Positions 1-64,000 of a stretch of DNA of 64,000 bases are shown here, piece by piece. Source of the stretch: Leptotrichia wadei (GTDB taxonomy: Bacteria > Fusobacteriota > Fusobacteriia > Fusobacteriales > Leptotrichiaceae); contig NZ_AP019829.2 in assembly GCF_007990545.2 (NCBI RefSeq), positions 1,116,001 to 1,180,000 of the forward strand, written 5' to 3'. A model generated the notes under the pieces. The model saw nothing but the letters and a program-made list of their open reading frames with translations. It did no database searches and was not told the origin of the DNA. The first letter of the stretch is position 1; each line of letters begins with the position of its first letter. The translations under genes were made by a program, and so were the position numbers.

Positions 1-534
1 TAAGCTTGCAAGTGCTGTTTTTTCATCTATTTGCATAACATTCCAAATTGCATCCTCTCCTATTGTATATGTTACAGCAATTCTAGTAATCAAATAATCT
101 GGATATTTTTCTTTAAGTATTTCATAATTTTTATTGTAAGAATCAAAATCTCCCTTATTGGAATAATACATATTTGAAAAAAACAATTTTGACACTTCAT
201 AAGGATTATATTTTTCATATCGTTTTAAATTATTTAATTTTTCTGCATCACTTTTTCCAAGTGCGTTATAAATATTTATCAAGTTTTCTGACAGAACAAA
301 ATTCTTTTCGTTCTTTTTCAACAATTCTTCAATCTTTAATGCCAATTTTTTTACTTTTTCTCTGTCAGGTTCACTCACTACATTAGGCATTTCCTTATCC
401 AATTCTATTGTTTTTAGTATTATTTCTTGAGAAACTCCTAATTTTGATAAATCCTGACTTATCATCTCGCTTCGACTTTTCGCATTCAAATTCACTATTG
501 CAAAAATACTCATCAATAATATTATCTTCTTCAT
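1..534 (-). CDS. Secreted protein of unknown function (3' end outside window)
   Basis: The reading frame begins at an ATG at 532-534 and stays open to base 1, giving 178 codons, so the C-terminus lies beyond the window. The N-terminus (MKKIILLMSIFAIVNLNAKS) is a typical Sec signal peptide with a cleavage site near residue 18. The mature part is helical and charged, with regularly spaced Tyr/Leu/Asn residues that resemble tetratricopeptide-like helices, though no repeat can be proven. It follows hisH on the same strand after 74 bases and may be cargo in the his locus or a new unit. I do not recognise the family; export to the periplasm is an inference from the signal peptide. Confidence 0.65.
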   Translation of the reverse strand, partial: MKKIILLMSIFAIVNLNAKSRSEMISQDLSKLGVSQEIILKTIELDKEMPNVVSEPDREKVKKLALKIEELLKKNEKNFVLSENLINIYNALGKSDAEKLNNLKRYEKYNPYEVSKLFFSNMYYSNKGDFDSYNKNYEILKEKYPDYLITRIAVTYTIGEDAIWNVMQIDEKTALASL

Positions 535-608
535 AAATACCTCTTTCGCAATTAATCAAAATCAACCAAAAAATGAATAAATTAAGTAAAATAATTACAA
601 TTTCACCT

Positions 609-1244
609 TTACTTTACTAATTCACCCCAATTTTTCAATAATTTCAATCCAGTATCTCCAGATTTTTCAGGATGAAACTGCATTCCATAAACATTTTTAT
701 TTTTCACAATTCCAGGAATTTTTGTTCCGTATTCTGAATATGCAACAATATTTTTCATATCAGTTTTTGCAAAATATGAATGAACATAATACACGTATTC
801 TTCATTTTCAACATTCACATTTTTCAAAATTTTATCATTTCTAAATTCATCATTTATTTTCAAGTTGTTCCATCCCATATGAGGTATTTTCAAATCAGAA
901 TTTTCTGGAATATGTTTTTTTATTTCCTCAACAGTTCCATTTATAAGCCCAAGTCCTTCAAATTCACCGTATTCGTAACTTTTTTCAAAAAGCATTTGCA
1001 TTCCAAGGCAAATTCCTAAAAATGGCTTTCCATTCTTCGCTTCATTTATCAAAATATCTTTTAACCCATATTTCTCAAGATTAGAAATAGCATCCCTAAA
1101 GGCCCCCACTCCTGGCAAAATTATTCCTTTCGCATTTTTAATCTCTTCAACATCATTAGTCAGTTTTGTATCAAGTCCAACGTAATTTAATGAAGATAGC
1201 AAAGAGAAAAGATTACCCACTCCATAATCAATAACTGCAATCAT
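609..1244 (-). CDS. hisH: Imidazole glycerol phosphate synthase glutaminase subunit HisH
   Basis: Class I glutamine amidotransferase that hydrolyses glutamine and channels ammonia to HisF, forming imidazole glycerol phosphate and AICAR. The 211-residue length is normal. The catalytic triad is visible: nucleophile Cys79 in GICLGMQ, then His191 and Glu193 in QFHPEKS. The oxyanion-strand motif LPGVGAF is at about residues 43-49. Start is ATG with an AGGA-containing leader. Its partner hisF is not in the window and is expected beyond the left edge. The nearest his gene upstream is hisB, six kilobases away behind inserted cargo, and hisH has its own candidate promoter at 1398-1426. Confidence 0.95.
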   Translation of the reverse strand: MIAVIDYGVGNLFSLLSSLNYVGLDTKLTNDVEEIKNAKGIILPGVGAFRDAISNLEKYGLKDILINEAKNGKPFLGICLGMQMLFEKSYEYGEFEGLGLINGTVEEIKKHIPENSDLKIPHMGWNNLKINDEFRNDKILKNVNVENEEYVYYVHSYFAKTDMKNIVAYSEYGTKIPGIVKNKNVYGMQFHPEKSGDTGLKLLKNWGELVK

Positions 1245-1384
1245 ATTTAAAAATCCTTTCTTTTTCTTTACATTTTTACTTTATTTTTTGATAAATTTAT
1301 ATAATTTTTTTTACTTGTTTTTGATTCGTTATTTCTTTCAAATTTTCAGTAACTTTATGAAATTTATTAAATCTTTTTACTTTT

Positions 1385-1413
1385 TTTACTTACTTAAATT
1401 ATATCAAAAAAAA
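1385..1413 (-). repeat. 29-bp direct repeat, copy 1 (contains a promoter -10 box)
   Basis: This sequence is identical to 3224-3252. It contains TATAAT (minus strand) followed by two ACTT-type units. The two copies bracket the AAA/PD-(D/E)XK gene and the small transcription unit at 1446-1537. This is what an insertion or recombination event that duplicated a promoter would leave. Confidence 0.7.
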
Positions 1414-1426
1414 TATATTGTTGCAA
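1398..1426 (-). promoter_or_regulatory. Sigma-70-type promoter for hisH
   Basis: On the minus strand TTGCAA (1421-1426) and TATAAT (1398-1403) are separated by 17 bases. The predicted transcript starts near 1391 and gives hisH a leader of about 145 bases. The TATAAT lies inside a 29-base sequence that also forms the promoter of the gene at 1555-3204. Confidence 0.6.
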
Positions 1427-1445
1427 TTAAGAAAAAATTTTCCAT

Positions 1446-1502
1446 AAATAAAAAGGCCCCACTTTTTTATGAGACCTTTTTTGCTTTGCTCCCCTGCCAA
1501 GG
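1446..1502 (-). ncRNA. Putative small RNA or terminated leader upstream of hisH
   Basis: A strong minus-strand promoter (TTGACA at 1532-1537, 17-base spacer, TAAAAT at 1509-1514) would start transcription near 1502. About 20-30 bases later an intrinsic terminator appears. Its stem arms are 1472-1482 and 1450-1460, eleven pairs that include two G-U wobbles and therefore fold only in minus-strand RNA, followed by a run of T. The product would be about 55 nt and holds no ATG-started reading frame. It could be a stand-alone small RNA, or a premature-termination leader for hisH. No T-box sequence was seen. Confidence 0.5.
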
Positions 1503-1508
1503 AACACA

Positions 1509-1537
1509 ATTTTACATTATTTTTTATATATTGTCAA
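1509..1537 (-). promoter_or_regulatory. Strong promoter driving the short terminated RNA
   Basis: The -35 box is consensus TTGACA at 1532-1537 and the -10 box TAAAAT is at 1509-1514, with a 17-base spacer. It sits 18 bases past the stop codon of the preceding gene. Confidence 0.6.
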
Positions 1538-1554
1538 CCATTCAAAAAAATTTT

Positions 1555-3204
1555 TTAGTTTTTCACAACTTTATATTTCACTTTAACTCTTTTTCCAAAA
1601 AATGCCATTCCAATATGTACAATTTCTTTTACTCCACATTCCTTTAATAAAACAGGATATTTTTTATTTTCAATTTGACTCAATGCTTCCTCTGCTCTTT
1701 CTTCAAGCTCTTCTTCAGTTTTAGCCACTTTAAATTCAAATATATATCCAACATCTCTTTTATTTATCGGATTTAAAGCTAAATCATTTCTTCCATATCC
1801 AGTTTCATTATTTGATAAAACTGTGTACTCATTATCAAGATACAACATCATTCCTAAAATAAAAGTATGATACGGTTTTTCTGTTTTAGAAGTATCATGA
1901 TAACTCATTGACACTAAAAATATTTCATTTAAAAGTTTTTCAAATCTGTCAAATTCAAAGTTTTTAAACGCTTTGATCATTTCTCTAAATCTGCTAAAAC
2001 CTCCTAAATTTTGGACAAACATATCTTTAAAAAATGTTTTAACTTCATAATTTGGTAATTTCAAAGCATATTCATTCATAGCAATTTTTTCTTCAACAGT
2101 CAAATACCCTCCAAAAAGTAATAACTGCCAAACTTCTTGTGGATCTTTCAATCTATCCATATTCGACGAAGCCATTACCATTTGCTCTGTTGTCCCGTTA
2201 TTGAATAAATCTTTTAATTCATCAAATAAATCTTTATCAGCATTGTCTATTGCTGCATGGATAAGTCTGTTATCTGATGTATTTATCCAGTAAACATCTA
2301 TTTCTTTTTCATCGAGATAGTTAATTATACTCCACGGATTATAAATTTGAATATTCCCAAACTTATAGCCATTATACCATTTTCTCACTTTTTCAATATT
2401 TTGCTCTAATCCATAATATTCCAAAGCATTTTTCACTTCTGTTTCAATCAATCCAAAACTTTTCGCATATTTATTATTCAAAACTGTATAAGTTTTCAAA
2501 TTATTCAATCCAGAAAAAATCCCTTCCTTTGCTACCCTAAGTATTCCAGTCACAACAGCAAACTGTAAATATTCATTATCTTTCAATGTATTTGAATAAA
2601 AACTTTTAAAAAATCTTCGTGACTTTTCATAATATCCTTCGTTCCAAGCACTTGTCATTGGAGTGTCATACTCATCTATTAAAATTATGACTTTTTTACC
2701 GTAATATTCATATAGATATCTTGATAAATTCTTTAATGAATTTTCCCAATCTGCATTATACTTATCTTTAACAATATTAAAAAAATCTTCCAAATCAAAT
2801 TCATCCAATTTCTCTTTAATATATTGAAATTGTTTATACAATGATTTTACAAGATTCTTAGTATTAAAAAAACTATTCTCCCAATTTTCTGCCTCGGCAT
2901 TTCTCAGGCTTATAAGAATCACAGGATTTTGTCCTTGATTTTCCATATACTCACTTTTTGAAATATACAAATTATCAAATAATTTTCTATTTTCCTCTGC
3001 ATTTTTCACATCAAAAAAATATTTTAACATCGACAAATTTAGAGTTTTACCAAATCTTCTGGGCCTTGTAAAAAGTTTAACTTTTGATAAGTCTTCCAGC
3101 AAATCTTCTATGAACTTTGTTTTATCGACATAATATCCGTTTTCTTGTATAATCTCCTTAAAATCAGAATTTCCAATTGCTAGTCCTTTTTTCTTTTTTT
3201 TCAT
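1555..3204 (-). CDS. AAA-ATPase-like / PD-(D/E)XK nuclease family protein (DUF1703 type)
   Basis: This 549-residue protein has the two-part layout of the AAA-ATPase_like plus PDDEXK_9 family common in host-associated anaerobes. The N-terminal ATPase has a P-loop-like segment LFTRPRRFGKTLNLS (about residues 44-58) and a Walker B-like ILIDEYDTPM (about 174-183). The C-terminal nuclease-like domain shows an acidic residue in GRNDLALNP followed by FEFKV, the ExK of a PD-(D/E)XK core. Function in this family is unproven; nucleic-acid cleavage or a mobile-gene role is inferred. It has its own TTGTAA-17-TATAAT promoter and separates hisH from the rest of the his genes, consistent with being inserted cargo. 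Confidence 0.85.
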   Translation of the reverse strand: MKKKKKGLAIGNSDFKEIIQENGYYVDKTKFIEDLLEDLSKVKLFTRPRRFGKTLNLSMLKYFFDVKNAEENRKLFDNLYISKSEYMENQGQNPVILISLRNAEAENWENSFFNTKNLVKSLYKQFQYIKEKLDEFDLEDFFNIVKDKYNADWENSLKNLSRYLYEYYGKKVIILIDEYDTPMTSAWNEGYYEKSRRFFKSFYSNTLKDNEYLQFAVVTGILRVAKEGIFSGLNNLKTYTVLNNKYAKSFGLIETEVKNALEYYGLEQNIEKVRKWYNGYKFGNIQIYNPWSIINYLDEKEIDVYWINTSDNRLIHAAIDNADKDLFDELKDLFNNGTTEQMVMASSNMDRLKDPQEVWQLLLFGGYLTVEEKIAMNEYALKLPNYEVKTFFKDMFVQNLGGFSRFREMIKAFKNFEFDRFEKLLNEIFLVSMSYHDTSKTEKPYHTFILGMMLYLDNEYTVLSNNETGYGRNDLALNPINKRDVGYIFEFKVAKTEEELEERAEEALSQIENKKYPVLLKECGVKEIVHIGMAFFGKRVKVKYKVVKN

Positions 3205-3223
3205 AATTAATCCCTACTTTCCC

Positions 3224-3252
3224 TTTACTTACTTAAATTATATCAAAAAAAA
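3224..3252 (-). repeat. 29-bp direct repeat, copy 2
   Basis: Identical to 1385-1413. It supplies the -10 region of the promoter for the gene at 1555-3204. Confidence 0.7.
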
Positions 3253-3265
3253 ATTGACATTACAA
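3237..3265 (-). promoter_or_regulatory. Promoter of the AAA/PD-(D/E)XK gene
   Basis: TTGTAA at 3260-3265 and TATAAT at 3237-3242 on the minus strand, 17 bases apart, about 30 bases upstream of the start codon. Confidence 0.55.
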
Positions 3266-3271
3266 TGAAAA

Positions 3272-5582
3272 TCACTTTTCACTTTTCTTTTTCTTAAAAA
3301 AATCCAGAATTGTTTTCTTATGTTCCAATTCCTTCGGTAAAGGTACTCCTATCCAATCATGAAACTCTTTTATCTTAATTTCAATAATATCCGAAGAATT
3401 ATTGTCATTTTTACATTTTTGCGATAATGCATTCAAATATTTTGTTGACGGAAGAATTTTTGTACCAAATCTGTTGCTTTGTCCTTCTTCGCTATCTAAA
3501 CTTTTTAATTTGAATAAATATACACCTTTTTCTTTTTGTACTTTAAAATCTTGATGATTATATTCGTATAATTTTCTCCATAAAGACTGATTATTTTCTA
3601 CAGTGTCATCATATCTAGTTTCAGGAAACCAAGCAGGCATTTCGATTTGAGCAATTTCAAAATATTCCTTAAAAATTTCACGAGACCAATAAAGGAAATC
3701 TATCAATCCTGTAGAAGAATGTAGGGAATAATTTTTCCAGCTTAAATTGTCATCTGCCAACTTTTCTGCAAATCGAATAACAAAATCTTGAAAAAGAGTA
3801 TCATTAATAATTTCAAACACTTCTGTATACGCTTTTACAGATTTTTTCTTAAGTTCTGTGTCAAAAACTTTATCATTTTTCACATAGTATGATCTTCTTT
3901 GTGCCCGTTGTGGCAACGAATATTCCAAAGCATTTGTTGTTCCAATAAAACAAGGCGTAAAATCGAAATTTGAAGTAGAAAGATTTGAAACATTTACAAT
4001 CAGGTTGTTTCCTCTATCTTTGTTTGAAAAAAATTCTTCGTCAATTTCATCAATTAAAATTGGAGCTACATTATTTTCATTCATCCATAGTTGAATTTGT
4101 GTTATCGTGTCTGCTTTTTTTGTTCTTCCAGTCGGAATAATGTTATTGTACAAAATAGGCTTTGATTTAGAAAGGCCCAGCATTTTTTGTAAAATCTGCA
4201 ATAAGTTACTTTTTCCTGAACCAGCAGTTCCTCCAATAAATAAAAATTGCGGAACATCTAATTTTTCCGAATCAGATTCCAGTTTAAACCTAATATCCTG
4301 AAGAAAAGGCGAGGTAAATGCATATAAAATAATCTCAACGATTCTTGAACCATAATTATCGTTATAGTCAATTACATACTTTCTATAGTTCTCAATCAAT
4401 TTTACAATACTTTCAATAGAACTTTTTATTTCTTCCTTTTTGCCCAAACGGTTTCGTGTTTCCATTTTCTTCAATATATAATCCCGAACGTCCAAATCCA
4501 CGATCAGTATCTTTTGAAAATAACAATTCTCTTTCAGGAGTCGCTTGATTTAATTTTGGAGCAATTTTAATTTCCAATTTAGGTTTTATCTTTTTCGCAA
4601 ATGTTTCCGGCATCACAACCATACTCTCTTTCTTTTTAGCCTGTCGTGAAATAGTATTAATTGACAATTCATAAGCAAATTTTTCAACTTCAAGCTCCTC
4701 TTTTTTCTCGTTCTCAATTATTTTCTGTTTCTCATCAATCGTTTTAATTTCCTCAATTATTGGTAAAGCAACACTGTCTTCTTCCTTAACAATCACCTCA
4801 TTAAATTCTTTAACAATATCTTTCGAAATATCTATTTGCAATTTGGAATTTTCATCTTGTGTAAATCTCACAGAAAATTTCTCTTCCTGTTTTTCATCAT
4901 TATTTTCATCTAAAACTTTAATTTTACTTTTCGCCTTTTTCCTTATAGCTTTCGTAATAAAATCAGTACAAGTTAAAGTAATTTCGTTAAAATATTCTTC
5001 AAACTGGTTAAATAATGGGGAATTATCAAAAATGACAATATTTTCAAATTGGTTCCTTTTATTTGAAAAAGCCTGAAATGAAAGATTAGCTGATCCAAAA
5101 ATCAATCTCGTCTCCGTATCATTTTTCAAAAGATAAAATTTACTATGAATTGTTGAACTTATTGGCACTCTCAATTTCCACTTTTCTTCCACAATATTTT
5201 CTTGATTCTCCCTTGAAAGATTCTAAAAAAAACGGATTTGTTTCTTTTTAATAATCGCCTTTTGACTCTCAATCAAATTCTTGGTTTCATTTTCCAAAGC
5301 CTTCCGCCCTCTAACTTGGACATCTATATCTTTTATCCCAATAACTAAATCAACACTTTTAAATGGCGTCAGATATTTATTCAAAAAACTTTCATCAGCT
5401 GAAAATGTGACAGCCTTTATCTCATAAAACCTGTTACTATCGAAAATCTCTTCAATCTCTAAATCAACTCTTTCACCATTTAAAATAGTAAAAAGCGTAT
5501 TTTTAACTTTTATAGCTTCAGTTTTTTCAATATTTTCATTTTCAAATAAAGTTAAAGTTTCAGATTCTAATTCTTTTTCCAT
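3272..5582 (-). pseudogene. PLD-like nuclease fused to a P-loop ATPase, broken by an amber codon and a frameshift
   Basis: Three consecutive reading frames form one ancestral protein of roughly 760 residues. Piece 1 (5582-5223) ends at a TAG at 5223-5225. Piece 2 (open from just after that TAG to 4413) is in the same frame, so the first lesion is a simple nonsense codon. Piece 2 carries a phospholipase-D-type motif: HSKFYLL followed by GSANL. Piece 3 (4501-3272, GTG) is in the next frame and overlaps piece 2 by 89 bases, so an indel lies near 4413-4510. Piece 3 has a P-loop GGTAGSGKSN and a Walker B-like ILIDEIDEEFF. PLD-plus-ATPase proteins are often defence- or repair-related; that role here is inferred. 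As it stands the gene should not yield a full product. Confidence 0.75.
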
Positions 5583-5621
5583 TTTATCTCCTTTCTATTT
5601 ATGTAATTAGTATTCGTAAAA

Positions 5622-6308
5622 TTAATTTTCTTTCCCTCTCTTCAATTTTTTCAAATACTCCTTCTTCTCCAACGAAATTCTCAAACTTTCTCGAGCCTTC
5701 TGTATCGTCTTATTATGCACCCAAACATCCAATCTGTTATCTTCTAAATAAATCACCGCATAATCCCACTGTTTTGCAAGTGCCGTCGCAAAAAACCAAG
5801 CAACTACCATTTTCACATAATATTCTTCAGAATAAATATTCGCTACCATTTCCAAATATTCCTTTTTAAAGTCTTCATCCAAAAAATGCGTCATCAACAT
5901 TTCTACACCAAACCTGCAAGTATAAGTTTTATCCGATTGAGACCATTCCTTTATTTTTTCAATCAGTTCTTTTTTATGCTTTTTAAAAATCTTCGGAGAA
6001 ATCGTATCACAAACCGCCCAATTATCAACAAATGGCAAAAAATTATCAAGCAATTTAATACATTTCTCAAAATCTTTGCTCTCTGAAATAATTGCTCCAT
6101 GCAACAAATTCTCATCGTAATATTTATGTGGCAACTTCTTCAAAAAATCTTCATATTCATTATTTTTTACCAATTTTTTAGCCAATTTTCTTATTTCAGG
6201 AATTCTCACTCCAATAATTGTATTCTCTGATACATTTGGCGTTAATTTACTTAAAAATTTCATATATTCTTTATCTTGAAGTGAAAATAATTCTTTTTGT
6301 ATTTCCAT
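5622..6308 (-). CDS. AlkD-like DNA alkylation repair protein
   Basis: The 228-residue all-helical HEAT-repeat protein matches the DNA alkylation repair (AlkC/AlkD) family, which removes bulky or cationic N3- and N7-alkylated purines without base flipping. Visible landmarks include VRIPEIRKLAKKL near residue 33, the NWAVCD segment containing the conserved Trp and Asp near residue 98, and the VHNKTIQKARES C-terminal helix. It is 314 bases from the secreted-protein gene start and only 40 bases before the broken PLD-ATPase gene, so it may share cargo status inside the his locus. Substrate is not deducible. Confidence 0.85.
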   Translation of the reverse strand: MEIQKELFSLQDKEYMKFLSKLTPNVSENTIIGVRIPEIRKLAKKLVKNNEYEDFLKKLPHKYYDENLLHGAIISESKDFEKCIKLLDNFLPFVDNWAVCDTISPKIFKKHKKELIEKIKEWSQSDKTYTCRFGVEMLMTHFLDEDFKKEYLEMVANIYSEEYYVKMVVAWFFATALAKQWDYAVIYLEDNRLDVWVHNKTIQKARESLRISLEKKEYLKKLKRGKEN

Positions 6309-6332
6309 TTAAATCTCATCCCTTTAAAATTT

Positions 6333-7043
6333 TTATTTAGTATCAAATACCTCCTTTCCTAAATTATCAAAAACTTCATTAATATTGGCGTTTTTCAATT
6401 CTAATTGCCATTTTCCATTAACTTTATTTACTTTAACATCTATATTTTCTTCTTCATAACTAGACTTCTTAACGAATTCTTTTATATCATCTTCTAAATA
6501 TTTATAGAATGCATCGAGTTTATTTTTATCAATTTTTCTTAAATCATTGGATTCTTCTTCAGAAATTTCAGATTTTCTAATACTGTTATCAAAAAATTTA
6601 CCAAAATTAAAGGTAGAATCTATATTTTTTGTTTTAATCAAAATTTTAACTTTTGCATCATTTTCTCCAGAAAAAGAAATTGATTTTATGTCAGTTTCAA
6701 AAATATCTTTTGTTATTAGGGTATTATTAATAATATTAGATATATTTCTCATAAATTCTTTAAATGATTGTCTCTGATTTTGAGGAACTTCTTTCATTGA
6801 TTCATTGATTAAATTATCCATATATTTTTTGTTAAACTCTCTTACTTTTACTAATATTTTTTTCTGAAACGCATCATTAACTTTTTCGAAAAGATCTCTA
6901 TTGACAATATTTTCAATTTCTTTACTTTCTTGATCAATTTCACTCTGCGAAAATTTAACTCCATTTTTTACATTAATCTTATAGTTTCCTTGTGCCATTC
7001 CCAATGTTCCTAAAATAAATAATCCTAATAATATCTTTTTCAT
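6333..7043 (-). CDS. Secreted protein, paralogue of the broken gene at 9670-10354
   Basis: 236 residues with a clear Sec signal peptide (MKKILLGLFILGTLGMAQ), probably cleaved after the AQG/AQ region. The mature part is highly charged and mostly helical and ends with a Lys/Trp segment (VNGKWQLEL). The same segment occurs in the frameshifted paralogue as INGKWKLE. Shared features also include KYxDNxI, the SFSGENDAKVKI strand and the YKYLxDxIKE helix. I cannot assign a known family; DUF-type periplasmic proteins of host-associated bacteria are the best guess. It has its own TTGAAA-17-TATAAT promoter. Confidence 0.75.
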   Translation of the reverse strand: MKKILLGLFILGTLGMAQGNYKINVKNGVKFSQSEIDQESKEIENIVNRDLFEKVNDAFQKKILVKVREFNKKYMDNLINESMKEVPQNQRQSFKEFMRNISNIINNTLITKDIFETDIKSISFSGENDAKVKILIKTKNIDSTFNFGKFFDNSIRKSEISEEESNDLRKIDKNKLDAFYKYLEDDIKEFVKKSSYEEENIDVKVNKVNGKWQLELKNANINEVFDNLGKEVFDTK

Positions 7044-7100
7044 TTTTTCTCTTCCCTCTTCTTTCTATCTATTTATTTTTTGATTTTTTTAATGACTTTA

Positions 7101-7129
7101 ATTATAATAGTATAATTTATTTTTTTCAA
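7101..7129 (-). promoter_or_regulatory. Promoter of the secreted-protein gene at 6333-7043
   Basis: TTGAAA at 7124-7129 and TATAAT at 7101-7106 on the minus strand with a 17-base spacer, about 50 bases upstream of the ATG. Confidence 0.6.
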
Positions 7130-7184
7130 GATTTTTAACCATTCAAATTAATCAGATTCTATTTTATATTTTATTTATAAAGAA

Positions 7185-7222
7185 ATAAAAAAAGTTGAGT
7201 GCCACGCATGACACTCAAAAAA
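7185..7222 (-). terminator. Intrinsic terminator of hisB
   Basis: A seven-base stem (arms 7212-7218 and 7195-7201) with a ten-base loop is followed on the minus strand by a T tract. An A/T tract on the other side would let it work in both directions. Confidence 0.75.
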
Positions 7223-7270
7223 ATATTTTGACTAGATAAAAAAATTATTTTGAGCTGTTAATAAATTTGA

Positions 7271-7861
7271 TTAAACTAATACCCCTTTAGTGGATGGAAT
7301 CTCATCTTTATATTTTTCATCAATACTCACAGCCTCCGCCAAGGCTCTGGCAACTCCCTTAAAAATCGACTCAATTATATGATGTGAATTCGTTCCAGCT
7401 ATATTTTTTATATGCAGTGTCGCATTCAAATGCCGTGTAAAGCCAATGAAAAACTCTTCCACTAATTCTGTATCAAAAGTCCCAACTTTCTCAGTCGGAA
7501 TATTCACATCAAAATTCAAAAAATATCTCCCGCTTAAATCAACAGCAACTAACGTCAGGGCCTCATCCATCGGCAAAAGAAAGTTCCCATACCTTCTTAC
7601 CCCCTTCAAATCTCCCAAAGCTTCATAAAAACATTTTCCCAATGCAATACCAATATCCTCCGCACTATGGTGATCATCCACCTGCGTATCCCCATCACAA
7701 TAAATCTTCAAATCAAATCTCCCATGCTTCGCAAACAAGTCAAGCATATGATCCAAAAACCCAACCCCTGTATTATTTTCATATTTCCCAGTTCCATCAA
7801 TATTCAATTCAACTTTTATTTTTGTTTCAAATGTATTTCTTTCAATTTTAGATTTTCTCAT
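7271..7861 (-). CDS. hisB: Imidazoleglycerol-phosphate dehydratase HisB
   Basis: Single-domain IGP dehydratase of 196 residues, the usual bacterial length without a fused phosphatase. It converts IGP to imidazole acetol phosphate using di-manganese centres. Ligand-rich motifs are visible: FLDHM (about residues 35-39), DDHHSAEDIGIALG (about 62-75) and NSHHIIESIFK (about 157-167). It lies between hisC and hisH in biosynthetic order. A plus-strand gene at 8024-8431 cuts it off from hisC, and it has its own TTGAAA-17-TATACT promoter and downstream terminator, so it is probably a separate transcription unit. Confidence 0.95.
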   Translation of the reverse strand: MRKSKIERNTFETKIKVELNIDGTGKYENNTGVGFLDHMLDLFAKHGRFDLKIYCDGDTQVDDHHSAEDIGIALGKCFYEALGDLKGVRRYGNFLLPMDEALTLVAVDLSGRYFLNFDVNIPTEKVGTFDTELVEEFFIGFTRHLNATLHIKNIAGTNSHHIIESIFKGVARALAEAVSIDEKYKDEIPSTKGVLV

Positions 7862-7896
7862 AACTTTATCCTTTCATTGCAAATTTATTTATAAAT

Positions 7897-7925
7897 AGTA
7901 TAATCTATTTTTTTATCTTTTTCAA
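7897..7925 (-). promoter_or_regulatory. Promoter of hisB
   Basis: TTGAAA at 7920-7925 and TATACT at 7897-7902 on the minus strand, 17 bases apart, about 40 bases upstream of the hisB ATG. Confidence 0.6.
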
Positions 7926-7952
7926 GATTAAATCAAAAACAAGAAATTTGTT

Positions 7953-7979
7953 TTGACATATTAAAAATTGTGGTATAAT
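7953..7979 (+). promoter_or_regulatory. Promoter of the plus-strand orphan gene
   Basis: TTGACA at 7953-7958 and TATAAT at 7974-7979. The 15-base spacer is shorter than ideal. It diverges from the hisB promoter about 30 bases away. Confidence 0.5.
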
Positions 7980-8005
7980 TTAGTGGATAATTTAACATAT
8001 TCTAA

Positions 8006-8431
<426 letters not shown>

Positions 8432-8490
8432 AGTATTAAAATTATAGATTTTAGCAAAGAAGATTTATTTATTTAATAACAAAAACTTAG

Positions 8491-8514
8491 CAAGGGGCAT
8501 TGAATTTCCCCTTG
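8491..8514 (-). terminator. Terminator-like hairpin between hisC and the orphan gene
   Basis: Seven-base stem CAAGGGG/CCCCTTG with a ten-base loop. A short T-rich stretch follows on the minus strand (CTAAGTTTTTG), fitting hisC termination. It belongs to a small family of similar hairpins (also 44620-44639 and 49569-49589). Confidence 0.5.
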
Positions 8515-8558
8515 TCAAAATAAAAACCACTAATAAGTCATTGATATAAATCTTCAAA

Positions 8559-9650
8559 TCAAAATTTTTTCCTTTGAAAAATAATTTCTTCCAATTTCTC
8601 AATAAAAATCCCCATTTCCTCATCCGTCCCAATCGTAACCCTCAAATAATTATTAATTCTATCTTTTGCAAAATATCTTGCTAAAACTCCATTTTCTTTT
8701 AATTGTTTGTACAAATCACCTGCATAGACATCTTTATGTGAAATAAAAATAAAATTAGCACTTGAATTTAATACTTTAAATCCTAATTTTTTCAATTTTT
8801 CAACCGTTTTTTCTCTAGTTTGAATAATTTTAGCATTAGTTTTTTCAAAATACTCGTCATCCTTAAACGACTCGATTCCAGCTTCAATTGAAATTCTGTC
8901 GATTGTATATGAGTTAAATGAAAATTTTAATCTATTCAACCCTTCAATTATATTTTCAGAGCCAAGTGCATATCCAAGCCGTATTCCCGCCATAGAACGT
9001 GACTTGGAAAATGTCTGAACTACAAGAACATTATCGTATTTATTTATTAATTTTACAGCACTTTCTGCTCCAAAGTCAACATACGCCTCGTCAACGATAA
9101 CTAGCTGGTTTGGATTATTTTTTACTATTTCTTCAATTTCATCCAATTTTAAAGCAATCGAAGTTGGTGCATTCGGATTTGCGATAATTATATGTCCATC
9201 CAAGCCAAAATATTTTTGAATTTCAATTTCAAAACTATCATTTAAAGGAATTTTGACTTCCTTCAAATTAAATAAATCGGCATAAACTGGATAAAAACTG
9301 TATGTAATATCTGGATAATACACTTTATCTCTCGCATTAAAAAATGTCATAAAAATAAATGCCAGAACTTCATCCGATCCATTTCCAATAAACACTTGCT
9401 TGCGTGTAATTTTATCATTTATTTTATTAGAAAAATATTCAGCAATAACTTTTCCAAGCTCCATTACATCTGGATCTGGATACAATTTCAAATCTTCCAA
9501 ATTCATAGATTTTATTTTTTCTATAACTTTTGCTGATGGCGGATAAGGATTTTCATTTGTATTAAGTTTAATATATTTTTTGTCTTTTGGTTGTTCACCT
9601 GGTGTATAAGGCTCTATTTCCTTTATTTTATTATTCCAAAATTTCCCCAT
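8559..9650 (-). CDS. hisC: Histidinol-phosphate aminotransferase HisC
   Basis: PLP-dependent fold-type I aminotransferase, 363 residues from the ATG at 9648-9650. That start is preferred over an upstream in-frame one because GGAGAA sits just before it and MGKFWNNKIKEIEPYTPG is the normal family N-terminus. It transfers an amino group from glutamate to imidazole acetol phosphate. Motifs seen are NENPYPPS near the N-terminus, NPNAPTS for the PLP-phosphate region, VIVDEAYVDFG, and the Schiff-base lysine in TFSKSRSMAGIRLG. It starts just 20 bases after the broken secreted-protein gene and is followed by a hairpin. Confidence 0.95.
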   Translation of the reverse strand: MGKFWNNKIKEIEPYTPGEQPKDKKYIKLNTNENPYPPSAKVIEKIKSMNLEDLKLYPDPDVMELGKVIAEYFSNKINDKITRKQVFIGNGSDEVLAFIFMTFFNARDKVYYPDITYSFYPVYADLFNLKEVKIPLNDSFEIEIQKYFGLDGHIIIANPNAPTSIALKLDEIEEIVKNNPNQLVIVDEAYVDFGAESAVKLINKYDNVLVVQTFSKSRSMAGIRLGYALGSENIIEGLNRLKFSFNSYTIDRISIEAGIESFKDDEYFEKTNAKIIQTREKTVEKLKKLGFKVLNSSANFIFISHKDVYAGDLYKQLKENGVLARYFAKDRINNYLRVTIGTDEEMGIFIEKLEEIIFQRKKF

Positions 9651-9669
9651 TAATTTCTCCTTCCATTTT

Positions 9670-10354
9670 TTAGTTATCAATATCGTTAAAACCACTAGTC
9701 ATTTCATTCATAAAAGTATTGAAATCATGCTCTAATTTCCATTTTCCATTAATTTTTTTTACTTCTATTTCTGAATAATTTTCATCATAATCAAAATTGT
9801 TTAACTTTTCTTTAATTTCTTCATCAAGATATTTATAAAATTTATCAAATTTTATTTTATTAATTTTTTCTATATTTTCAAGTTCTTTGTATGAAATATT
9901 AGCTTTTTCAATTGCTTCATCAATAATTTTATCAGTATCAATATTATCTATATCTTTAAATTTCGATACTATTTTAACTTTTGCTTTATTTTTTTCTGAA
10001 AATGAAATTTCATTAACAAAAATTTTTAAATTATCAATTTCACCTAAAAAATTTTTTCCCATAACTTCATGTATTTTATTAAAATACTCTTTTGCAGCCT
10101 GTTTTTGTTTTTTAGGAACATTTTCCATCAATTGATTTATTCATATATTCACGATAAAGTCCTTTTATAGTTTTTTTACCTTCTGTATTATATCTTTCAA
10201 TTATTTCTTTATTTACAAGATTCTCAATTTCTTTACTATCCCTATCAACTTCACTTTGTGAAATTTTAACTCCACTTTTCACATAAACCTCATAATTACT
10301 TTGTGCCATCCCCAATGTTCCTAAAATAAATAATCCTAGTAGTATTTTTTTCAT
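9670..10354 (-). pseudogene. Frameshifted paralogue of the secreted protein at 6333-7043
   Basis: The gene starts at 10352-10354 (ATG after GGAGG) with nearly the same signal peptide as the paralogue (MKKILLGLFILGTLGMAQ). It stays aligned through the REYMNKS segment, which corresponds to KKYMDNL. The frame then ends at 10112. The downstream part is open in another frame (10131-9670), and its reading INQLMENVP matches INESMKEVP of the paralogue. The indel therefore lies near 10131-10150, within a few codons. The second half retains the KINGKWKLE segment. No secreted full-length product is expected unless the frame is restored. Confidence 0.75.
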
Positions 10355-10390
10355 TAATTCCTCCAATTATTCTGTTATTAATTTTTTGTT

Positions 10391-11584
10391 CTAATTATCT
10401 CGATTTTGTAAAAAATCTAAAATATTTATATGCTTTATTCCATCTTCGCTTAAATTTATTTCATCCATCGAAATTATAAACTTCTGAAAATTATCCTTTA
10501 CTTTCTTTAATGGCGTTATCTCTCTCTTGAATGTATTTTCATCAAGTATCGTTGCTGACACTTGATAATATTCTCTTTCATTATTTCGTTCTGCTATAAA
10601 ATCTATTTCCAAATCTCCAATTTTACCAATATACACAGTATATCCACGTCTAATCAATTCCAAATAAACTATATTTTCCAAAATATGCCCAATATCGCTA
10701 TGCTTTTTATTTATAAGCAATTTTCTTAGTCCTATGTCAACTATATAATATTTCTCCAACGACTTTAAATGTTGCTTTCCTTTTATATCATAACGTCCAG
10801 CTTTGTACAAAATAAACGATGATTTAAGGGCTTCTATATAATTTTCAACGGTAGAAGATGTAGTTTTTCTGCCATAGGAAACAAGTGTATCTGCTATTTT
10901 TTTGGGTGAGACGATATTTCCGATGTTTTCAAATAGAAATTTTACTACAGATTCGAGTAACGTAATATCCTGTACTTTATTTCTTGCAACTATATCTTTT
11001 AACAAAACTGTGTTGTATATTCCCATTAAATAGTCTTTTCTTATATCGTCATCTTTTATTTGTATTGCATAAGGAAATCCACCATTTTCAAAATATTTAT
11101 TCCAAGTCTGTCTCACGTCCTGTGTTTCATCCAATTCAAGATATTCAGAAAAAGATAGAGGCAATATGGATATTTCAATATATCTGCCTGAAAGCAGTGT
11201 TGCTAATTCGCCAGATAGCATCATCGCATTGGAGCCTGTTATATAAATATCTGTGTTATCCTTTATAAATAAAGAATCCACTGCCCTTTGAAAATTTTCA
11301 ACTTCCTGAATTTCATCAATAAATATATAATTTTTTTTATTAGGCACAAGTCTTTCGTTTATATATTGATACAATAATTTATAATCTTTTAAATCTTCAA
11401 ACTTTAAATCCTCAAAATTTATGGAAATTATCTGTTTTTCCAAGATACCAGATTCTATTAAAGAATTTTTAAATTGAGATAGCAATGTAGATTTCCCGCA
11501 TCGCCTAACGCCTGTGATAACCTTTATTATCTGCATATCTTTTATTTTTTTTAACTTTTCCAAGTATTTAGTTCTTTTAACCAT
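10391..11584 (-). CDS. AAA_14 / DUF4143 family ATP-binding protein
   Basis: 397 residues. The N-terminal ATPase has Walker A GVRRCGKSTLL (about residues 25-35), Walker B YIFIDEIQEVENF (about 96-108) and a sensor-like ITGSNAMML. The C-terminal DUF4143 region has a nuclease-like strand pair (GDLEIDFIAER). Such proteins are abundant, often horizontally moved, and of unknown cellular role. It lies between hisD and the broken paralogue gene, so it is cargo in the his locus. A TATACT box lies just upstream, in a 15-base sequence (11595-11609) also found at the dinJ promoter. Confidence 0.85.
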   Translation of the reverse strand: MVKRTKYLEKLKKIKDMQIIKVITGVRRCGKSTLLSQFKNSLIESGILEKQIISINFEDLKFEDLKDYKLLYQYINERLVPNKKNYIFIDEIQEVENFQRAVDSLFIKDNTDIYITGSNAMMLSGELATLLSGRYIEISILPLSFSEYLELDETQDVRQTWNKYFENGGFPYAIQIKDDDIRKDYLMGIYNTVLLKDIVARNKVQDITLLESVVKFLFENIGNIVSPKKIADTLVSYGRKTTSSTVENYIEALKSSFILYKAGRYDIKGKQHLKSLEKYYIVDIGLRKLLINKKHSDIGHILENIVYLELIRRGYTVYIGKIGDLEIDFIAERNNEREYYQVSATILDENTFKREITPLKKVKDNFQKFIISMDEINLSEDGIKHINILDFLQNRDN

Positions 11585-11829
11585 AAAATCACCTCATACA
11601 AAGTATATCAAAAAAAAGAAATATAATCAATTTTTTATTCTCAAATTAAAAAACTTCCCAATTTAACAAACTTTTTCTTTTTCAAAATAAAAACTTCTAG
11701 AAATTAAATACTTTTTATTTTAAAAATGAAAAATTTTAATATTTTGAAAAAGCCTGAAAACTAGAAATTTATAATTTTCAATCTTCCCAAAAAATTATTA
11801 AAAATCTGTTTTCAGACAAATTATATTTT

Positions 11830-13110
11830 TTATTTATCAAATCTTTTAGAAACTGAACGAGCATGTGCTGTAAGCCCTTCATTTTCAGCAAATTTAATTA
11901 CTTTATCCTTAACTTCTTCAAGTCCTTGTTTTGAATAATAAATAAATGAAGATTTTTTAACAAAGTCATCTACCGACAATGGAGAAGAGAATTTGGCAGT
12001 TCCGCTTGTTGGTAATGTGTGATTTGGGCCTGCTAAATAATCTCCAAGTGGTTCAGGTGTATTATGTCCCATAAAGATTGAACCTGCGTTTTTTATTTTT
12101 GGCAATAATTCAAAAGGATTATCCACTGCCAGTTCTAAATGTTCTGGTGCTACAAAATTACTTACAAAAACTGCTTCATCCATATTTTCTACAACAATAA
12201 TTCTACCTTGAGTTTCAATTGAAGTTCTAGCAATTTCTTCTCTAGGTAGTTCCTTTAGTTGTTTTTCTACTTCTACTGCTACTTCATCTGCTAATCTTTG
12301 TGATGTTGTAACTAATATACAAGCTGCCAATTTATCATGCTCTGCTTGCGATAACAAATCTGCCGCTGTATGAACTGAATCTGCACTTTCATCAGCAATA
12401 ATTAGTACTTCACTTGGTCCAGCAATCATATCAATCGAAACTTTTCCATAAACCATTTTCTTAGCCATTGCAACATAAATATTTCCTGGTCCACCAATTT
12501 TATAAACTTTTGGAACAGTTTCTGTACCGTAACTAAGAGCAGCTATTGATTGAGCTCCACCTACTTTAAAGATTCTATCAACTCCAGAAATTTTCGCAGC
12601 AACCAAAAGAGATGGCAAAATCGTTCCATCTTTAGTTGGAGGTGTCACCATTACAATTTCTTTACATCCAGCAATTTTTGCCGGAACTGCATTCATCAAA
12701 ACAGTCGATGGATAAGCAGCTGTTCCCCCGGGAACATAAAGTCCAACTTTTTCAATTGGATTAACTACTTGCCCTAAAATTACGCCATTTTCCTGTCTTA
12801 TTAAAAAATCATTTCTAACTTGCTTTTCGTGAAATTTTTTAATATTGTCATGAGAATATTGAATAACTTCCATCAAATCCTTATCAATCGTATCAAAAGC
12901 CTTTTGAATTTCTTCTTCTGTAACTTCTAAATTTTCCAGTTTCACTCCATCAAATTTTTCAGTATATTCAATCAAAGCCTTGTCTCCTCTAGCCTTAACA
13001 TCTTTTAAGATGCTTTCCACAGTTTCATTTACATCAACATAAGAAAACTGACTTCTAGCAAGCTCCTTCTCCAAATCAACATCTTTTGAATATTTTATAG
13101 TTTTAATCAT
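11830..13110 (-). CDS. hisD: Histidinol dehydrogenase HisD
   Basis: 426 residues, zinc-dependent and NAD-dependent, performing the last two oxidations from L-histidinol to L-histidine. Landmarks are VPGGTAAYPS, the GPGNIYVA and GPSEVLIIAD segments, the zinc/catalytic SQAEHDKLA region, the APEHLEL motif with its conserved Glu and His, and GPNHTLPTSGTAKFSSPLSVDDF near the C-terminus. ATG start with GGAG upstream. It follows hisG by 91 bases, in operon orientation with hisZ-hisG-hisD. Confidence 0.96.
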   Translation of the reverse strand: MIKTIKYSKDVDLEKELARSQFSYVDVNETVESILKDVKARGDKALIEYTEKFDGVKLENLEVTEEEIQKAFDTIDKDLMEVIQYSHDNIKKFHEKQVRNDFLIRQENGVILGQVVNPIEKVGLYVPGGTAAYPSTVLMNAVPAKIAGCKEIVMVTPPTKDGTILPSLLVAAKISGVDRIFKVGGAQSIAALSYGTETVPKVYKIGGPGNIYVAMAKKMVYGKVSIDMIAGPSEVLIIADESADSVHTAADLLSQAEHDKLAACILVTTSQRLADEVAVEVEKQLKELPREEIARTSIETQGRIIVVENMDEAVFVSNFVAPEHLELAVDNPFELLPKIKNAGSIFMGHNTPEPLGDYLAGPNHTLPTSGTAKFSSPLSVDDFVKKSSFIYYSKQGLEEVKDKVIKFAENEGLTAHARSVSKRFDK

Positions 13111-13201
13111 AACAGATCACTCCATTTCATTTTTTATTTTAAAAATATAAATTTTTTAAATTGTACAATCTATAGTAAACAAAAAATAATACTAACTATT
13201 T

Positions 13202-13819
13202 TTATAAAATTTCTTTTATACTTTTAACAATTTTCTCTATTTCTTCATTTTTAAATCTATAGCTCGACTTATTAGCAATAAATCTAGCACTTATATCTTC
13301 AATAGTTTTCAATACTTTCAAATTATTTTCCTTTAAAGTCGTTCCAGTTTCAACAATATCCATAATCACATCAGAAAGTCCCAAAATTGGTGCTATTTCG
13401 ATAGAACCATTTAGTTTTATAAGTTCCACATCTCTATTAATTGAATCAAAATATCTTTTTGAAACATTTAAATATTTTGTCGCTACTACCAATGGTCTAT
13501 CAAAATTTTCCTTAAAATTCACAGGTCCCGCAATCGCAAATTTACATTTACCAAATCCCAAATCCATTAGCTCATAAATATCAGGATTTTCCTCAAGCAG
13601 AACATCTCTTCCCACAACTCCAATATCTGCACTTCCTTTTTCCACATAAACCCCAACATCTGACGGTTTTACCAAAAGAAACCTAACATTTTTTTCTCGA
13701 TTTTCAAAAATCAGTTTCCTATTATCTTCCTTTATTTCTGAACTTTCATAACCTATTTTTTCAAACAAATCATATACTTTATTTCCTAATCTTCCTTTAG
13801 GAAGAGCAATATTTATCAT
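13202..13819 (-). CDS. hisG: ATP phosphoribosyltransferase, short-form HisG
   Basis: 205 residues from the ATG at 13817-13819, chosen because AGGAG precedes it and MINIALPKGRLG is the family N-terminus. It catalyses the first committed step, joining ATP and PRPP. It lacks the roughly 80-residue C-terminal ACT-like regulatory domain of long HisG, so it must work with HisZ, encoded immediately upstream. The PRPP-binding stretch is in DVIMDIVETGTTLKENNL (about residues 150-167). Confidence 0.95.
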   Translation of the reverse strand: MINIALPKGRLGNKVYDLFEKIGYESSEIKEDNRKLIFENREKNVRFLLVKPSDVGVYVEKGSADIGVVGRDVLLEENPDIYELMDLGFGKCKFAIAGPVNFKENFDRPLVVATKYLNVSKRYFDSINRDVELIKLNGSIEIAPILGLSDVIMDIVETGTTLKENNLKVLKTIEDISARFIANKSSYRFKNEEIEKIVKSIKEIL

Positions 13820-13870
13820 AAAAGCTCCTTTCATTCCCTATATTAATTTTTAAAATGATTTCTGTATAAT

Positions 13871-15001
13871 TTATTTTTTAATTAAGTTCCCGTTTTTAAA
13901 TAAATATTTTTCATTATAATTAAAAATTTCACTATCATTTTCTTTAAAATTCTCAATATTTTCAGTTCTCACTCGAAGTCCTTTTTCCTGAAAATCATTT
14001 ACAAACTTTACCAATTTTTCAAAATCGCTATTATCATAAGCAATCAATATTTCAAAATCATTTTTATCTTCATCTTTATAATAACCCTTCAAACTATCAG
14101 TCAAAATCGCAAATCCAATTGCCCCTGTGTCAACTCCAAATTTTTCAAATAATTTGTCATACCTTCCGCCAGTCAAAATTACGTTTGGAAATCCTTCAAT
14201 ATATCCTTGTAAAATAATTCCATTATAATAATTTAAATTTTTTACGATGGAAAAATCAAATACAATTTTCGATTTTTTATGAAATTTAAACAGTAAATTA
14301 TTTAATTGTTTAAGTTCAAGCAAAATTTTCTTTATATCATCATTTACTTCATATTTCAAAAGTTCTTTTTCAATATCATCTAAATTTCCAGATAATTCAG
14401 GAATTTTATAAATCAATTGTTTTACATTTTCAGAAATAAATTTATTATTTTCCAATATCTTTTTTATATCATGACTATTTTTCTTATTTATACAATCAAA
14501 AATTTCTTCTTTCACTTCATATTCCAAATTAAGATTATCAAAAATCGAAGAAATAAATCGAGCATGTGACAAAGTAATCATACTTTTTTCATTTATAATA
14601 TCTAAACTCTTTATTGCAAGATCCACAATTTCAAAATCCAAAAATGTAGATTCTTTCCCAATCAGCTCAATTCCCAGCTGCTCATTTTCATCATATCCCA
14701 CATATTTTGTCAAATTATATGTATTTTCTTGATAATAAATTTTACTATATTTCAAAGACTGATCCTTAGAAATTTTCTTAGCGACTGACAATGTAATATC
14801 GGGCCTTAAAGCTAACAACTTCCCATTCGGACTCATCACAGTCAAAACGTTTCTATCAATAAAATCCTTGTTTTCATTATACAAATCATATTCCTCAAAA
14901 CTAGGAAGTGAAATCCTTTTATACCCATACGAATCATACATCTTACGTATATTCAACAATATTAAGTCTTTCTTGCTCAAATTTTTTATATAATTTTTCA
15001 C
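13871..15001 (-). CDS. hisZ: ATP phosphoribosyltransferase regulatory subunit HisZ
   Basis: 376 residues with a histidyl-tRNA-synthetase-like catalytic fold but no anticodon domain. It activates short HisG and senses histidine. Motif 1- and 2-like regions are visible (YGYKRISLPSFEEYD; LALRPDITLSVAK), and a motif 3-like GGRYDKLFEKFG is near residue 290. Start is GTG at 14999-15001 with GAGG upstream. It is the first gene of the hisZ-hisG-hisD unit, with 37 bases to the hisG leader. A terminator-like hairpin lies about 75 bases upstream. Confidence 0.93.
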   Translation of the reverse strand: MKNYIKNLSKKDLILLNIRKMYDSYGYKRISLPSFEEYDLYNENKDFIDRNVLTVMSPNGKLLALRPDITLSVAKKISKDQSLKYSKIYYQENTYNLTKYVGYDENEQLGIELIGKESTFLDFEIVDLAIKSLDIINEKSMITLSHARFISSIFDNLNLEYEVKEEIFDCINKKNSHDIKKILENNKFISENVKQLIYKIPELSGNLDDIEKELLKYEVNDDIKKILLELKQLNNLLFKFHKKSKIVFDFSIVKNLNYYNGIILQGYIEGFPNVILTGGRYDKLFEKFGVDTGAIGFAILTDSLKGYYKDEDKNDFEILIAYDNSDFEKLVKFVNDFQEKGLRVRTENIENFKENDSEIFNYNEKYLFKNGNLIKK

Positions 15002-15072
15002 AATTTACCTCACTTTCCACATGCATTATTTTATTATTTTATCTTGTTATATAATTATCTTACCATATAATC

Positions 15073-15101
15073 ACAAAAAAAGGAAGTTTTTATGCTCCCT
15101 T
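15073..15101 (-). terminator. Intrinsic terminator or attenuator upstream of hisZ
   Basis: On the minus strand a seven-pair stem (15095-15101 with 15080-15086, one G-U pair) is followed by seven T. The wobble pair shows it folds in minus-strand RNA. A second GGGAG copy just upstream could compete for the 3' arm. It either ends transcription from 15421-15951 or attenuates hisZ. The rest of 15002-15420 is AT-rich with no gene seen. Confidence 0.55.
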
Positions 15102-15420
15102 TTCTCCCTTTTTAACAAATTTAGTACAATATTTCTTTAAAAAACATAATTTTTTATTTTTAGATTAATTATAAAATAAATTCGCTTGATAACTTAATTT
15201 TTTTATTTAATAAGAGGTTATCTCATAAGGTGAATAAAATTATTAAATCATAAATTTTGTATAATTTTTTATAAAACTAGTAAAAATATTACTTCTCTAT
15301 TTTTGAGAATATATAATGTTTGTGTTAATGAAATTATTTTTAACTAAACATTTGTTTATTTACTTTATTGAATTTTATTTCTGAACAAGTCTAATAAAAA
15401 TCAATTTAAAAATTTACAAT

Positions 15421-15951
15421 TCATAAATACTTATAATATCTTTTAAATTCCCCGCTAGCCTCATCTTCAGCTAGTAAAAAGCATTCCAATTCAGCTTCCT
15501 GTCTTTCTCTTTCTTCATCTAGCAAAAGTTTATACCGAAAATCAATATGAACATGCTCTTCTTCATTTTTCAAAGAATTTTCAGGAATCTCAATCACATT
15601 AACATCAATCAGCCCAAAGTTCTTCATCTTCTTATCAACCACAGCACTAAATCCCGTTTCTTCAAAAAACTCACGAATAGCTGTATCCAAAGGCATCTCA
15701 TCATTTTCCACATGCCCCGCTGGCAACAAAATCGTTTTTAAATAAGGATGTCTTATAAAATAGCATTTTTCATTTTTAAAAACTACCGCACTTGCTGACA
15801 AATGCACCTTTGACTTCCTATTTATCAAATTTTTTACATCTGCCTTTAATAATATTTCCAAAATACTTTCAATTTTTTTACTTAATTCAGGTTCATATTC
15901 TATCAAACTCATTACATGATTTTTTAAAAAATTTATATTTTCCATCTTCAA
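15421..15951 (-). CDS. Nudix hydrolase
   Basis: 176 residues with a complete Nudix box: GHVENDEMPLDTAIREFFEE then TG (G-x5-E-x7-REx2EExG) at about residues 77-99. The family cleaves nucleoside diphosphates linked to other groups, in a magnesium-dependent manner. Substrate is not predictable from sequence. The N-terminal region resembles house-cleaning Nudix proteins. Start is TTG at 15949-15951 or ATG six bases later; the AAGGGA site fits the TTG slightly better. It follows a small membrane protein gene by 27 bases. Confidence 0.88.
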   Translation of the reverse strand: MKMENINFLKNHVMSLIEYEPELSKKIESILEILLKADVKNLINRKSKVHLSASAVVFKNEKCYFIRHPYLKTILLPAGHVENDEMPLDTAIREFFEETGFSAVVDKKMKNFGLIDVNVIEIPENSLKNEEEHVHIDFRYKLLLDEERERQEAELECFLLAEDEASGEFKRYYKYL

Positions 15952-15978
15952 TTCAAAATTCCCTTCTTATAAATTTTT

Positions 15979-16164
15979 TCAATATCTGTCATTAAATTTT
16001 TGATAAATAAACAATATCAAAGTAATTGGAATTATCCATATCGCAACTGATAAAAATATTCTAAGTGCCAATTTCAGTAATGCAATCACAGCCACAATCC
16101 CAATCGCTATTCCCAAACATTTTATTAATATTTCTAAATTACTTTTTGGTGTTACATCTTTCAT
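15979..16164 (-). CDS. Small two-helix membrane protein
   Basis: 61 residues with two closely spaced hydrophobic stretches (about residues 13-32 and 36-54), a short charged N-terminus and the tail YQKFNDRY. ATG with AAGGT upstream. Likely an inner-membrane peptide of unknown role, co-transcribed with the Nudix gene 27 bases downstream. Confidence 0.55.
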   Translation of the reverse strand: MKDVTPKSNLEILIKCLGIAIGIVAVIALLKLALRIFLSVAIWIIPITLILFIYQKFNDRY

Positions 16165-16482
16165 TTTTTTACCTTCTTTCTTATTTATTTTAGATTATAG
16201 ACAAATATAATCTCAATTATTTTGAAATTATATTTTATACTCAAATCCATTTAAAATAGAACTGCTACTAAAAATTATATAAATCTATAGTCATAATTTT
16301 TGAGTTCAGTTTTAAGTCAGTTTTACTATATAAAAATTTAAATTGTTTAAAAATATAATTTTTTTTAATTTTCCCTAAAATTTTTACTCTATACTCTACA
16401 AATAATTTAATTCTTTAGAATAAAATATATTTATGCTAATAGAATAATTTCCACCAATTTATTTTATATTTTAAATAAAAAA
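16165..16482. other. AT-rich intergenic spacer
   Basis: 318 bases between the small membrane protein gene and the ylmH-like gene. Several -10-like boxes occur, but no convincing -35 partner, hairpin or gene was found. Confidence 0.6.
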
Positions 16483-17316
16483 TCAAATATATTTTTTTAT
16501 AAGTATCCGTTCCTTCCCCTTCCTAGTTTCCCCTTTATCCAGAAATAATTTATATTTCCCAAACCCTCTAATCGTAATCAAACTACCAATTTCAAGCAAT
16601 TTAGATTTATCCTTTTCTTCCACATAATCAACAAAAACTTTCCCCTTTTCAATCGGATCAATTACTTTTGTACGAGATAGATTTGTGATTGTCGAAACTA
16701 TACTATCTAACCGCTTTGATGGAATTGTAATTAATTTATCATCATATCTATACTTTGGAAGTTCATTTTTACTTTTAATATCTACAATTTCAATTTTACA
16801 AGTTGCTTTCCCAATCTGCTTTAATTCCGAAACAATATAATCAGCAATTTTTTCAGAAACTGGAATATACCCAAAAATCTGTTTACTTTTACTATCACTT
16901 TTGAGAATCAAATCCCCCAAAAGTTCTCTCTTTATATTAAGCCCCATAAGACTTCCTAAAAAATCTTTATGTAAATACTCATGAAATCTTGAATTTATTG
17001 ATATTCTTAACAATTTATTTGGAAATTGAAGTTCATTTCGATTAAGTCCAAAATTATTATGACCATCTATACCGTCTATAAAACTATCAGGAACAAATGC
17101 AATCTGTCTTCTATCACTATCCTCAAAAACTCCATCACAAACAATATTCACTCCTCCAAATTTCTTCCCTAATTTCTTCCAAAAATTCGGTGTGTAAAAT
17201 TCCTCTGTAAAACTAATAATTTCATAATCTTGTGCAATTTCGTAATAGTTATATAATTTACTAGCCAAATATTCCTGCTCTTTTGGAAATTGTTTTAAAA
17301 AGTTTTCTTTTTTCAT
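16483..17316 (-). CDS. ylmH: YlmH-like S4-domain RNA-binding protein
   Basis: 277 residues matching the YlmH / photosystem II S4-domain family. The C-terminal S4 domain is visible from SKRLDSIVSTITNLSRTKV through GKVFVDYVEEKDKS to a final GKYKLFLDKGETRKGKER segment. The N-terminal two-thirds has the family's FYTPNFWKKL and RRQIAFVPD regions. In Firmicutes the protein sits in the division cluster and has recently been linked to stalled-ribosome rescue. Here it stands alone. ATG start, reasonable upstream purines. Cytosolic. Confidence 0.85.
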   Translation of the reverse strand: MKKENFLKQFPKEQEYLASKLYNYYEIAQDYEIISFTEEFYTPNFWKKLGKKFGGVNIVCDGVFEDSDRRQIAFVPDSFIDGIDGHNNFGLNRNELQFPNKLLRISINSRFHEYLHKDFLGSLMGLNIKRELLGDLILKSDSKSKQIFGYIPVSEKIADYIVSELKQIGKATCKIEIVDIKSKNELPKYRYDDKLITIPSKRLDSIVSTITNLSRTKVIDPIEKGKVFVDYVEEKDKSKLLEIGSLITIRGFGKYKLFLDKGETRKGKERILIKKYI

Positions 17317-17385
17317 TTGTTGTGTTGTTCCCTTTCTTAATTTTATTTATATGTTAATTTTTCTATTTTTTCGCTCATTATTTCT

Positions 17386-17411
17386 ACTTACTTACTTACT
17401 TACTTACTTAA
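17386..17411. repeat. (ACTT)6 tetranucleotide tract
   Basis: Six tandem ACTT units lie about 70 bases upstream of the ylmH-like start, in non-coding DNA. Tracts of this kind can vary in number and could alter promoter spacing. Confidence 0.8.
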
Positions 17412-17827
17412 TAAGTTATATTGAATAAATATAATTAATATTGTATATTTATTTTATTTTTATTATTATTATTTTATTACGTCCGATAATTTTATTTTTA
17501 GTTTTAAATTTAAAAGATAATAAAATTAGTCAATTATACATTGATTTACTCTTATTATTATCCTAATTTACATTTACATTACGATGTTTATGTTCCATTT
17601 TATTTCCATTTTATTTTTTTTCACTTCCACTTCGCACTTCGCTTTCTCTCCATTTTTTTAAACTTATTTCTAATTAAGTCAAACAAAAATATTACTACTT
17701 TATTATACTTTTTTCTTTTTTATGTTATTAATGGAAACTTGCTCTCACTTTTATTTAATATTTTTTACCATTTTACCAATTTTTTCTCTTACGATAAAAA
17801 ATTTTGAAAAATACTTTCTTTTCATTA
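17412..17827. other. AT-rich spacer without a convincing gene
   Basis: The only sizeable plus-strand frame here (17541-17807) is almost all Phe/Tyr/Leu/Ile, has no good ribosome binding site and looks like chance translation of T-rich DNA. A 14-base sequence at 17479-17492 recurs at 19450-19463. Confidence 0.6.
17479..17492. repeat. 14-bp repeat (other copy at 19450-19463)
   Basis: ACGTCCGATAATTT occurs identically at both positions in otherwise T/A-only spacers. Its relatively GC-rich core stands out. Confidence 0.6.
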
Positions 17828-18235
17828 TCAATCTTCACTAACAACTCTCAGATTATCCCAATCAGTATTTTCACTTTTTTCTTCTTTCTTTTGCATTTCA
17901 AATTTTTCATACTCAGAAATCAAATTTCCTAATTTAGAAATTACATAAGCTACAACACCAATATCATCACCAAATCCAATAATTGGCAAAATATCAGGTA
18001 CTGCATCAATTGTTGAAATAACATAAATAATTGCTCCTGCAATTTTTACCTTATCCATTGTTGGAATCTTAAATTCTCCTCTTCTATCTGATTTCACCAT
18101 TCTCACAAGAAGTTCAAATTTCGTTGTAACTGCTCCCAAATTATTTTTCAATTTTCCAGCTTTTTTTAAATCTTCTGCTGCAATTTTTATTTTTTTATAT
18201 TTTTCATATAGTTTTTTTGCATTTTTTAACATCAT
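17828..18235 (-). CDS. YkvA-like DUF1232 protein
   Basis: 135 residues. The DUF1232 core is clear: KIAGAIIYVISTIDAVPDI then GFGDDIGVVAYVISKL (about residues 65-105), with the PD and DD acidic pairs typical of the family. Proteins of this type have one or two amphipathic helices and are probably membrane-associated; their function is unknown. The N-terminus is a lysine-rich helix. ATG start with AGGA nearby. Stands alone between spacers. Confidence 0.8.
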   Translation of the reverse strand: MMLKNAKKLYEKYKKIKIAAEDLKKAGKLKNNLGAVTTKFELLVRMVKSDRRGEFKIPTMDKVKIAGAIIYVISTIDAVPDILPIIGFGDDIGVVAYVISKLGNLISEYEKFEMQKKEEKSENTDWDNLRVVSED

Positions 18236-18505
18236 TTTCCTCTTTCTTATATTAAAGTAATATGTTTAATTATACTAAAAATATCTTTTTTATTCAATTA
18301 TATTGGCTTAATATTATCTAATTTTAAATATTTGAAATACTCTGATTTACTACATTTATAAAAAAAATACAGTCTAAAAATTTTTCTAACTTCACAAAAA
18401 AGACACAAATTCTACATAATTTTGTCAAAATTTATTGATATTATATTCTTGTCGATGAGGAAAAGACATAAAAAATAAAATTATTAAATAATTGGAGGAA
18501 TTATT

Positions 18506-18997
18506 ATGAAAAAAATAGATAAAAAGAAAATTTTAGGAATCGCCTTATTAACATCATTATCAATATTTGCAGGCACAACAGCAAATAATACTATTAAAAC
18601 AACAACTGCAGCAAGTAACACAGCAAATGACGAATGCAGACCACCACATAGATTGCAAAAAGATTCAAATGGAAATCTTGTAGATGAAAATGGAAATATT
18701 GTAAAAAAACCTGATCCAGCTAGAATTGAAGAATTAAAGACAAAACTAAACAACGGAAAAATTACAAAGGCTGAAGGAGCTGAAATTGCAAAAATGCTAG
18801 ATAAAAGAGGACCTCACAAACCAAATGATAAATGTAAGCCAAAAGATGCCCCAAAAAGATTGACTGATACAGAAATTCAATCACTAACAAATTCATTAAA
18901 CAGCGGAAAAGTTTCAAAAGATGAAGCTGCTAAATTAATAGAGATGTTAAATCATAGATTTAAAGGATCTAAACCTAATGATATGCCTTTAAATTAA
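18506..18997 (+). CDS. Secreted protein with two internal repeats
   Basis: 163 residues with a signal peptide (KKILGIALLTSLSIFAGTTA, about residues 7-26) and an ATG after GGAGGA. After a Thr/Ala/Asn-rich linker and an ECRPPHR motif come two similar units: IEELKTKLNNGKITKAEGAE (residues 75-94) and IQSLTNSLNSGKVSKDEAAK (about 128-147). Each is followed by a short helix and a Pro/Asn/Asp segment (KPNDKC, KPNDMP). The LNxGKxxKxEAA pattern looks like a helix-loop-helix hairpin. I do not recognise the family. Two Cys near the repeats may pair outside the cell. Confidence 0.75.
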   Translation: MKKIDKKKILGIALLTSLSIFAGTTANNTIKTTTAASNTANDECRPPHRLQKDSNGNLVDENGNIVKKPDPARIEELKTKLNNGKITKAEGAEIAKMLDKRGPHKPNDKCKPKDAPKRLTDTEIQSLTNSLNSGKVSKDEAAKLIEMLNHRFKGSKPNDMPLN

Positions 18998-19643
18998 TAA
19001 ATAGACTAATAAAATAGTCATACTAATAATAATGCTAACAAATATATAATCTTTGATATTCACAACTTAAATGACAGATTCTTCTATATTATTATATAAA
19101 CTCTCTCTACTGCTATTTAAGTTAAAAAAAATGGCAATCTTGTAAATTATAAAAAATAAGAACGATAATTTATTAAGACTGTCATTTTCTTTTATTATTA
19201 TAATTATTAATGATTTCTATATTTTTTCTCACTTCTATCCTTCTATCTATCTGCTGCTGTGATCTTTTTATTTATTATATGGAACCATTAACACAACACA
19301 AATTTGTGCATTTAATATTGTAACTTCTTAGGCAGAAAAAATATTATTTTATTAGTTAATGAATTATGTGTTGATAATTAAATATCAAAATGAGGATGTT
19401 AAAGAAAGTAAATAAAAAAAAATATATATATTATATTAATAAATAATCAACGTCCGATAATTTAAATTTATTATTTTATATTTTGTTTAAAAATTTAAAA
19501 TATTGATATTTCTAATAATCTTTTTCATTATTTATACTAAACCCCCATTTTATTATTCTTAAATAATTAAAGTAAATATTCACTTTTTAAACAGGGAATA
19601 GTATTAAACAGTAATCTATCATAAACAAATAAGAAATAGATTT
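18998..19643. other. 646-base AT-rich spacer
   Basis: No reading frame with a start, ribosome site and coding composition was found. It contains a weak GACTA/TAGTC hairpin just after the secreted-protein gene (19004-19019). A nine-base inverted repeat (19064-19072 with 19115-19123) and the second copy of the 14-base repeat are also present. Confidence 0.55.
19450..19463. repeat. 14-bp repeat (other copy at 17479-17492)
   Basis: Identical to 17479-17492 in the same orientation. Confidence 0.6.
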
Positions 19644-19682
19644 TTTCATAAAAAAAGCCGAATAGAAATTCGGCTAATTTTT
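19644..19682 (-). terminator. Intrinsic terminator of the osmoprotectant transporter operon
   Basis: Eight-base perfect stem AGCCGAAT/ATTCGGCT (19656-19663 and 19668-19675) with a four-base loop, flanked by A and T tracts on both sides. It follows the transporter stop codon by about 14 bases on the minus strand. Confidence 0.9.
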
Positions 19683-19695
19683 TTAAATTAATTTT

Positions 19696-21222
19696 CTATT
19701 TTTTAATAATCCCAGCATTTCTCAAATATTCTCTCGCAACATCTTCCGCTTTCTCACCTTTTACAGAAACACGGTAATTCATTGTCGACATTTCTTCGTC
19801 TGAAATTTTGCCACTCAATTTTTCCAAAATCTTTTTCAATTTAGGATATTTTTTCAAAGTTTCCTCACGCATCATTGGAGAACCTTGATATGGTGGGAAT
19901 AAATGCTTATCATCCTTTAAAATAACCATATTATACTGAGCAAGTTCGGGGTCAGTAGAATAAGCGTCAACCAAGTTAATATCGCCACTTTGAACAGCAA
20001 CATAACGAAGTTTTGGCTCAAACTCTTTAATATTCGGAATTTCAAACTGATACAATTTTTTAAGTCCAAGATAACCATCTTCACGGTCATTAAATTCTCT
20101 TGTAAATCCAGCTTTTATCTTATCCTTCACTCTCGCCAAATCAGAAATCGTCTTCAAGTTATTTTCATCGGCAAACTTCTTGCTAACAGCGATTGCATAA
20201 GTATTATTATATTTCATAGGTTTTAACATAACCATTTTAAATTTAGTTTCCATTCCTTTTTGTGCTTGATTAAAAACATCTTCAGCATTGTTATTCACAG
20301 GAGTTTCGTTTAAGAAAGTGAAAACGGCAGTTCCTGAAAATTCAGGATAAATGTCAATATCGCCATTTTTCAAAGCATTGAATACGAATGAAGTTTTTCC
20401 AAGTCCAGGTTTTAACTCAACGCCAAGTTTACTATTTTCTTCAATCAAAATTTTATATATATTTATCAATATTTCTGGCTCTGAACCAAGTTTTCCAGAA
20501 ATTATCAATTTATCTTTTTTTGTATTATTAAAACTGCTAATTGATCCAAAAAGACACGCAAATGTGATTAAAATTAGGAAAACTAATATTTTTTTGATAC
20601 TCAATTTTTCCAATTGCTTAAAGATGAAATCGAATAAAATTGCAAGTAAAGCAGCAGGAATCGCTCCTAACAAAATCAAATAGTTATTATTTCTATCTAG
20701 ACCAAGTAAAATCAACTTTCCAAGCCCTCCGGCTCCAACAAGGGAAGCTAGTGTGGCAGTTCCTATAATCAAAACAGCAGCCGTTCTAACTCCTGTCATT
20801 ATTACAGGCATAGCCAGTGGAAGCTGAACTTTTGTAAGTTGCTGAAATTTATTCATTCCTAAAGCTCTTGAAGTTACCATATACATTGGATCTACGCCAG
20901 TAATACCAGTGTAAGTGTTATGTAAAATTGGAAGCAGAGCATAAAGTATTAAGGCGATTATCGCTGGTTTTCTTCCAATTCCAACGATTGGTATTAAAAG
21001 TGCCAAAATTGCTAAAGACGGTATAGTTTGAATAACGCCGTTAATCGCAATAACAATGTTCGCTAATTTTTTGTGATAGCTCAAGTAAATTCCTAGTGGA
21101 ATGGCGATAATTAGAGCAATTATTAGTGCGATAAAAGAAATTTGAATATGTTCTACAATTCCACTAAAAAGTTCGTCTTTTTTTTCTAAAAAAGTCAAAA
21201 TTAATTTATTCATAAATTTCAC
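19696..21222 (-). CDS. Osmoprotectant (choline/betaine-type) ABC transporter permease fused to substrate-binding domain
   Basis: 508 residues. Residues about 1-215 are an OpuCB-type permease with several transmembrane helices and the EAA-like coupling loop ([22 protein letters not shown]). After another membrane segment, residues about 240-508 form an OpuCC/ProX-type periplasmic binding domain: [32 protein letters not shown], then [14 protein letters not shown]. Such fusions import quaternary-amine compatible solutes. The start codon overlaps the upstream ATPase gene by 17 bases, showing tight translational coupling. The exact ligand cannot be read from sequence. Confidence 0.9.
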
Positions 21223-21952
21223 CTTCTTTCTTTTTGATAGCTATAAATTTTTTCACAAAATCATTTTTAGGATTTGAGATTATTTCGTGTTTTGTTCCAG
21301 CTTGAACTAACTCGCCGTCTTGAATGATACAAATTTTATCCCCCAATAAAAATGCTTCTTCAATGTCGTGAGTTACAAAAACAATTGTTTTGTGAATTTG
21401 TTTCTGAAGTTTTTTCACATCTTCCTGTAAATTCGCACGAGTGATGGGATCTAACGCACTAAACGGCTCATCCATCAAAATAATTTTTGGATCAGCAGCT
21501 AGAGCTCTTGCAATTCCAACTCTTTGTGCTTCTCCACCAGACAATTCCGAAGGATTTCTCTTTCGATATTTTTCAGGCTCAAGTCCAACCATATTTAATA
21601 ACTCGTCAATTCTTGCATCAATTTTTTCTTTCTTCCATTTTTTCAATTCAGGCACAATCGCAATATTTTCTTCAACATTCATATGTGGAAAAAGTGCCAC
21701 TTGCTGCAAAGCATATCCAATATCCCAACGCATTTTGTGAATATTGTAATCTTTTACATTTTTTCCGTTAATTTTCACTTCCCCAGTCGTATTATCCTCC
21801 AACCGATTAATCATTTTCAAAAGTGTAGTTTTCCCACTCCCAGACGGTCCAATAAAAACCGTAATTTCAGACTCATTTATAGTCAAGTTTATATTTTTTA
21901 ATCCAACATTCCCATTTGGATAAGTCATTCCAACATTGATAAATTCTATCAT
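21206..21952 (-). CDS. Osmoprotectant ABC transporter ATP-binding protein
   Basis: 248 residues, one ABC domain. Walker [12 protein letters not shown] (about 33-43), Q-loop in [11 protein letters not shown], signature [15 protein letters not shown] (about 137-151), Walker [13 protein letters not shown], and the H-loop in FVTHDIEEA. It energises the fused permease/binding protein encoded downstream. It lacks the C-terminal CBS pair of OpuCA/OpuAA, so ionic-strength sensing by CBS domains is absent. ATG after GGAGG. It follows a MarR-type regulator gene by 75 bases and may be co-transcribed with it. Confidence 0.92.
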
Positions 21953-22027
21953 TCATTTACCTCCAGTTAAATACCAAATAATTTTTTATAAATTTTATAA
22001 ATTTCAAATTTTGTTCAGTATTTTAAA

Positions 22028-22477
22028 TTATTTTTTATTAAATTTTTGTTCAGCTCTCTCAAAATTATGCAAAACTTTTTCTAAAGTCACCTCAAAAGCT
22101 AATCTCTCCTCATTTGAAATTCCTTCAAAAGAGATTTCAGTCATTTTATCAGAAATTTCATCATATTCACTTTTCAAAGATTTTGCATAATCCGTCAAAA
22201 AGATTAAACTTTTCCGTTTATCACTCGGACAAAATTTTCGTATCAATAAATTTTTTTCTTCCATCCGCTCAAGCATCGTTGTAAGCGAACTCATAGCAAG
22301 ACCAGATTTTTTTGACAATTCTCTATTACTAATCCCATCATTTTCCCAAAGTACATGTAAGATTCGACCTTGTTCCCCATTAAACGCCGTTATATTTTTT
22401 TGTGCCAAAAATTTATTCAAAAGTCTAGTATTTACTTGTTTTATTCTGCCTATATAAAATCCAGAGTTTGATTTCAT
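22028..22477 (-). CDS. MarR-family transcriptional regulator
   Basis: 149 residues with the winged-helix layout of MarR: an N-terminal dimerisation helix, the recognition-helix region ISNRELSKKSGLAMSSLTTM (about 56-75), the wing around LIRKFCPSDKRKS (about 83-95) containing the conserved D-x-R, and C-terminal dimerisation helices. ATG after AAAGGAGG. It lies upstream of the osmoprotectant transporter genes on the same strand and is divergent from the oxidoreductase at 22646. Three operator-like palindromes lie between, so it probably represses both itself and the divergent gene. Confidence 0.9.
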   Translation of the reverse strand: MKSNSGFYIGRIKQVNTRLLNKFLAQKNITAFNGEQGRILHVLWENDGISNRELSKKSGLAMSSLTTMLERMEEKNLLIRKFCPSDKRKSLIFLTDYAKSLKSEYDEISDKMTEISFEGISNEERLAFEVTLEKVLHNFERAEQKFNKK

Positions 22478-22500
22478 AGATTTCCTCCTTTACAAAATTA

Positions 22501-22567
22501 TTACTATATGATAATATATTTATATAAAAATATTACTATATCGTAAATTTATGTTACCATATAGTAA
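22501..22567. promoter_or_regulatory. Three MarR-type operator palindromes in the divergent promoter region
   Basis: TTACTATATGATAA (22501-22514), TTACTATATCGTAA (22533-22546) and TTACCATATAGTAA (22554-22567) share TTAC-N6-GTAA or one mismatch from it. Start-to-start spacings are 32 and 21 bases, about three and two helical turns, so bound dimers would face the same side. Binding by the adjacent MarR protein is inferred. Confidence 0.75.
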
Positions 22568-22645
22568 TAAAAAAGTCAAATATTTTTTATAAAAATGATA
22601 AAATGTTTTAAAAATAAAAAAACAAAAGGAAGGAAGTTAAAATTT

Positions 22646-23710
22646 ATGGAAAGAAAATTTATGAAGGCAATGGTGCTTGAAAAACCGTGTACTGCTGAAG
22701 AAATGAAAATAAAAAATGTGCCAATTCCAGAAGTGAAAGAGAACTGGATTCTTGTGAAAATAAGGGCATTTGGAATAAATAGAGCGGAAATTTTTACTCG
22801 TCAAGGAGATTCGCCATCAGTAAAACTTCCAAGAGTAATTGGGATTGAGTGTGTCGGCATTGTGGAAGAGCCGTCTAACAGCGATTTTAAAAAAGGCGAC
22901 AAAGTTTTTTCGATGATGAATGGCATGGGAAGAGAATTTGACGGAAGTTATGCAGAATATATTTTGATTCCCAAAAATCAAGTTTATAGATTGCCTGATG
23001 AAAAAGATTTTTTCAAAAATATCGAATTAAAAAGTAAAGAATTGTTAAAAGAAAGATTTTCAAAAAATTTGGAAATCACAGAAGAAAATATTTTCTGGTC
23101 AGAAATTGCAGCATATCCAGAACTTTATTATACGGCGTATGGCTCACTTTTTAAAAGTTTGAAATTAAAGGAAGGAGAAACACTTTTAGTTCGAGGTGGA
23201 ACAGGTTCGGTGGCATTAGCAGCTATTCAGTTGGCAAAAGCTATCAATGTAAGAGTTATCGCTACGAGCAGAAGTGCATCTAAAAAGCAGTTTTTGAAGG
23301 AAAAAGGCGCAGATGAAGTGATTGTTGGGAATGAAAATTTTGATGAAAATTTGAAAAAATTATTCCCAGATGGCGTTGATAAAGTTTTAGAATTAATTGG
23401 AAGACCAACTTTGAAATCGTCGCTAAAATCAGTAAAGCAAGGTGGAATCGTCTGTATGACAGGATGTCTTGGAGGCTGGATAATTGAAGATTTTGAGCCG
23501 TTGGTTGATATTATTTCAGAGTCGTATTTAACTTCATTTGACAGCACAAATGTCAATAAAGATACAGTTAATGAAATGTTTGATTTTCTTGAAAAACATA
23601 ATATTAAACCATGCATTTCAAAAATATTTACATTAGATGAGATTTCTTTGGCACACAAATATTTAGAATCCAATAATGCTAACGGAAAAGTCATTATCAT
23701 AGTAAGGTAG
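22646..23710 (+). CDS. Zinc-type alcohol dehydrogenase / quinone-reductase-like oxidoreductase (MDR family)
   Basis: 354 residues from the ATG at 22646, favoured because GGAAGGAAG lies upstream and the product then starts MERKFMKAMVLEKP; an in-frame ATG at 22595 lacks a site. The GroES-like N-terminal domain contains GINRAEIFTRQGDSP and GIECVGIVEEP. The Rossmann domain has LLVRGGTGSVALAAIQLAKA, binding NAD(P)H. No structural zinc Cys cluster is seen, which favours the quinone-oxidoreductase-like branch. It is probably induced when the divergent MarR regulator releases its operators, fitting a role against reactive electrophiles; substrate unknown. Confidence 0.85.
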   Translation: MERKFMKAMVLEKPCTAEEMKIKNVPIPEVKENWILVKIRAFGINRAEIFTRQGDSPSVKLPRVIGIECVGIVEEPSNSDFKKGDKVFSMMNGMGREFDGSYAEYILIPKNQVYRLPDEKDFFKNIELKSKELLKERFSKNLEITEENIFWSEIAAYPELYYTAYGSLFKSLKLKEGETLLVRGGTGSVALAAIQLAKAINVRVIATSRSASKKQFLKEKGADEVIVGNENFDENLKKLFPDGVDKVLELIGRPTLKSSLKSVKQGGIVCMTGCLGGWIIEDFEPLVDIISESYLTSFDSTNVNKDTVNEMFDFLEKHNIKPCISKIFTLDEISLAHKYLESNNANGKVIIIVR

Positions 23711-23756
23711 ATACTAATTTTTTTAATCTCTATATTAATATTTATTATAAATATAT

Positions 23757-23789
23757 GAAAACCTATTCATTTGACAAATAGGTTTTTTT
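23757..23789 (+). terminator. Intrinsic terminator after the oxidoreductase gene
   Basis: Nine-base stem AAACCTATT/AATAGGTTT (23758-23766 with 23776-23784), nine-base loop, then a T run. Confidence 0.85.
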
Positions 23790-23814
23790 AATATATAATA
23801 AATTATATTTTGCG

Positions 23815-23832
23815 AATGATTTGCAATTCATT
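23815..23832. promoter_or_regulatory. Zur/Fur-box-like imperfect palindrome
   Basis: AATGATTTGCAATTCATT differs from a perfect palindrome at one symmetric position. It lies about 40 bases upstream of the Fur-family regulator start, where an autoregulatory site for the zinc cluster would be expected. A perfect 18-base AT-rich palindrome centred on an ACGT core follows at about 23838-23855. Confidence 0.45.
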
Positions 23833-23870
23833 GAAATAAAAAACGTTTTTTATTATTAGGAGATGTTATT

Positions 23871-24227
23871 ATGAAATTAACTAAGAAAAGGCAACAAATA
23901 CTTAATCTTGTAAAGTCTTCAGACACTCCAGTAAATGCCAAGTTTTTAAAATCAAAAGTAGATTTTGACTTATCAACGGTTTATCGAGCTTTGGAATTTT
24001 TAGAGAAAAATAATTATATTTTTTCATTCGACTTTGAAAATGAAAAATATTACTTTAAGGAAGAAAATGCCAATTTTTTTATTTGTGATTCTTGTAAGCA
24101 TATTGAAACTATGCCTGAATTTTCAAATGAAGAAACAGAAAAGGAAAAAAGCGAATTAAAAAAACGAGGCTTTTCACTATTGTCACATCTTTCGATTTTT
24201 AAAGGAAAATGCAACGATTGTGATTAA
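23871..24227 (+). CDS. Fur-family regulator, probably Zur
   Basis: 118 residues. The winged helix (TKKRQQILNLVKSSDTPVNA, then LSTVYRALEFLEKNNYI) is followed by the C-terminal metal/dimer domain with CDSCKH and CNDC, which form the structural Cys4 zinc site. The family's internal His-rich regulatory ligands are reduced, and the length is short for Fur. It starts the cluster znuA-znuC-znuB, 38 bases before the znuA start, so zinc-responsive repression of uptake (Zur) is the best reading. Manganese or iron remain possible. RBS AGGAG. Confidence 0.82.
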   Translation: MKLTKKRQQILNLVKSSDTPVNAKFLKSKVDFDLSTVYRALEFLEKNNYIFSFDFENEKYYFKEENANFFICDSCKHIETMPEFSNEETEKEKSELKKRGFSLLSHLSIFKGKCNDCD

Positions 24228-24265
24228 AATTTATGATTTACAAAATACATATAGGAGGAATTAAA

Positions 24266-25177
24266 ATGAAAAAATTATTATCATTACTTTTATTATCAGC
24301 TCTGTTTATTTTTTCTTGCGGAAATAAATCAGAAACTAAAAAAGAGCAAGGAACTACTACAGGAACAAGGGAAAAAATTGTAACAAGCGTACCGCCTTTA
24401 AGATGGCTTACTCAAAAAATTGCAGGAGATGATTTTGAGGTTATTTCAATTGTGCAGCCAAATATGAATCATGAACTATTTGAGCCAAAACCTTCAGATT
24501 TGAAAATTTTGGAAAATTCAAAAGTATTTTTCACTTACAATATGTTAGGATTTGAAGAAACAATTTCTGACAGCTTAAACGATAAAAATAAAATTGTTAA
24601 TGTTTTGGATGGTGTTGATAAAAATTTATTTATCAAAGGAGATCATGATCACGACCACGAACACGGTAAAAAGGAAGAACATGAACATCATGAGCATGAG
24701 GGAATTGATCCGCATGTATGGTTCTCGCTTGATATGATGCCAAAAATTGCTGAAAATATAAAAAATGAATTGTCAAAACTTTACCCAGACAAAAAAGAAA
24801 CTTTTGAAAAAAATTACAATGCTTTTATCACCGAACTTAATCAAGTAAAAACAGAACTTTCACAAAAAATGGCTTCAAAAACTAAAAAATCATTTATGAT
24901 TTATCACCCTGCATTAAACTATTTCCTAAAAAATTATGCCATTGAAGAAATTTCAATCGAACAGGAAGGAAAAGAACCATCAGCACAGCAAATAAAAGAA
25001 ATTATCGATGAAGCAAAAGAACACAACGTAACTACAATCCTAGTTCAGCCTCAATTTCCTAAACAAAGTGCTGAAGCCATTTCAAAAGAAATTCCTAACT
25101 CAAAAGTCGCTGAATTTAACGTTGACAAGGAAAATGTCTTTGAAAATCTAAAACAGTTTGTAGATTATTTAAATTAA
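24266..25177 (+). CDS. znuA: Zinc ABC transporter substrate-binding lipoprotein ZnuA
   Basis: 303 residues from the ATG at 24266, which follows AGGAGG; the product begins with a lipoprotein signal (MKKLLSLLLLSALFIFSCG, Cys19). Cluster A-1 metal-binding proteins bind Zn or Mn in the cleft. The hallmark zinc-type His/Asp-rich loop is at about residues 130-150 (GDHDHDHEHG, then EHEHHEHEG), followed by the GIDPHVWFS metal ligand and IYHPALNYF. It feeds ZnuB/ZnuC encoded downstream. The membrane anchor is expected although the cell envelope is diderm. Confidence 0.92.
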   Translation: MKKLLSLLLLSALFIFSCGNKSETKKEQGTTTGTREKIVTSVPPLRWLTQKIAGDDFEVISIVQPNMNHELFEPKPSDLKILENSKVFFTYNMLGFEETISDSLNDKNKIVNVLDGVDKNLFIKGDHDHDHEHGKKEEHEHHEHEGIDPHVWFSLDMMPKIAENIKNELSKLYPDKKETFEKNYNAFITELNQVKTELSQKMASKTKKSFMIYHPALNYFLKNYAIEEISIEQEGKEPSAQQIKEIIDEAKEHNVTTILVQPQFPKQSAEAISKEIPNSKVAEFNVDKENVFENLKQFVDYLN

Positions 25178-25228
25178 AAATTTTTATTCAAAAAAAGAAC
25201 GAGAAGAAAACGAAAGGATAAAAATTTG

Positions 25229-25927
25229 ATGACTAACGGACAGAATAAAAAACTTGTGAGTGTAAAAAATCTTAACTTTAAATACAGCAATGACTATATT
25301 TTGAACGATATAAATTTAGATATTTTTAAAGGAAAAAATGTTGCAATTTTGGGAAGAAATGGTGGCGGAAAATCAACTTTAGTAAAAGTTATGCTTGGAT
25401 TTTTGAGAAAAAATTCTGGCAGTATTGAATTTTTTACAAGTGAAAACAAAATTGGGTATTTGCCACAAATAAGGGAGTTTGACACTTCCTTTCCCATTAA
25501 CATTTTTGACTTGGTAATATCGGGATTGACTAATAAAAATAATCTTTTCAGAAGATTTAACAATGAAGAAAAAAAACGTGCTGAAATACTCTTGAAGGAA
25601 TTTGATATTTTTCATTTAAAAAATAAATTAATAAACGAAGTTTCTGGTGGACAGCTTCAAAGGGCATTAATTGCACGTGCCTTAATTTCTTCGCCAGAAC
25701 TTATTTTTCTTGATGAGCCAGAATCATTTCTGGATAAGGAATTTGAATTTAAACTTTTTGAAAAAATAAAGGAACTGTCAGATTCGACAATCGTCGTAAT
25801 TTCTCACGAACTTGAAAAAATCTACGATTACATTGATTCAATTTTTGTCGTGGAAGGCAGTATTCGAGTTTATGAGAAAAAGGAAGATTACGTGTGCAGC
25901 AATCCTTATTTACATTCACACAAATAA
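25229..25927 (+). CDS. znuC: Zinc ABC transporter ATP-binding protein ZnuC
   Basis: 232 residues from the ATG at 25229 (a TTG one codon earlier is the alternative). Walker A GRNGGGKSTLV (about 38-48), signature VSGGQLQRALIARAL (about 137-151), Walker B LIFLDEPESFLD and the His-loop VVISHELEKI are all present. It powers zinc import through ZnuB, encoded 42 bases downstream. Confidence 0.92.
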   Translation: MTNGQNKKLVSVKNLNFKYSNDYILNDINLDIFKGKNVAILGRNGGGKSTLVKVMLGFLRKNSGSIEFFTSENKIGYLPQIREFDTSFPINIFDLVISGLTNKNNLFRRFNNEEKKRAEILLKEFDIFHLKNKLINEVSGGQLQRALIARALISSPELIFLDEPESFLDKEFEFKLFEKIKELSDSTIVVISHELEKIYDYIDSIFVVEGSIRVYEKKEDYVCSNPYLHSHK

Positions 25928-25969
25928 ATTTTACAAAATTAAAGATAAATTATTAAAGATTGGGGAATT

Positions 25970-26812
25970 ATGGAATTTATAAAAATTTTTGAATACGCCT
26001 TTATGAGAAATGCCCTTATTGTAGGGCTTCTTTCTAGTATATGCTGTGGAATAATAGGAACTTATATTGTAAATAAAAAAATGGTATTTATTTCATCAAG
26101 TATCAGCCATGCCTCTTACGGTGGTATCGGAATAGGAATTTACCTAATTTATTTCTTTAACTTGCCAATAAAAGATCCATTATTTTTTGGATTAATTTTT
26201 TCAATATTGTCAGGTGTGCTGATTTTAGTTTTAAAAGACACTCTTCACGTTGACGGTGATTTGGGAATAGGTATCGTTATGTCAATGGGAATGGCTATCG
26301 GAATTATTTTTGCCTTCTTGACGCCAGGCTATCAATCCGATATGTCAACTTATTTATTTGGAAATATCCTTTTATCCAACACCCTGAACATAATTTTACT
26401 GCTAATACTGGACATAATCACAATCACATTTTTCATCATCTTCTACAAAAGCATCGTCTACACCAGCTTTGATGAAAACTTCTACAAAATACACAGCGTC
26501 CCAGTAACCTTCATAAACTACTTTATGATAATCCTAATATCCTCCGTCATAATAATAAACATAAAGACAATAGGAATCATCTTAATAATCTCAATCCTGA
26601 CAATCCCGCAGGCAATCGCAGCCTCGCTCGCAAGAAAATACTCAGCAATCATAATTCTATCCATAATTTTCTCATTTATAGGAATACTGTCAGGACTATA
26701 TTTTTCCTACACGCTGAATATTCCGTCAGGCCCTTCTATTATTGTACTGCTTACGATCTTGTTGGCGTTAGTTAAGGTTGGGGGATTTGTGAAGGGGAAA
26801 TTTTTGAATTAA
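25970..26812 (+). CDS. znuB: Zinc ABC transporter permease ZnuB
   Basis: 280 residues of ABC-3 type with about eight to nine transmembrane helices. Conserved features include SSSISHASYGGIGIGIYL (about 43-60) and the coupling loop around TIGIILIISILTIPQAIAAS (about 201-220). Last gene of the zinc uptake cluster. Start ATG with GGGG upstream. Confidence 0.92.
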   Translation: MEFIKIFEYAFMRNALIVGLLSSICCGIIGTYIVNKKMVFISSSISHASYGGIGIGIYLIYFFNLPIKDPLFFGLIFSILSGVLILVLKDTLHVDGDLGIGIVMSMGMAIGIIFAFLTPGYQSDMSTYLFGNILLSNTLNIILLLILDIITITFFIIFYKSIVYTSFDENFYKIHSVPVTFINYFMIILISSVIIINIKTIGIILIISILTIPQAIAASLARKYSAIIILSIIFSFIGILSGLYFSYTLNIPSGPSIIVLLTILLALVKVGGFVKGKFLN

Positions 26813-26832
26813 TAAATTTTAATAACTATAAA

Positions 26833-26887
26833 ACACCTTCCTTTTAGAGTAATTTTTAAAGTTGCTATTACAATGGAAGGTGTAATT
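26833..26887. terminator. Bidirectional long-stem terminator between znuB and the ATPase remnant
   Basis: Nine-base arms ACACCTTCC (26833-26841) and GGAAGGTGT (26875-26883) enclose a 33-base loop, with A/T tracts on both sides. It suits convergent transcription from znuB and the minus-strand gene at 26913. Confidence 0.65.
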
Positions 26888-26912
26888 TTATTATAAATTT
26901 CTATTTTTATTC

Positions 26913-28837
26913 TTAAGAATTCTTGTTATTCTCTTTATTTCCTAATTTCTCTAGTTTTGCTTGATATTCTTCTATCTTTTTTCTGTAATATTCTTCATCT
27001 TTTTCTTCTTCATATTTATTTTCAAACTTCGATTCAATCATTGATTTCAACTTATTAGAGATTAACTTTTCTCCAATTTCACCTATTATAAAATCAACCT
27101 CATGTTTTATATCCGAATACTTTTCAGCTTTTTCTATTTTATGTACTATCCCTTTAATCTTTTCAGTAGCAAATTTCCCAAAAGTCGATTCTAAAAACAT
27201 AGTATTTTTAAACAAATCAATAATATTAGCCCCAAAAGTTTTCACATCCTCTTTAATCTCAGCCTTAATTTTACCTTTTTTATTTTTACTTAAATAAATA
27301 CAGTCTTTTGCTAAAACATCTGCTATCAGAAAAGGACTGTGTGTTGCAAAAATCAATTTAAACTTTTTATCTTCATACCTTCCTAATTCTTCTATTAATT
27401 CATATAAAAATCTTCTGCTCCATTCAGGATGCAAAAAACTTTCTATTTCATCAAATAAAAGTGTAATATATTCTTTATTTTTTAATTCTCCTCTTAAAAC
27501 TCCATGAAGAGTTGAAAAATATTGTAATTTTATTCTTTCTCCATCACTTAATCCTTCTTCTTCTATTTTTATTATATCCTCTATATTTTTTAAAGATATG
27601 TCTAAACTATTTTCTGATTTTGGAATAAGAAAAGAATCGTATTCTTTTAGTAACTCTACTAATTTTTCATTTTTCTTTTTACAATTAATTCTAATTTTTT
27701 TAATAGTTCCTTCAGGATTTTGGATATCTATTTCTTTTTCTGATATCTTTTCTATAAGACTAGCTATTCTTTCAATAATACCATATCTCTTCGGAATATA
27801 CCAATCAAAACCCATACCTGTTAATTTATCATATTTCTTAAATAATATTTCACATTTCTCAAATAAAGATTTGTCATTTAATAATTCTAATAACTCACCT
27901 TTTATTTCTTTTAATTCATAAATTTTTTTAGAATTTTTGTTTAAAATTTTTAATATAATATGTAAATAAATATAATTAAAATAATTATTAAAAATAATAT
28001 CCTTCAGATTATCTTCATTTTTATTATCAAAATTTTCAATTTCATCAAAATTAAAATTATTTTCATTTTTATTATTATATAACTTAAAAAACTGTCAATT
28101 TCACTAAAATCCAAATTTTCTATTTTTTAATCTTCTCTTTTATTTCTCCATTTTTTGATTTTTTAATTCTTCATATAAATCAGGAATTAATAATGTAAAG
28201 TATGCATTTTCAAAATTATTATTATTTTTTCTTGATTTACCTTGATTAAATAATTATATATCTCTTCTTTACTTACATTCCCTAATCCAACATTCCATTT
28301 ATAAATAATTGTTTCTGACTGTGCATATATTTCAGATAATATTTCTCTTTGAGTAGCATTTATAGTCTTTTCTCTAAATGAAAATTTTATTACTCCTATT
28401 TTTCCTATATAATTTTTATTGTCTTGATAATTTTCTTTAATTAATTCATCTACTATTGGAAGTTCTTTTATTTCTAAAAATCTATTTCCATTCCCTTCAA
28501 TAATAAAATCTTCATCATTTCTACTAGATTTATACAAAATAATACTATCATTATTTCTATTTTCAATATCAAGAATTAGATTTGAATTTAACACTTCTAA
28601 AATACTTGTCTTCCCACTCCCATTTTTCCCAATCAACAAATTAACACTATCTATATTTCCTATTGTTTTATCAATAGAATAAAAATTTTCTATAGTATTA
28701 TTTGCAGATTCACATTTTTTATTGATTGATAATGTGTCTTTATCTCTATTATACTTAATTTCATAATTGTTATCAAAAGTAATTTCAAAATTTTTCAGCC
28801 CTTTATATCCTTTTACCCACATATATATCGGAAACAT
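26913..28837 (-). pseudogene. AAA_21/OLD-like ATPase broken by several frameshifts
   Basis: The N-terminal frame (28837-28187) has a P-loop NLLIGKNGSGKTSILEVL at about residues 65-82. After that, homologous coding sense continues in another frame (NFENAYFTLLIPDLYEEL) across the A-rich tract near 28220. It then breaks again, and the C-terminal frame is open from about 28078 to 26913. The C-terminal part carries the Walker B-like TLLFDEIESFLHPEWSRR and the switch FATHSPFLIAD. At least two indels lie in 28078-28230. The neighbour encodes an HNH nuclease, so the pair resembles Septu-like (PtuA/PtuB-type) ATPase plus HNH modules. Defence activity is inferred and probably lost or phase-off. Confidence 0.78.
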
Positions 28838-28849
28838 TTCATATCCTCC

Positions 28850-29746
28850 TTAAATTTTTATATTAAATTCCTCTAAAATATCTTTAGTCAATTTCGCCAA
28901 AGGCTCTCCATTTTCTATTCTTTTTCTATACGGCTCTTTCACAATATCTTTAAAATATTCTTCAAGCTGTTTTTTCTTATCAACATCACTTTCAAACATT
29001 TCTACACAATTTTCCAAATAATTTTCTGGATATTTTTCAATATTATATAGCAAATTTTGAATATACTGATTATGCGATTTTTTATATAGTCTATCCAATC
29101 CCAAATTTTCAATACTATTCTTTACTTTTTCTACGTCTTCTTTATTTTTAAGATTTTCATAGTCAATTTTTACATAAAAATCTGAATATCTTTCTCCTAA
29201 AATTTCACTTATAACTTCTTTTGAAGTCCTAAATTTCACTCCTAATTTATCAAAGCCTTCCTTATACAAATAAACAGAATTACGTGTATCTTTATTCCCT
29301 TTAAATCTGCTATTGCAAATTTGGCAACTAGGAATAAAATTATATAAAGACAAAGCTAAAAACGGATAAAGTGATTTTGGATAAAAATGATCCAAATCTG
29401 CTGTTGTTTTTTCATCGTTATTTTCTTCATAACTACTAATATAATTTCTTTGACAATATGGACATATTTCTATTCCTATTAAAGACAATAATTTATGTCT
29501 GCTCCACGTCTCTTTTTCATCTATTTTCTGTCCTTCTCCATATAAGTTCGCATATTTAAAAAGTTCATTTGGCAAATACTCTTTATAAAAAAGAAGATTT
29601 TGAGGTAAATATTCTTTATTTATATCTAACTTTTCAAATTCTTTTACTGATTTTTTTTCTACGATGAAATCTTTTTCCCCTTCTTTTATTTTTTCTAATA
29701 TATCTAAATACTTTTTTATAGAATCTTTTTCAGATTTATTAGACAA
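28850..29746 (-). CDS. HNH endonuclease (Septu PtuB-like), N-terminus out of frame
   Basis: The product carries an HNH-type zinc-finger nuclease core: CPYCQRNY (about residues 118-125), DLDHFYPKSLYP, and CQICNSRFKGNK. It ends with the KEPYRKRIENG helix typical of AAA-linked HNH proteins. The open frame starts at a weak TTG (29746), but coding sense runs further upstream (WYKENILPN) to an ATG at 29815-29817. That ATG is separated from the body only by an A8 tract (29804-29811), and nine A would restore the frame. So the gene is either off by slippage or decaying. It is 13 bases upstream of the broken ATPase, its presumed partner. Confidence 0.72.
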   Translation of the reverse strand: MSNKSEKDSIKKYLDILEKIKEGEKDFIVEKKSVKEFEKLDINKEYLPQNLLFYKEYLPNELFKYANLYGEGQKIDEKETWSRHKLLSLIGIEICPYCQRNYISSYEENNDEKTTADLDHFYPKSLYPFLALSLYNFIPSCQICNSRFKGNKDTRNSVYLYKEGFDKLGVKFRTSKEVISEILGERYSDFYVKIDYENLKNKEDVEKVKNSIENLGLDRLYKKSHNQYIQNLLYNIEKYPENYLENCVEMFESDVDKKKQLEEYFKDIVKEPYRKRIENGEPLAKLTKDILEEFNIKI

Positions 29747-29809
29747 TTCATTATATACTTTACATATATTTGGTAAAATATTCTCTTTATACCATACTGA
29801 ATCTTTTTT

Positions 29810-30193
29810 TTAATCATTTTTTAAGTTTTCCAAAAAACTTTTATCAAATAAATCTTCATCAAATTTTTCTTTTTCCTCTATAACAAAATTCTTACCTTTT
29901 TTAATTATTTTCTCTAGTATATTTAGATATTTTTTTATAAAATCTTTTTCACTTTTTTTATGCTTTTTATATTCTTCAAATAAAAGTTTATTTTTACAAT
30001 TTTTTGAATTTTTTTTCAAATTATTTCCTAATTTCTCTTTTAATTTTTTTTCTACAAAAGCATTTAAATCTTTTTTGTATAATTTGTTGTACACCCTACG
30101 TATATTGGGTAAAATATTAATTTCATACCATTTTGAATGTTTTTCTTTTATTATATCCCAATTATTTATTTTTTCTACATCTATTTTTATCAT
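29810..30193 (-). CDS. N-terminal duplicate fragment of the HNH protein
   Basis: 127 residues, ATG with a GGAG site. Its sequence mirrors the N-terminal part of the downstream HNH gene: HSKWYEINILPNIRRVYNK corresponds to SVWYKENILPNICKVYNE, and KSEKDFIKKYLNILEKI corresponds to KSEKDSIKKYLDILEKI. It stops before the HNH core. Its stop codon overlaps the presumed ATG of the HNH gene (ATGATTAA). It is probably a partial tandem duplication. Whether it is expressed, for instance as a regulatory decoy, is not knowable from sequence. Confidence 0.6.
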   Translation of the reverse strand: MIKIDVEKINNWDIIKEKHSKWYEINILPNIRRVYNKLYKKDLNAFVEKKLKEKLGNNLKKNSKNCKNKLLFEEYKKHKKSEKDFIKKYLNILEKIIKKGKNFVIEEKEKFDEDLFDKSFLENLKND

Positions 30194-30295
30194 CTTTTCT
30201 CCATTTACAAAATTTAAAAATCTGCAATTTTATAACTTCTAATTTTTCTTAATCCAGTATACTATATTTCATCAATAATTTCTATCACTATTAAC

Positions 30296-30327
30296 AAAAA
30301 AAGAGGAAAATGAAAATCTCCTCTTTC
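30296..30327 (-). terminator. Intrinsic terminator of nrdF-yaaA
   Basis: Eight-base stem AAAGAGGA/TCCTCTTT (30300-30307 and 30319-30326) followed on the minus strand by a T run, 11 bases past the yaaA stop. Confidence 0.88.
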
Positions 30328-30336
30328 TAAAATCTA

Positions 30337-31068
30337 TTATTTCTTCACATAGACAAATTTTCTCTCATCCGACATATCCTCATCAAAAACATACCCATCC
30401 AAAGTAATATTTCTCAATTTTTTCACATCACTAATCTTGTTTTTCACAATATAATTTAAAGTAAAACCTCTCATTTTCTTCGAGTTTGTGCTCACTTGCC
30501 TTAATTTACCCTTTGAATCTTCCCAAAACTCAAAATCAATTAATTTATCGGGGATTATAAGTTTAGAATATTCCTTTGAGGCAAGATTTAAAATAACATC
30601 TTCCTTTTCAAAATATTCATTCACGCTTGTTTTCCAGACTTCATAAAGCGACTTACTTTCAAAAATTGAATTTGTCATATCAAGACGATACTCCTTCACA
30701 TTTGTATAAGGCGTCAAAACCCCATACAAAGCAGACAAGATAATCAAATGCGATTCCAAATATTCAAAATCACTTTTATCAAATGTTTCAATCTTTATAG
30801 CCTTATACGCAACACCAGTGTAACTTGCCAAAGCATTTCCACTTTTCTCATTTTCATAATTTTGATAAAATTCCGATAGCTTTTGTGCCTTTTCACTTTT
30901 CAATTTAAACTTTTTCTCAATTTCTTCCACAGAAAAAGTTTTTATTTTTTCAATAATTTCATTTGTTATTTCTAGATAAAAAGGCTCTTTTTCAGTCAAA
31001 GAGCCACTATCTTTTATTGGCAAATTGCTAATTTTTTTAGTTTTGCTTGGTGATATTATAATTTTCAT
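30337..31068 (-). CDS. yaaA: YaaA family protein (peroxide-stress / DUF328)
   Basis: 243 residues, full length. Family hallmarks are the N-terminal MKIIISPSKTKKI, the middle YTGVAYKAIKIETFD, LIILSALYGVLTPYTNVKEYRLDM, and NLASKEYSKLI. In Escherichia coli YaaA limits free iron during hydrogen peroxide stress and has DNA-binding activity. Here it begins only three bases after nrdF ends, so the two are one operon. That makes sense if it protects or supports the metal cofactor of the reductase, which is an inference. Cytosolic. Confidence 0.93.
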   Translation of the reverse strand: MKIIISPSKTKKISNLPIKDSGSLTEKEPFYLEITNEIIEKIKTFSVEEIEKKFKLKSEKAQKLSEFYQNYENEKSGNALASYTGVAYKAIKIETFDKSDFEYLESHLIILSALYGVLTPYTNVKEYRLDMTNSIFESKSLYEVWKTSVNEYFEKEDVILNLASKEYSKLIIPDKLIDFEFWEDSKGKLRQVSTNSKKMRGFTLNYIVKNKISDVKKLRNITLDGYVFDEDMSDERKFVYVKK

Positions 31069-31071
31069 AGA

Positions 31072-32076
31072 TTAAATCTCCAAATCTAATTCATCATTAT
31101 TAAATTTAAAATCATCATCATGCAAATGCACTACTTCCAGTGCTTTCTCATAATTCGTAGATTTTTTCGAGAAGAAATCATGCTGTGTTGTTTCCACATT
31201 TAATCCATTTAACACAATTGGATTTACATTCTTCACTTCAAATTCTTCTTCAAATCCTAGATTCATCAAGGCTTTGTTCGCATTATAACGGATGTATTCC
31301 TTCACATCGCCTGTAAGCCCCAAATCACCATAAATTTCATCAGTATATCTTGTTTCATTTTCGTACAAGTCATACATTAATTTTTTTAGTTCAGCCCTCA
31401 TATCAGCTTTTTCCTCTTCGTTGAAAGAATTATATAATTCCTGAAACAATAATCCTACAAAAACTCCGTGAATCGATTCATCAGCTATGATTTTCTTGAT
31501 TATATCGCAACTTGCAACCATTTCTCCCTGTCCTGCAAGCCAAAGCGGTAAAAAGAAGCCGCTGTAAAACAAATATGTTTCCAAATAAACCGAAGCCGCC
31601 AGAGCCATCGCTATTTCCCTTTTTGAAGCCTCAGGATTATTCATTTTCTGATAATATCCGTCAATTTTATTAGCTTTATACTGCAAATGCGGATTTTCCT
31701 GAACCCATCTGAATGTTTCATTAATCTCCCTTGTAGACGCAACCGTTGTAAATATTGTCGAATAAGACTTCGCATGAATCGTTTCCATCATACACATATA
31801 TGAAAGCACCGAACGATTTTGTAGTGACTCAATATGATCAATAATTTTCGGCATCCCTGTATGGCTTTGTAGCGTATCCAACAGCGTTAATCCTCCCAGT
31901 ACGTGCAAATACGCCAACTTCATCGCAGGCTCAAGTGAATTCCAGCTATCAATATCCTTCGACGGAATATACTCCGTATCAATCCAAAATTGCTTCAAGT
32001 TCTGCTCCCAAAACATCTCCACATAATCATTTTCTGGAGTATTCCAGTTTACTGCCTCATATATTTTTTTCTCCAT
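31072..32076 (-). CDS. nrdF: Class Ib ribonucleotide reductase small subunit NrdF
   Basis: 334 residues. It provides the tyrosyl radical and dimetal (Mn or Fe) centre for NrdE. Metal ligands are visible in the helices: MMETIHAKSYS (ExxH), the EMVASCDIIKKIIADESIHG stretch with ExxH, and the conserved Asp/Glu and Tyr positions upstream. With nrdI present, a manganese-tyrosyl class Ib enzyme is likely. It is separated from nrdE by four kilobases of toxin-antitoxin and Abi genes but keeps the same orientation. RBS GAAAGGAAA. Confidence 0.95.
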   Translation of the reverse strand: MEKKIYEAVNWNTPENDYVEMFWEQNLKQFWIDTEYIPSKDIDSWNSLEPAMKLAYLHVLGGLTLLDTLQSHTGMPKIIDHIESLQNRSVLSYMCMMETIHAKSYSTIFTTVASTREINETFRWVQENPHLQYKANKIDGYYQKMNNPEASKREIAMALAASVYLETYLFYSGFFLPLWLAGQGEMVASCDIIKKIIADESIHGVFVGLLFQELYNSFNEEEKADMRAELKKLMYDLYENETRYTDEIYGDLGLTGDVKEYIRYNANKALMNLGFEEEFEVKNVNPIVLNGLNVETTQHDFFSKKSTNYEKALEVVHLHDDDFKFNNDELDLEI

Positions 32077-32156
32077 TTTTTGTTTTCCTTTCTTGATAAA
32101 ATTGTTTTACCAATTTTTTATATTATCTCAATCAACTCCCACATTTTATATAAAAT

Positions 32157-32453
32157 TTAGAATAATTCACTATGACTACCTGATGCTAATAAAATCAATA
32201 TTAATTTATCTTCAGCTATCTCATAGATTAATAACCAATCTGGAGTTATATGACATTCTCTTGCCCCATCATAATTATTGACTAATTTATGATCCTTGTT
32301 TTTAGGAGGAAGTTTTTCTCCTTTTGCTAATATTGAGATTATACTTTCTAATAATTTTAAATCTTTTTTCTGTTTTTTTAGATTTTTTAAATGTTTTTTA
32401 AATTTCCCAGTAAGAATAATAGAATATTTATACTCTTCTTTTTTACCCCTCAT
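32157..32453 (-). CDS. yafQ: YafQ-family mRNA interferase toxin
   Basis: 98 residues from the ATG at 32451-32453, which overlaps the end of the antitoxin gene by 11 bases. The catalytic set of the YafQ/RelE fold is complete: KDHKLVNN, ARECHITPDWLLIYEI, and the terminal SGSHSELF, supplying the His and Asp residues needed for ribosome-dependent mRNA cleavage. It follows dinJ in the usual antitoxin-toxin order. It is placed directly upstream of nrdF, 80 bases away. Confidence 0.93.
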   Translation of the reverse strand: MRGKKEEYKYSIILTGKFKKHLKNLKKQKKDLKLLESIISILAKGEKLPPKNKDHKLVNNYDGARECHITPDWLLIYEIAEDKLILILLASGSHSELF

Positions 32454-32733
32454 AATCTTCTCCCAAGACATCTTTAAACATATCTTCTGGACTACTGTAA
32501 GATTTATAATTTGAAGGATTTTTCTTAATTTGTTTAGCTTCTTCAAATGCTTGAGCCAATTCTGAATTTTCAGGTAAAGAATTTATATAAAATGGTATGC
32601 CTTTTTCTCTTATAGCTTGTTTCAAAAATATATTAATTGCTGTACTAAGGCTTAATCCTAAATCTTTAAATAATTTCTGTGCTTCTTTTTTAGTTTCTTC
32701 ATCTATCTTTATACTTGTATTAACTGTTGCCAT
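32443..32733 (-). CDS. dinJ: DinJ/RelB-family antitoxin
   Basis: 96 residues. The N-terminal ribbon-helix-helix (NTSIKIDEETKKEAQKLFKD, then LGLSLSTAINIFLKQAI) binds DNA and dimerises. The C-terminal tail (about residues 55-96) is acidic and probably unfolded, and would neutralise YafQ. Its promoter and a palindromic operator lie just upstream. Translation is coupled to the toxin through an overlap. Confidence 0.93.
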   Translation of the reverse strand: MATVNTSIKIDEETKKEAQKLFKDLGLSLSTAINIFLKQAIREKGIPFYINSLPENSELAQAFEEAKQIKKNPSNYKSYSSPEDMFKDVLGEDYEG

Positions 32734-32757
32734 AAAATATCACTTCCTTTTATATTT

Positions 32758-32787
32758 ATTATACATACAAAGTATATCTTTTGTCAA
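32758..32787 (-). promoter_or_regulatory. dinJ-yafQ promoter with palindromic operator
   Basis: TTGACA (32782-32787) and TATAAT (32758-32763) on the minus strand are 18 bases apart. The spacer contains the inverted repeat TATAC-N7-GTATA (32760-32776), a fitting operator for DinJ. Fifteen bases of it (32764-32778) also occur at 11595-11609. Confidence 0.7.
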
Positions 32788-32808
32788 TCAATTAGTTTAT
32801 CATAATGT

Positions 32809-33757
32809 TTATTTATGCCAATCTTTCGGAAAATCCATTTTATATAAAATATCATTTATATTTATATCTATAATATCTTTTAGTTTAAATTCAAGTAAAC
32901 TTAATAATTCTCGTAACTTTTTTGTTAGACTTTCATATTCTTCTTTTGATAAAAATAATTTAAGTCCTTCGTATATCGTAAATAATTTTGTTTCTTATTA
33001 TTTGTTATACCTATAATATTATTTATATTTACAATATTTTTGATGAAAAATCGTACATTCTTTCATTATGTGCTGCTATGTTTCTAAATAATGAACTTGC
33101 CCGTAAAAAAGTTTTTATAAAATTATTATTTAATTTAGGTAAATTTGTGTACTCATTTTTATACAAATTTCTAAAATGGCTTATTATTTTATTTTGTACT
33201 CTATTTTCCAAAATCAAATAAAATCTGCTCATTTCTCCAAATGTAAAAAAATTAATTACTATCCAAAATGGTATATTATCTTTTGTTGTACTATAATGCT
33301 TTATTATACTATTGCTTTTGTTATTTCTTAAAAAATTTAGTTTTTTTACTAAATGTGAAATGATATATATATTTTCATTTCTAACTCCAACATAATAATT
33401 ATTAAGTTCCAAATAACTTTCTTTATTTGTATAACATTCCGAATAATAATATGCAATTGCCGTTTTAAAAGCTCTTTCCAATTGTGTCAAAACATCAAAA
33501 AACAACATTCTCAAACTTTTATCAAAATCATACAATGCTTTCAAATGATTAAAATGAACTCCCGATTTATAAATATCATTTCCATTTAAATCTTTCCCTT
33601 TTAAAAAAGGTTCTTTATAAAAATTTATGATGGAATAATAATTATACCTCATTAAATAATAAATTGTTTCATCATCAGTTTTTACCCGTAATTTACCTCC
33701 GTTTTCTCCATTTAAAATCTCAACTTGTTCCTTAAAAGTTTTAAATGGCTTATCCAT
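32809..33757 (-). pseudogene. Abi_2 (AbiD/AbiF-like) HEPN protein, broken by two frameshifts near the C-terminus
   Basis: The gene starts at 33755-33757 after GGGGG-rich and AAAGGG sites. Residues 1-242 carry the family's PFKTFKEQVEIL and RYNYYSIINFYK segments and an RX4H HEPN catalytic motif (Arg225-His230 in LFRNIAAH). The frame ends at 33029. The remainder is readable as NIVNINNIIGITNNKK in the next frame and then as KLFTIYEGLKLFLSKEEYE through to FPKDWHK and a stop at 32809 in the third. Two single-base-type indels, both in A-rich runs, explain this. The family mediates abortive infection. The truncated product keeps the HEPN motif, so residual activity is possible. A short strongly promoted RNA precedes it. 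Confidence 0.8.
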
Positions 33758-33787
33758 TCCCTTTCCCCCTTTTATCTCAAAAATGCA

Positions 33788-33873
33788 AAAAAGCCCTATC
33801 AAAATTGAAAGAGCTTTTTCTACAGTCTACAACAACGCACAGTTAAGTGGGTTATTCTTGTAGTACGATCACT
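33788..33873 (-). ncRNA. Putative structured RNA partner of the Abi_2 HEPN gene
   Basis: A consensus promoter (TTGACA-17-TATAAT) would start transcription near 33873. An intrinsic terminator ends it near 33788: arms 33810-33819 and 33788-33797, ten pairs with one G-U that fits only minus-strand RNA, then a T tract. The RNA of about 86 nt has no ATG. It can form a hairpin closed by CTACAA/TTGTAG (33858-33863 with 33827-33832). It lies 31 bases upstream of the HEPN gene start. AbiF-type HEPN toxins have been described with upstream RNA antitoxins, so this RNA is a candidate antitoxin. That link is inferred. Confidence 0.65.
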
Positions 33874-33879
33874 AAAATT

Positions 33880-33908
33880 ATTATACTCTATATTTTGATA
33901 TTTGTCAA
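33880..33908 (-). promoter_or_regulatory. Consensus promoter of the putative RNA
   Basis: TTGACA (33903-33908) and TATAAT (33880-33885), both exact consensus, with a 17-base spacer. One of the best promoters in the window. Confidence 0.8.
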
Positions 33909-34051
33909 ATGTAAAAAACTTTTATTTTACTAAGTAAATTTTGGCAACTCTCTTAGTAACCAATCTGATTAAATCTTTCAGTTGTTTCTTATATTTTTTA
34001 TATTTTCTTTCTATAAGTAAGTAATATCTTCCCTTGTTTTTTTATAAAAAA

Positions 34052-35110
34052 TTAAATACTCTGAATATAATTTATTACTATTATAGAAGTTCTTCCCCCT
34101 AAATTTTCATTATGATTATAGTATAATAAACTTTTATAAGGATATTCTTTTTCTGAACAAGTAGATTTAAATTCCATATATTTCTTCAATTTATCTAAAT
34201 ACATTTTCTCAAAAAGAAAATTTTCCTTGTTGATATTTATATTATTTTTATCCACATCATTAACTAAAAAGGCAATTCTAACTACTTCATTATCAATTGT
34301 ATTAATATATTTTTGACATTCTTTTTTCAAAATATCTTTATCTTTTTCTTCTATTTTTATTTTATCAATATAAATATTAAAAAAAATTTCAAATATTTTT
34401 ATAGATATGATATTAAAATTTTTTTTAAGATTTTCACTTATTATATTCCTGTAATAATCGTGTAATGTCACTATATTATCATAATATTTATCTAATAGCG
34501 AAATAATATTTATAGACTTCGTATTAGTCGGTATATCATTTATTTTCTTTATTTTTTTATTAAAACCTTCAACTTTTTTTAATTCTTCATACCTAACATT
34601 AATGCCAACATACGAAAAACTATCTTTTATATCTGTCTTGATTATTAAAATTTCTTCTATAATAAGTCCTTGATGTTGCATATGATTTCTTAACAATTCC
34701 ATTATTTGATATTCAATATTATCATCATAAAGAATATTAGTTTTCTTTTTAAATTTTTGTTTATATTCTGGATTTATACTATTTAAATCTTTTTGAACCT
34801 GATCTATATATAATCTTACACTACTCAAAAAATTAAATACTAATCTATTATACTGTATTATTTTTTTACTTATTAATTTTTTTAAATTACTTTCATTAGT
34901 TTGATTTTGGTCAATAATTGTATAAAAATGTTTTATTTCTTTTTTAAATTCTAAATAATTTTCTTTTAATATATTAAATTTTTCTTCTATCCATAAAAAT
35001 TTTCTACACTCACTATACATTTTTTTTATCTCAATAAAATCCTGTTTTTTTATTTCTAAAAGAGGCCCTACTGCACAACCAACTTGAGCATAATATTCTT
35101 TATTTTCCAT
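34052..35110 (-). CDS. Unknown protein with an RX4H HEPN-like motif, partner of AbiH
   Basis: 352 residues, ATG with a weak site, 28 bases after the abiH stop and so co-transcribed. The sequence is mostly helical and Lys/Ile/Asn-rich. The one striking motif is MELLRNHMQHQ (about residues 137-147), where Arg141-x4-His146 fits a HEPN ribonuclease active site. The C-terminus may be shifted. After a G5 tract (34095-34099), coding-like sense resumes in other frames to a stop at 33922, just before the promoter of the putative RNA. I do not recognise a named family. Confidence 0.6.
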   Translation of the reverse strand: MENKEYYAQVGCAVGPLLEIKKQDFIEIKKMYSECRKFLWIEEKFNILKENYLEFKKEIKHFYTIIDQNQTNESNLKKLISKKIIQYNRLVFNFLSSVRLYIDQVQKDLNSINPEYKQKFKKKTNILYDDNIEYQIMELLRNHMQHQGLIIEEILIIKTDIKDSFSYVGINVRYEELKKVEGFNKKIKKINDIPTNTKSINIISLLDKYYDNIVTLHDYYRNIISENLKKNFNIISIKIFEIFFNIYIDKIKIEEKDKDILKKECQKYINTIDNEVVRIAFLVNDVDKNNININKENFLFEKMYLDKLKKYMEFKSTCSEKEYPYKSLLYYNHNENLGGRTSIIVINYIQSI

Positions 35111-35138
35111 TTTTATAAATCACTCCTACTTAACTTTA

Positions 35139-36608
35139 TTATACTATTTCAATACAAAAAATTTTATCCATAACATTTTTATGATTTTTTCCTAAATATC
35201 TAGCCATGAAATGTTCTATTTCTTTTTTATGATTATTATAAAATTTATCTTTCGTTTTAAATATTAATTTTATATTTTCATTATCCTTTATATTAAAATA
35301 GTCAAAAATCTCTTTTAAAGTTGAATAATCTGCATCTGCTAAACTATGCCCAAAAAAGATTATTTCTTCAAAATCTGTTATTTCACAATTTTTTATCAAT
35401 AGTTTCCAATCTTTCTGTCCTTTTTTCAATTTTAAAAATTTTTCCAGTTCTTTTTTTCTATGGTTATTCTGAATTTGAATTTCATCAATTCCAAATATTA
35501 CTAAATCTGTTTTTATTTCTCCATTTATATTTAACATATCTTTATAATTAAAATGTTTATTAGTTTCTAAATATTCTTTCAAATAAGTTGTATAATTAAA
35601 ATTGATAATATACAGTTCATTATCTCCCATAATTTTTTTTATTTCTTTGTCTGAAATCTTTGGAATATTTAAATTTTCTACATATTTCAGAAAATCATTT
35701 TCAAAATAGTTTAAATATTCCATTAAATTAATAGTATATTTTTTATCAATATTTGATTTTTCATCATTTTTAGAAGTTAATCTTAATTTTTTTTTATCTT
35801 CTTTCGTTTTAAAATATAAATCTATTGAAAAAATATTTTCTAAAATGAAATTGATATATTCTATTTTTGTAATAATCCCATTACAGTAGCTTTCCCATAA
35901 TTTTCTTTCTAATTTACCTTGGTTATATTCCTTTGTTCTTTTTATTATTAGATAATAAATTAAATCATACCTTTTTAAAATATCATAAGAATAATTATAA
36001 TTTTTTAATTTTGATTTTTCAATAAAATTTTTTATCATATTTTTTATCTCATATTTTTTTTCAAAAAAAATAGATTTATTATTATTATATAAATAATTAA
36101 TAATATCAATTATGTCTTCAACATAATTTACAATTTGTTCTTCGATTGAATACCAATTTTCATACTCAGGTTCAAGAAATAATAAAAATGGAATAAATAA
36201 ACCAAATGAAATTAAAAAAGAGTTACTAAATTTTAGATTAACAAGAATATGACCTCTTAAATATTCTAGGCTGTGATCTTTGGTATGATCTTCTATATTA
36301 TTGTCTATTCCATTTATAATTTGTTTGTTATAATTTATCATTTTTTCTATTCCAGTTTTTATATCATTCACATCAATAATAGAATTATCATTAATAATTT
36401 TTTCTATATCTCCGATTATGAATGTTTTTAATGTTTCCAATATTTTAGATTTTAAATAAAACTTAGAATTTATTTCATTGTTTATTATAATTTCAATATA
36501 TTTTTTTATTTTAGTTCCAGAAGTATATTCAAAATAATCCCAATATCCAGTTTTTAAACCTAAATTTTTGTCAAATCCATTTCCTAATATAACTAATGAT
36601 TTTTTCAT
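35139..36608 (-). CDS. AbiH-like abortive infection protein
   Basis: 489 residues from the ATG at 36606-36608, after GGAGG; an in-frame TTG upstream is less likely. Family landmarks are the N-terminal nucleotide-binding-like LVILGNGFDKNLGLKTGYWD, the mid-C INFNYTTYL, and near the end FFGHSLADADYSTLKEIF. AbiH proteins give abortive phage resistance in lactococci; the mechanism is unknown. The gene starts 24 bases after nrdE and is followed by the RX4H gene, so it rides in the nrd transcript. Phage-defence function here is inferred from family. Confidence 0.82.
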   Translation of the reverse strand: MKKSLVILGNGFDKNLGLKTGYWDYFEYTSGTKIKKYIEIIINNEINSKFYLKSKILETLKTFIIGDIEKIINDNSIIDVNDIKTGIEKMINYNKQIINGIDNNIEDHTKDHSLEYLRGHILVNLKFSNSFLISFGLFIPFLLFLEPEYENWYSIEEQIVNYVEDIIDIINYLYNNNKSIFFEKKYEIKNMIKNFIEKSKLKNYNYSYDILKRYDLIYYLIIKRTKEYNQGKLERKLWESYCNGIITKIEYINFILENIFSIDLYFKTKEDKKKLRLTSKNDEKSNIDKKYTINLMEYLNYFENDFLKYVENLNIPKISDKEIKKIMGDNELYIINFNYTTYLKEYLETNKHFNYKDMLNINGEIKTDLVIFGIDEIQIQNNHRKKELEKFLKLKKGQKDWKLLIKNCEITDFEEIIFFGHSLADADYSTLKEIFDYFNIKDNENIKLIFKTKDKFYNNHKKEIEHFMARYLGKNHKNVMDKIFCIEIV

Positions 36609-36632
36609 TGAAAATTCCTCCAAATATAATTT

Positions 36633-39600
36633 CTACACCGAACAACTTATACACTCCTCAATAGTCGCCTTCCTAGTCCTAGTATAATAAAGCGACTTCA
36701 ACCCCAGCCTATGTGCATAAATATAAAGCCTAGCCAAATCCCTAGTGCTGTCCGTACTCTTTGTATACAAAATAGTCGAAATACCTTGATCTACGTGTCT
36801 TTGGATTACAGAAATTAGTTTCAAGATATTTTTTTGATCCATATCGTAAGCGGACTTATAGAAAAAGTAGTTGTCGTTTGTCAGGTATGGCATTGGGTAG
36901 AAAGTTGTGCTGTCTCCGTATTCTCTTACTTCGATTGTGTCAACTACTGGCATTACTGAGGCTGTGGAGTTCATTATGTAGGATGTTGACTGGTTTGGAG
37001 CGATTGCCATTCGGTAGGCGTTGTAGATTCCATGTTTCATTACTTGTTCTTTTAGGTTTGCCCAGTCTTCTTTTGTTGGGATGTAGATTCCTTCAAATAG
37101 CTGTTTTATTTTTTCTGTTTGTGGCATATATTCTTTTGTAATGTATTTGTCAAAGTAGTTTCCGTTGGCATATTCAGATTTTTCAAAGTCCTTGAAAGTT
37201 TGGCCTTTTTCCTTTGCAATTTCCATTGAACGTTCCAATGAATAGAAGTTCACCATCATAAAGAATACATTACAGAAGTCAAGCGCTTCCTTGCTTTCAT
37301 ACATAATAAAGTTTTTAGCCAAGTATCCATGCAGATTCATTGCTCCCAGCCCTACTGAGTGCAGCTCGTCGTTTGCTTTTTTTATTGACGGAACAATATC
37401 AATGTTTGTCAAGTCTGATACCATTGTAAGTGAATCAATTGCCGCTTTTGTAGCTTCTTTTATTCTTTTGTTTTCCATTAATATCGCAATATTTAATGAA
37501 CCTAAATTACATGAAATTCCACGTCTTATCGTATCTTCTTCATAATACGCATTAATATCTGAAACTTCTGATAATTGCATAATTTCAGTACAGTTCCCTA
37601 AAAGCATACCGTTAAACATTCCCATATGTCTTTTTTCTTCAGTAAAGCAATATGTATCGTAAACTCCATCAATTTCTTCTACAGCAGTTATTTTTTCAAA
37701 AGCGCAAGCATCTCTATTTGGAGTATGTTCCAAATCAAATTTCAATCTAAATGTTTCAAATCCTAACTCCACAAGTTTTTGTAAGTTTCTATGTGTTATA
37801 AGTAATCTATATAATGGCTTACATTCAAATTTTCCACATTCATCTGTTCCATTATTTAATGGCAGTTCTCTAATTTCAGTATCTCGCATTTTATTTATTT
37901 TTGAAAGAATACCAATTTCTTGAAGCAACAATCTAGTATTAGAAAGAAATTCTAAATTTGTTGAAGCTATTTGTAATGAATTATTTCCATTATTTTTTGA
38001 AACAGTGCCATCTGCATCTGCCAATCCGCTTAACCATTTAACAATACTTGAAATTTCATAGTTAAAAGGTACAAAAAATTTATCTTTCAGTCCCTTACAA
38101 TAATTCAAAATTATTCTATCTTCATTTTCTGATTTACTGTATTCTAAATTATCAAATTTATCTAAAAGTTCTTTTTTTTCTCCATACAAATAAATCATTT
38201 TATTTGTAAGATTTTTTCTGTCTTTCACATCATATTCGCAACCATCACCTGAATAAAATCCATTTGCATAAGCATTTTCAAGTATTTCACGATTTTTATT
38301 TTCATACTTTGGCAAATCAAATTTTATAAGTCTGTCTCCAACTTTAAGTTCGTGCGCTCTTTTTTCAACAACTTTTTCATTTTCATCTTTAATATAAAAT
38401 TTGTGATATGGTGTTACATCTACAGTTTGAAAATTGTCTGTACTAACTTTTAATAACTTTTGATCAGTTCCTGTTTTAATAACTGTAGTTTTACTCCATT
38501 CTTCTCCATTCCAAACATGAACTTTTTCATTTTCATGCTGTCCAATTTCTGTATAACCGTATTCTTTTGTTAAAATTTTTGTACACGGAGCAACACACAA
38601 ATTTGAGAATTTAACTGCTCCAATCTCTTTCAAAGCATGTTCTTTATTTGCATTATCTTTAAAGAACAAATAAGGGTATCCGCTTTCTTTTTGCGTTTGA
38701 GAAATTTTTACAAGAAGTTCCCTTGCGTTTATTTTTTTCTTTTTAACATTTGGATTATCAACCAGTTTTTCATACATTTCGTTCATATCCATTTCATCCA
38801 AGTATTGTCCATATTCTAGGAATACTGTGTGTGGATTAAATGTATAGCAAACTTCATCTTCCATCGCTAATTGCATAAATTTATCTGGAACGATAACTCC
38901 AATTGATAGTGATTTTATTCTAATTTTTTCATCAACATTTATTTTTTTACTATCTAAAAATTCGTTAATGTCTGAGTGAAATACGTTCAAGTAAACTGCC
39001 CCAGCTCCAGCTCTTTGTCCCAATTGATTTGCATAAGAAAAAATATCTTCCAAAATTTTCATAATTGGTAAAACTCCAGAGGCCCTACCTTCTACACCTT
39101 TTATAGCTTCACCTCTTGCTCTAATTTTAGACAAGTTAATCGCAACTCCTCCACCAATTGAAGACAATTTCATAGATGAGTCAAAAATATATCCAATTCC
39201 ACTCAAATTATCTCCCATTTCATCTAAAAAGCAAGAAACAAGTTCTCCCGATCTTTTTTTCCCAGAATTCAAAAAAGTAGGAGTAGCTGGTTGATACTCT
39301 TGATTTATTAACATCAAAGCATATTCTTTTGCTTTCTCAAAATTTCCTTGTGCCAAATACAACGAAACAGCTGAAACTCTATCCTCATATCTCTCCAAAA
39401 ACTTCTCACCAGTGTCATCCATCAACGCATAACTTTGATAAAATTTCGAAGCACTCATAAATGAAGCGAATCTAAATTTCTTATCATAAACCATTTTAAA
39501 AAGCTCTTTAATTTCATCATGACTATACATTTTATAGAAGTCAATATAGTAGTCATTTTTTATCAAATATCTCATTTTTTCTTCTAAATTATGAAAAAAC

Positions 39601-39737
39601 ACAGTATTTTTATTTACATAATCCACAAAATATGAATAAACAGCTTCTTTATCCTTCTCAAGCTGAAAATCTTCACCTTTTTTAACCATTATTTCATTAT
39701 TTAAGTATATCCACTTTTTAGCTCTATTATCAACCAT
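36633..39737 (-). CDS. nrdE: Class Ib ribonucleotide reductase large subunit NrdE with an intein
   Basis: 1034 residues in one frame. The exteins (1-380 and 716-1034; 699 residues together) are a normal NrdE. They contain the ATPTFLNSG stretch, GGGVAINLSKIRARG, the active-site NLC-TE (Cys716 equals Escherichia coli NrdA Cys439), ISCNLGSLNI, SVMPVVDTIEV, and the C-terminal redox pair ECISCSV. The intein occupies 381-715 and must splice for activity because it separates Leu380 from the radical cysteine. It reduces ribonucleoside diphosphates with NrdF. It lies 18 bases after nrdI and just before abiH. Confidence 0.95.
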   Translation of the reverse strand: MVDNRAKKWIYLNNEIMVKKGEDFQLEKDKEAVYSYFVDYVNKNTVFFHNLEEKMRYLIKNDYYIDFYKMYSHDEIKELFKMVYDKKFRFASFMSASKFYQSYALMDDTGEKFLERYEDRVSAVSLYLAQGNFEKAKEYALMLINQEYQPATPTFLNSGKKRSGELVSCFLDEMGDNLSGIGYIFDSSMKLSSIGGGVAINLSKIRARGEAIKGVEGRASGVLPIMKILEDIFSYANQLGQRAGAGAVYLNVFHSDINEFLDSKKINVDEKIRIKSLSIGVIVPDKFMQLAMEDEVCYTFNPHTVFLEYGQYLDEMDMNEMYEKLVDNPNVKKKKINARELLVKISQTQKESGYPYLFFKDNANKEHALKEIGAVKFSNLCVAPCTKILTKEYGYTEIGQHENEKVHVWNGEEWSKTTVIKTGTDQKLLKVSTDNFQTVDVTPYHKFYIKDENEKVVEKRAHELKVGDRLIKFDLPKYENKNREILENAYANGFYSGDGCEYDVKDRKNLTNKMIYLYGEKKELLDKFDNLEYSKSENEDRIILNYCKGLKDKFFVPFNYEISSIVKWLSGLADADGTVSKNNGNNSLQIASTNLEFLSNTRLLLQEIGILSKINKMRDTEIRELPLNNGTDECGKFECKPLYRLLITHRNLQKLVELGFETFRLKFDLEHTPNRDACAFEKITAVEEIDGVYDTYCFTEEKRHMGMFNGMLLGNCTEIMQLSEVSDINAYYEEDTIRRGISCNLGSLNIAILMENKRIKEATKAAIDSLTMVSDLTNIDIVPSIKKANDELHSVGLGAMNLHGYLAKNFIMYESKEALDFCNVFFMMVNFYSLERSMEIAKEKGQTFKDFEKSEYANGNYFDKYITKEYMPQTEKIKQLFEGIYIPTKEDWANLKEQVMKHGIYNAYRMAIAPNQSTSYIMNSTASVMPVVDTIEVREYGDSTTFYPMPYLTNDNYFFYKSAYDMDQKNILKLISVIQRHVDQGISTILYTKSTDSTRDLARLYIYAHRLGLKSLYYTRTRKATIEECISCSV
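37593..38597 (-). other. LAGLIDADG intein in NrdE (335 residues)
   Basis: Residues 381-715 of NrdE. Block A begins at Cys381 (CVAPCTKILTKEYG). Block B is VDVTPYHKFYI with the TxxH catalytic pair (Thr442, His445). Two dodecapeptide motifs mark a DOD homing endonuclease (NGFYSGDG about 492-499; LSGLADADG about 569-577). Block F is VYDTYCFTEEKRHMGMFNG, ending LLGN715 before Cys+1. The penultimate residue is Gly where most inteins have His. Insertion is exactly at the conserved SNL/CxE active site, the most conserved point for homing. Confidence 0.93.
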
Positions 39738-39754
39738 TTTTCATCTCCTATTTA

Positions 39755-40132
39755 TTATTTATAATTATTTTCCAGATAATTTATATAATTTTCCACTTCC
39801 GTATTAGTTCCCGACAATTCAAATTTCATTAAAACTGGAATTCCATATTTTTCCTGAATTTTATCAGCCGCTACTGCGAAAAATTGTCCCCAGTTTCTGT
39901 TTCCGCTGGAACTTACTGATTTTAATAGTTTACTGTTGTTTTCGTTTTGTAAAAATTCGTCTGTTGTTGTTGGAATTTCTCCAATTTTTGTTGTGAATGT
40001 CAGAAAATGCCCTTCGTTTTTGATTATCATAGTTGGATTTATTTTTATAAAATGCCAGTCTGGACGTTGTGATTGCATTTTTTTTATAAACCGCTCAACA
40101 TTTCCTGTTTTTGAATCATAATATATATACAT
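39755..40132 (-). CDS. nrdI: NrdI flavoprotein
   Basis: 125 residues from the ATG at 40130-40132, preceded by AAGGTG; an ATG eight codons upstream is less likely. Flavodoxin-like NrdI supplies an oxidant to assemble the Mn-tyrosyl cofactor of NrdF. Seen are YYDSKTGNVERFIKK for FMN phosphate binding, the TTKIGEIPTTTDEFL loop and VSSSGNRNWGQFF. It sits between the nrdH-like gene and nrdE. Confidence 0.92.
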   Translation of the reverse strand: MYIYYDSKTGNVERFIKKMQSQRPDWHFIKINPTMIIKNEGHFLTFTTKIGEIPTTTDEFLQNENNSKLLKSVSSSGNRNWGQFFAVAADKIQEKYGIPVLMKFELSGTNTEVENYINYLENNYK

Positions 40133-40312
40133 TGATTTCACCTTGCTTTTTGGCATTTATTCTATTTTTGACTGAATAAATGGCTAAAATTTTGTTTTGT
40201 TTTCCAAATTTTGACATAAAATATACTCAAAACTGAATATTTTAATAAAAATTGTTTTGAGTAGTATTATTAATTAATTTAAATTGTATTATTAGCTCAA
40301 ATTATTTTTTAA

Positions 40313-40552
40313 TTACATCATTGAAATAATTTCATTAATTTCTTCCGGCTTGAATCCAATTGTTCTTTTCACTTCTTCGTTTTCTTCAAATAAAATTACT
40401 GTTGGAACACTTCTCACTCTATATTTTACAGCCAATTCCGGATTATCAAAGGGATTTATTCTTTCATATTCTACACCTTTTTTATCTAATAAGTCCGACA
40501 CCATTGCACATGGGTTACAGTCATTTTTTTCAAATTTCACTAATTTTTTCAT
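40313..40552 (-). CDS. nrdH: NrdH-like thioredoxin/glutaredoxin
   Basis: 79 residues with a redox CNPC motif (Cys12-Cys15) and a cis-proline segment SVPTVILFEENEE (about residues 48-60). The small size and position as first gene of the nrd cluster suggest it recycles NrdE, as NrdH does. The active site differs from the usual CVQC/CxxC of NrdH, so a generic thioredoxin-like role cannot be excluded. ATG after GGAG, about 50 bases downstream of the NrdR box. Confidence 0.75.
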   Translation of the reverse strand: MKKLVKFEKNDCNPCAMVSDLLDKKGVEYERINPFDNPELAVKYRVRSVPTVILFEENEEVKRTIGFKPEEINEIISMM

Positions 40553-40602
40553 TCTCTTTTCTCCTTTAAATTTATATATATTTTTTATTCATTACACAAA
40601 AA

Positions 40603-40650
40603 ACACAATATATTGTGTTAATTTTGATTTTTTTATCGTATATGTAGTGT
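40603..40650. promoter_or_regulatory. Paired NrdR boxes upstream of nrdHIE
   Basis: ACACAATATATTGTGT (40603-40618) is a perfect palindrome that matches the NrdR box consensus. A degenerate second box, ATCGTATATGTAGTGT, lies at 40635-40650, 32 bases away centre to centre, about three helical turns, which is the usual arrangement. Regulation of nrdHIE by NrdR is inferred; the nrdR gene is not in the window. Confidence 0.8.
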
Positions 40651-40926
40651 ATCTTATTTTTAAATATTTTTCAATAAGATTATATTTAATTTTTGATTAA
40701 AGAGTTTTCTAAGTTGATAAATAAAGGGGTTTATTAATTATATATTTTATATATGGAAAATTGCTTATTTATTATTATTTGTAAAGATATAGGAAAAATA
40801 ACAATTGGAGAAGAAATAATTAAAATGTATGAATTGATGAAAAATATAATTAATTTCTATATACACATAGATTTTTTTATGATAGAATAAAGTAATATAA
40901 ATTTACTTACAGGAGTTGAGCAAATT

Positions 40927-43900
40927 ATGGAAAATAAATATAAAAATTCATATAATTTATTACAAAATGATCTAAAAAATAAAATACTAATGCTGGATGG
41001 AGCAATGGGAACAATGATTCAGCGAGAAAATTTGACTGCTGATGACTTTGGCGGAGAAAAATATGAAGGATGTAATGATTATCTTGTACTGAAAAGACCT
41101 GATATTATTAAGAATATTCATAAAAAATATTTGGAAGCTGGAAGTGATATTATTGAAACTAACAGTTTTGGAGCTTTAGAAATTGTATTAAAGGACTATG
41201 ACTTGGAAGACAAAGTTTTTGAAATAAATAAAAGGGCTGCAGAACTTGTAAATGAAGCTATTGCAGAATACAGAAGCGAACATCCTGAAGTTACACGAAA
41301 TCTGTATATTGCAGGAGCTCTAGGACCTTCTAACAAGTCAATCAGTGTTACTGGCGGAGTTACTTTTGAAGAGCTTATTCATAATTATTATACCGCTGTT
41401 TCAGGGCTTCTGGCTGGTGGAGTTGACTTGATTTTATTTGAAACAATTCAAGATACAAGAAACTTGAAAGCAGCTTATTTGGGGCTTAAAAAGGCTATGG
41501 AAGAAAATTATACTGTTCCATTAATGCTGTCATTTACGATTGAAAGTACAGGAACTACGCTTGCAGGACAAACTGCAGATGCCTTTTATTATGCTGTAAA
41601 TCACATGAATCCATTTTCTGTTGGACTAAATTGTGCGACTGGACCTGAATTTATGACTCAGTTTTTAAAAACATTGAATAATATTTCAAATACTTATATT
41701 TCAGTTTATCCAAATGCAGGATTGCCTAATGAAGACGGGGAATATGAGGAAACTCCAGACACATTGTCAGCTAAAATTGAGCCGTTTTTCCAAAATCATT
41801 ATTTAAATATTGTTGGTGGATGCTGCGGAACTACCCCTGAACACATTCAAAGAATTAAGGAAAAAAGTATAAATTATGAGCCAAGAGTTATTGATAAAAA
41901 TAAAGATTTTAACGATGTTTCTGGATTAATAGCTTTGGAAACACCAAAAGATCGTCCAGTTTATGTAGGAGAACGTACAAATGTAATTGGTTCACGTATT
42001 TTCAAAAATTTAATTGCCAATGAAAAATTTGATGAGGCGACTGAAGTTGCAAGGCTTCAAATTAAAGGGCGAGCAGATGTAATTGATATTTGTCTTGCGA
42101 ATCCTGATAGAGATGAGATTGCCGATATGAAGTCATTTTTGGATAAAGTGGCAAAATTTGCAAAAATTCCGCTTATGATTGACTCGACTGATATAAATGT
42201 CGTTAAGGAAGGGCTTACTTACTTGCAGGGAAAAGGGATTATAAATTCAATTAACCTTGAGGATGGAGAAAAGAAATTTGCTGATATGGCAAAAGTTATT
42301 AAGGATTTTGGGGCTTCTGTCGTTGTTGGACTAATTGATGAGGAAGGTATGGCTGTTTCTGTTGAGAAAAAATTGAAAGTTGCCAGAAGAAGCTATGAAC
42401 TGCTTACAAAAAAATATGGGATTGACGAAAGGGATATAATTTTTGACACATTAGTCTTCCCAGTTGCAACAGGAGATCAAAAGTATATCGGCTCTGCTAC
42501 AGCAACAATTGAGGCAATTAGACAAATTAAAGCAGAAATGCCGAATGTAAAGACAATTCTTGGAGTGAGCAACGTTTCATTTGGACTGCCAATTGCTGGA
42601 AGGGAAGTTTTAAACACTTATTATATGCAAAAGGCTTATGAGGCTGGACTTGATTATGCGATTATAAATACAGAAAAAGTTATTCCGATGAATGAAATTT
42701 CAGATGAAGAAAAGGAACTGTCAGAAAACATTTTATTTCATACAAATGATGAAAATGTATCAAAATTTGCAAATTTCTATCGTGAAAAAAAGGCTGCAAA
42801 AAAAGTTGCTGATACAAGTAACCTAACTACTGAAGAAAAAGTTGCAAACTTAGTTGTAGAAGGAAGTAAAAAGGATTTGACAATTTTACTGGATGAATTA
42901 TTGAAAAAATATTCACCAATTGAGATTATAAACGGGCCTTTAATGACTGGAATGGATGAAGTTGGAAGATTATTTAACAACAATGACTTAATCGTTGCTG
43001 AAGTTCTGCAAAGTGCTGAAGTTATGAAAGCTTCTGTTTCACATCTGGAACAATTTATGAAGAAAGATGAATCATCTGTAAAAGGAAAAGTAATTATGGC
43101 AACTGTAAAAGGGGATGTCCACGACATTGGAAAAAATCTGGTTGGAATAATCATTGGAAATAATGGTTACGAAGTAATTGACTTAGGGATAAATACTCCT
43201 GCCGAAAAAATCCGTGAAGCAATTATTGAACATAAAGCAGACTTTTTGGGCCTTTCTGGACTTCTTGTAAAATCTGCCACAGAAATGGTAAATACTATGG
43301 AAGTTCTGCGTGAAGCTGGAATTGATATTCCGATATTCGTGGGAGGTGCGGCACTTACAGAAAAATTTACTGTAAATAAAATTGAGCCTGCCTATAAAAA
43401 TAATATTGTAATTTACTCAAGAGATGCAATGACTGCACTTTCTGATTTGAATAAAATGATTGATGAAAAAAAATTTGAAGAATTTAAGAAACACTTGCAA
43501 AAACGTAGAGAATTAGTAACAATTAAAGATGCGAAAAAACTTGAACAGCTGAAGGTTAAACCGACAGTAAGTGATATTAAAGATGCTGATGGAACATTCG
43601 ACTTTTCAAAAGTTGAACTGCCAAAATATAACTTTGAAAAAATTTACAAGTCGCAAACTTTAAATAAGCAAATTTTAACAAATATAAAGGCAAAGGATGT
43701 ATTTCCATTTGTAAACTTGCAAATGCTTATTGGAAAACATCTTGGAATGAAATGGATTGTAAATAATTTGATTGAAAAACAAGATCCTAGAACAATAAAA
43801 CTATACAATGAAATTTTAGACATTGTCGAAAATGGCGATGAATACTTTGATATAAAAGCTATTTATAAATTTTTCCCTGCACGTAGAAAAGCTGGAAAAA

Positions 43901-44433
43901 GAAAAGATGACTTTAAAATTGAAATTCTATCAGACGATTTGTCAACAGTTTTGGAAACTTTTGATTTTCCAAGACAAAAATATGGACAATATTTATCGCT
44001 AAATGATTATGTAAGTCCGGAAGGAATCGACTACATCGGATTTTTTGTCGCAACTGCTGGAGAAAAATCAAGACTTGTTTCCAATGAATTAAAGGAAAAA
44101 GGCGAATTTTACAGAGGACATATTGTAAATTCTATTGGACTGGAGCTTGCCGAAGCAACATCTGAATATATTCACAAAATGATGCGTCAAGATGTTGGAA
44201 TCATTGACAAAAATATCTCTCTAAATGAGATTTTAAATGCCCAATATCAAGGAAATCGTTATTCTTTCGGCTATCCAGCCTGCCCAGACTTAAGCGACCA
44301 AAGAAAACTGTTTAATTTATTGAAACCAGAAAGATATGGAATTACATTGACGGAAGAATTTATGATGTATCCGGAAGCGACAGTAAGTGCAATTGTATTC
44401 TCACAACCGTTCTGTAAATACTTTAATATGTAG
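40927..44433 (+). CDS. metH: Cobalamin-dependent methionine synthase MetH
   Basis: 1168 residues, all four modules. The homocysteine/zinc domain (about 10-320) has GLNCATGP and GGCCGTTPEH. The pterin-binding domain (about 345-620) starts GERTNVIGSRIF. The B12 cap and Rossmann domain (about 630-860) hold VKGDVHDIGKNLVG, whose His ligates cobalt. The activation domain (about 880-1168) has RRKAGKRKDDF and a C-terminal PEATVSAIVFSQP. It transfers methyl from methyltetrahydrofolate to homocysteine. ATG after AGGAG. A TATACA-17-TAGAAT promoter lies at 40860-40888. No cobalamin or SAM riboswitch was recognised upstream. Confidence 0.96.
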   Translation: MENKYKNSYNLLQNDLKNKILMLDGAMGTMIQRENLTADDFGGEKYEGCNDYLVLKRPDIIKNIHKKYLEAGSDIIETNSFGALEIVLKDYDLEDKVFEINKRAAELVNEAIAEYRSEHPEVTRNLYIAGALGPSNKSISVTGGVTFEELIHNYYTAVSGLLAGGVDLILFETIQDTRNLKAAYLGLKKAMEENYTVPLMLSFTIESTGTTLAGQTADAFYYAVNHMNPFSVGLNCATGPEFMTQFLKTLNNISNTYISVYPNAGLPNEDGEYEETPDTLSAKIEPFFQNHYLNIVGGCCGTTPEHIQRIKEKSINYEPRVIDKNKDFNDVSGLIALETPKDRPVYVGERTNVIGSRIFKNLIANEKFDEATEVARLQIKGRADVIDICLANPDRDEIADMKSFLDKVAKFAKIPLMIDSTDINVVKEGLTYLQGKGIINSINLEDGEKKFADMAKVIKDFGASVVVGLIDEEGMAVSVEKKLKVARRSYELLTKKYGIDERDIIFDTLVFPVATGDQKYIGSATATIEAIRQIKAEMPNVKTILGVSNVSFGLPIAGREVLNTYYMQKAYEAGLDYAIINTEKVIPMNEISDEEKELSENILFHTNDENVSKFANFYREKKAAKKVADTSNLTTEEKVANLVVEGSKKDLTILLDELLKKYSPIEIINGPLMTGMDEVGRLFNNNDLIVAEVLQSAEVMKASVSHLEQFMKKDESSVKGKVIMATVKGDVHDIGKNLVGIIIGNNGYEVIDLGINTPAEKIREAIIEHKADFLGLSGLLVKSATEMVNTMEVLREAGIDIPIFVGGAALTEKFTVNKIEPAYKNNIVIYSRDAMTALSDLNKMIDEKKFEEFKKHLQKRRELVTIKDAKKLEQLKVKPTVSDIKDADGTFDFSKVELPKYNFEKIYKSQTLNKQILTNIKAKDVFPFVNLQMLIGKHLGMKWIVNNLIEKQDPRTIKLYNEILDIVENGDEYFDIKAIYKFFPARRKAGKRKDDFKIEILSDDLSTVLETFDFPRQKYGQYLSLNDYVSPEGIDYIGFFVATAGEKSRLVSNELKEKGEFYRGHIVNSIGLELAEATSEYIHKMMRQDVGIIDKNISLNEILNAQYQGNRYSFGYPACPDLSDQRKLFNLLKPERYGITLTEEFMMYPEATVSAIVFSQPFCKYFNM

Positions 44434-44619
44434 TTTTTTTGAAATTTTACAACTGTAAGTGAAGTGTGTTATTTTTAAATATTGTAATGCACTTTGCTTA
44501 TTAAAGAAGAAAATCAGATGGGATAAAATAAAAAAAAATTGAAATAATCAACAAAAATAAAGAAAGTTTGTACTATTTCTCATTTAAAAAGTAAAAATTA
44601 TATTTTAAATATTTACTAA

Positions 44620-44639
44620 CAAGGAGCTTTGACTCCTTG
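44620..44639 (+). terminator. Terminator-like hairpin after metH
   Basis: CAAGGAG/CTCCTTG seven-base stem with a six-base loop, followed by an A-rich rather than T-rich stretch, so it may be an RNA 3' end signal of uncertain kind. It is one of a three-member hairpin family in this window. Confidence 0.45.
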
Positions 44640-44662
44640 CTAATAAAAAATTTATAAAAAAT

Positions 44663-45571
44663 TTATTCAAAAACTTCTGTTGCATTCGGAACTTCATTCC
44701 CCAATGCTACATTTAATGCCACAATCGCTACTTCCAACTGACTTTCATCAGGTTCTCTCGTAGTAATTTTTTGCAGCCACATCCCTGGAACTGCAATTAT
44801 CTTGGCAAAAACATTATCCAAATGGTAACTTGTCCAACGTTGTATTTCATACGAAAGTCCAGCTACGAAGGGAACAAATAGAATTCTTGTTACTAACTTG
44901 TAAATTATCATTGAAAAATGTCCAGTTGGAACTTTAAAAAATAAATCTACTGTTGAAAACACTAGAATACTTATAAACATTACAAGTAAAAGAAAACTTG
45001 TACCACATCTTGGGTGAAATCTTGTACATACTTTTGCATTTTTAGGTGATAGTTCCTTTTCCATTTCATAATTCATAATACTTTTATGTTCTGCCCCATG
45101 ATACTCAAAAACTCTCTGAATATCCTTTAAAAACGAAATTCCATAAATATATCCCAAAAAAAGCACCAATTTTATAACAGCTTCCACAATATTAGCCTTT
45201 AAAACACTATCTTTAAAGAAAAATCCCCCAATAGCCGATGGCAACCACATAAACACAGCAATTCCCAATAAAACCGAAGTCATAACAGTAAATCCAACCT
45301 GCTTATCCGTCAATTTTTCCTCTTCATGCCCAGCTTGATTTGATGCAAAAATAAGCTCCTTTGTTCCAACAACCATCGCATCATAAAGTGCTATAACTCC
45401 CCTCACAAAAGGTACCTTCAACCATTTATTACTTTTTTCAGTAAGTGCTATCTTTTTATAAACAATACTTCCATCCTGCTTACGAACTGCTGTTGCAATC
45501 GCCTTAGGTCCTCTCATCATAACACCTTCCACAACAGCCTGTCCTCCGACAGTTACTTTTTTATCTCTCAT
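44663..45571 (-). CDS. DUF1385 family membrane protein (YqhQ-like)
   Basis: 302 residues. The hallmark N-terminus VTVGGQAVVEGVMMRGPKAI is present. About four to five transmembrane helices follow, with FEYHGAEHKSIMNYE (about 153-167), TRFHPRCGTSFLLLV and a final EVAIVALN segment. The family is conserved in Firmicutes and relatives, usually near peptide release or cell-envelope genes, and is poorly characterised. Here it is downstream of disA on the same strand. Confidence 0.9.
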   Translation of the reverse strand: MRDKKVTVGGQAVVEGVMMRGPKAIATAVRKQDGSIVYKKIALTEKSNKWLKVPFVRGVIALYDAMVVGTKELIFASNQAGHEEEKLTDKQVGFTVMTSVLLGIAVFMWLPSAIGGFFFKDSVLKANIVEAVIKLVLFLGYIYGISFLKDIQRVFEYHGAEHKSIMNYEMEKELSPKNAKVCTRFHPRCGTSFLLLVMFISILVFSTVDLFFKVPTGHFSMIIYKLVTRILFVPFVAGLSYEIQRWTSYHLDNVFAKIIAVPGMWLQKITTREPDESQLEVAIVALNVALGNEVPNATEVFE

Positions 45572-45642
45572 TTTTACCTACTTTCTCATTTTTTTATTTT
45601 GATAAGGACTCAAAATCCTTTTAGTGCTTATTTTCTTAAAAT

Positions 45643-46716
45643 TTACTCTCTATCAATTACCGCTCTATTTTTTATTCTTTTCAATGATTTATTAATATGT
45701 TCAGCCTTATATTTGCTAACTCCCTTTATTTTAGCAATATCTGAAGCTGTTGACATTAAAATTGACTGAACGTTTGAAAATTCCTTTACTAGAATTTCTC
45801 TATCTTTTTTACTTATTTTTGTTATATTGCTTAAGAGTCCATATCCACGTGGCTCTATTTTTTCATCAAGATTTATAATATTTGTATCAAAACCAAGTAG
45901 ACAAACTATTTTTTCATCATCCAGTAATTCCTCTTTTGTCAAAGATTTTACTCTTAATCCAATTTTTTCAGCCGTTTCATTACTTATTTTATAATCTTTT
46001 ATTAATGCATCAAAACTCTCGTTTTTATTTAACATTATTTCTTCATACTGGATTTTTATAAGCCGTCCTTCACTCCCAAGTTCTGCCATATATTCAATTA
46101 ATTCTTCTGACATTCTGAAAAGTAATCCATACATTCTAACACATTCTACAATATCATAAAGAGTTACCATATTGTCAAACTCAAGAATTGATAAATTCAC
46201 ATGATTTTTTTCAATCGCAAGAGAATATTTCTCAAGAGCAGTTATCGCCTGCGAAGATTTAGTCAGTAAATCCCCAATTTCATTTAATAAATATCTAAAT
46301 TTCCCGTAATATATTGTTATTTTATTTCTTCTTTCAGAAACTGCCACAACTAAATTTCCCTTTTGTTGTGCAATTCTATGTGCCGCCTGATGTCTTGTTC
46401 CACTTTCATCTGTTTCTATCGAATAATTAGGCTGCAACTGAATATTTGCCCCATAAATTGTCTTTATATCCTCAGATAAAATAATTCCACCATCCATTTT
46501 AGATAACTCATAAACTTTTTGTGGCGAATAAACTGTATTTAACTCAAATCCACCTCCCATTACATCTTTTAAATTATTAGGATTTCCCAAAACAATTAAT
46601 GCTCCCAGTTTTGCCTCCTGAATTTTATCAATTGCTTCTCTCAATGCTGTTCCAGGTGCTACCCTGTCAAATATATGCTCCAATATTTTCTTCTTATTAA
46701 CTACCTTTTTTACCAT
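45643..46716 (-). CDS. disA: DNA integrity scanning diadenylate cyclase DisA
   Basis: 357 residues. The DAC domain has the Asp75-Gly76-Gly77 motif (KMDGGIIL) and RHQ (Arg108-Gln110 in GTRHQAAHR), which make cyclic di-AMP from two ATP. The middle helical spine and the C-terminal helix-hairpin-helix (VSKYKAEHINKSL) bind branched DNA. Adjacent to radA, 31 bases away, as in many bacteria; RadA can inhibit DisA. Cytosolic, nucleoid-associated. Confidence 0.96.
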   Translation of the reverse strand: MVKKVVNKKKILEHIFDRVAPGTALREAIDKIQEAKLGALIVLGNPNNLKDVMGGGFELNTVYSPQKVYELSKMDGGIILSEDIKTIYGANIQLQPNYSIETDESGTRHQAAHRIAQQKGNLVVAVSERRNKITIYYGKFRYLLNEIGDLLTKSSQAITALEKYSLAIEKNHVNLSILEFDNMVTLYDIVECVRMYGLLFRMSEELIEYMAELGSEGRLIKIQYEEIMLNKNESFDALIKDYKISNETAEKIGLRVKSLTKEELLDDEKIVCLLGFDTNIINLDEKIEPRGYGLLSNITKISKKDREILVKEFSNVQSILMSTASDIAKIKGVSKYKAEHINKSLKRIKNRAVIDRE

Positions 46717-46747
46717 ATTTCATCCTTTCGCCCTTTTTTCTGCTGGC

Positions 46748-48106
46748 TTACCTTATCCTCTCGACAAGTTCACTTATGTTACTTATATAATTAAGTTTTA
46801 TTTTTATTTTTTCCTTTTCAAAGTCTGCCTGATGGCTTTTGGGCAGGTATACTCCTGTAAATCCCATTTTTTCCAGCTCATTTACCCTATTTTTAATAAA
46901 CGAAACTTTTCTTACTTCCCCACGTAGTCCCAGCTCACCAATAGCCGCTATTTTCTGGCTTATCGGCACGCCTTTTACTGAAGATAGAAGTGAAAAAATT
47001 ACTGCCAAATCAGAACTTCTATCATTTAAGTCAATTCCACCTGGAATATTTATATAAATATCTTTTGAATTTACATCTACTTTTAAAGAACGTGATAAAA
47101 CTGCACTCAATATTTCCACACGATTTTTATCATATCCCTCCACTGTTCTTCTTGGCATCCCAAAATTTGGTGTCCCCAATAACGACTGCACTTCAAATAA
47201 AAATACACGGCTTCCTTCAAAAATTGGTACAATAATGCTTCCAATATTTTTTTCATCCCTGTCACTTATAAAAAATTCAGACGGATTTTTAACTTCACTA
47301 ATTCCATTTTCCTTCATATCAAAAATTGAAATTTCATTTGTAGAGCCATAACGATTCTTTATTGAACGGATAATTCTATAATAGCTATTTTCCTCACCTT
47401 CAATCTGCAAAACTGCATCAACCATATGCTCCAGTAATTTCGGACCCGCCAGTTTCCCATCCTTTGTAACGTGCCCCACAATATAAAATGCAATTTCATT
47501 TTTTTTAGCAATTTCAATGATTTTCAAAGTTGTTTCCCGAATTTGCGTCACACTCCCAGGAATAGAATTTACATTTTCAGAATAAAGCGTCTGAATTGAA
47601 TCAACTACAACAACTTTTGGCTTATCTCTCAAAATTACACTTTCAATTTTTTCAATATTTGTATCATTTAAAATATACAAATTTTCACTTTTTACATTAA
47701 CACGTTCTGCACGCTGTTTTATTTGACGTGGCGACTCTTCCCCTGAAACATAGAATACATTTCCAATCTTTGCATACTCCTGCGACAGCTGAAGCAGAAA
47801 AGTCGATTTTCCAATCCCAGGGCTTCCTGTAATTAGTACAACTTCCCCCTTTATCAGCCCGCCACCCAGCACTCTGTCAAATTCCTCAAAAGGCGTTACC
47901 ATCCGAAATTCCTTTTCAATTTCAATTTCTGTTATCTTGCTAATGGAAACATCCTGTGACTCCACATCCTTAAAGGTTCTTTTTATATCAATTTCCTCTT
48001 CAAATGTTCCCCAGGAATCGCAATTAGGACATTTCCCCAGCCATTTTAACGAACTGTAACCGCATTCTGAACATATGTATCTAGTTTTTCCTTTTTTTGC
48101 AGCCAT
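46748..48106 (-). CDS. radA: DNA repair protein RadA
   Basis: 452 residues. N-terminal zinc finger with Cys12, Cys15, Cys26, Cys29 (ICSECGYSSLKWLGKCPNC). The RecA-like ATPase has Walker A GSPGIGKST (about 94-102), VVVDSIQTLYS as Walker B, and the KNRYGST motif. The C-terminal Lon-like domain includes VDVNSKDIYINIPGG and a KNRVNELEKMGF segment. RadA helps branch migration in recombination. It lies between coaD and disA. Confidence 0.96.
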   Translation of the reverse strand: MAAKKGKTRYICSECGYSSLKWLGKCPNCDSWGTFEEEIDIKRTFKDVESQDVSISKITEIEIEKEFRMVTPFEEFDRVLGGGLIKGEVVLITGSPGIGKSTFLLQLSQEYAKIGNVFYVSGEESPRQIKQRAERVNVKSENLYILNDTNIEKIESVILRDKPKVVVVDSIQTLYSENVNSIPGSVTQIRETTLKIIEIAKKNEIAFYIVGHVTKDGKLAGPKLLEHMVDAVLQIEGEENSYYRIIRSIKNRYGSTNEISIFDMKENGISEVKNPSEFFISDRDEKNIGSIIVPIFEGSRVFLFEVQSLLGTPNFGMPRRTVEGYDKNRVEILSAVLSRSLKVDVNSKDIYINIPGGIDLNDRSSDLAVIFSLLSSVKGVPISQKIAAIGELGLRGEVRKVSFIKNRVNELEKMGFTGVYLPKSHQADFEKEKIKIKLNYISNISELVERIR

Positions 48107-48120
48107 TTTAAATTCCCCTT

Positions 48121-48612
48121 TTATTTTTCTACTTTATCAATTAATCTACGTTCCACATTTTCAGTTACAAAAAAACTTAAATCTCCTCTATTTAAAGCAA
48201 CTTCCTTCACAAGGCTGGAACTCAGATACAAATATTCCCTTGAAGCAGTTAAAAATACTGTTTCAAATTCACTTTTAGCAAGCGTCTTATTTGTAAGTGT
48301 AAATTGCAGCTCATATTCATAATCTGATAATGCACGTAAACCTCTTATCAAAATATTTACATTTTCCTTATACATAAAGTCAACTAATAATCCATTAAAA
48401 ATCTTTATTTCAGCTTTTATGCCTTCTTTTTTTAATATTTCCTGTATCATTTCAACTTTTTCCTCGTCAGAAAACCAAGCTTTTGATTTTGTAGAATTTT
48501 TAAAAATACCTATTATTAATTTATCAAATAAGTTTGAAGAACGCTTTATAATATCAATATGCCCCTTTGTTATTGGATCAAAACTCCCTGGATACAATGC
48601 TATTTTTTCCAT
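48121..48612 (-). CDS. coaD: Phosphopantetheine adenylyltransferase CoaD
   Basis: 163 residues. It makes dephospho-CoA from 4'-phosphopantetheine and ATP. Nucleotidyltransferase signature YPGSFDPITKGHIDI with TxGH at 15-18; ISSSxVKE-like motif YLSSSLVKEVA near residue 130. Encoded between rnc and radA with short gaps. Confidence 0.95.
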   Translation of the reverse strand: MEKIALYPGSFDPITKGHIDIIKRSSNLFDKLIIGIFKNSTKSKAWFSDEEKVEMIQEILKKEGIKAEIKIFNGLLVDFMYKENVNILIRGLRALSDYEYELQFTLTNKTLAKSEFETVFLTASREYLYLSSSLVKEVALNRGDLSFFVTENVERRLIDKVEK

Positions 48613-48658
48613 ATTGTTCTCCTATTTTTATTTTATATTACATTTTATTTTTACTTTT

Positions 48659-49363
48659 CTATTTTTTTAATTTTGAAAGAGCTTCCTTTGCTGCATGTTT
48701 TTCAGCTTCCTTTTTACTTTTTCCAATTCCTATTCCATGAACTGTATTATTCCAGCTTACAGACATTTCAAAAATTTTATCATGGTCAGGTCCGCTAGTC
48801 TTAATTAAATTATATTCAGGCATTTTTCTATACTTCCCTTGTACAAATTCCTGCAAAACTGTTTTATAATCACCCGTCCCCTCTATTTCTTCCAATTTAT
48901 TTATTTTCCCAAGTAAAAATTTCAATGCAATACTTTTCGCAGTATAATAATCTGAATCTTTAAAAATCGCACCAATCAATGCCTCAAAAGCATCTCCCAA
49001 AATAGATCTTCTATGTCTTCCGCCAGACATAATTTCTCCATTACTTAAATACAAATATTCTCCCAGTTCAAGCTCACTCGCAATGGTTGAAAATACAGGT
49101 TCACTTATAATTTGGCTTTTTAGTTTTGCAAGCTCTCCTTCCGTCTTCTTCTCATAAAGATCATAAATATACTCAGTCGTTATAAGATTCAGAATTGCAT
49201 CTCCTAAAAACTCTAATTTTTCATTGTTAAATCTTCTGTCCTTTTCAATTTCATTGGCATACGACCTATGCGTTAATGCTTCATGCAAATATTCTTCATT
49301 TTTAAATTCATATCCTATTTTTTTTATTAATTCATTTACATTCCTATTTCCATTATTTTCCAT
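48659..49363 (-). CDS. rnc: Ribonuclease III
   Basis: 234 residues. The RNase III signature NEKLEFLGDAILNL (about residues 47-60) has the catalytic Glu48, Glu51 and Asp55. The second acidic site is in GDAFEALIGAIFKD (about 122-135). A double-stranded RNA binding domain follows (about 160-234: DYKTVLQEFVQGK, GIGIGKSKKEAEKHAAKEAL). It processes rRNA and structured RNAs, and any terminated hairpin RNA in this genome could be a substrate. It follows fabF in the acpP-fabF-rnc cluster. Confidence 0.96.
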   Translation of the reverse strand: MENNGNRNVNELIKKIGYEFKNEEYLHEALTHRSYANEIEKDRRFNNEKLEFLGDAILNLITTEYIYDLYEKKTEGELAKLKSQIISEPVFSTIASELELGEYLYLSNGEIMSGGRHRRSILGDAFEALIGAIFKDSDYYTAKSIALKFLLGKINKLEEIEGTGDYKTVLQEFVQGKYRKMPEYNLIKTSGPDHDKIFEMSVSWNNTVHGIGIGKSKKEAEKHAAKEALSKLKK

Positions 49364-49568
49364 TCATTTCACCTCCATATTTATTATTTTCTAACAGCAA
49401 AAAAGAAAATTATTACAATTTTTACAGTTATTTATTTTAATATTTTATTCTTATAATTCTGCCTAATTTACTTTTTGTTATTCCTTTAACTATAATTTTT
49501 TTAATCAAAGATAAAATATTAACTATATAATATTATAAAATTTAACTTACTATAATTTCTTGCTTCAA

Positions 49569-49589
49569 CAAGGGGAATAAGTCCCCTTG
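49569..49589. terminator. Hairpin between fabF and rnc
   Basis: CAAGGGG/CCCCTTG, seven pairs, seven-base loop, in the 287-base spacer between fabF and rnc. There is no good T run, so termination is uncertain. The rest of the spacer is AT-rich without a gene. Confidence 0.45.
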
Positions 49590-49650
49590 CTCCATAATAT
49601 TTATTTTGTTATAGTTACACATTTAATTTTTTTTAATCTATTAATTTTTA

Positions 49651-50883
49651 TTATTTATATTTTCTAAAAGCCAATACAGCATTATGTCCACCAAATCCAA
49701 GTGAACTTGACATTCCGACCTCAATGTCTCTTTTTACAGGTTTATTTGGTACATAATCCAAATCACATAACGGATCAGGGTTCTCATAATTTATAGTTGG
49801 TGGCATAATCCCTTCTGAAATTGCAAGCGCTAAAAATCCAGCTTCAATTCCTCCAGCTCCACCTAATAAATGTCCAGTTGCACCTTTTGTAGAACTTACA
49901 GCCAATTTATAAGCATGTTCTCCAAATGCTGATTTTATTGCTTGAGTTTCGTTTTTATCATTTGCAGGCGTAGAAGTTCCATGCGCATTGATGTATCCAA
50001 CTTCTTCAGGTTTGATATTTCCTTGTTCCAGAGCCATTCTGAATGCTCTTGCAGCACCTTCTCCACCATCAGCTGGAGCTGTCATGTGATAAGCATCTCC
50101 AGTTTCTCCATATCCTACAACTTCTGCATAGATTCTCGCTCCACGTTTCTTAGCATGTTCCAACTCTTCAAGTATTAACACACCAGCACCTTCTCCAAGC
50201 ACAAATCCATCTCTGTCAGCTGTAAATGGACGTGATGCTTTCTTAGGATCAGGATTAGTTGACAATGCCTTCAAGTTTGCAAATCCTGCTATTCCTGAAG
50301 GAGTTACTGTAGCTTCTGTTCCTCCAGCAATCATCGCATCAGCTTTCCCTAATAAAATCGCCTGAAAAGCATCTCCAATTGAATTTGTCCCTGAAGCGCA
50401 GGCTGTAACAACTGTTTTATTAGGCCCTTTTGCTCCAGTATAAATTGAAGTATTTCCAGAAGCCATATTTAAGATTGCTGCCGGGATATAAAATGGTGAT
50501 ACTCTTCTTGGTCCCTTTGTAACAAGTTTTTCCACTTCCTGTTCAATTACATCCAATCCACCGATTCCAGAACCGATAATTACTCCGATTCTATCTGCAT
50601 TTTCATTAGTAATTTCCAATTTAGCATCTGCTAAGGCCTCTTTTGAAGCTGCAATTGCAAATTGTGAAAATCTTGCTATTTTTTTCAATTCTTTTTTTTC
50701 AATATAATTTTCAGGTACAAAATCTTTTACTTCTGCCGCAATATGCACTGGATGCTGTGAACTATCAAATTGAGTAATTGTATCAATTCCACATTCTCCA
50801 TTTAATAAATTCGTCCACGCCTTTTCTTTCCCTGTCCCTAATGGCGTTACTAATCCTATTCCTGTAATAACTACTCTTCTCAT
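49651..50883 (-). CDS. fabF: 3-oxoacyl-ACP synthase II FabF
   Basis: 410 residues from the ATG at 50881-50883 ([16 protein letters not shown]); an upstream ATG is weaker because AGAGGTG sits correctly for this one. Catalytic Cys in [13 protein letters not shown], His in [12 protein letters not shown] and His in [12 protein letters not shown] form the condensing-enzyme triad. It elongates acyl-ACP with malonyl-ACP in fatty acid synthesis. It follows acpP, its substrate carrier. Confidence 0.97.
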
Positions 50884-51087
50884 TAATACACCTCTCATTT
50901 TTATTTTTTTATAATTAAACTTATATTATTCTCCATTTAAATAGCAAATCTATTATATTCCTTTTTTATAGAAATATAATTTTTATTTTTTAAATGGAAT
51001 TTAGTACTGATTCACACTAAATTTACTTTAATCAATTCAATTTTGTAACAATAAACTTATTTTAACATTTTTTCATTTTTTTTTCAA

Positions 51088-51114
51088 TAAAAAAGGGGGA
51101 AGAACCCCCAAAAA
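51088..51114 (-). terminator. Intrinsic terminator of acpP
   Basis: GGGGG (51095-51099) and CCCCC (51105-51109) with a five-base loop, followed on the minus strand by a T6 tract, 10 bases past the acpP stop. Confidence 0.88.
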
Positions 51115-51123
51115 AGTTTTATT

Positions 51124-51348
51124 CTATTGTTTAGCTTCAATATATTCCATTACATCTTTAACAGTTTTAATTTTTTGTGCATCTTCATCAGGAATTTCAA
51201 TATCAAATTCTTCTTCAAAAGCCATAATTAATTCAACTGTATCCAATGAATCAGCTCCTAAATCATCAACAAAAGATGCATCTTCAGTTACTTGATCTTC
51301 ATCTACACCTAATTGATCTACAACTATTGATTTAATTTTATCTAGCAT
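51124..51348 (-). CDS. acpP: Acyl carrier protein
   Basis: 74 residues, acidic, from the ATG at 51346-51348 after GGAGGTGG. The phosphopantetheine attachment serine is Ser34 in [10 protein letters not shown]. Helix II and III and the acidic recognition surface are typical. It carries acyl chains for FabF, encoded just downstream. Confidence 0.96.
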
Positions 51349-51478
51349 TATAATGCCACCTCCATATTTATTTTCTAAAATTATTATACCAAATGAATTT
51401 AAAAAATGCAACAAAAATTCATTATTATTTAAATATTATTTTAACTTTTTTATTTGTATAATAAAATTAATTCAAAAT

Positions 51479-54400
51479 TTAACTTAAAAGTTCCATTAAC
51501 TCCTTATCACTCATTTCAAACAGAACCTTTTCCCCATCTTTGCTTTCCAGCAGGTTTTCACTCAATTGACGCTTGCTTTCCTGAATTTTTATAATTTTTT
51601 CTTCAATCGTACCTTCTGTCACAAGTTTTATAACCTGCACACTTTTTTTCTGTCCAATTCTATATGCCCTGTCGCTCGCCTGATTTTCCACAGCGATATT
51701 CCACCAAGGATCATAATGAATTACAACATCTGCCCCGACAAGATTTAGTCCAGTTCCACCTGCCTTTAACGAAATCAGCACCACTTGCCGCTCTCCAGCA
51801 TTAAATTTATTACAAATATCAACTCTTTCTTTAGACTTCACATTTCCATCAATATAAAAATACTCAATTCCCATATCTGCAAGTTCCTTCTCAATTTCCT
51901 TCAAAGTACCGACAAACTGTGAAAATATCAATAACCTATGCCCATTTTCAGTTATATCCGGCAAAATATCACGTAACACTTCCAGTTTTGCTACTTCCCC
52001 CTTATAGTCCTCCTTAAATAAAGTTGGAGAATTACAAATTTGACGCAGTTTTGTCAAAATTGCAAGTATTTTCATTCGATTATTATCATTTTCGTTAAAT
52101 TTCTTCATTTCACTCTTAGCCTGCTTAATATAAGACATATACAATTGTTTTTGCTCTGTACTTAACGTTACAACCATATTAGATTCAATTTTATCAGGCA
52201 ATTCAGTTAGCACTTCCTTCTTTGTTCTTCTTAGCAGAAATGGAGCAATAATTTCACGTAAATTGTTTATTTTTGAAGAATTTGGATTTACGATGGCTTC
52301 CTTATAAGTTTTCTTAAATTTTGTCAAATTATCGAGATAACCAGGTATTACAAAGTCAAAAATTGACCACAATTCTAAAATATTATTTTCGACTGGTGTT
52401 CCTGTCAATGCAAAATTTACTTTACTGTTAATTTTCATAACAGCCTTCTTTATTTGAGAAGTTGTTGTTTTTATATTTTGAGCCTCATCTAGCACTACTA
52501 CGTCAAATTCTCTATTCTTATATTCCTCAATATCATTTCTCAATGCTTGATAAGTTGTTATTAAAAATCCTTTTGAGCCTTTTGAAATAATTTCCTTTCT
52601 TTGAGCTGCTGTCCCCTCAATTAAAGTTGGAGTTATCCCAGTAAACTTAATAATTTCTTCCTTCCAGTTATAAAGAAGTGAACTTGGAACAATAATTAAT
52701 GCTGTAAAATTACGATTTTCCTGATAAATTTCATTTAGCAGTGAAATTGTCTGTAAAGTTTTACCAAGCCCCATATCATCAGCAAGAATCCCTCCAAATC
52801 CAATGTCATACATATTCTTCAGCCAGTTAAATCCCAATTTTTGATAAGGAAATAAATTTACCTTTATATTATTTGGCTCAATTTCTTCACGATTTTTTAT
52901 TTTATGAAATAAATCTTTAAATTCATCCATTTTTACAAGATCTTCCTGAATATTTTTGGAAATTTGAGCAAGCTGAAGAGCTTTTATTTTAGAAATTTTA
53001 TTTTCTCCAACCTTCAAATTAGAAATGGAATCTACAATTCCAACTAATTCTTCAATACTTTTATTGGCAATTTTTACCAATTCCCCACTTGAAAGAGTTA
53101 TATACTTCTGCTCATTTTTTATAGCTTCCATTACAATTTCCACATCTTCAGTCTTTATTCCTTCAATATCAAAACTGACATTTAAAAAATTATTTTCAAC
53201 TTTTTTTATTCCAATATGAACATCAATATTTCGTGCATTTTTTATTTTATTTTCCAAATGAATTTTCACTTTATCCGCATATTTTTTATCAATATACTCT
53301 GAAATTTTTCCCAGCCCTTCATAATTTACATTATAAGTTCCTTCAATCAGTTCCACATTTGTAATAGAATAACCTTCCACAAGTTTTTTCAACTCTTCAA
53401 ATATTTTCGCATTTTTTCTAGGAATAAAGTACTTCCCATTTTTCTCTATCGCACAAACAGTATTTGATAAATTTACTTTCACAATTTCTTTCTCATCAGT
53501 TTCCGATACAAATATATCAATACATCCGTCCTCTTCAACATATTCTGCAATATTAACATTCTCATATCCTAAAACTGCACATAATTTTCTATTATCCTCA
53601 TTTGAAAGCTGATTAAACAGTTCTGTATCCAGAAAATCAAATTTCCCAAAAAATCTTTCTTCATTTTCATCCATTTTAAAAACTTTTGTCGTATCATTTG
53701 CAAATGTATAAAATGGACTGTTCTCAGAAATTTTTTCAATATTTCTCATTGCAATTCTGTCATTTTCCACAACAAACAAAGGCTCGTAACTATTCATTAT
53801 CTGTTTAGTTTCTCCCAATAAAACCAGATTCTTCCCCTTTTCCATAGCCGTAAGCAGCTTATTTAAAAGCATTTCATAGACTTTTAAGCCTTTTTTATCT
53901 TTAATTCCGCTGTTTATTACACTTTGAATCTCTTTGCTATATTCATAAATCGCATTGATTATTTTCTGGTTAGTTTCATTGAAAAAGCAGTTTTTCGGAC
54001 TATATGTAATTTTAGAAGTAACTTCATACTCTTTTTCCTTTACAATAGCCTCAATAAATTTCAAAATATCCTTTACATAATATATTTTCTTAAATCCTGC
54101 CTTTATCCGCAAAATATAATCTGGGACATTATTTTCCTGATTATAGTCATATCCGTATTTATAGTCACTGTAACTTCCTTCATCAATTTCCACTTCCAGC
54201 CGCATTTCCTGCTTTTCCTCATCATCTATATTTTCACTTTCCAGATGAAGATTGTAAATTTCGTTAATCTTTTCAGAAATATTTTCCACATTTTCCAATA
54301 TTTCCTCATTATTTTCCATCTCTTGAAAGTCAGCTGTTCCATTTTTCTCCAAAAACCCAGTATTTTCAGCATTCTCTCCACCTTCTCCGAAAACTTCAAA

Positions 54401-55015
54401 TCTAACTTTCTCACTTTTATTTTTTAAATTAATATTTTCCAAATTTCCATTATTAAGAAGATTATCCGCCTCCACAGAAGTTCCTTCTGATTTAGCAAAA
54501 CTTGCTGCATTAAGTTTTTCTTCCCGAAGTTTAACTCTCTGACGTGATTTATTTTTTCCATCGTCTTCAGTTTCCTTCCTTTTAACACTCTTTGCAGCCT
54601 TTTCCTTTTCTTTTTTCCGTTTTTCCTTGATTTGAGCCATTTTTTTATTATCCTCTTCAAAATCATCCTCAAACATCATTTCAATCTCATCAGTCCCAAT
54701 AACCTTTGAAATCTTTTCTGAATGATCTGCCATCATACCAAGTGTTACAATATGTTTACAGCAATTTTTTTTATTATTCTTAAAAAACATACAGTCACAA
54801 TTAGCCTCTATAAATTCACCCTTTTTCTGTTCAACTGTAATAGAAGTTTTACACAAACTGTTTTCCTTATATTCTCCTTCCACTGTCATAAAATTCCCGT
54901 CAGCAAAAAGTGCAGTTATATTTCCCAAACTTTCATTATAATATTCCTGTCCTATTACAAAAATACTCGGTGTGATTTGTTTTTTTAATTCTAATGAAAT
55001 ACTCTTATGTCCCAT
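51479..55015 (-). CDS. SWIM zinc finger / SNF2-family DNA helicase
   Basis: 1178 residues in a single frame. The N-terminal SWIM zinc finger (CDCMFFKNN, then CCKHIV, about residues 94-111) is followed by a charged, low-complexity linker (about 120-290). The SNF2 ATPase comes next: DDMGLGKTLQTI (motif I, about 765-776), VVLDEAQNIK (motif II), ALTGTPVENNI, FLLRRTKKEV. The helicase C lobe is LIFSQFVGTL and SLKAGGTGLNL with DRAYRIGQ. Members of this SWIM-SNF2 group translocate on DNA and remodel complexes; cellular role unknown. It lies between acpP and a GNAT gene, minus strand. Confidence 0.93.
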   Translation of the reverse strand: MGHKSISLELKKQITPSIFVIGQEYYNESLGNITALFADGNFMTVEGEYKENSLCKTSITVEQKKGEFIEANCDCMFFKNNKKNCCKHIVTLGMMADHSEKISKVIGTDEIEMMFEDDFEEDNKKMAQIKEKRKKEKEKAAKSVKRKETEDDGKNKSRQRVKLREEKLNAASFAKSEGTSVEADNLLNNGNLENINLKNKSEKVRFEVFGEGGENAENTGFLEKNGTADFQEMENNEEILENVENISEKINEIYNLHLESENIDDEEKQEMRLEVEIDEGSYSDYKYGYDYNQENNVPDYILRIKAGFKKIYYVKDILKFIEAIVKEKEYEVTSKITYSPKNCFFNETNQKIINAIYEYSKEIQSVINSGIKDKKGLKVYEMLLNKLLTAMEKGKNLVLLGETKQIMNSYEPLFVVENDRIAMRNIEKISENSPFYTFANDTTKVFKMDENEERFFGKFDFLDTELFNQLSNEDNRKLCAVLGYENVNIAEYVEEDGCIDIFVSETDEKEIVKVNLSNTVCAIEKNGKYFIPRKNAKIFEELKKLVEGYSITNVELIEGTYNVNYEGLGKISEYIDKKYADKVKIHLENKIKNARNIDVHIGIKKVENNFLNVSFDIEGIKTEDVEIVMEAIKNEQKYITLSSGELVKIANKSIEELVGIVDSISNLKVGENKISKIKALQLAQISKNIQEDLVKMDEFKDLFHKIKNREEIEPNNIKVNLFPYQKLGFNWLKNMYDIGFGGILADDMGLGKTLQTISLLNEIYQENRNFTALIIVPSSLLYNWKEEIIKFTGITPTLIEGTAAQRKEIISKGSKGFLITTYQALRNDIEEYKNREFDVVVLDEAQNIKTTTSQIKKAVMKINSKVNFALTGTPVENNILELWSIFDFVIPGYLDNLTKFKKTYKEAIVNPNSSKINNLREIIAPFLLRRTKKEVLTELPDKIESNMVVTLSTEQKQLYMSYIKQAKSEMKKFNENDNNRMKILAILTKLRQICNSPTLFKEDYKGEVAKLEVLRDILPDITENGHRLLIFSQFVGTLKEIEKELADMGIEYFYIDGNVKSKERVDICNKFNAGERQVVLISLKAGGTGLNLVGADVVIHYDPWWNIAVENQASDRAYRIGQKKSVQVIKLVTEGTIEEKIIKIQESKRQLSENLLESKDGEKVLFEMSDKELMELLS

Positions 55016-55048
55016 TTTTCTCCCTTACTTTTATTTATAAACTAAAAC

Positions 55049-55603
55049 TTAATAATATTTTATCATTATTACTGCATTTTCATCTTTCCCATAATAATTT
55101 TTCCTTATGGAAATTTCCTCAAATCCAATTTTTTTATAAAGTTTTAGTGCCTTCTTATTTTTCTCATTAACTTCCAACAAAAATTTATTTTTAATTTCGA
55201 TATTTTTCTTATCTTCTATTAAATCTTTCATACTTTCAATTAACAATTTTTTACCAAAACCTCGCCCTTGATATTCCTTTTTTATCGCTACCTCAAAAAT
55301 ATCCGTGCTCTCTATTGTACCATAAAATACAATATATCCCAACACATTTTTTTCATTTTCCCTATTTTTGTCAAAATTTATTTCCCCTTTTTGATTTTCT
55401 CCCAAATTTTTATTTTCTTTTCCACTCTCATTTTCTAATTTTTTCACAAAAATATTTTTCCCCAAAAAATTAAATAAGCAGTATATTTCATACTGCTCAC
55501 CTAATATCATTTCAGAAAAATATTTATCTTCAACTTTATTTTTAAAGTTTTCATTATGAATTTTTACCAATTCACTCACAATATTTTCCATTTTATTCTC
55601 CAT
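55049..55603 (-). CDS. GNAT-family N-acetyltransferase
   Basis: 184 residues. The acetyl-CoA binding motif A is EYQGRGFGKKLLIE (about residues 110-123, R/Q-x-x-G-x-G/A), followed by ALKLYKKIGFEEISIRKNYY, the RimI-like motif B. A charged insertion (KNLGENQKGEINFDKNREN) lies before the core. It is longer than RimI (about 150). It may acetylate ribosomal protein S18 or another N-terminus; the substrate is not certain. Follows lepB. Confidence 0.88.
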   Translation of the reverse strand: MENKMENIVSELVKIHNENFKNKVEDKYFSEMILGEQYEIYCLFNFLGKNIFVKKLENESGKENKNLGENQKGEINFDKNRENEKNVLGYIVFYGTIESTDIFEVAIKKEYQGRGFGKKLLIESMKDLIEDKKNIEIKNKFLLEVNEKNKKALKLYKKIGFEEISIRKNYYGKDENAVIMIKYY

Positions 55604-55679
55604 TTTTTCACTTTAATCGAATTTTTATTCATAATATCAAAATACGAATATTTTTATAAATATTACAAAAATTTCTAAA

Positions 55680-57356
55680 TTATAACAGCCCTATTCTAGT
55701 TAAAGGCCACCATCTCACAAGCAATTCCCCTTTAATTCTAGGTTCAGCCACAAGTCCAAAATATCTGGTATCTTTACTGTTTGAAGTGTTATCTCCCATA
55801 GCCATATAATAGTTTTTATCAAGCGTTATAGTTTCTCCATTTAATAATTTTTTAAACAATTCATCATTATATTTAAAATCCATAATTGGCATAACCATTT
55901 CATTTCTGCCTTCCACTTTTAAAGTAAACGTGTAATATTTATTTGTCAATGTATTTCTTGGATCAGCAGTAAATTCATCATCATTTCCAATTATATCCTT
56001 AAAGTTTTTATCCGTCTTTATTAATTCTAAAAATTCTTTTCCTGTGATATTTTTAAAACCTTTTCCATCATAATAACTTTCCCAGTCAACTTGCCCAATT
56101 AAAGTACCGTCAGTCGTTTGTCCAAATACTTTATTAATTACAATAACTTTATCCAGTTTCACTTTATCTCCTTTTTTAGGAATATAAATTTTATTATTCA
56201 TAAGTAAACCTTCAGGAAGATAAAATTTTTGCGGTGTCAATCTTTCTAAAACTTCTGATTTTTTATCATTTAACATTATTGCCCCACCAACAGCTTTAAC
56301 TTTCTCAGAATTAAATTTATCCATAGCTTCATTATACTTTTTCATTTCTTCATTAAATTCTTTTCTACTATTGGCTGTTGTCGGATATTTTGGATCATTA
56401 TTAATATTTGCAATTTCAAATTCATTAGTAGTCATTTTCCCTTTTGCAATTTGAAGCGTTGTTCCTGGCTCTCCAACTATTCTTTTCGTATACATCACTT
56501 TATCAGTCATTGGTTCTTTAAATGCAATTATTTGACCAACCTTTGGATTTGAAAAGTGATATTTTACCATATTTGTGAATACTCTATCCTTAACTAATAT
56601 TGTAGGTTCCATTGAACCTGTCGGAATAACATAATTTCCAATATAAAACATTTGAATAACAGCTACTAAAATAACTGCAAGTAATGCATTATCAATTCTT
56701 GTCAATGCTTTTCCAAATGTACTTCTCTTTCTTTTTTCTTTTGCAATTCTTTCTTCTACAGAAAGATTATCATTTGGAAATATTTTTTTAAATATTTCTG
56801 ATACACCTTCATTTCTTATTTTTGACTCTGTTACAATTTTTTCTAATTTTTCATTACCTTGTGTAGCTTCCTTCAAAATTGACTGCTCTGTAATTTTTTC
56901 TGTCGATAATTCCTTAAATAAATAAATAAGAATCAATGAAATCACAACATTTATTATTAGATAAATATAAAAATTTGTATCCAAAATATTAAACATCAAC
57001 TTCCCTAAAAATAACATAATAAGATTTAGCAAGAATATCCATTCATGCTGTTTTCTAAGCACGTAAACTATAATATTTAAAGCAAATACTCCATAAATTC
57101 CCCAAACTTTTATCCATATATTAGGATCTTTACTTTTATCCACAACTACTAAAAATACTGCTGTAATAATTAACGCAACTATTGTCAATACATTTCCTAC
57201 CATAAAGTTTTTATCACTTTTCTCAAGCGAAACTTTTTGCAATGTTTCATCCTCTTTTATTCTTATCCACTGAATAACTTGCTTCTCTCTAATAAAGAAA
57301 TATAGTAAAAATAATGTTGCAATAATATAAAAAGCTCCCCATAATAATATATTCAT
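55680..57356 (-). CDS. lepB: Signal peptidase I with an extended N-terminal membrane region
   Basis: 558 residues, much longer than the usual 170-330. It has four or five hydrophobic segments in residues 1-150, then a charged stretch, another helix (LLAVILVAVIQMFYIG) and the catalytic domain. Ser248 lies in IPTGSMEPT and Lys291 in MYTKRIVGEPG; box E GDNTSNSKDTRYFGLV is present near the C-terminus. Residues 300-480 contain an insert between boxes D and E. It cleaves Sec signal peptides on the periplasmic side. It follows rplS, a common neighbour. Confidence 0.92.
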   Translation of the reverse strand: MNILLWGAFYIIATLFLLYFFIREKQVIQWIRIKEDETLQKVSLEKSDKNFMVGNVLTIVALIITAVFLVVVDKSKDPNIWIKVWGIYGVFALNIIVYVLRKQHEWIFLLNLIMLFLGKLMFNILDTNFYIYLIINVVISLILIYLFKELSTEKITEQSILKEATQGNEKLEKIVTESKIRNEGVSEIFKKIFPNDNLSVEERIAKEKRKRSTFGKALTRIDNALLAVILVAVIQMFYIGNYVIPTGSMEPTILVKDRVFTNMVKYHFSNPKVGQIIAFKEPMTDKVMYTKRIVGEPGTTLQIAKGKMTTNEFEIANINNDPKYPTTANSRKEFNEEMKKYNEAMDKFNSEKVKAVGGAIMLNDKKSEVLERLTPQKFYLPEGLLMNNKIYIPKKGDKVKLDKVIVINKVFGQTTDGTLIGQVDWESYYDGKGFKNITGKEFLELIKTDKNFKDIIGNDDEFTADPRNTLTNKYYTFTLKVEGRNEMVMPIMDFKYNDELFKKLLNGETITLDKNYYMAMGDNTSNSKDTRYFGLVAEPRIKGELLVRWWPLTRIGLL

Positions 57357-57395
57357 AATTTCTCCCTCTCTTAAACTTTATAATTTTATAAAAAG

Positions 57396-57420
57396 AAAAA
57401 GCTAGCATTTTGCTAGCCTT
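57396..57420 (-). terminator. Intrinsic terminator of rplS
   Basis: Arms GCTAGCA (57401-57407) and TGCTAGC (57411-57417) with a three-base loop, then T-rich sequence on the minus strand. Confidence 0.78.
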
Positions 57421-57424
57421 GAAG

Positions 57425-57784
57425 CTACTTTCTAATTTCTTTAATTCTAGCAGCTTTTCCTGATAAGTTTCTCAAGTAGTATAATTTAGATCTTCTTACT
57501 TTACCAATTCTCTTAACTTCGATTTTTTCTACTAATGGAGAATTTAAAGGAATGATTCTTTCTACACCGATTCCTTGCGATACTTTTCTAACTGTGAAGT
57601 TTTTAGCAACGCTTCCACCAGAAACTCTAATAACTACACCTTCAAAAACCTGTATTCTTTCTTTGTTTCCTTCTTTTACCTTGTAGTGAACAGCAACTGT
57701 ATCCCCTGCTTTAAATTGAGGTACATCAGCCTTCAAGTAATTTTTTTCTACTAATTCGATTAATTTCTCTTTCAAGAAATTCAC
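57425..57784 (-). CDS. rplS: 50S ribosomal protein L19
   Basis: 119 residues. Family features: [40 protein letters not shown] (about 43-62), [20 protein letters not shown] and the [18 protein letters not shown]-terminus. It lies at the 30S-50S interface. ATG after AAGGGAG. Confidence 0.97.
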
Positions 57785-57878
57785 TCCCTTCTTTCTAAGA
57801 CATTCTTTTTATCTATACCAATTTTACTAATTCACAAACTTTTCTTGCTTATAAATCTTTTACAAAACTGGTAGCAAC

Positions 57879-57903
57879 AATAAAAGCGGAATATCCTTTT
57901 ATT
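57879..57903 (-). promoter_or_regulatory. 5' leader hairpin of rplS
   Basis: Eight-base arms AATAAAAG and CTTTTATT with a nine-base loop. The predicted RNA start (about 57910) is just upstream, so it would cap the 5' end of the rplS transcript. No terminator-like T run follows. It could stabilise the message or carry translational feedback. Confidence 0.35.
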
Positions 57904-57916
57904 CAATAACTTAATA

Positions 57917-57945
57917 AGTTTATCACATTTTCCATTAATTTTCAA
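57917..57945 (-). promoter_or_regulatory. Promoter of rplS
   Basis: TTGAAA (57940-57945) and TAAACT (57917-57922), 17 bases apart, on the minus strand, giving a leader of about 125 bases. Confidence 0.6.
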
Positions 57946-58116
57946 TACAATTACAAAATTTTTTTCAATTTTTTCAAAATTTTTAAATTCATATTCTTTT
58001 TTCCTAAAATACTTTTTTTAATCTGAATATTTCAAACTCAAAAATTATAACTCTCAAATTACCACATTTATTCAATATTTAATTATAAATTTTAAGCTAT
58101 AGGTTATCGGATTGAT

Positions 58117-58890
58117 TTAGTGGTATTTAATATAACCTTTATCCCTGTATTCAAAATACTCTTTTGGTATTTCATCCTTAAAAAGTTTCATAACAAAATC
58201 ATACAACTCTTTATCTGTACCTTCTAAATCTTCGCTAACTTTATGCACTACTTCATTTCCAGTTATTATCGTTACCACATCTTTTGGATTATTCGAAGAA
58301 ATATCAAAACCATCTTCTAATTTTTCCTTTTCGTGTCCATGTTTGTCCAATAAACCTGTTAACCATCCAGTTTTAAAAAAAACTTTGGTCTCTAGTGTGT
58401 TATTAGGATTTATAAAATACAGTTCAAGTTTCAATACATTTATTAAACTTTCTTTAACATATCCTACTGATGATACTTTTCCAAACAAAAATCTTTTTTT
58501 ATTCTTTAGCTTTAATGGTGAATTAGAATAAAAAGTATCCAAAAAATTTGCATCTAATAAACTATCTAAGGTTATATCCTTGAAAATAGAAAAATTTTGT
58601 CCACGATTATCTATTACTTCATAATCAACTTTTTCGAAAGTCTTAAAATACATCAAAAATCGATATTTAGTTCGCTCAGGAGAGTGTAATGAAAATTCAA
58701 GTATTCCAGTATTATACCAGGGATTTTCATCATATGGAGGCTTTTTAAAATCTATATTTCTTTTATTTAAAAATTTTAATACATTTGGATCATTTTCATC
58801 TATGTCCTTTATTTCTTCTGTAGAAGAATAGCCTATATTTACAGAAAAGAATATTAATAATATTACTAATTTAATCAATTTAAAAACCAT
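58117..58890 (-). CDS. Secreted or membrane-anchored protein of unknown function
   Basis: 257 residues from the ATG at 58888-58890 (AGAGGTG upstream). The N-terminus is a signal peptide or anchor (FKLIKLVILLIFFSVNIGYS). The body alternates short strands with charged loops and ends with KEYFEYRDKGYIKYH. Its start overlaps the stop of the upstream gene by 11 bases, suggesting translational coupling. I do not recognise the family. It is probably extra-cytoplasmic. Confidence 0.65.
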   Translation of the reverse strand: MVFKLIKLVILLIFFSVNIGYSSTEEIKDIDENDPNVLKFLNKRNIDFKKPPYDENPWYNTGILEFSLHSPERTKYRFLMYFKTFEKVDYEVIDNRGQNFSIFKDITLDSLLDANFLDTFYSNSPLKLKNKKRFLFGKVSSVGYVKESLINVLKLELYFINPNNTLETKVFFKTGWLTGLLDKHGHEKEKLEDGFDISSNNPKDVVTIITGNEVVHKVSEDLEGTDKELYDFVMKLFKDEIPKEYFEYRDKGYIKYH

Positions 58891-59197
58891 TTTGATATGC
58901 ACCTCTCAATCTTAATTTATGTTCTATTCTCAGCATATTTTCTGTGATATCGCCATCCAAATTATACTTTCCTTTACCATCTAAGCTTGGCCCTGTGCTT
59001 CTTTTAGCCTCATCTGGTGTAGTTTTTCCTATACCAACCGTCCTATACTCTTCTACCGAGCCTAGCTTTCCTAAGCCTTCAAAAGGAGCCTCTTTTAAAT
59101 TACCTTTTTCATTCATAAATAACCATGTATATTTTTTAACAATATTTCTATATCCTAATTCATAATGTTCTCCTGTTAGCGGAAGTTTTTTTATCAT
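58880..59197 (-). CDS. Unknown 105-residue protein, possibly a fragment
   Basis: Opens at an ATG 15 bases after the ArsC-like gene ends, with no clear ribosome binding site. Composition is Gly/Lys/Arg/Glu-rich (EHYELGYRNIVKKY, TPDEAKRSTGPSLDG, NMLRIEHKLRLRGAY). This is the mixed, charged look of a toxin C-terminal domain or a truncated surface protein. No domain is recognised. It may be coupled to the overlapping secreted-protein gene downstream. The lack of a site and signal peptide supports a remnant. Confidence 0.5.
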   Translation of the reverse strand: MIKKLPLTGEHYELGYRNIVKKYTWLFMNEKGNLKEAPFEGLGKLGSVEEYRTVGIGKTTPDEAKRSTGPSLDGKGKYNLDGDITENMLRIEHKLRLRGAYQNGF

Positions 59198-59212
59198 TTC
59201 GAATTTTTTAAA

Positions 59213-59566
59213 TTATTTCAATTTTTCAATCCACTCAGCTTCCTTAAATCCAACCAGCACAAAATCCTTCCCTACCAAAAGTGGTCTTTTCAATACCATT
59301 CCATTGCTTGCAAGTAATTCAAACTGTTCATCTTCTGACATCTCTGCCAATTTTTCCTTCAAGTTTAGCTCTTTGTAAACATTACCGCTTGTATTAAAAA
59401 ATCTTTTTAACGGCAATCCGCTTTTTTTATAATATTTCTTAATATCTTCCTTCGACGGTGTTTCTTCCACAATGTGCTTATATTCATAATCAATTCCATT
59501 TTCCTCCAGCCATTTTACAGCCTTTTTACAGGTTGTGCATCTTGGGTAACAATATAGTTTGTTCAT
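59213..59566 (-). CDS. ArsC/Spx-family protein
   Basis: 117 residues from the ATG at 59564-59566. The CxxC motif is in CYPRCTTCKKAVKWL (Cys10-Cys13 region), followed by EYKHIVEETPS, LKRFFNTSGNVYKEL and KRPLLVGKDFVLVGF. These are the hallmarks of the arsenate-reductase-like Spx/YffB group. Without an ars context, a general thiol-disulfide or stress-regulator role is more likely than arsenate reduction. RBS AAAGGAAG. Confidence 0.87.
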   Translation of the reverse strand: MNKLYCYPRCTTCKKAVKWLEENGIDYEYKHIVEETPSKEDIKKYYKKSGLPLKRFFNTSGNVYKELNLKEKLAEMSEDEQFELLASNGMVLKRPLLVGKDFVLVGFKEAEWIEKLK

Positions 59567-59707
59567 TTTTTTACTTCCTTTCATAATTTTTTAATTTATT
59601 TATATACATTTTACATTTTATAATAAGTAAAATATAACGTCTCAACGGAATAGAAAAAATATTTTCAAACTGGCAACAAGCTGTCGATTTTTTTCAAGTT
59701 AGCATCT

Positions 59708-60109
59708 TTATTTTTTCTTCCACAATAATCCTACCGAAAAAAATATATGACTCACTATAATAAATATATATCTTTCCTTTTCAGTTGGAGCAAAAAATGT
59801 ACTATTATTATCAGCAAAAATATACTTTATAACAAAATATGTAAATATCATTATCATCACAACTATATTAATTTTAGGATATTTAAGTATTCTTTGTATC
59901 AAAAATCCCAAATAAAATATTAACATTAAAGCCAAAATTAATATTAATGCAAAAATAATATATCCAGATGGATGTATTACTATTGCAAAAATCAATGCAA
60001 TTCTTGTTAGCATTAGAGGATTTAAAAACTCTTGAATTAATACATATCCTAATATTAGAATAATAGTAACTAATCCTTTCAATAAAAAACTCGATGTTCT
60101 ATTTTTCAT
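59708..60109 (-). CDS. Small integral membrane protein
   Basis: 133 residues from the ATG at 60107-60109, with AAGGAG upstream. Four hydrophobic segments run almost continuously (LVTIILILGYVLI, IALIFAIVIHPSGYIIFAL, LILALMLIFYLGFLI, and a last pair), with short charged loops. It starts 23 bases after the sppA stop, so it is co-transcribed. No family recognised. Confidence 0.65.
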   Translation of the reverse strand: MKNRTSSFLLKGLVTIILILGYVLIQEFLNPLMLTRIALIFAIVIHPSGYIIFALILILALMLIFYLGFLIQRILKYPKINIVVMIMIFTYFVIKYIFADNNSTFFAPTEKERYIFIIVSHIFFSVGLLWKKK

Positions 60110-60131
60110 TTTAATTTTGCTCCTTAAACTT

Positions 60132-61781
60132 TCAAAGTTCAAAATCATTTTCATAATACAGAATCTGATTCATATTCCCTTGCAAAAATTCAATCTTTTC
60201 CCTAATTTCTTCAGACACAAACGGCATTTTTATATCTGCCAAAGTTTCCTTCAAAGTCTGCGTCAATTCCACAATTTTCACTTTATATTTGTCCAGCCTC
60301 AAATCATTTGCCATTGCTTTTATACAATCTTCAAGAGTTCCAATTTCATCAACTAAATTGATATTTTTGGCTTCGCTTCCAAGCCACACTCTTCCCTGTG
60401 CAATTTTCTCAAGCTCATTTTCATTCATTCCTCTAGCTGCCATTACGTGTTCTTTAAACTCGCTGTAAACTTCATTCATATTATAGATTAATTTCTCTCT
60501 TGAATCATTTCCTAATTCTTCAAATGGATTCAGCATATCAAAGCCAACACCCTTTCCAAATCCTTCCAAATTAACATCTAACTTTTTCATTGTTCCTGCA
60601 ACTTCAGGATACATCATAACAACACCGATTGAGCCTGTCAAAGTAAAGTTATTTGCAAATAATTTTTTTCCAGTTGTGGCAATGTAATAACCACCGCTTG
60701 CACAGACATCTCCCATTGAAACATATATTGGCACAGTCAATTTTTTTAATTTCTTGTATATTTTTTCAGAAACTAAAGCACTTCCACCAGGTGAATTTAT
60801 TCTTAATACGAGCCCTTTCAAATTTTTTATTTCTTTTAATTCCTCAAGTTTTTCACATACATTTTCATAAGTAATATTTTTGTTAGGATTTTTCACATCA
60901 ATAACACCTTCAAGATTCACTACTGCAATCGTATCTTTTGCTTTTTCCTTTTTTTCTTTCAACATTCCTATGTATTCTTCAATCGAAACAGTATCTTCCT
61001 TGTAATTTATCCCAATTTCATCATAATCAGCAACACCATCAATCAATTTATATTCCAAAGCCTTTTTCGCCCCAGCAAAAATCAGATTTCCACTCAATAT
61101 CTCATTTTCAATGTCAACTCCTCTTTTACTTTTTACCAGTTCCAAAAAATCTTCAAAAACTTTATCCTTTATATTTTTAATTGATTCCTTTTTCTCTTCC
61201 GACATTTGGTTATGGCTAAATTTTTCTCCAGCCACCTTGTAATCACCAATATGAAGCACATTCATTCTTATCCCAAACTTTTCCAGAAACGACTTCAAAT
61301 AAAATTCCTTATGCAAATATCCCCTAAAAATCATAGTTGACTGCCTTGTGTCAAACATAAAAATTTTATCCGCAAGCATAGCCTCTCTATATCGACTTTC
61401 CTCAAAAAGCGTTCCTATTGCCACTACTTCCTTATTTTTCCTAATCTTATCAAAAACTTTAGAAACTTCTTCCAGTTGTGAAAGTGTTAAATTTAACTTA
61501 TCCACATCAATAATCACTTTTTTTATATTTTTATCTTCCAAAAGATTATTTAATCCTTGTAATATTTGATAATACGATAATTTCTCTTTCCCTTTTAATG
61601 CCGACATAGCCACATCTTCCTTTAATTTTTTCACATCAAATACAACAGTTTTTACCTTTTTTAAAGGCAATTTCTTCTTATTTTTTACTCTAAGAATTTT
61701 CTTTATAAAAATTAAATTTAAAATTACACACAAAATAAGCATTATTACTATTTCTAACAGCATTTTCAAAATAAACATCAT
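60132..61781 (-). CDS. sppA: Signal peptide peptidase SppA (protease IV)
   Basis: 549 residues, long form with tandem N- and C-terminal halves. An N-terminal membrane segment (FILKMLLEIVIMLILCVILN) is followed by the N half with the general-base lysine in GDYKVAGEKFSHN (about residues 183-195). The C half carries NSPGGSALVSEKIYKKL and the nucleophile serine in GDVCASGGYYIAT. It degrades remnant signal peptides in the inner membrane. ATG (first of two) after AGGGAG. Confidence 0.93.
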   Translation of the reverse strand: MMFILKMLLEIVIMLILCVILNLIFIKKILRVKNKKKLPLKKVKTVVFDVKKLKEDVAMSALKGKEKLSYYQILQGLNNLLEDKNIKKVIIDVDKLNLTLSQLEEVSKVFDKIRKNKEVVAIGTLFEESRYREAMLADKIFMFDTRQSTMIFRGYLHKEFYLKSFLEKFGIRMNVLHIGDYKVAGEKFSHNQMSEEKKESIKNIKDKVFEDFLELVKSKRGVDIENEILSGNLIFAGAKKALEYKLIDGVADYDEIGINYKEDTVSIEEYIGMLKEKKEKAKDTIAVVNLEGVIDVKNPNKNITYENVCEKLEELKEIKNLKGLVLRINSPGGSALVSEKIYKKLKKLTVPIYVSMGDVCASGGYYIATTGKKLFANNFTLTGSIGVVMMYPEVAGTMKKLDVNLEGFGKGVGFDMLNPFEELGNDSREKLIYNMNEVYSEFKEHVMAARGMNENELEKIAQGRVWLGSEAKNINLVDEIGTLEDCIKAMANDLRLDKYKVKIVELTQTLKETLADIKMPFVSEEIREKIEFLQGNMNQILYYENDFEL

Positions 61782-61800
61782 ATCAACTCCCTTTTTTTAC

Positions 61801-62137
61801 TTTTAAACTATTTCACTGGTAATCCCAATCCAAATGCAATACAACATCCTATTAACAATAACAATTCTTTCGTATTGAAAATTAATATTGAAAAAATATT
61901 GCCAATTCAAAAAAATGAAGCCAAAATACTAATATCGGACTAGCACTATTAATTTCTATTATCACTTTTCTTGTATACAAAGCTATCGGATACAATATTA
62001 ATTATGAAATAAAAAACGGAAACAACGACATACAATCTGGAAATTTTATTTTTTTGTTTTTATTCAATTTATTACTCCTATCAAAAATTTTATTTCATGG
62101 CACTATATTTAGATTAATAATTTTTTATTTATACTAA
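61801..62137 (+). pseudogene. Possible decayed membrane-protein fragment
   Basis: Two overlapping plus-strand frames, neither with an ATG or ribosome site, together read like one protein. One segment is polar (about 61804-61943). The second is hydrophobic, with GLALLISIITFLVYKAIGY and FIFLFLFNLLLLSKILF (about 61932-62137), and ends in TAA. A minus-strand reading of 61808-61880 also gives a hydrophobic helix (ELLLLIGCCIAFGLGL), so the coding strand is uncertain. AT-rich DNA can mimic this. Confidence 0.25.
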
Positions 62138-62185
62138 TTCTAATTTAAATAATGAATCTAATATAAATTTAAAAAGTTGACGGAG

Positions 62186-62302
62186 CTTTTATTTGTTCAA
62201 CTACGACTGTCTGACGACTGAAAGGAGGAGTTTCGTAGTTGGGCGAATAAAAGTCGTAGTCTAGCCATAGGTGCAGGATTTGCGGCAATGAGCAATCCTG
62301 CA
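62186..62302 (+). repeat. Long palindromic structured element between sppA and uvrB
   Basis: Arms 62186-62206 and 62233-62253 pair over 21 bases in plus-strand RNA with three G-U wobbles. The loop holds GAAAGGAGGAG. Downstream, TGCAGGATT (62272-62280) pairs with AATCCTGCA (62294-62302). CTACGACT (62201-62208) can pair alternatively with AGTCGTAG (62252-62259), so two folds compete. Base composition is far more balanced than its surroundings. It may be a dispersed repeat, mobile-element end or structured RNA. No promoter was identified. Confidence 0.55.
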
Positions 62303-62545
62303 AAAATAAAGAAAAAACATAATAAAAATTGTTATTAAACAAAATAATCTAATACTAAATCTCATTAGAAAATAAAAGCTATGTCAAGAACAAGAAGTTT
62401 TAATTCCTTACTAAAAAGTATGCAATCCAAAATTTGTTAAACATTCGCTATTAAATGGAAAATATATAGTATAATCTCTCTACTTAAAATAATTGGTATA
62501 AATAAAATTCAAAATAACTTGTTTTAATATTATAAAAATAAAAAA

Positions 62546-64000
62546 TTACAGTTCAATTAACAACTTTTTCAATTCATTCATTTTATCCCTTAATTTAATA
62601 GCTTCCTCAAAATTAAGCTCTTCAGCCAATTTCTTGATTTGTTTGTCGAGTTTTTTAATTTCCTTTTCCACCTCTTTTTCACTCTTATACTGCTTAATTG
62701 CTTTGTTTGCTTCATTTTCTTTTTCAATTTCATAGTCTACGATTGACTCTGCGATTTCTCTTACGATTGATTTTGGATTAATATTGTTTTCCAAGTTGTA
62801 TTTTTCCTGAACTTCACGCCGTCTGTTTACTTCGTCAATGGCTTCCTGCATAGAGCCTGTTATTCTGTCGGCATACAGGATAACATGTCCTTCCACGTTT
62901 CTTGCGGCACGTCCCATTGTCTGAATTAAAGATCTTCTAGAACGTAAATATCCTTCCTTGTCTGCTTCCAAAATTGCCACTAATGAAACTTCTGGAATAT
63001 CCAGCCCTTCCCGTAGCAAGTTTATTCCAACCAGAACATCAAATTCACCTTTTCTCAAGCCTCTTATTATCTCTGTTCTTTCTAGCGTATCAATGTCAGA
63101 GTGCATATATTTTACTTTTATTCCATATTCCAAATAGTAATCTGTCAGTTCTTCTGCCATTTTTTTTGTCAAGGTTGTAACTAAAATTCGTTCTTTTCTT
63201 GCTGTTCTTGTTTTTATTTCATCTATCAAGTCATCAATTTGATTTTTTGTTTCACGAATATCGATACTTGGCTCTACAATTCCTGTTGGACGGACAAGCT
63301 GCTCTACAACTTCACCATTTGAATGTTCCAGCTCGTAATCACTTGGAGTGGCTGAAATATACACAGCTTGTGGAACTTTTTCAAAAAATTCCTCAAATTT
63401 CAACGGACGGTTGTCGTAAGCGCTTGGAAGCCTAAATCCATTGTCAATTAAAGACTGCTTTCTTGCCCTATCTCCCTTATACATCCCATTTATCTGTGGA
63501 ACTGAAATGTGCGACTCGTCCAGAAATACGACTAAATCCTCTGGAAAATAGTCAATTAATGTATCAGGTGCTTCTCCTTCACTCTTCCCAGTCAAATACC
63601 TAGAATAGTTTTCCACTCCTTTACAATACCCGATTTCCTCAATCATTTCCAAATCATACTTTGTTCTTTGCTCAATTCTTTGTGCTTCCAGCAATTTTCC
63701 CTCTTTCTGGAAAAAATGCACTCTTTCTTCCATTTCCTTTTTTATTGCCTCGAACATCACTTTTGTATCTTCATTTGTCAAATAGTGAGTTGCAGGCATT
63801 ATTGTGATTCTTTTTATATTTCTAATTTTCTGTCCAGTAAGCGTATTAATCTCTGAAATGCTTTCCAAATCATCTCCAAAAAATTCAAAACGGTACCCTG
63901 TATCCTGATAAGACGGATGTAAATCAAGAATATCACCTTTCACACGAAATTTTCCACGCTCAAATGCAATATCGTTTCTCTCATATCTAAGTGAAATCAG
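62546..64000 (-). CDS. uvrB: Excinuclease ABC subunit B (UvrB), N-terminal part outside window
   Basis: The frame is open to the right edge ([22 protein letters not shown]), so only the C-terminal part is seen. Landmarks of the UvrB helicase include [66 protein letters not shown], the motif V/VI pair [19 protein letters not shown] and [13 protein letters not shown]. The C-terminal UvrC-binding helical hairpin ([20 protein letters not shown]) is complete. It loads at lesions in nucleotide excision repair with UvrA and UvrC. Confidence 0.96.

Follow-up and report, generated by a model that had tools for sequence, protein, structure and literature searches.

A probable mobile class 1 intein at the catalytic cysteine of a chromosomal class Ib ribonucleotide reductase gene in Leptotrichia

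The window considered here is a 64,000 nt stretch of the Leptotrichia wadei genome (NZ_AP019829.2, positions 1,116,001 to 1,180,000), in which the class Ib ribonucleotide reductase (RNR) genes lie on the reverse strand (Table 1). Its nrdE is a single intact ORF of 1034 codons, scoring 996 bits with the NrdE family TIGR04170 (cut-off 750), with the match split into two pieces that both end at an insert. The class Ib assignment agrees with the nearby nrdI and nrdF, and the nrdH-I-E-F set is complete across the genus. At the NrdH position the window encodes a 79 aa thioredoxin-like protein (KNDCNPCAM) with an NrdH score of 32.6, vs. a cut-off of 85.75. A genome search found one copy of NrdE in the window strain and no second one. 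Third-position GC is 0.14 in the insert and about 0.2 in the N-extein, and climbs in the C-extein, where it reaches 0.5 at most.

Table 1. Features of the nrd locus and its intein (window positions; all on the reverse strand).
Feature	Position	Strand	Basis or remarks
nrdF, class Ib beta subunit	31072..32076	-	profile matches
nrdE precursor gene	36633..39737	-	N-extein 380 + intein 335 + C-extein 319 codons; TIGR04170 996 bits
C-extein, starting CTEIMQ...	36633..37592	-	intein-free alleles of the genus
Right flank, ~35 bp co-converted in the second carrier (G014)	37558..37592	-	informative-site comparison
+1 residue, catalytic (thiyl-radical) Cys of NrdE	37590..37592	-	aligned to 6CGL Cys382, 1PEM Cys388
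Intein, CVAPCTKIL...LLGN	37593..38597	-	335 aa; Pfam, AlphaFold pLDDT 94.5, PDB Z 23.6
Penultimate Gly334 and terminal Asn335	37593..37598	-	family Gly 100/105; terminal Gln 67, Asn 38
Splicing domain, C-terminal half	37593..37697	-	residues 301-335; blocks F and G
C317, block F position 4	37647..37649	-	by register; Cys in 104/105 family members
LAGLIDADG homing endonuclease domain	37698..38312	-	residues 96-300; LAGLIDADG_3; dN/dS 0.11 between two carriers
Dodecapeptide 2 (block E), WLSGLADADGTV with D194/D196	38001..38036	-	motif reading and family alignment
Dodecapeptide 1 (block C), NGFYSGDGC region with D118	38238..38273	-	motif reading and family alignment
Splicing domain, N-terminal half	38313..38597	-	intein residues 1-95; Cys1, block B T62, H65 (105/105 relatives)
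N-extein, ending ...KFSNL	38598..39737	-	intein-free alleles of the genus
Left flank, ~60 bp donor-type in G014 (co-conversion tract)	38598..38657	-	informative-site comparison
nrdI, class Ib flavoprotein	39755..40156	-	profile matches
Small thioredoxin/NrdH-like protein	40313..40552	-	profile match below NrdH cut-off

The insert is an intein, with Pfam Intein_splicing and LAGLIDADG_3 both matched above cut-off, and is the only intein found in the window strain's genome. Its borders are exact to the base: 11 of the 13 genus genomes hold nrdE at about 700 codons without it, and deleting codons 381–715 in silico joins SNL directly to CTEI, just as in those alleles. The predicted spliced product has 699 residues (1034 codons less the 335-residue intein), the length given in an earlier note on this DNA. 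The +1 residue aligns with Cys382 of Bacillus subtilis NrdE (6CGL) and Cys388 of Salmonella NrdE (1PEM), numbers that were counted from alignments to the solved structures; these are the established thiyl-radical cysteines of NrdE. The earlier reading of a LAGLIDADG-type intein in class Ib NrdE, inserted exactly at this cysteine, is borne out.

The blocks picked out in the earlier note (A, B, two dodecapeptides, and F) are all present. Block B reads T62-P-Y-H65, and the intein has the residues expected of class 1: Cys1, Thr62 at B:7, His65 at B:10, and Asn335 followed by the +1 Cys. The penultimate His that is usual in this class, though not obligatory, is absent, with Gly334 in its place. The two LAGLIDADG motifs carry their catalytic acids (D118 and D194/D196), and LAGLIDADG_3 is matched at 56 bits. 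Assignment to class 3 was rejected, with Cys1 present and the W-C-T triad missing (F67 at B:12, C317, L333 at G:5). C317 was placed putatively at F:4 from its position at Asn minus 18, the same register as Asp107 with Asn125 in gp41-1. An AlphaFold model built with 69 family members (pLDDT 94.5, pTM 0.92) matches archaeal TliVMA inteins and PI-PfuI over its whole length (Z 23.6). A PDB profile search likewise ranks PI-PfuI first by sequence (E = 3e-13), and with these two values the intein assignment is not due to chance. Judged by sequence, the intein is complete, with all class 1 nucleophiles and LAGLIDADG motifs intact; it is real and probably active, although splicing and cleavage are inferred.

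Relatives were found by tblastn in 329 phage records, including phages of Vibrio, Rheinheimera, Caulobacter, Staphylococcus, Corynebacterium, Bacillus, and others, and a pattern scan of IMG/VR gave 192 stretches, of which 80 were retained. A scan of genome contigs with the single intein protein as query gave no match, while one with the family alignment gave 16 bacterial loci, mostly in cyanobacteria and none in Fusobacteriota. The plasmid search matched only Nostoc and an SPbeta-like Bacillus copy. One weak match (G077; E 1e-3, 50 residues) proved not to belong to the family. The eight host proteins that were typed are all RNR alpha subunits (class Ia-like, NrdE, NrdE-prime, and one adenosylcobalamin-dependent), and in every tabulated newly fetched locus the insert directly precedes the same Cys. 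The window intein shares this defining position of the phage-type family, directly before the RNR alpha catalytic Cys. In an intein tree it pairs with its one Leptotrichia counterpart, and this pair, on a long branch, groups with inteins of Staphylococcus phages (support 0.95).

A residue table was compiled for 105 non-identical inteins at this RNR site. Cys1, Thr at B:7, and His at B:10 are invariant (105/105 each), and acidic residues occupy both the D118 and D196 positions in 98. Position F:4 (Asn/Gln minus 18) is Cys in 104, the sole exception being the SPbeta-like copy in Bacillus phage BUCT082, with Asp. G:5 is Thr in 90, Leu in seven, Ala in seven, and Ser in one; F:13 is His in 53, Gly in 32, Asn in 19, and Ser in one. 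The penultimate residue (G:6) is Gly in 100, Ser in three, Met in one, and Leu in one, never His, and the last is Gln in 67 and Asn in 38. Nine members have Trp at B:12, giving a W-C-T triad alongside Cys1. In two short members, the Nitrincola phage 1M3-16 intein (136 residues) and one other (L037, 239 residues), little or nothing of the endonuclease is left. In Corynebacterium phage Darwin a second RNR gene close to the first intein-bearing one is also annotated as carrying an intein.

These counts bear on the penultimate Gly, which the earlier note took as a sign of altered Asn cyclization in this intein. The residue itself is as described, but with Gly in nearly all relatives and His in none it is no oddity of this copy. 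A mycobacteriophage RDF intein, class 1 with a penultimate Gly, splices completely; its Gly-to-His variant is slow, taking over 5 h to become roughly half spliced (PMC5050341). Penultimate His is dispensable in known class 1 inteins (PMC5050341, PMC4031507), a terminal Gln is functional in a viral RNR intein (PMC4031507), and splicing has precedents both among RNR inteins and among inteins with a penultimate Gly or a terminal Gln (PMC5050341, PMC4031507, PMC3653736). Given the family-wide Gly and the splicing of a Gly-type phage intein, Asn/Gln cyclization here differs from the textbook case, yet does so in common with about a hundred relatives. The His714 variant proposed in the earlier note may well splice worse rather than better, because the RDF intein is slowed by the same change.

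In this family the F:4 Cys, the G:5 Thr, and in some members the B:12 Trp might make good the lack of a penultimate His through chemistry intermediate between classes 1 and 3, perhaps with C317 as a covalent relay. The window copy lacks both the B:12 Trp and the G:5 Thr, and this idea seems unlikely. If true, it would make the RNR catalytic-cysteine inteins a natural link between classes 1 and 3, something that an engineering study judged unlikely to exist (PMC7664689).

Within Leptotrichia the intein occurs in two of 13 genomes, the window strain and G014, and no further full match was found among 98 genomes of the phylum Fusobacteriota. G014 belongs to another sublineage: its exteins share 91 and 87% protein identity with those of the window, and its intein 97%. 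The contrast is sharper at synonymous sites, with dS of 0.125 for the intein vs. 0.86 and 1.07 for the exteins, which places the sharing of the intein long after the divergence of the host genes. The nrdE of G014 resembles that of its sisters G010 and G012 almost throughout, except for window-type bases flanking the insert. Between -60 and +35, six of seven informative sites are donor-type, vs. 21 of 284 elsewhere (Fisher p = 2.4e-6, an optimistic value since these limits were set after inspection of the profile). Such narrow conversion of the flanks is as expected from homing, and these sequence comparisons provide good evidence that homing has been recent.

The window nrdE is itself a mosaic. 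On its N side it follows G002 and G016 (71 of 83 informative sites donor-like, 12 not), and downstream of the insert G005 and G013 (45 of 51, with six donor-like); the switch in ancestry falls between about -200 and the insertion site (p = 5e-18), with the native half judged from few genomes in a genus where nrdE and its neighbours often recombine. The intein-free G002 allele is nearly identical to both carriers in the left flank, and represents either the lineage in which the intein first arrived or a case of precise loss. The donor to Leptotrichia is not seen among the sequences in the tree, where the pair sits on a long branch, but a phage is the likely source, judging from where the relatives live.

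Some changes could be read as the onset of decay. The two carriers differ at nine of 335 intein residues, and eight of these are in the endonuclease domain, as might be expected if the element still spliced but its endonuclease were dead, leaving only vertical descent and ordinary recombination. On the other hand, both aspartates are intact and there are no stop codons. Between the carriers, dN/dS is 0.09 over the whole intein, 0.11 over the endonuclease, and 0 over the C-terminal splicing part, indicating that both parts have been under purifying selection, and the transfer with its narrow co-converted flank is recent. A dead endonuclease is quite unlikely on this evidence, and the element at this locus is very probably a mobile class 1 intein of the phage-type RNR catalytic-cysteine family, residing in a chromosomal class Ib nrdE.

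For such a mobile intein, a likely course of events can be outlined. After translation, Cys1, activated by T62 and H65 of block B, would form a thioester with the N-extein, which would then be accepted by the NrdE catalytic Cys acting as +1 nucleophile. Asn335 would cyclize, aided by the Gly-type C-terminus; C317 at F:4 and His324 at F:13 are candidate helpers, their roles being read from register and sequence conservation. An S–N shift would restore the catalytic Cys as a normal radical-site residue. At the DNA level, the endonuclease would cut intein-free nrdE around the highly conserved codons for SNL and CTEI, and repair of the break would use the intein-bearing allele as template. Its place at the least changeable codon of nrdE may both guard the element against imprecise loss and keep its target site conserved across many hosts.

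It had been suggested that the intein makes dNTP supply dependent on splicing. Class III NrdD is above cut-off in the window strain and in all 12 other genus genomes searched, NrdG is also encoded in the window strain, and no NrdJ was above cut-off there. The suggestion therefore stands for the class Ib enzyme but not for dNTP supply as a whole. The presence of both an aerobic class Ib enzyme and a class III enzyme could invite a role for the intein as a redox- or oxygen-dependent switch on NrdE, in which a disulfide between Cys1 and Cys5 (C-V-A-P-C) would block the first step; disulfides with a catalytic Cys do make other inteins redox sensitive (PMC4031507). At position 5, however, the other Leptotrichia copy has Tyr and 87 of 105 relatives have Glu, which rules out the pair as a kept feature, and the occurrence in two of 13 genomes together with co-conversion fits a selfish element without a host role. 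Conditional splicing of this kind is very improbable. That the intein is a splicing-dead passenger, or that nrdE is unused and the cell lives on class III NrdD, for which the presence of NrdD and NrdG could be cited, can hardly be right given that all splicing residues are kept, nrdH-I-E-F is complete in the genus, and extein dN/dS is just 0.06–0.07 (a value that counts for little since the intein is recent).

The surroundings of nrdE are also variable. In the window (32157–36623) and in all 12 relatives examined (L062–L073), nrdE and nrdF are separated by 1.5–5.7 kb of differing DNA encoding AbiH, AbiD/Abi_2, Fic, a C5 cytosine methylase, a SMODS-associated NUDIX protein with an AGS_C sensor, and unknown genes. 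This gap inside the nrd operon has the appearance of a defence-gene hotspot. A 352 aa protein encoded in it (34052–35110), without a Pfam, NCBIfam, or PADLOC match, is a candidate defence gene of unknown kind. In G002, from another genus of the family, NrdE and Abi_2 are 97 and 96% identical to those of the window, vs. 70% for NrdH, 67% for NrdI, and 90% for NrdF, a pattern that suggests exchange of nrdE, together with the hotspot, between genera.

Inteins in phage RNR genes are already known (PMC3653736, PMC10448857). Those of Vibrio phage ICP1 nrdA (gp203), SPbeta bnrdE, Corynebacterium phage P1201 nrdE, and Staphylococcus Silviavirus share the insertion codon, Cys1, a LAGLIDADG endonuclease, and Gly before Asn/Gln with the window intein, and are 26–49% identical to it over the intein (P1201 was compared by description only). 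They reside in phages or prophages, whereas the window intein is in a bacterial chromosomal class Ib gene. The intein-encoded homing endonuclease PI-PfuI of Pyrococcus furiosus (1DQ3), itself from an RNR intein, aligns over 308 residues with an rmsd of 5.4, but at 20% identity. The RDF intein, in Mycobacteriophage Bethlehem gp51, is likewise class 1 with a penultimate Gly, but in another host gene (PMC5050341). Class 3 MchDnaB1 (6RIX) shares the fold of the splicing domain (Z 18.4) and the F:4 Cys; unlike class 3 inteins, the window intein has Cys1, and Phe and Leu where the triad requires Trp and Thr. The Aquifex aeolicus NrdB (R2) intein is also a LAGLIDADG intein in an RNR gene, but between metal-ligand residues of the other subunit (PMC8772380). 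Within the incomplete literature covered, as titles and abstracts, no description of a Leptotrichia intein, or of one elsewhere in Fusobacteriota, was found; the few papers containing both words appear to be reviews or to mention them apart.

Among the genomes searched, this is the only intein of the RNR catalytic-cysteine family in the phylum Fusobacteriota, and its host, an oral bacterium, carries it in a chromosomal class Ib gene. Its interest lies in a clean homing signature in a bacterial chromosome together with a block F and G signature that extends across the family. With a near-identical intein in two sublineages, a co-conversion tract, and a mosaic host gene, a recent jump between Leptotrichia species appears to have been caught in the act. 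For the family, a presumed oddity becomes the rule, with Gly before Asn/Gln in all but five members, no His, and a near-invariant F:4 Cys, and the question of how RNR catalytic-cysteine inteins cyclize Asn or Gln without a penultimate His is made testable.
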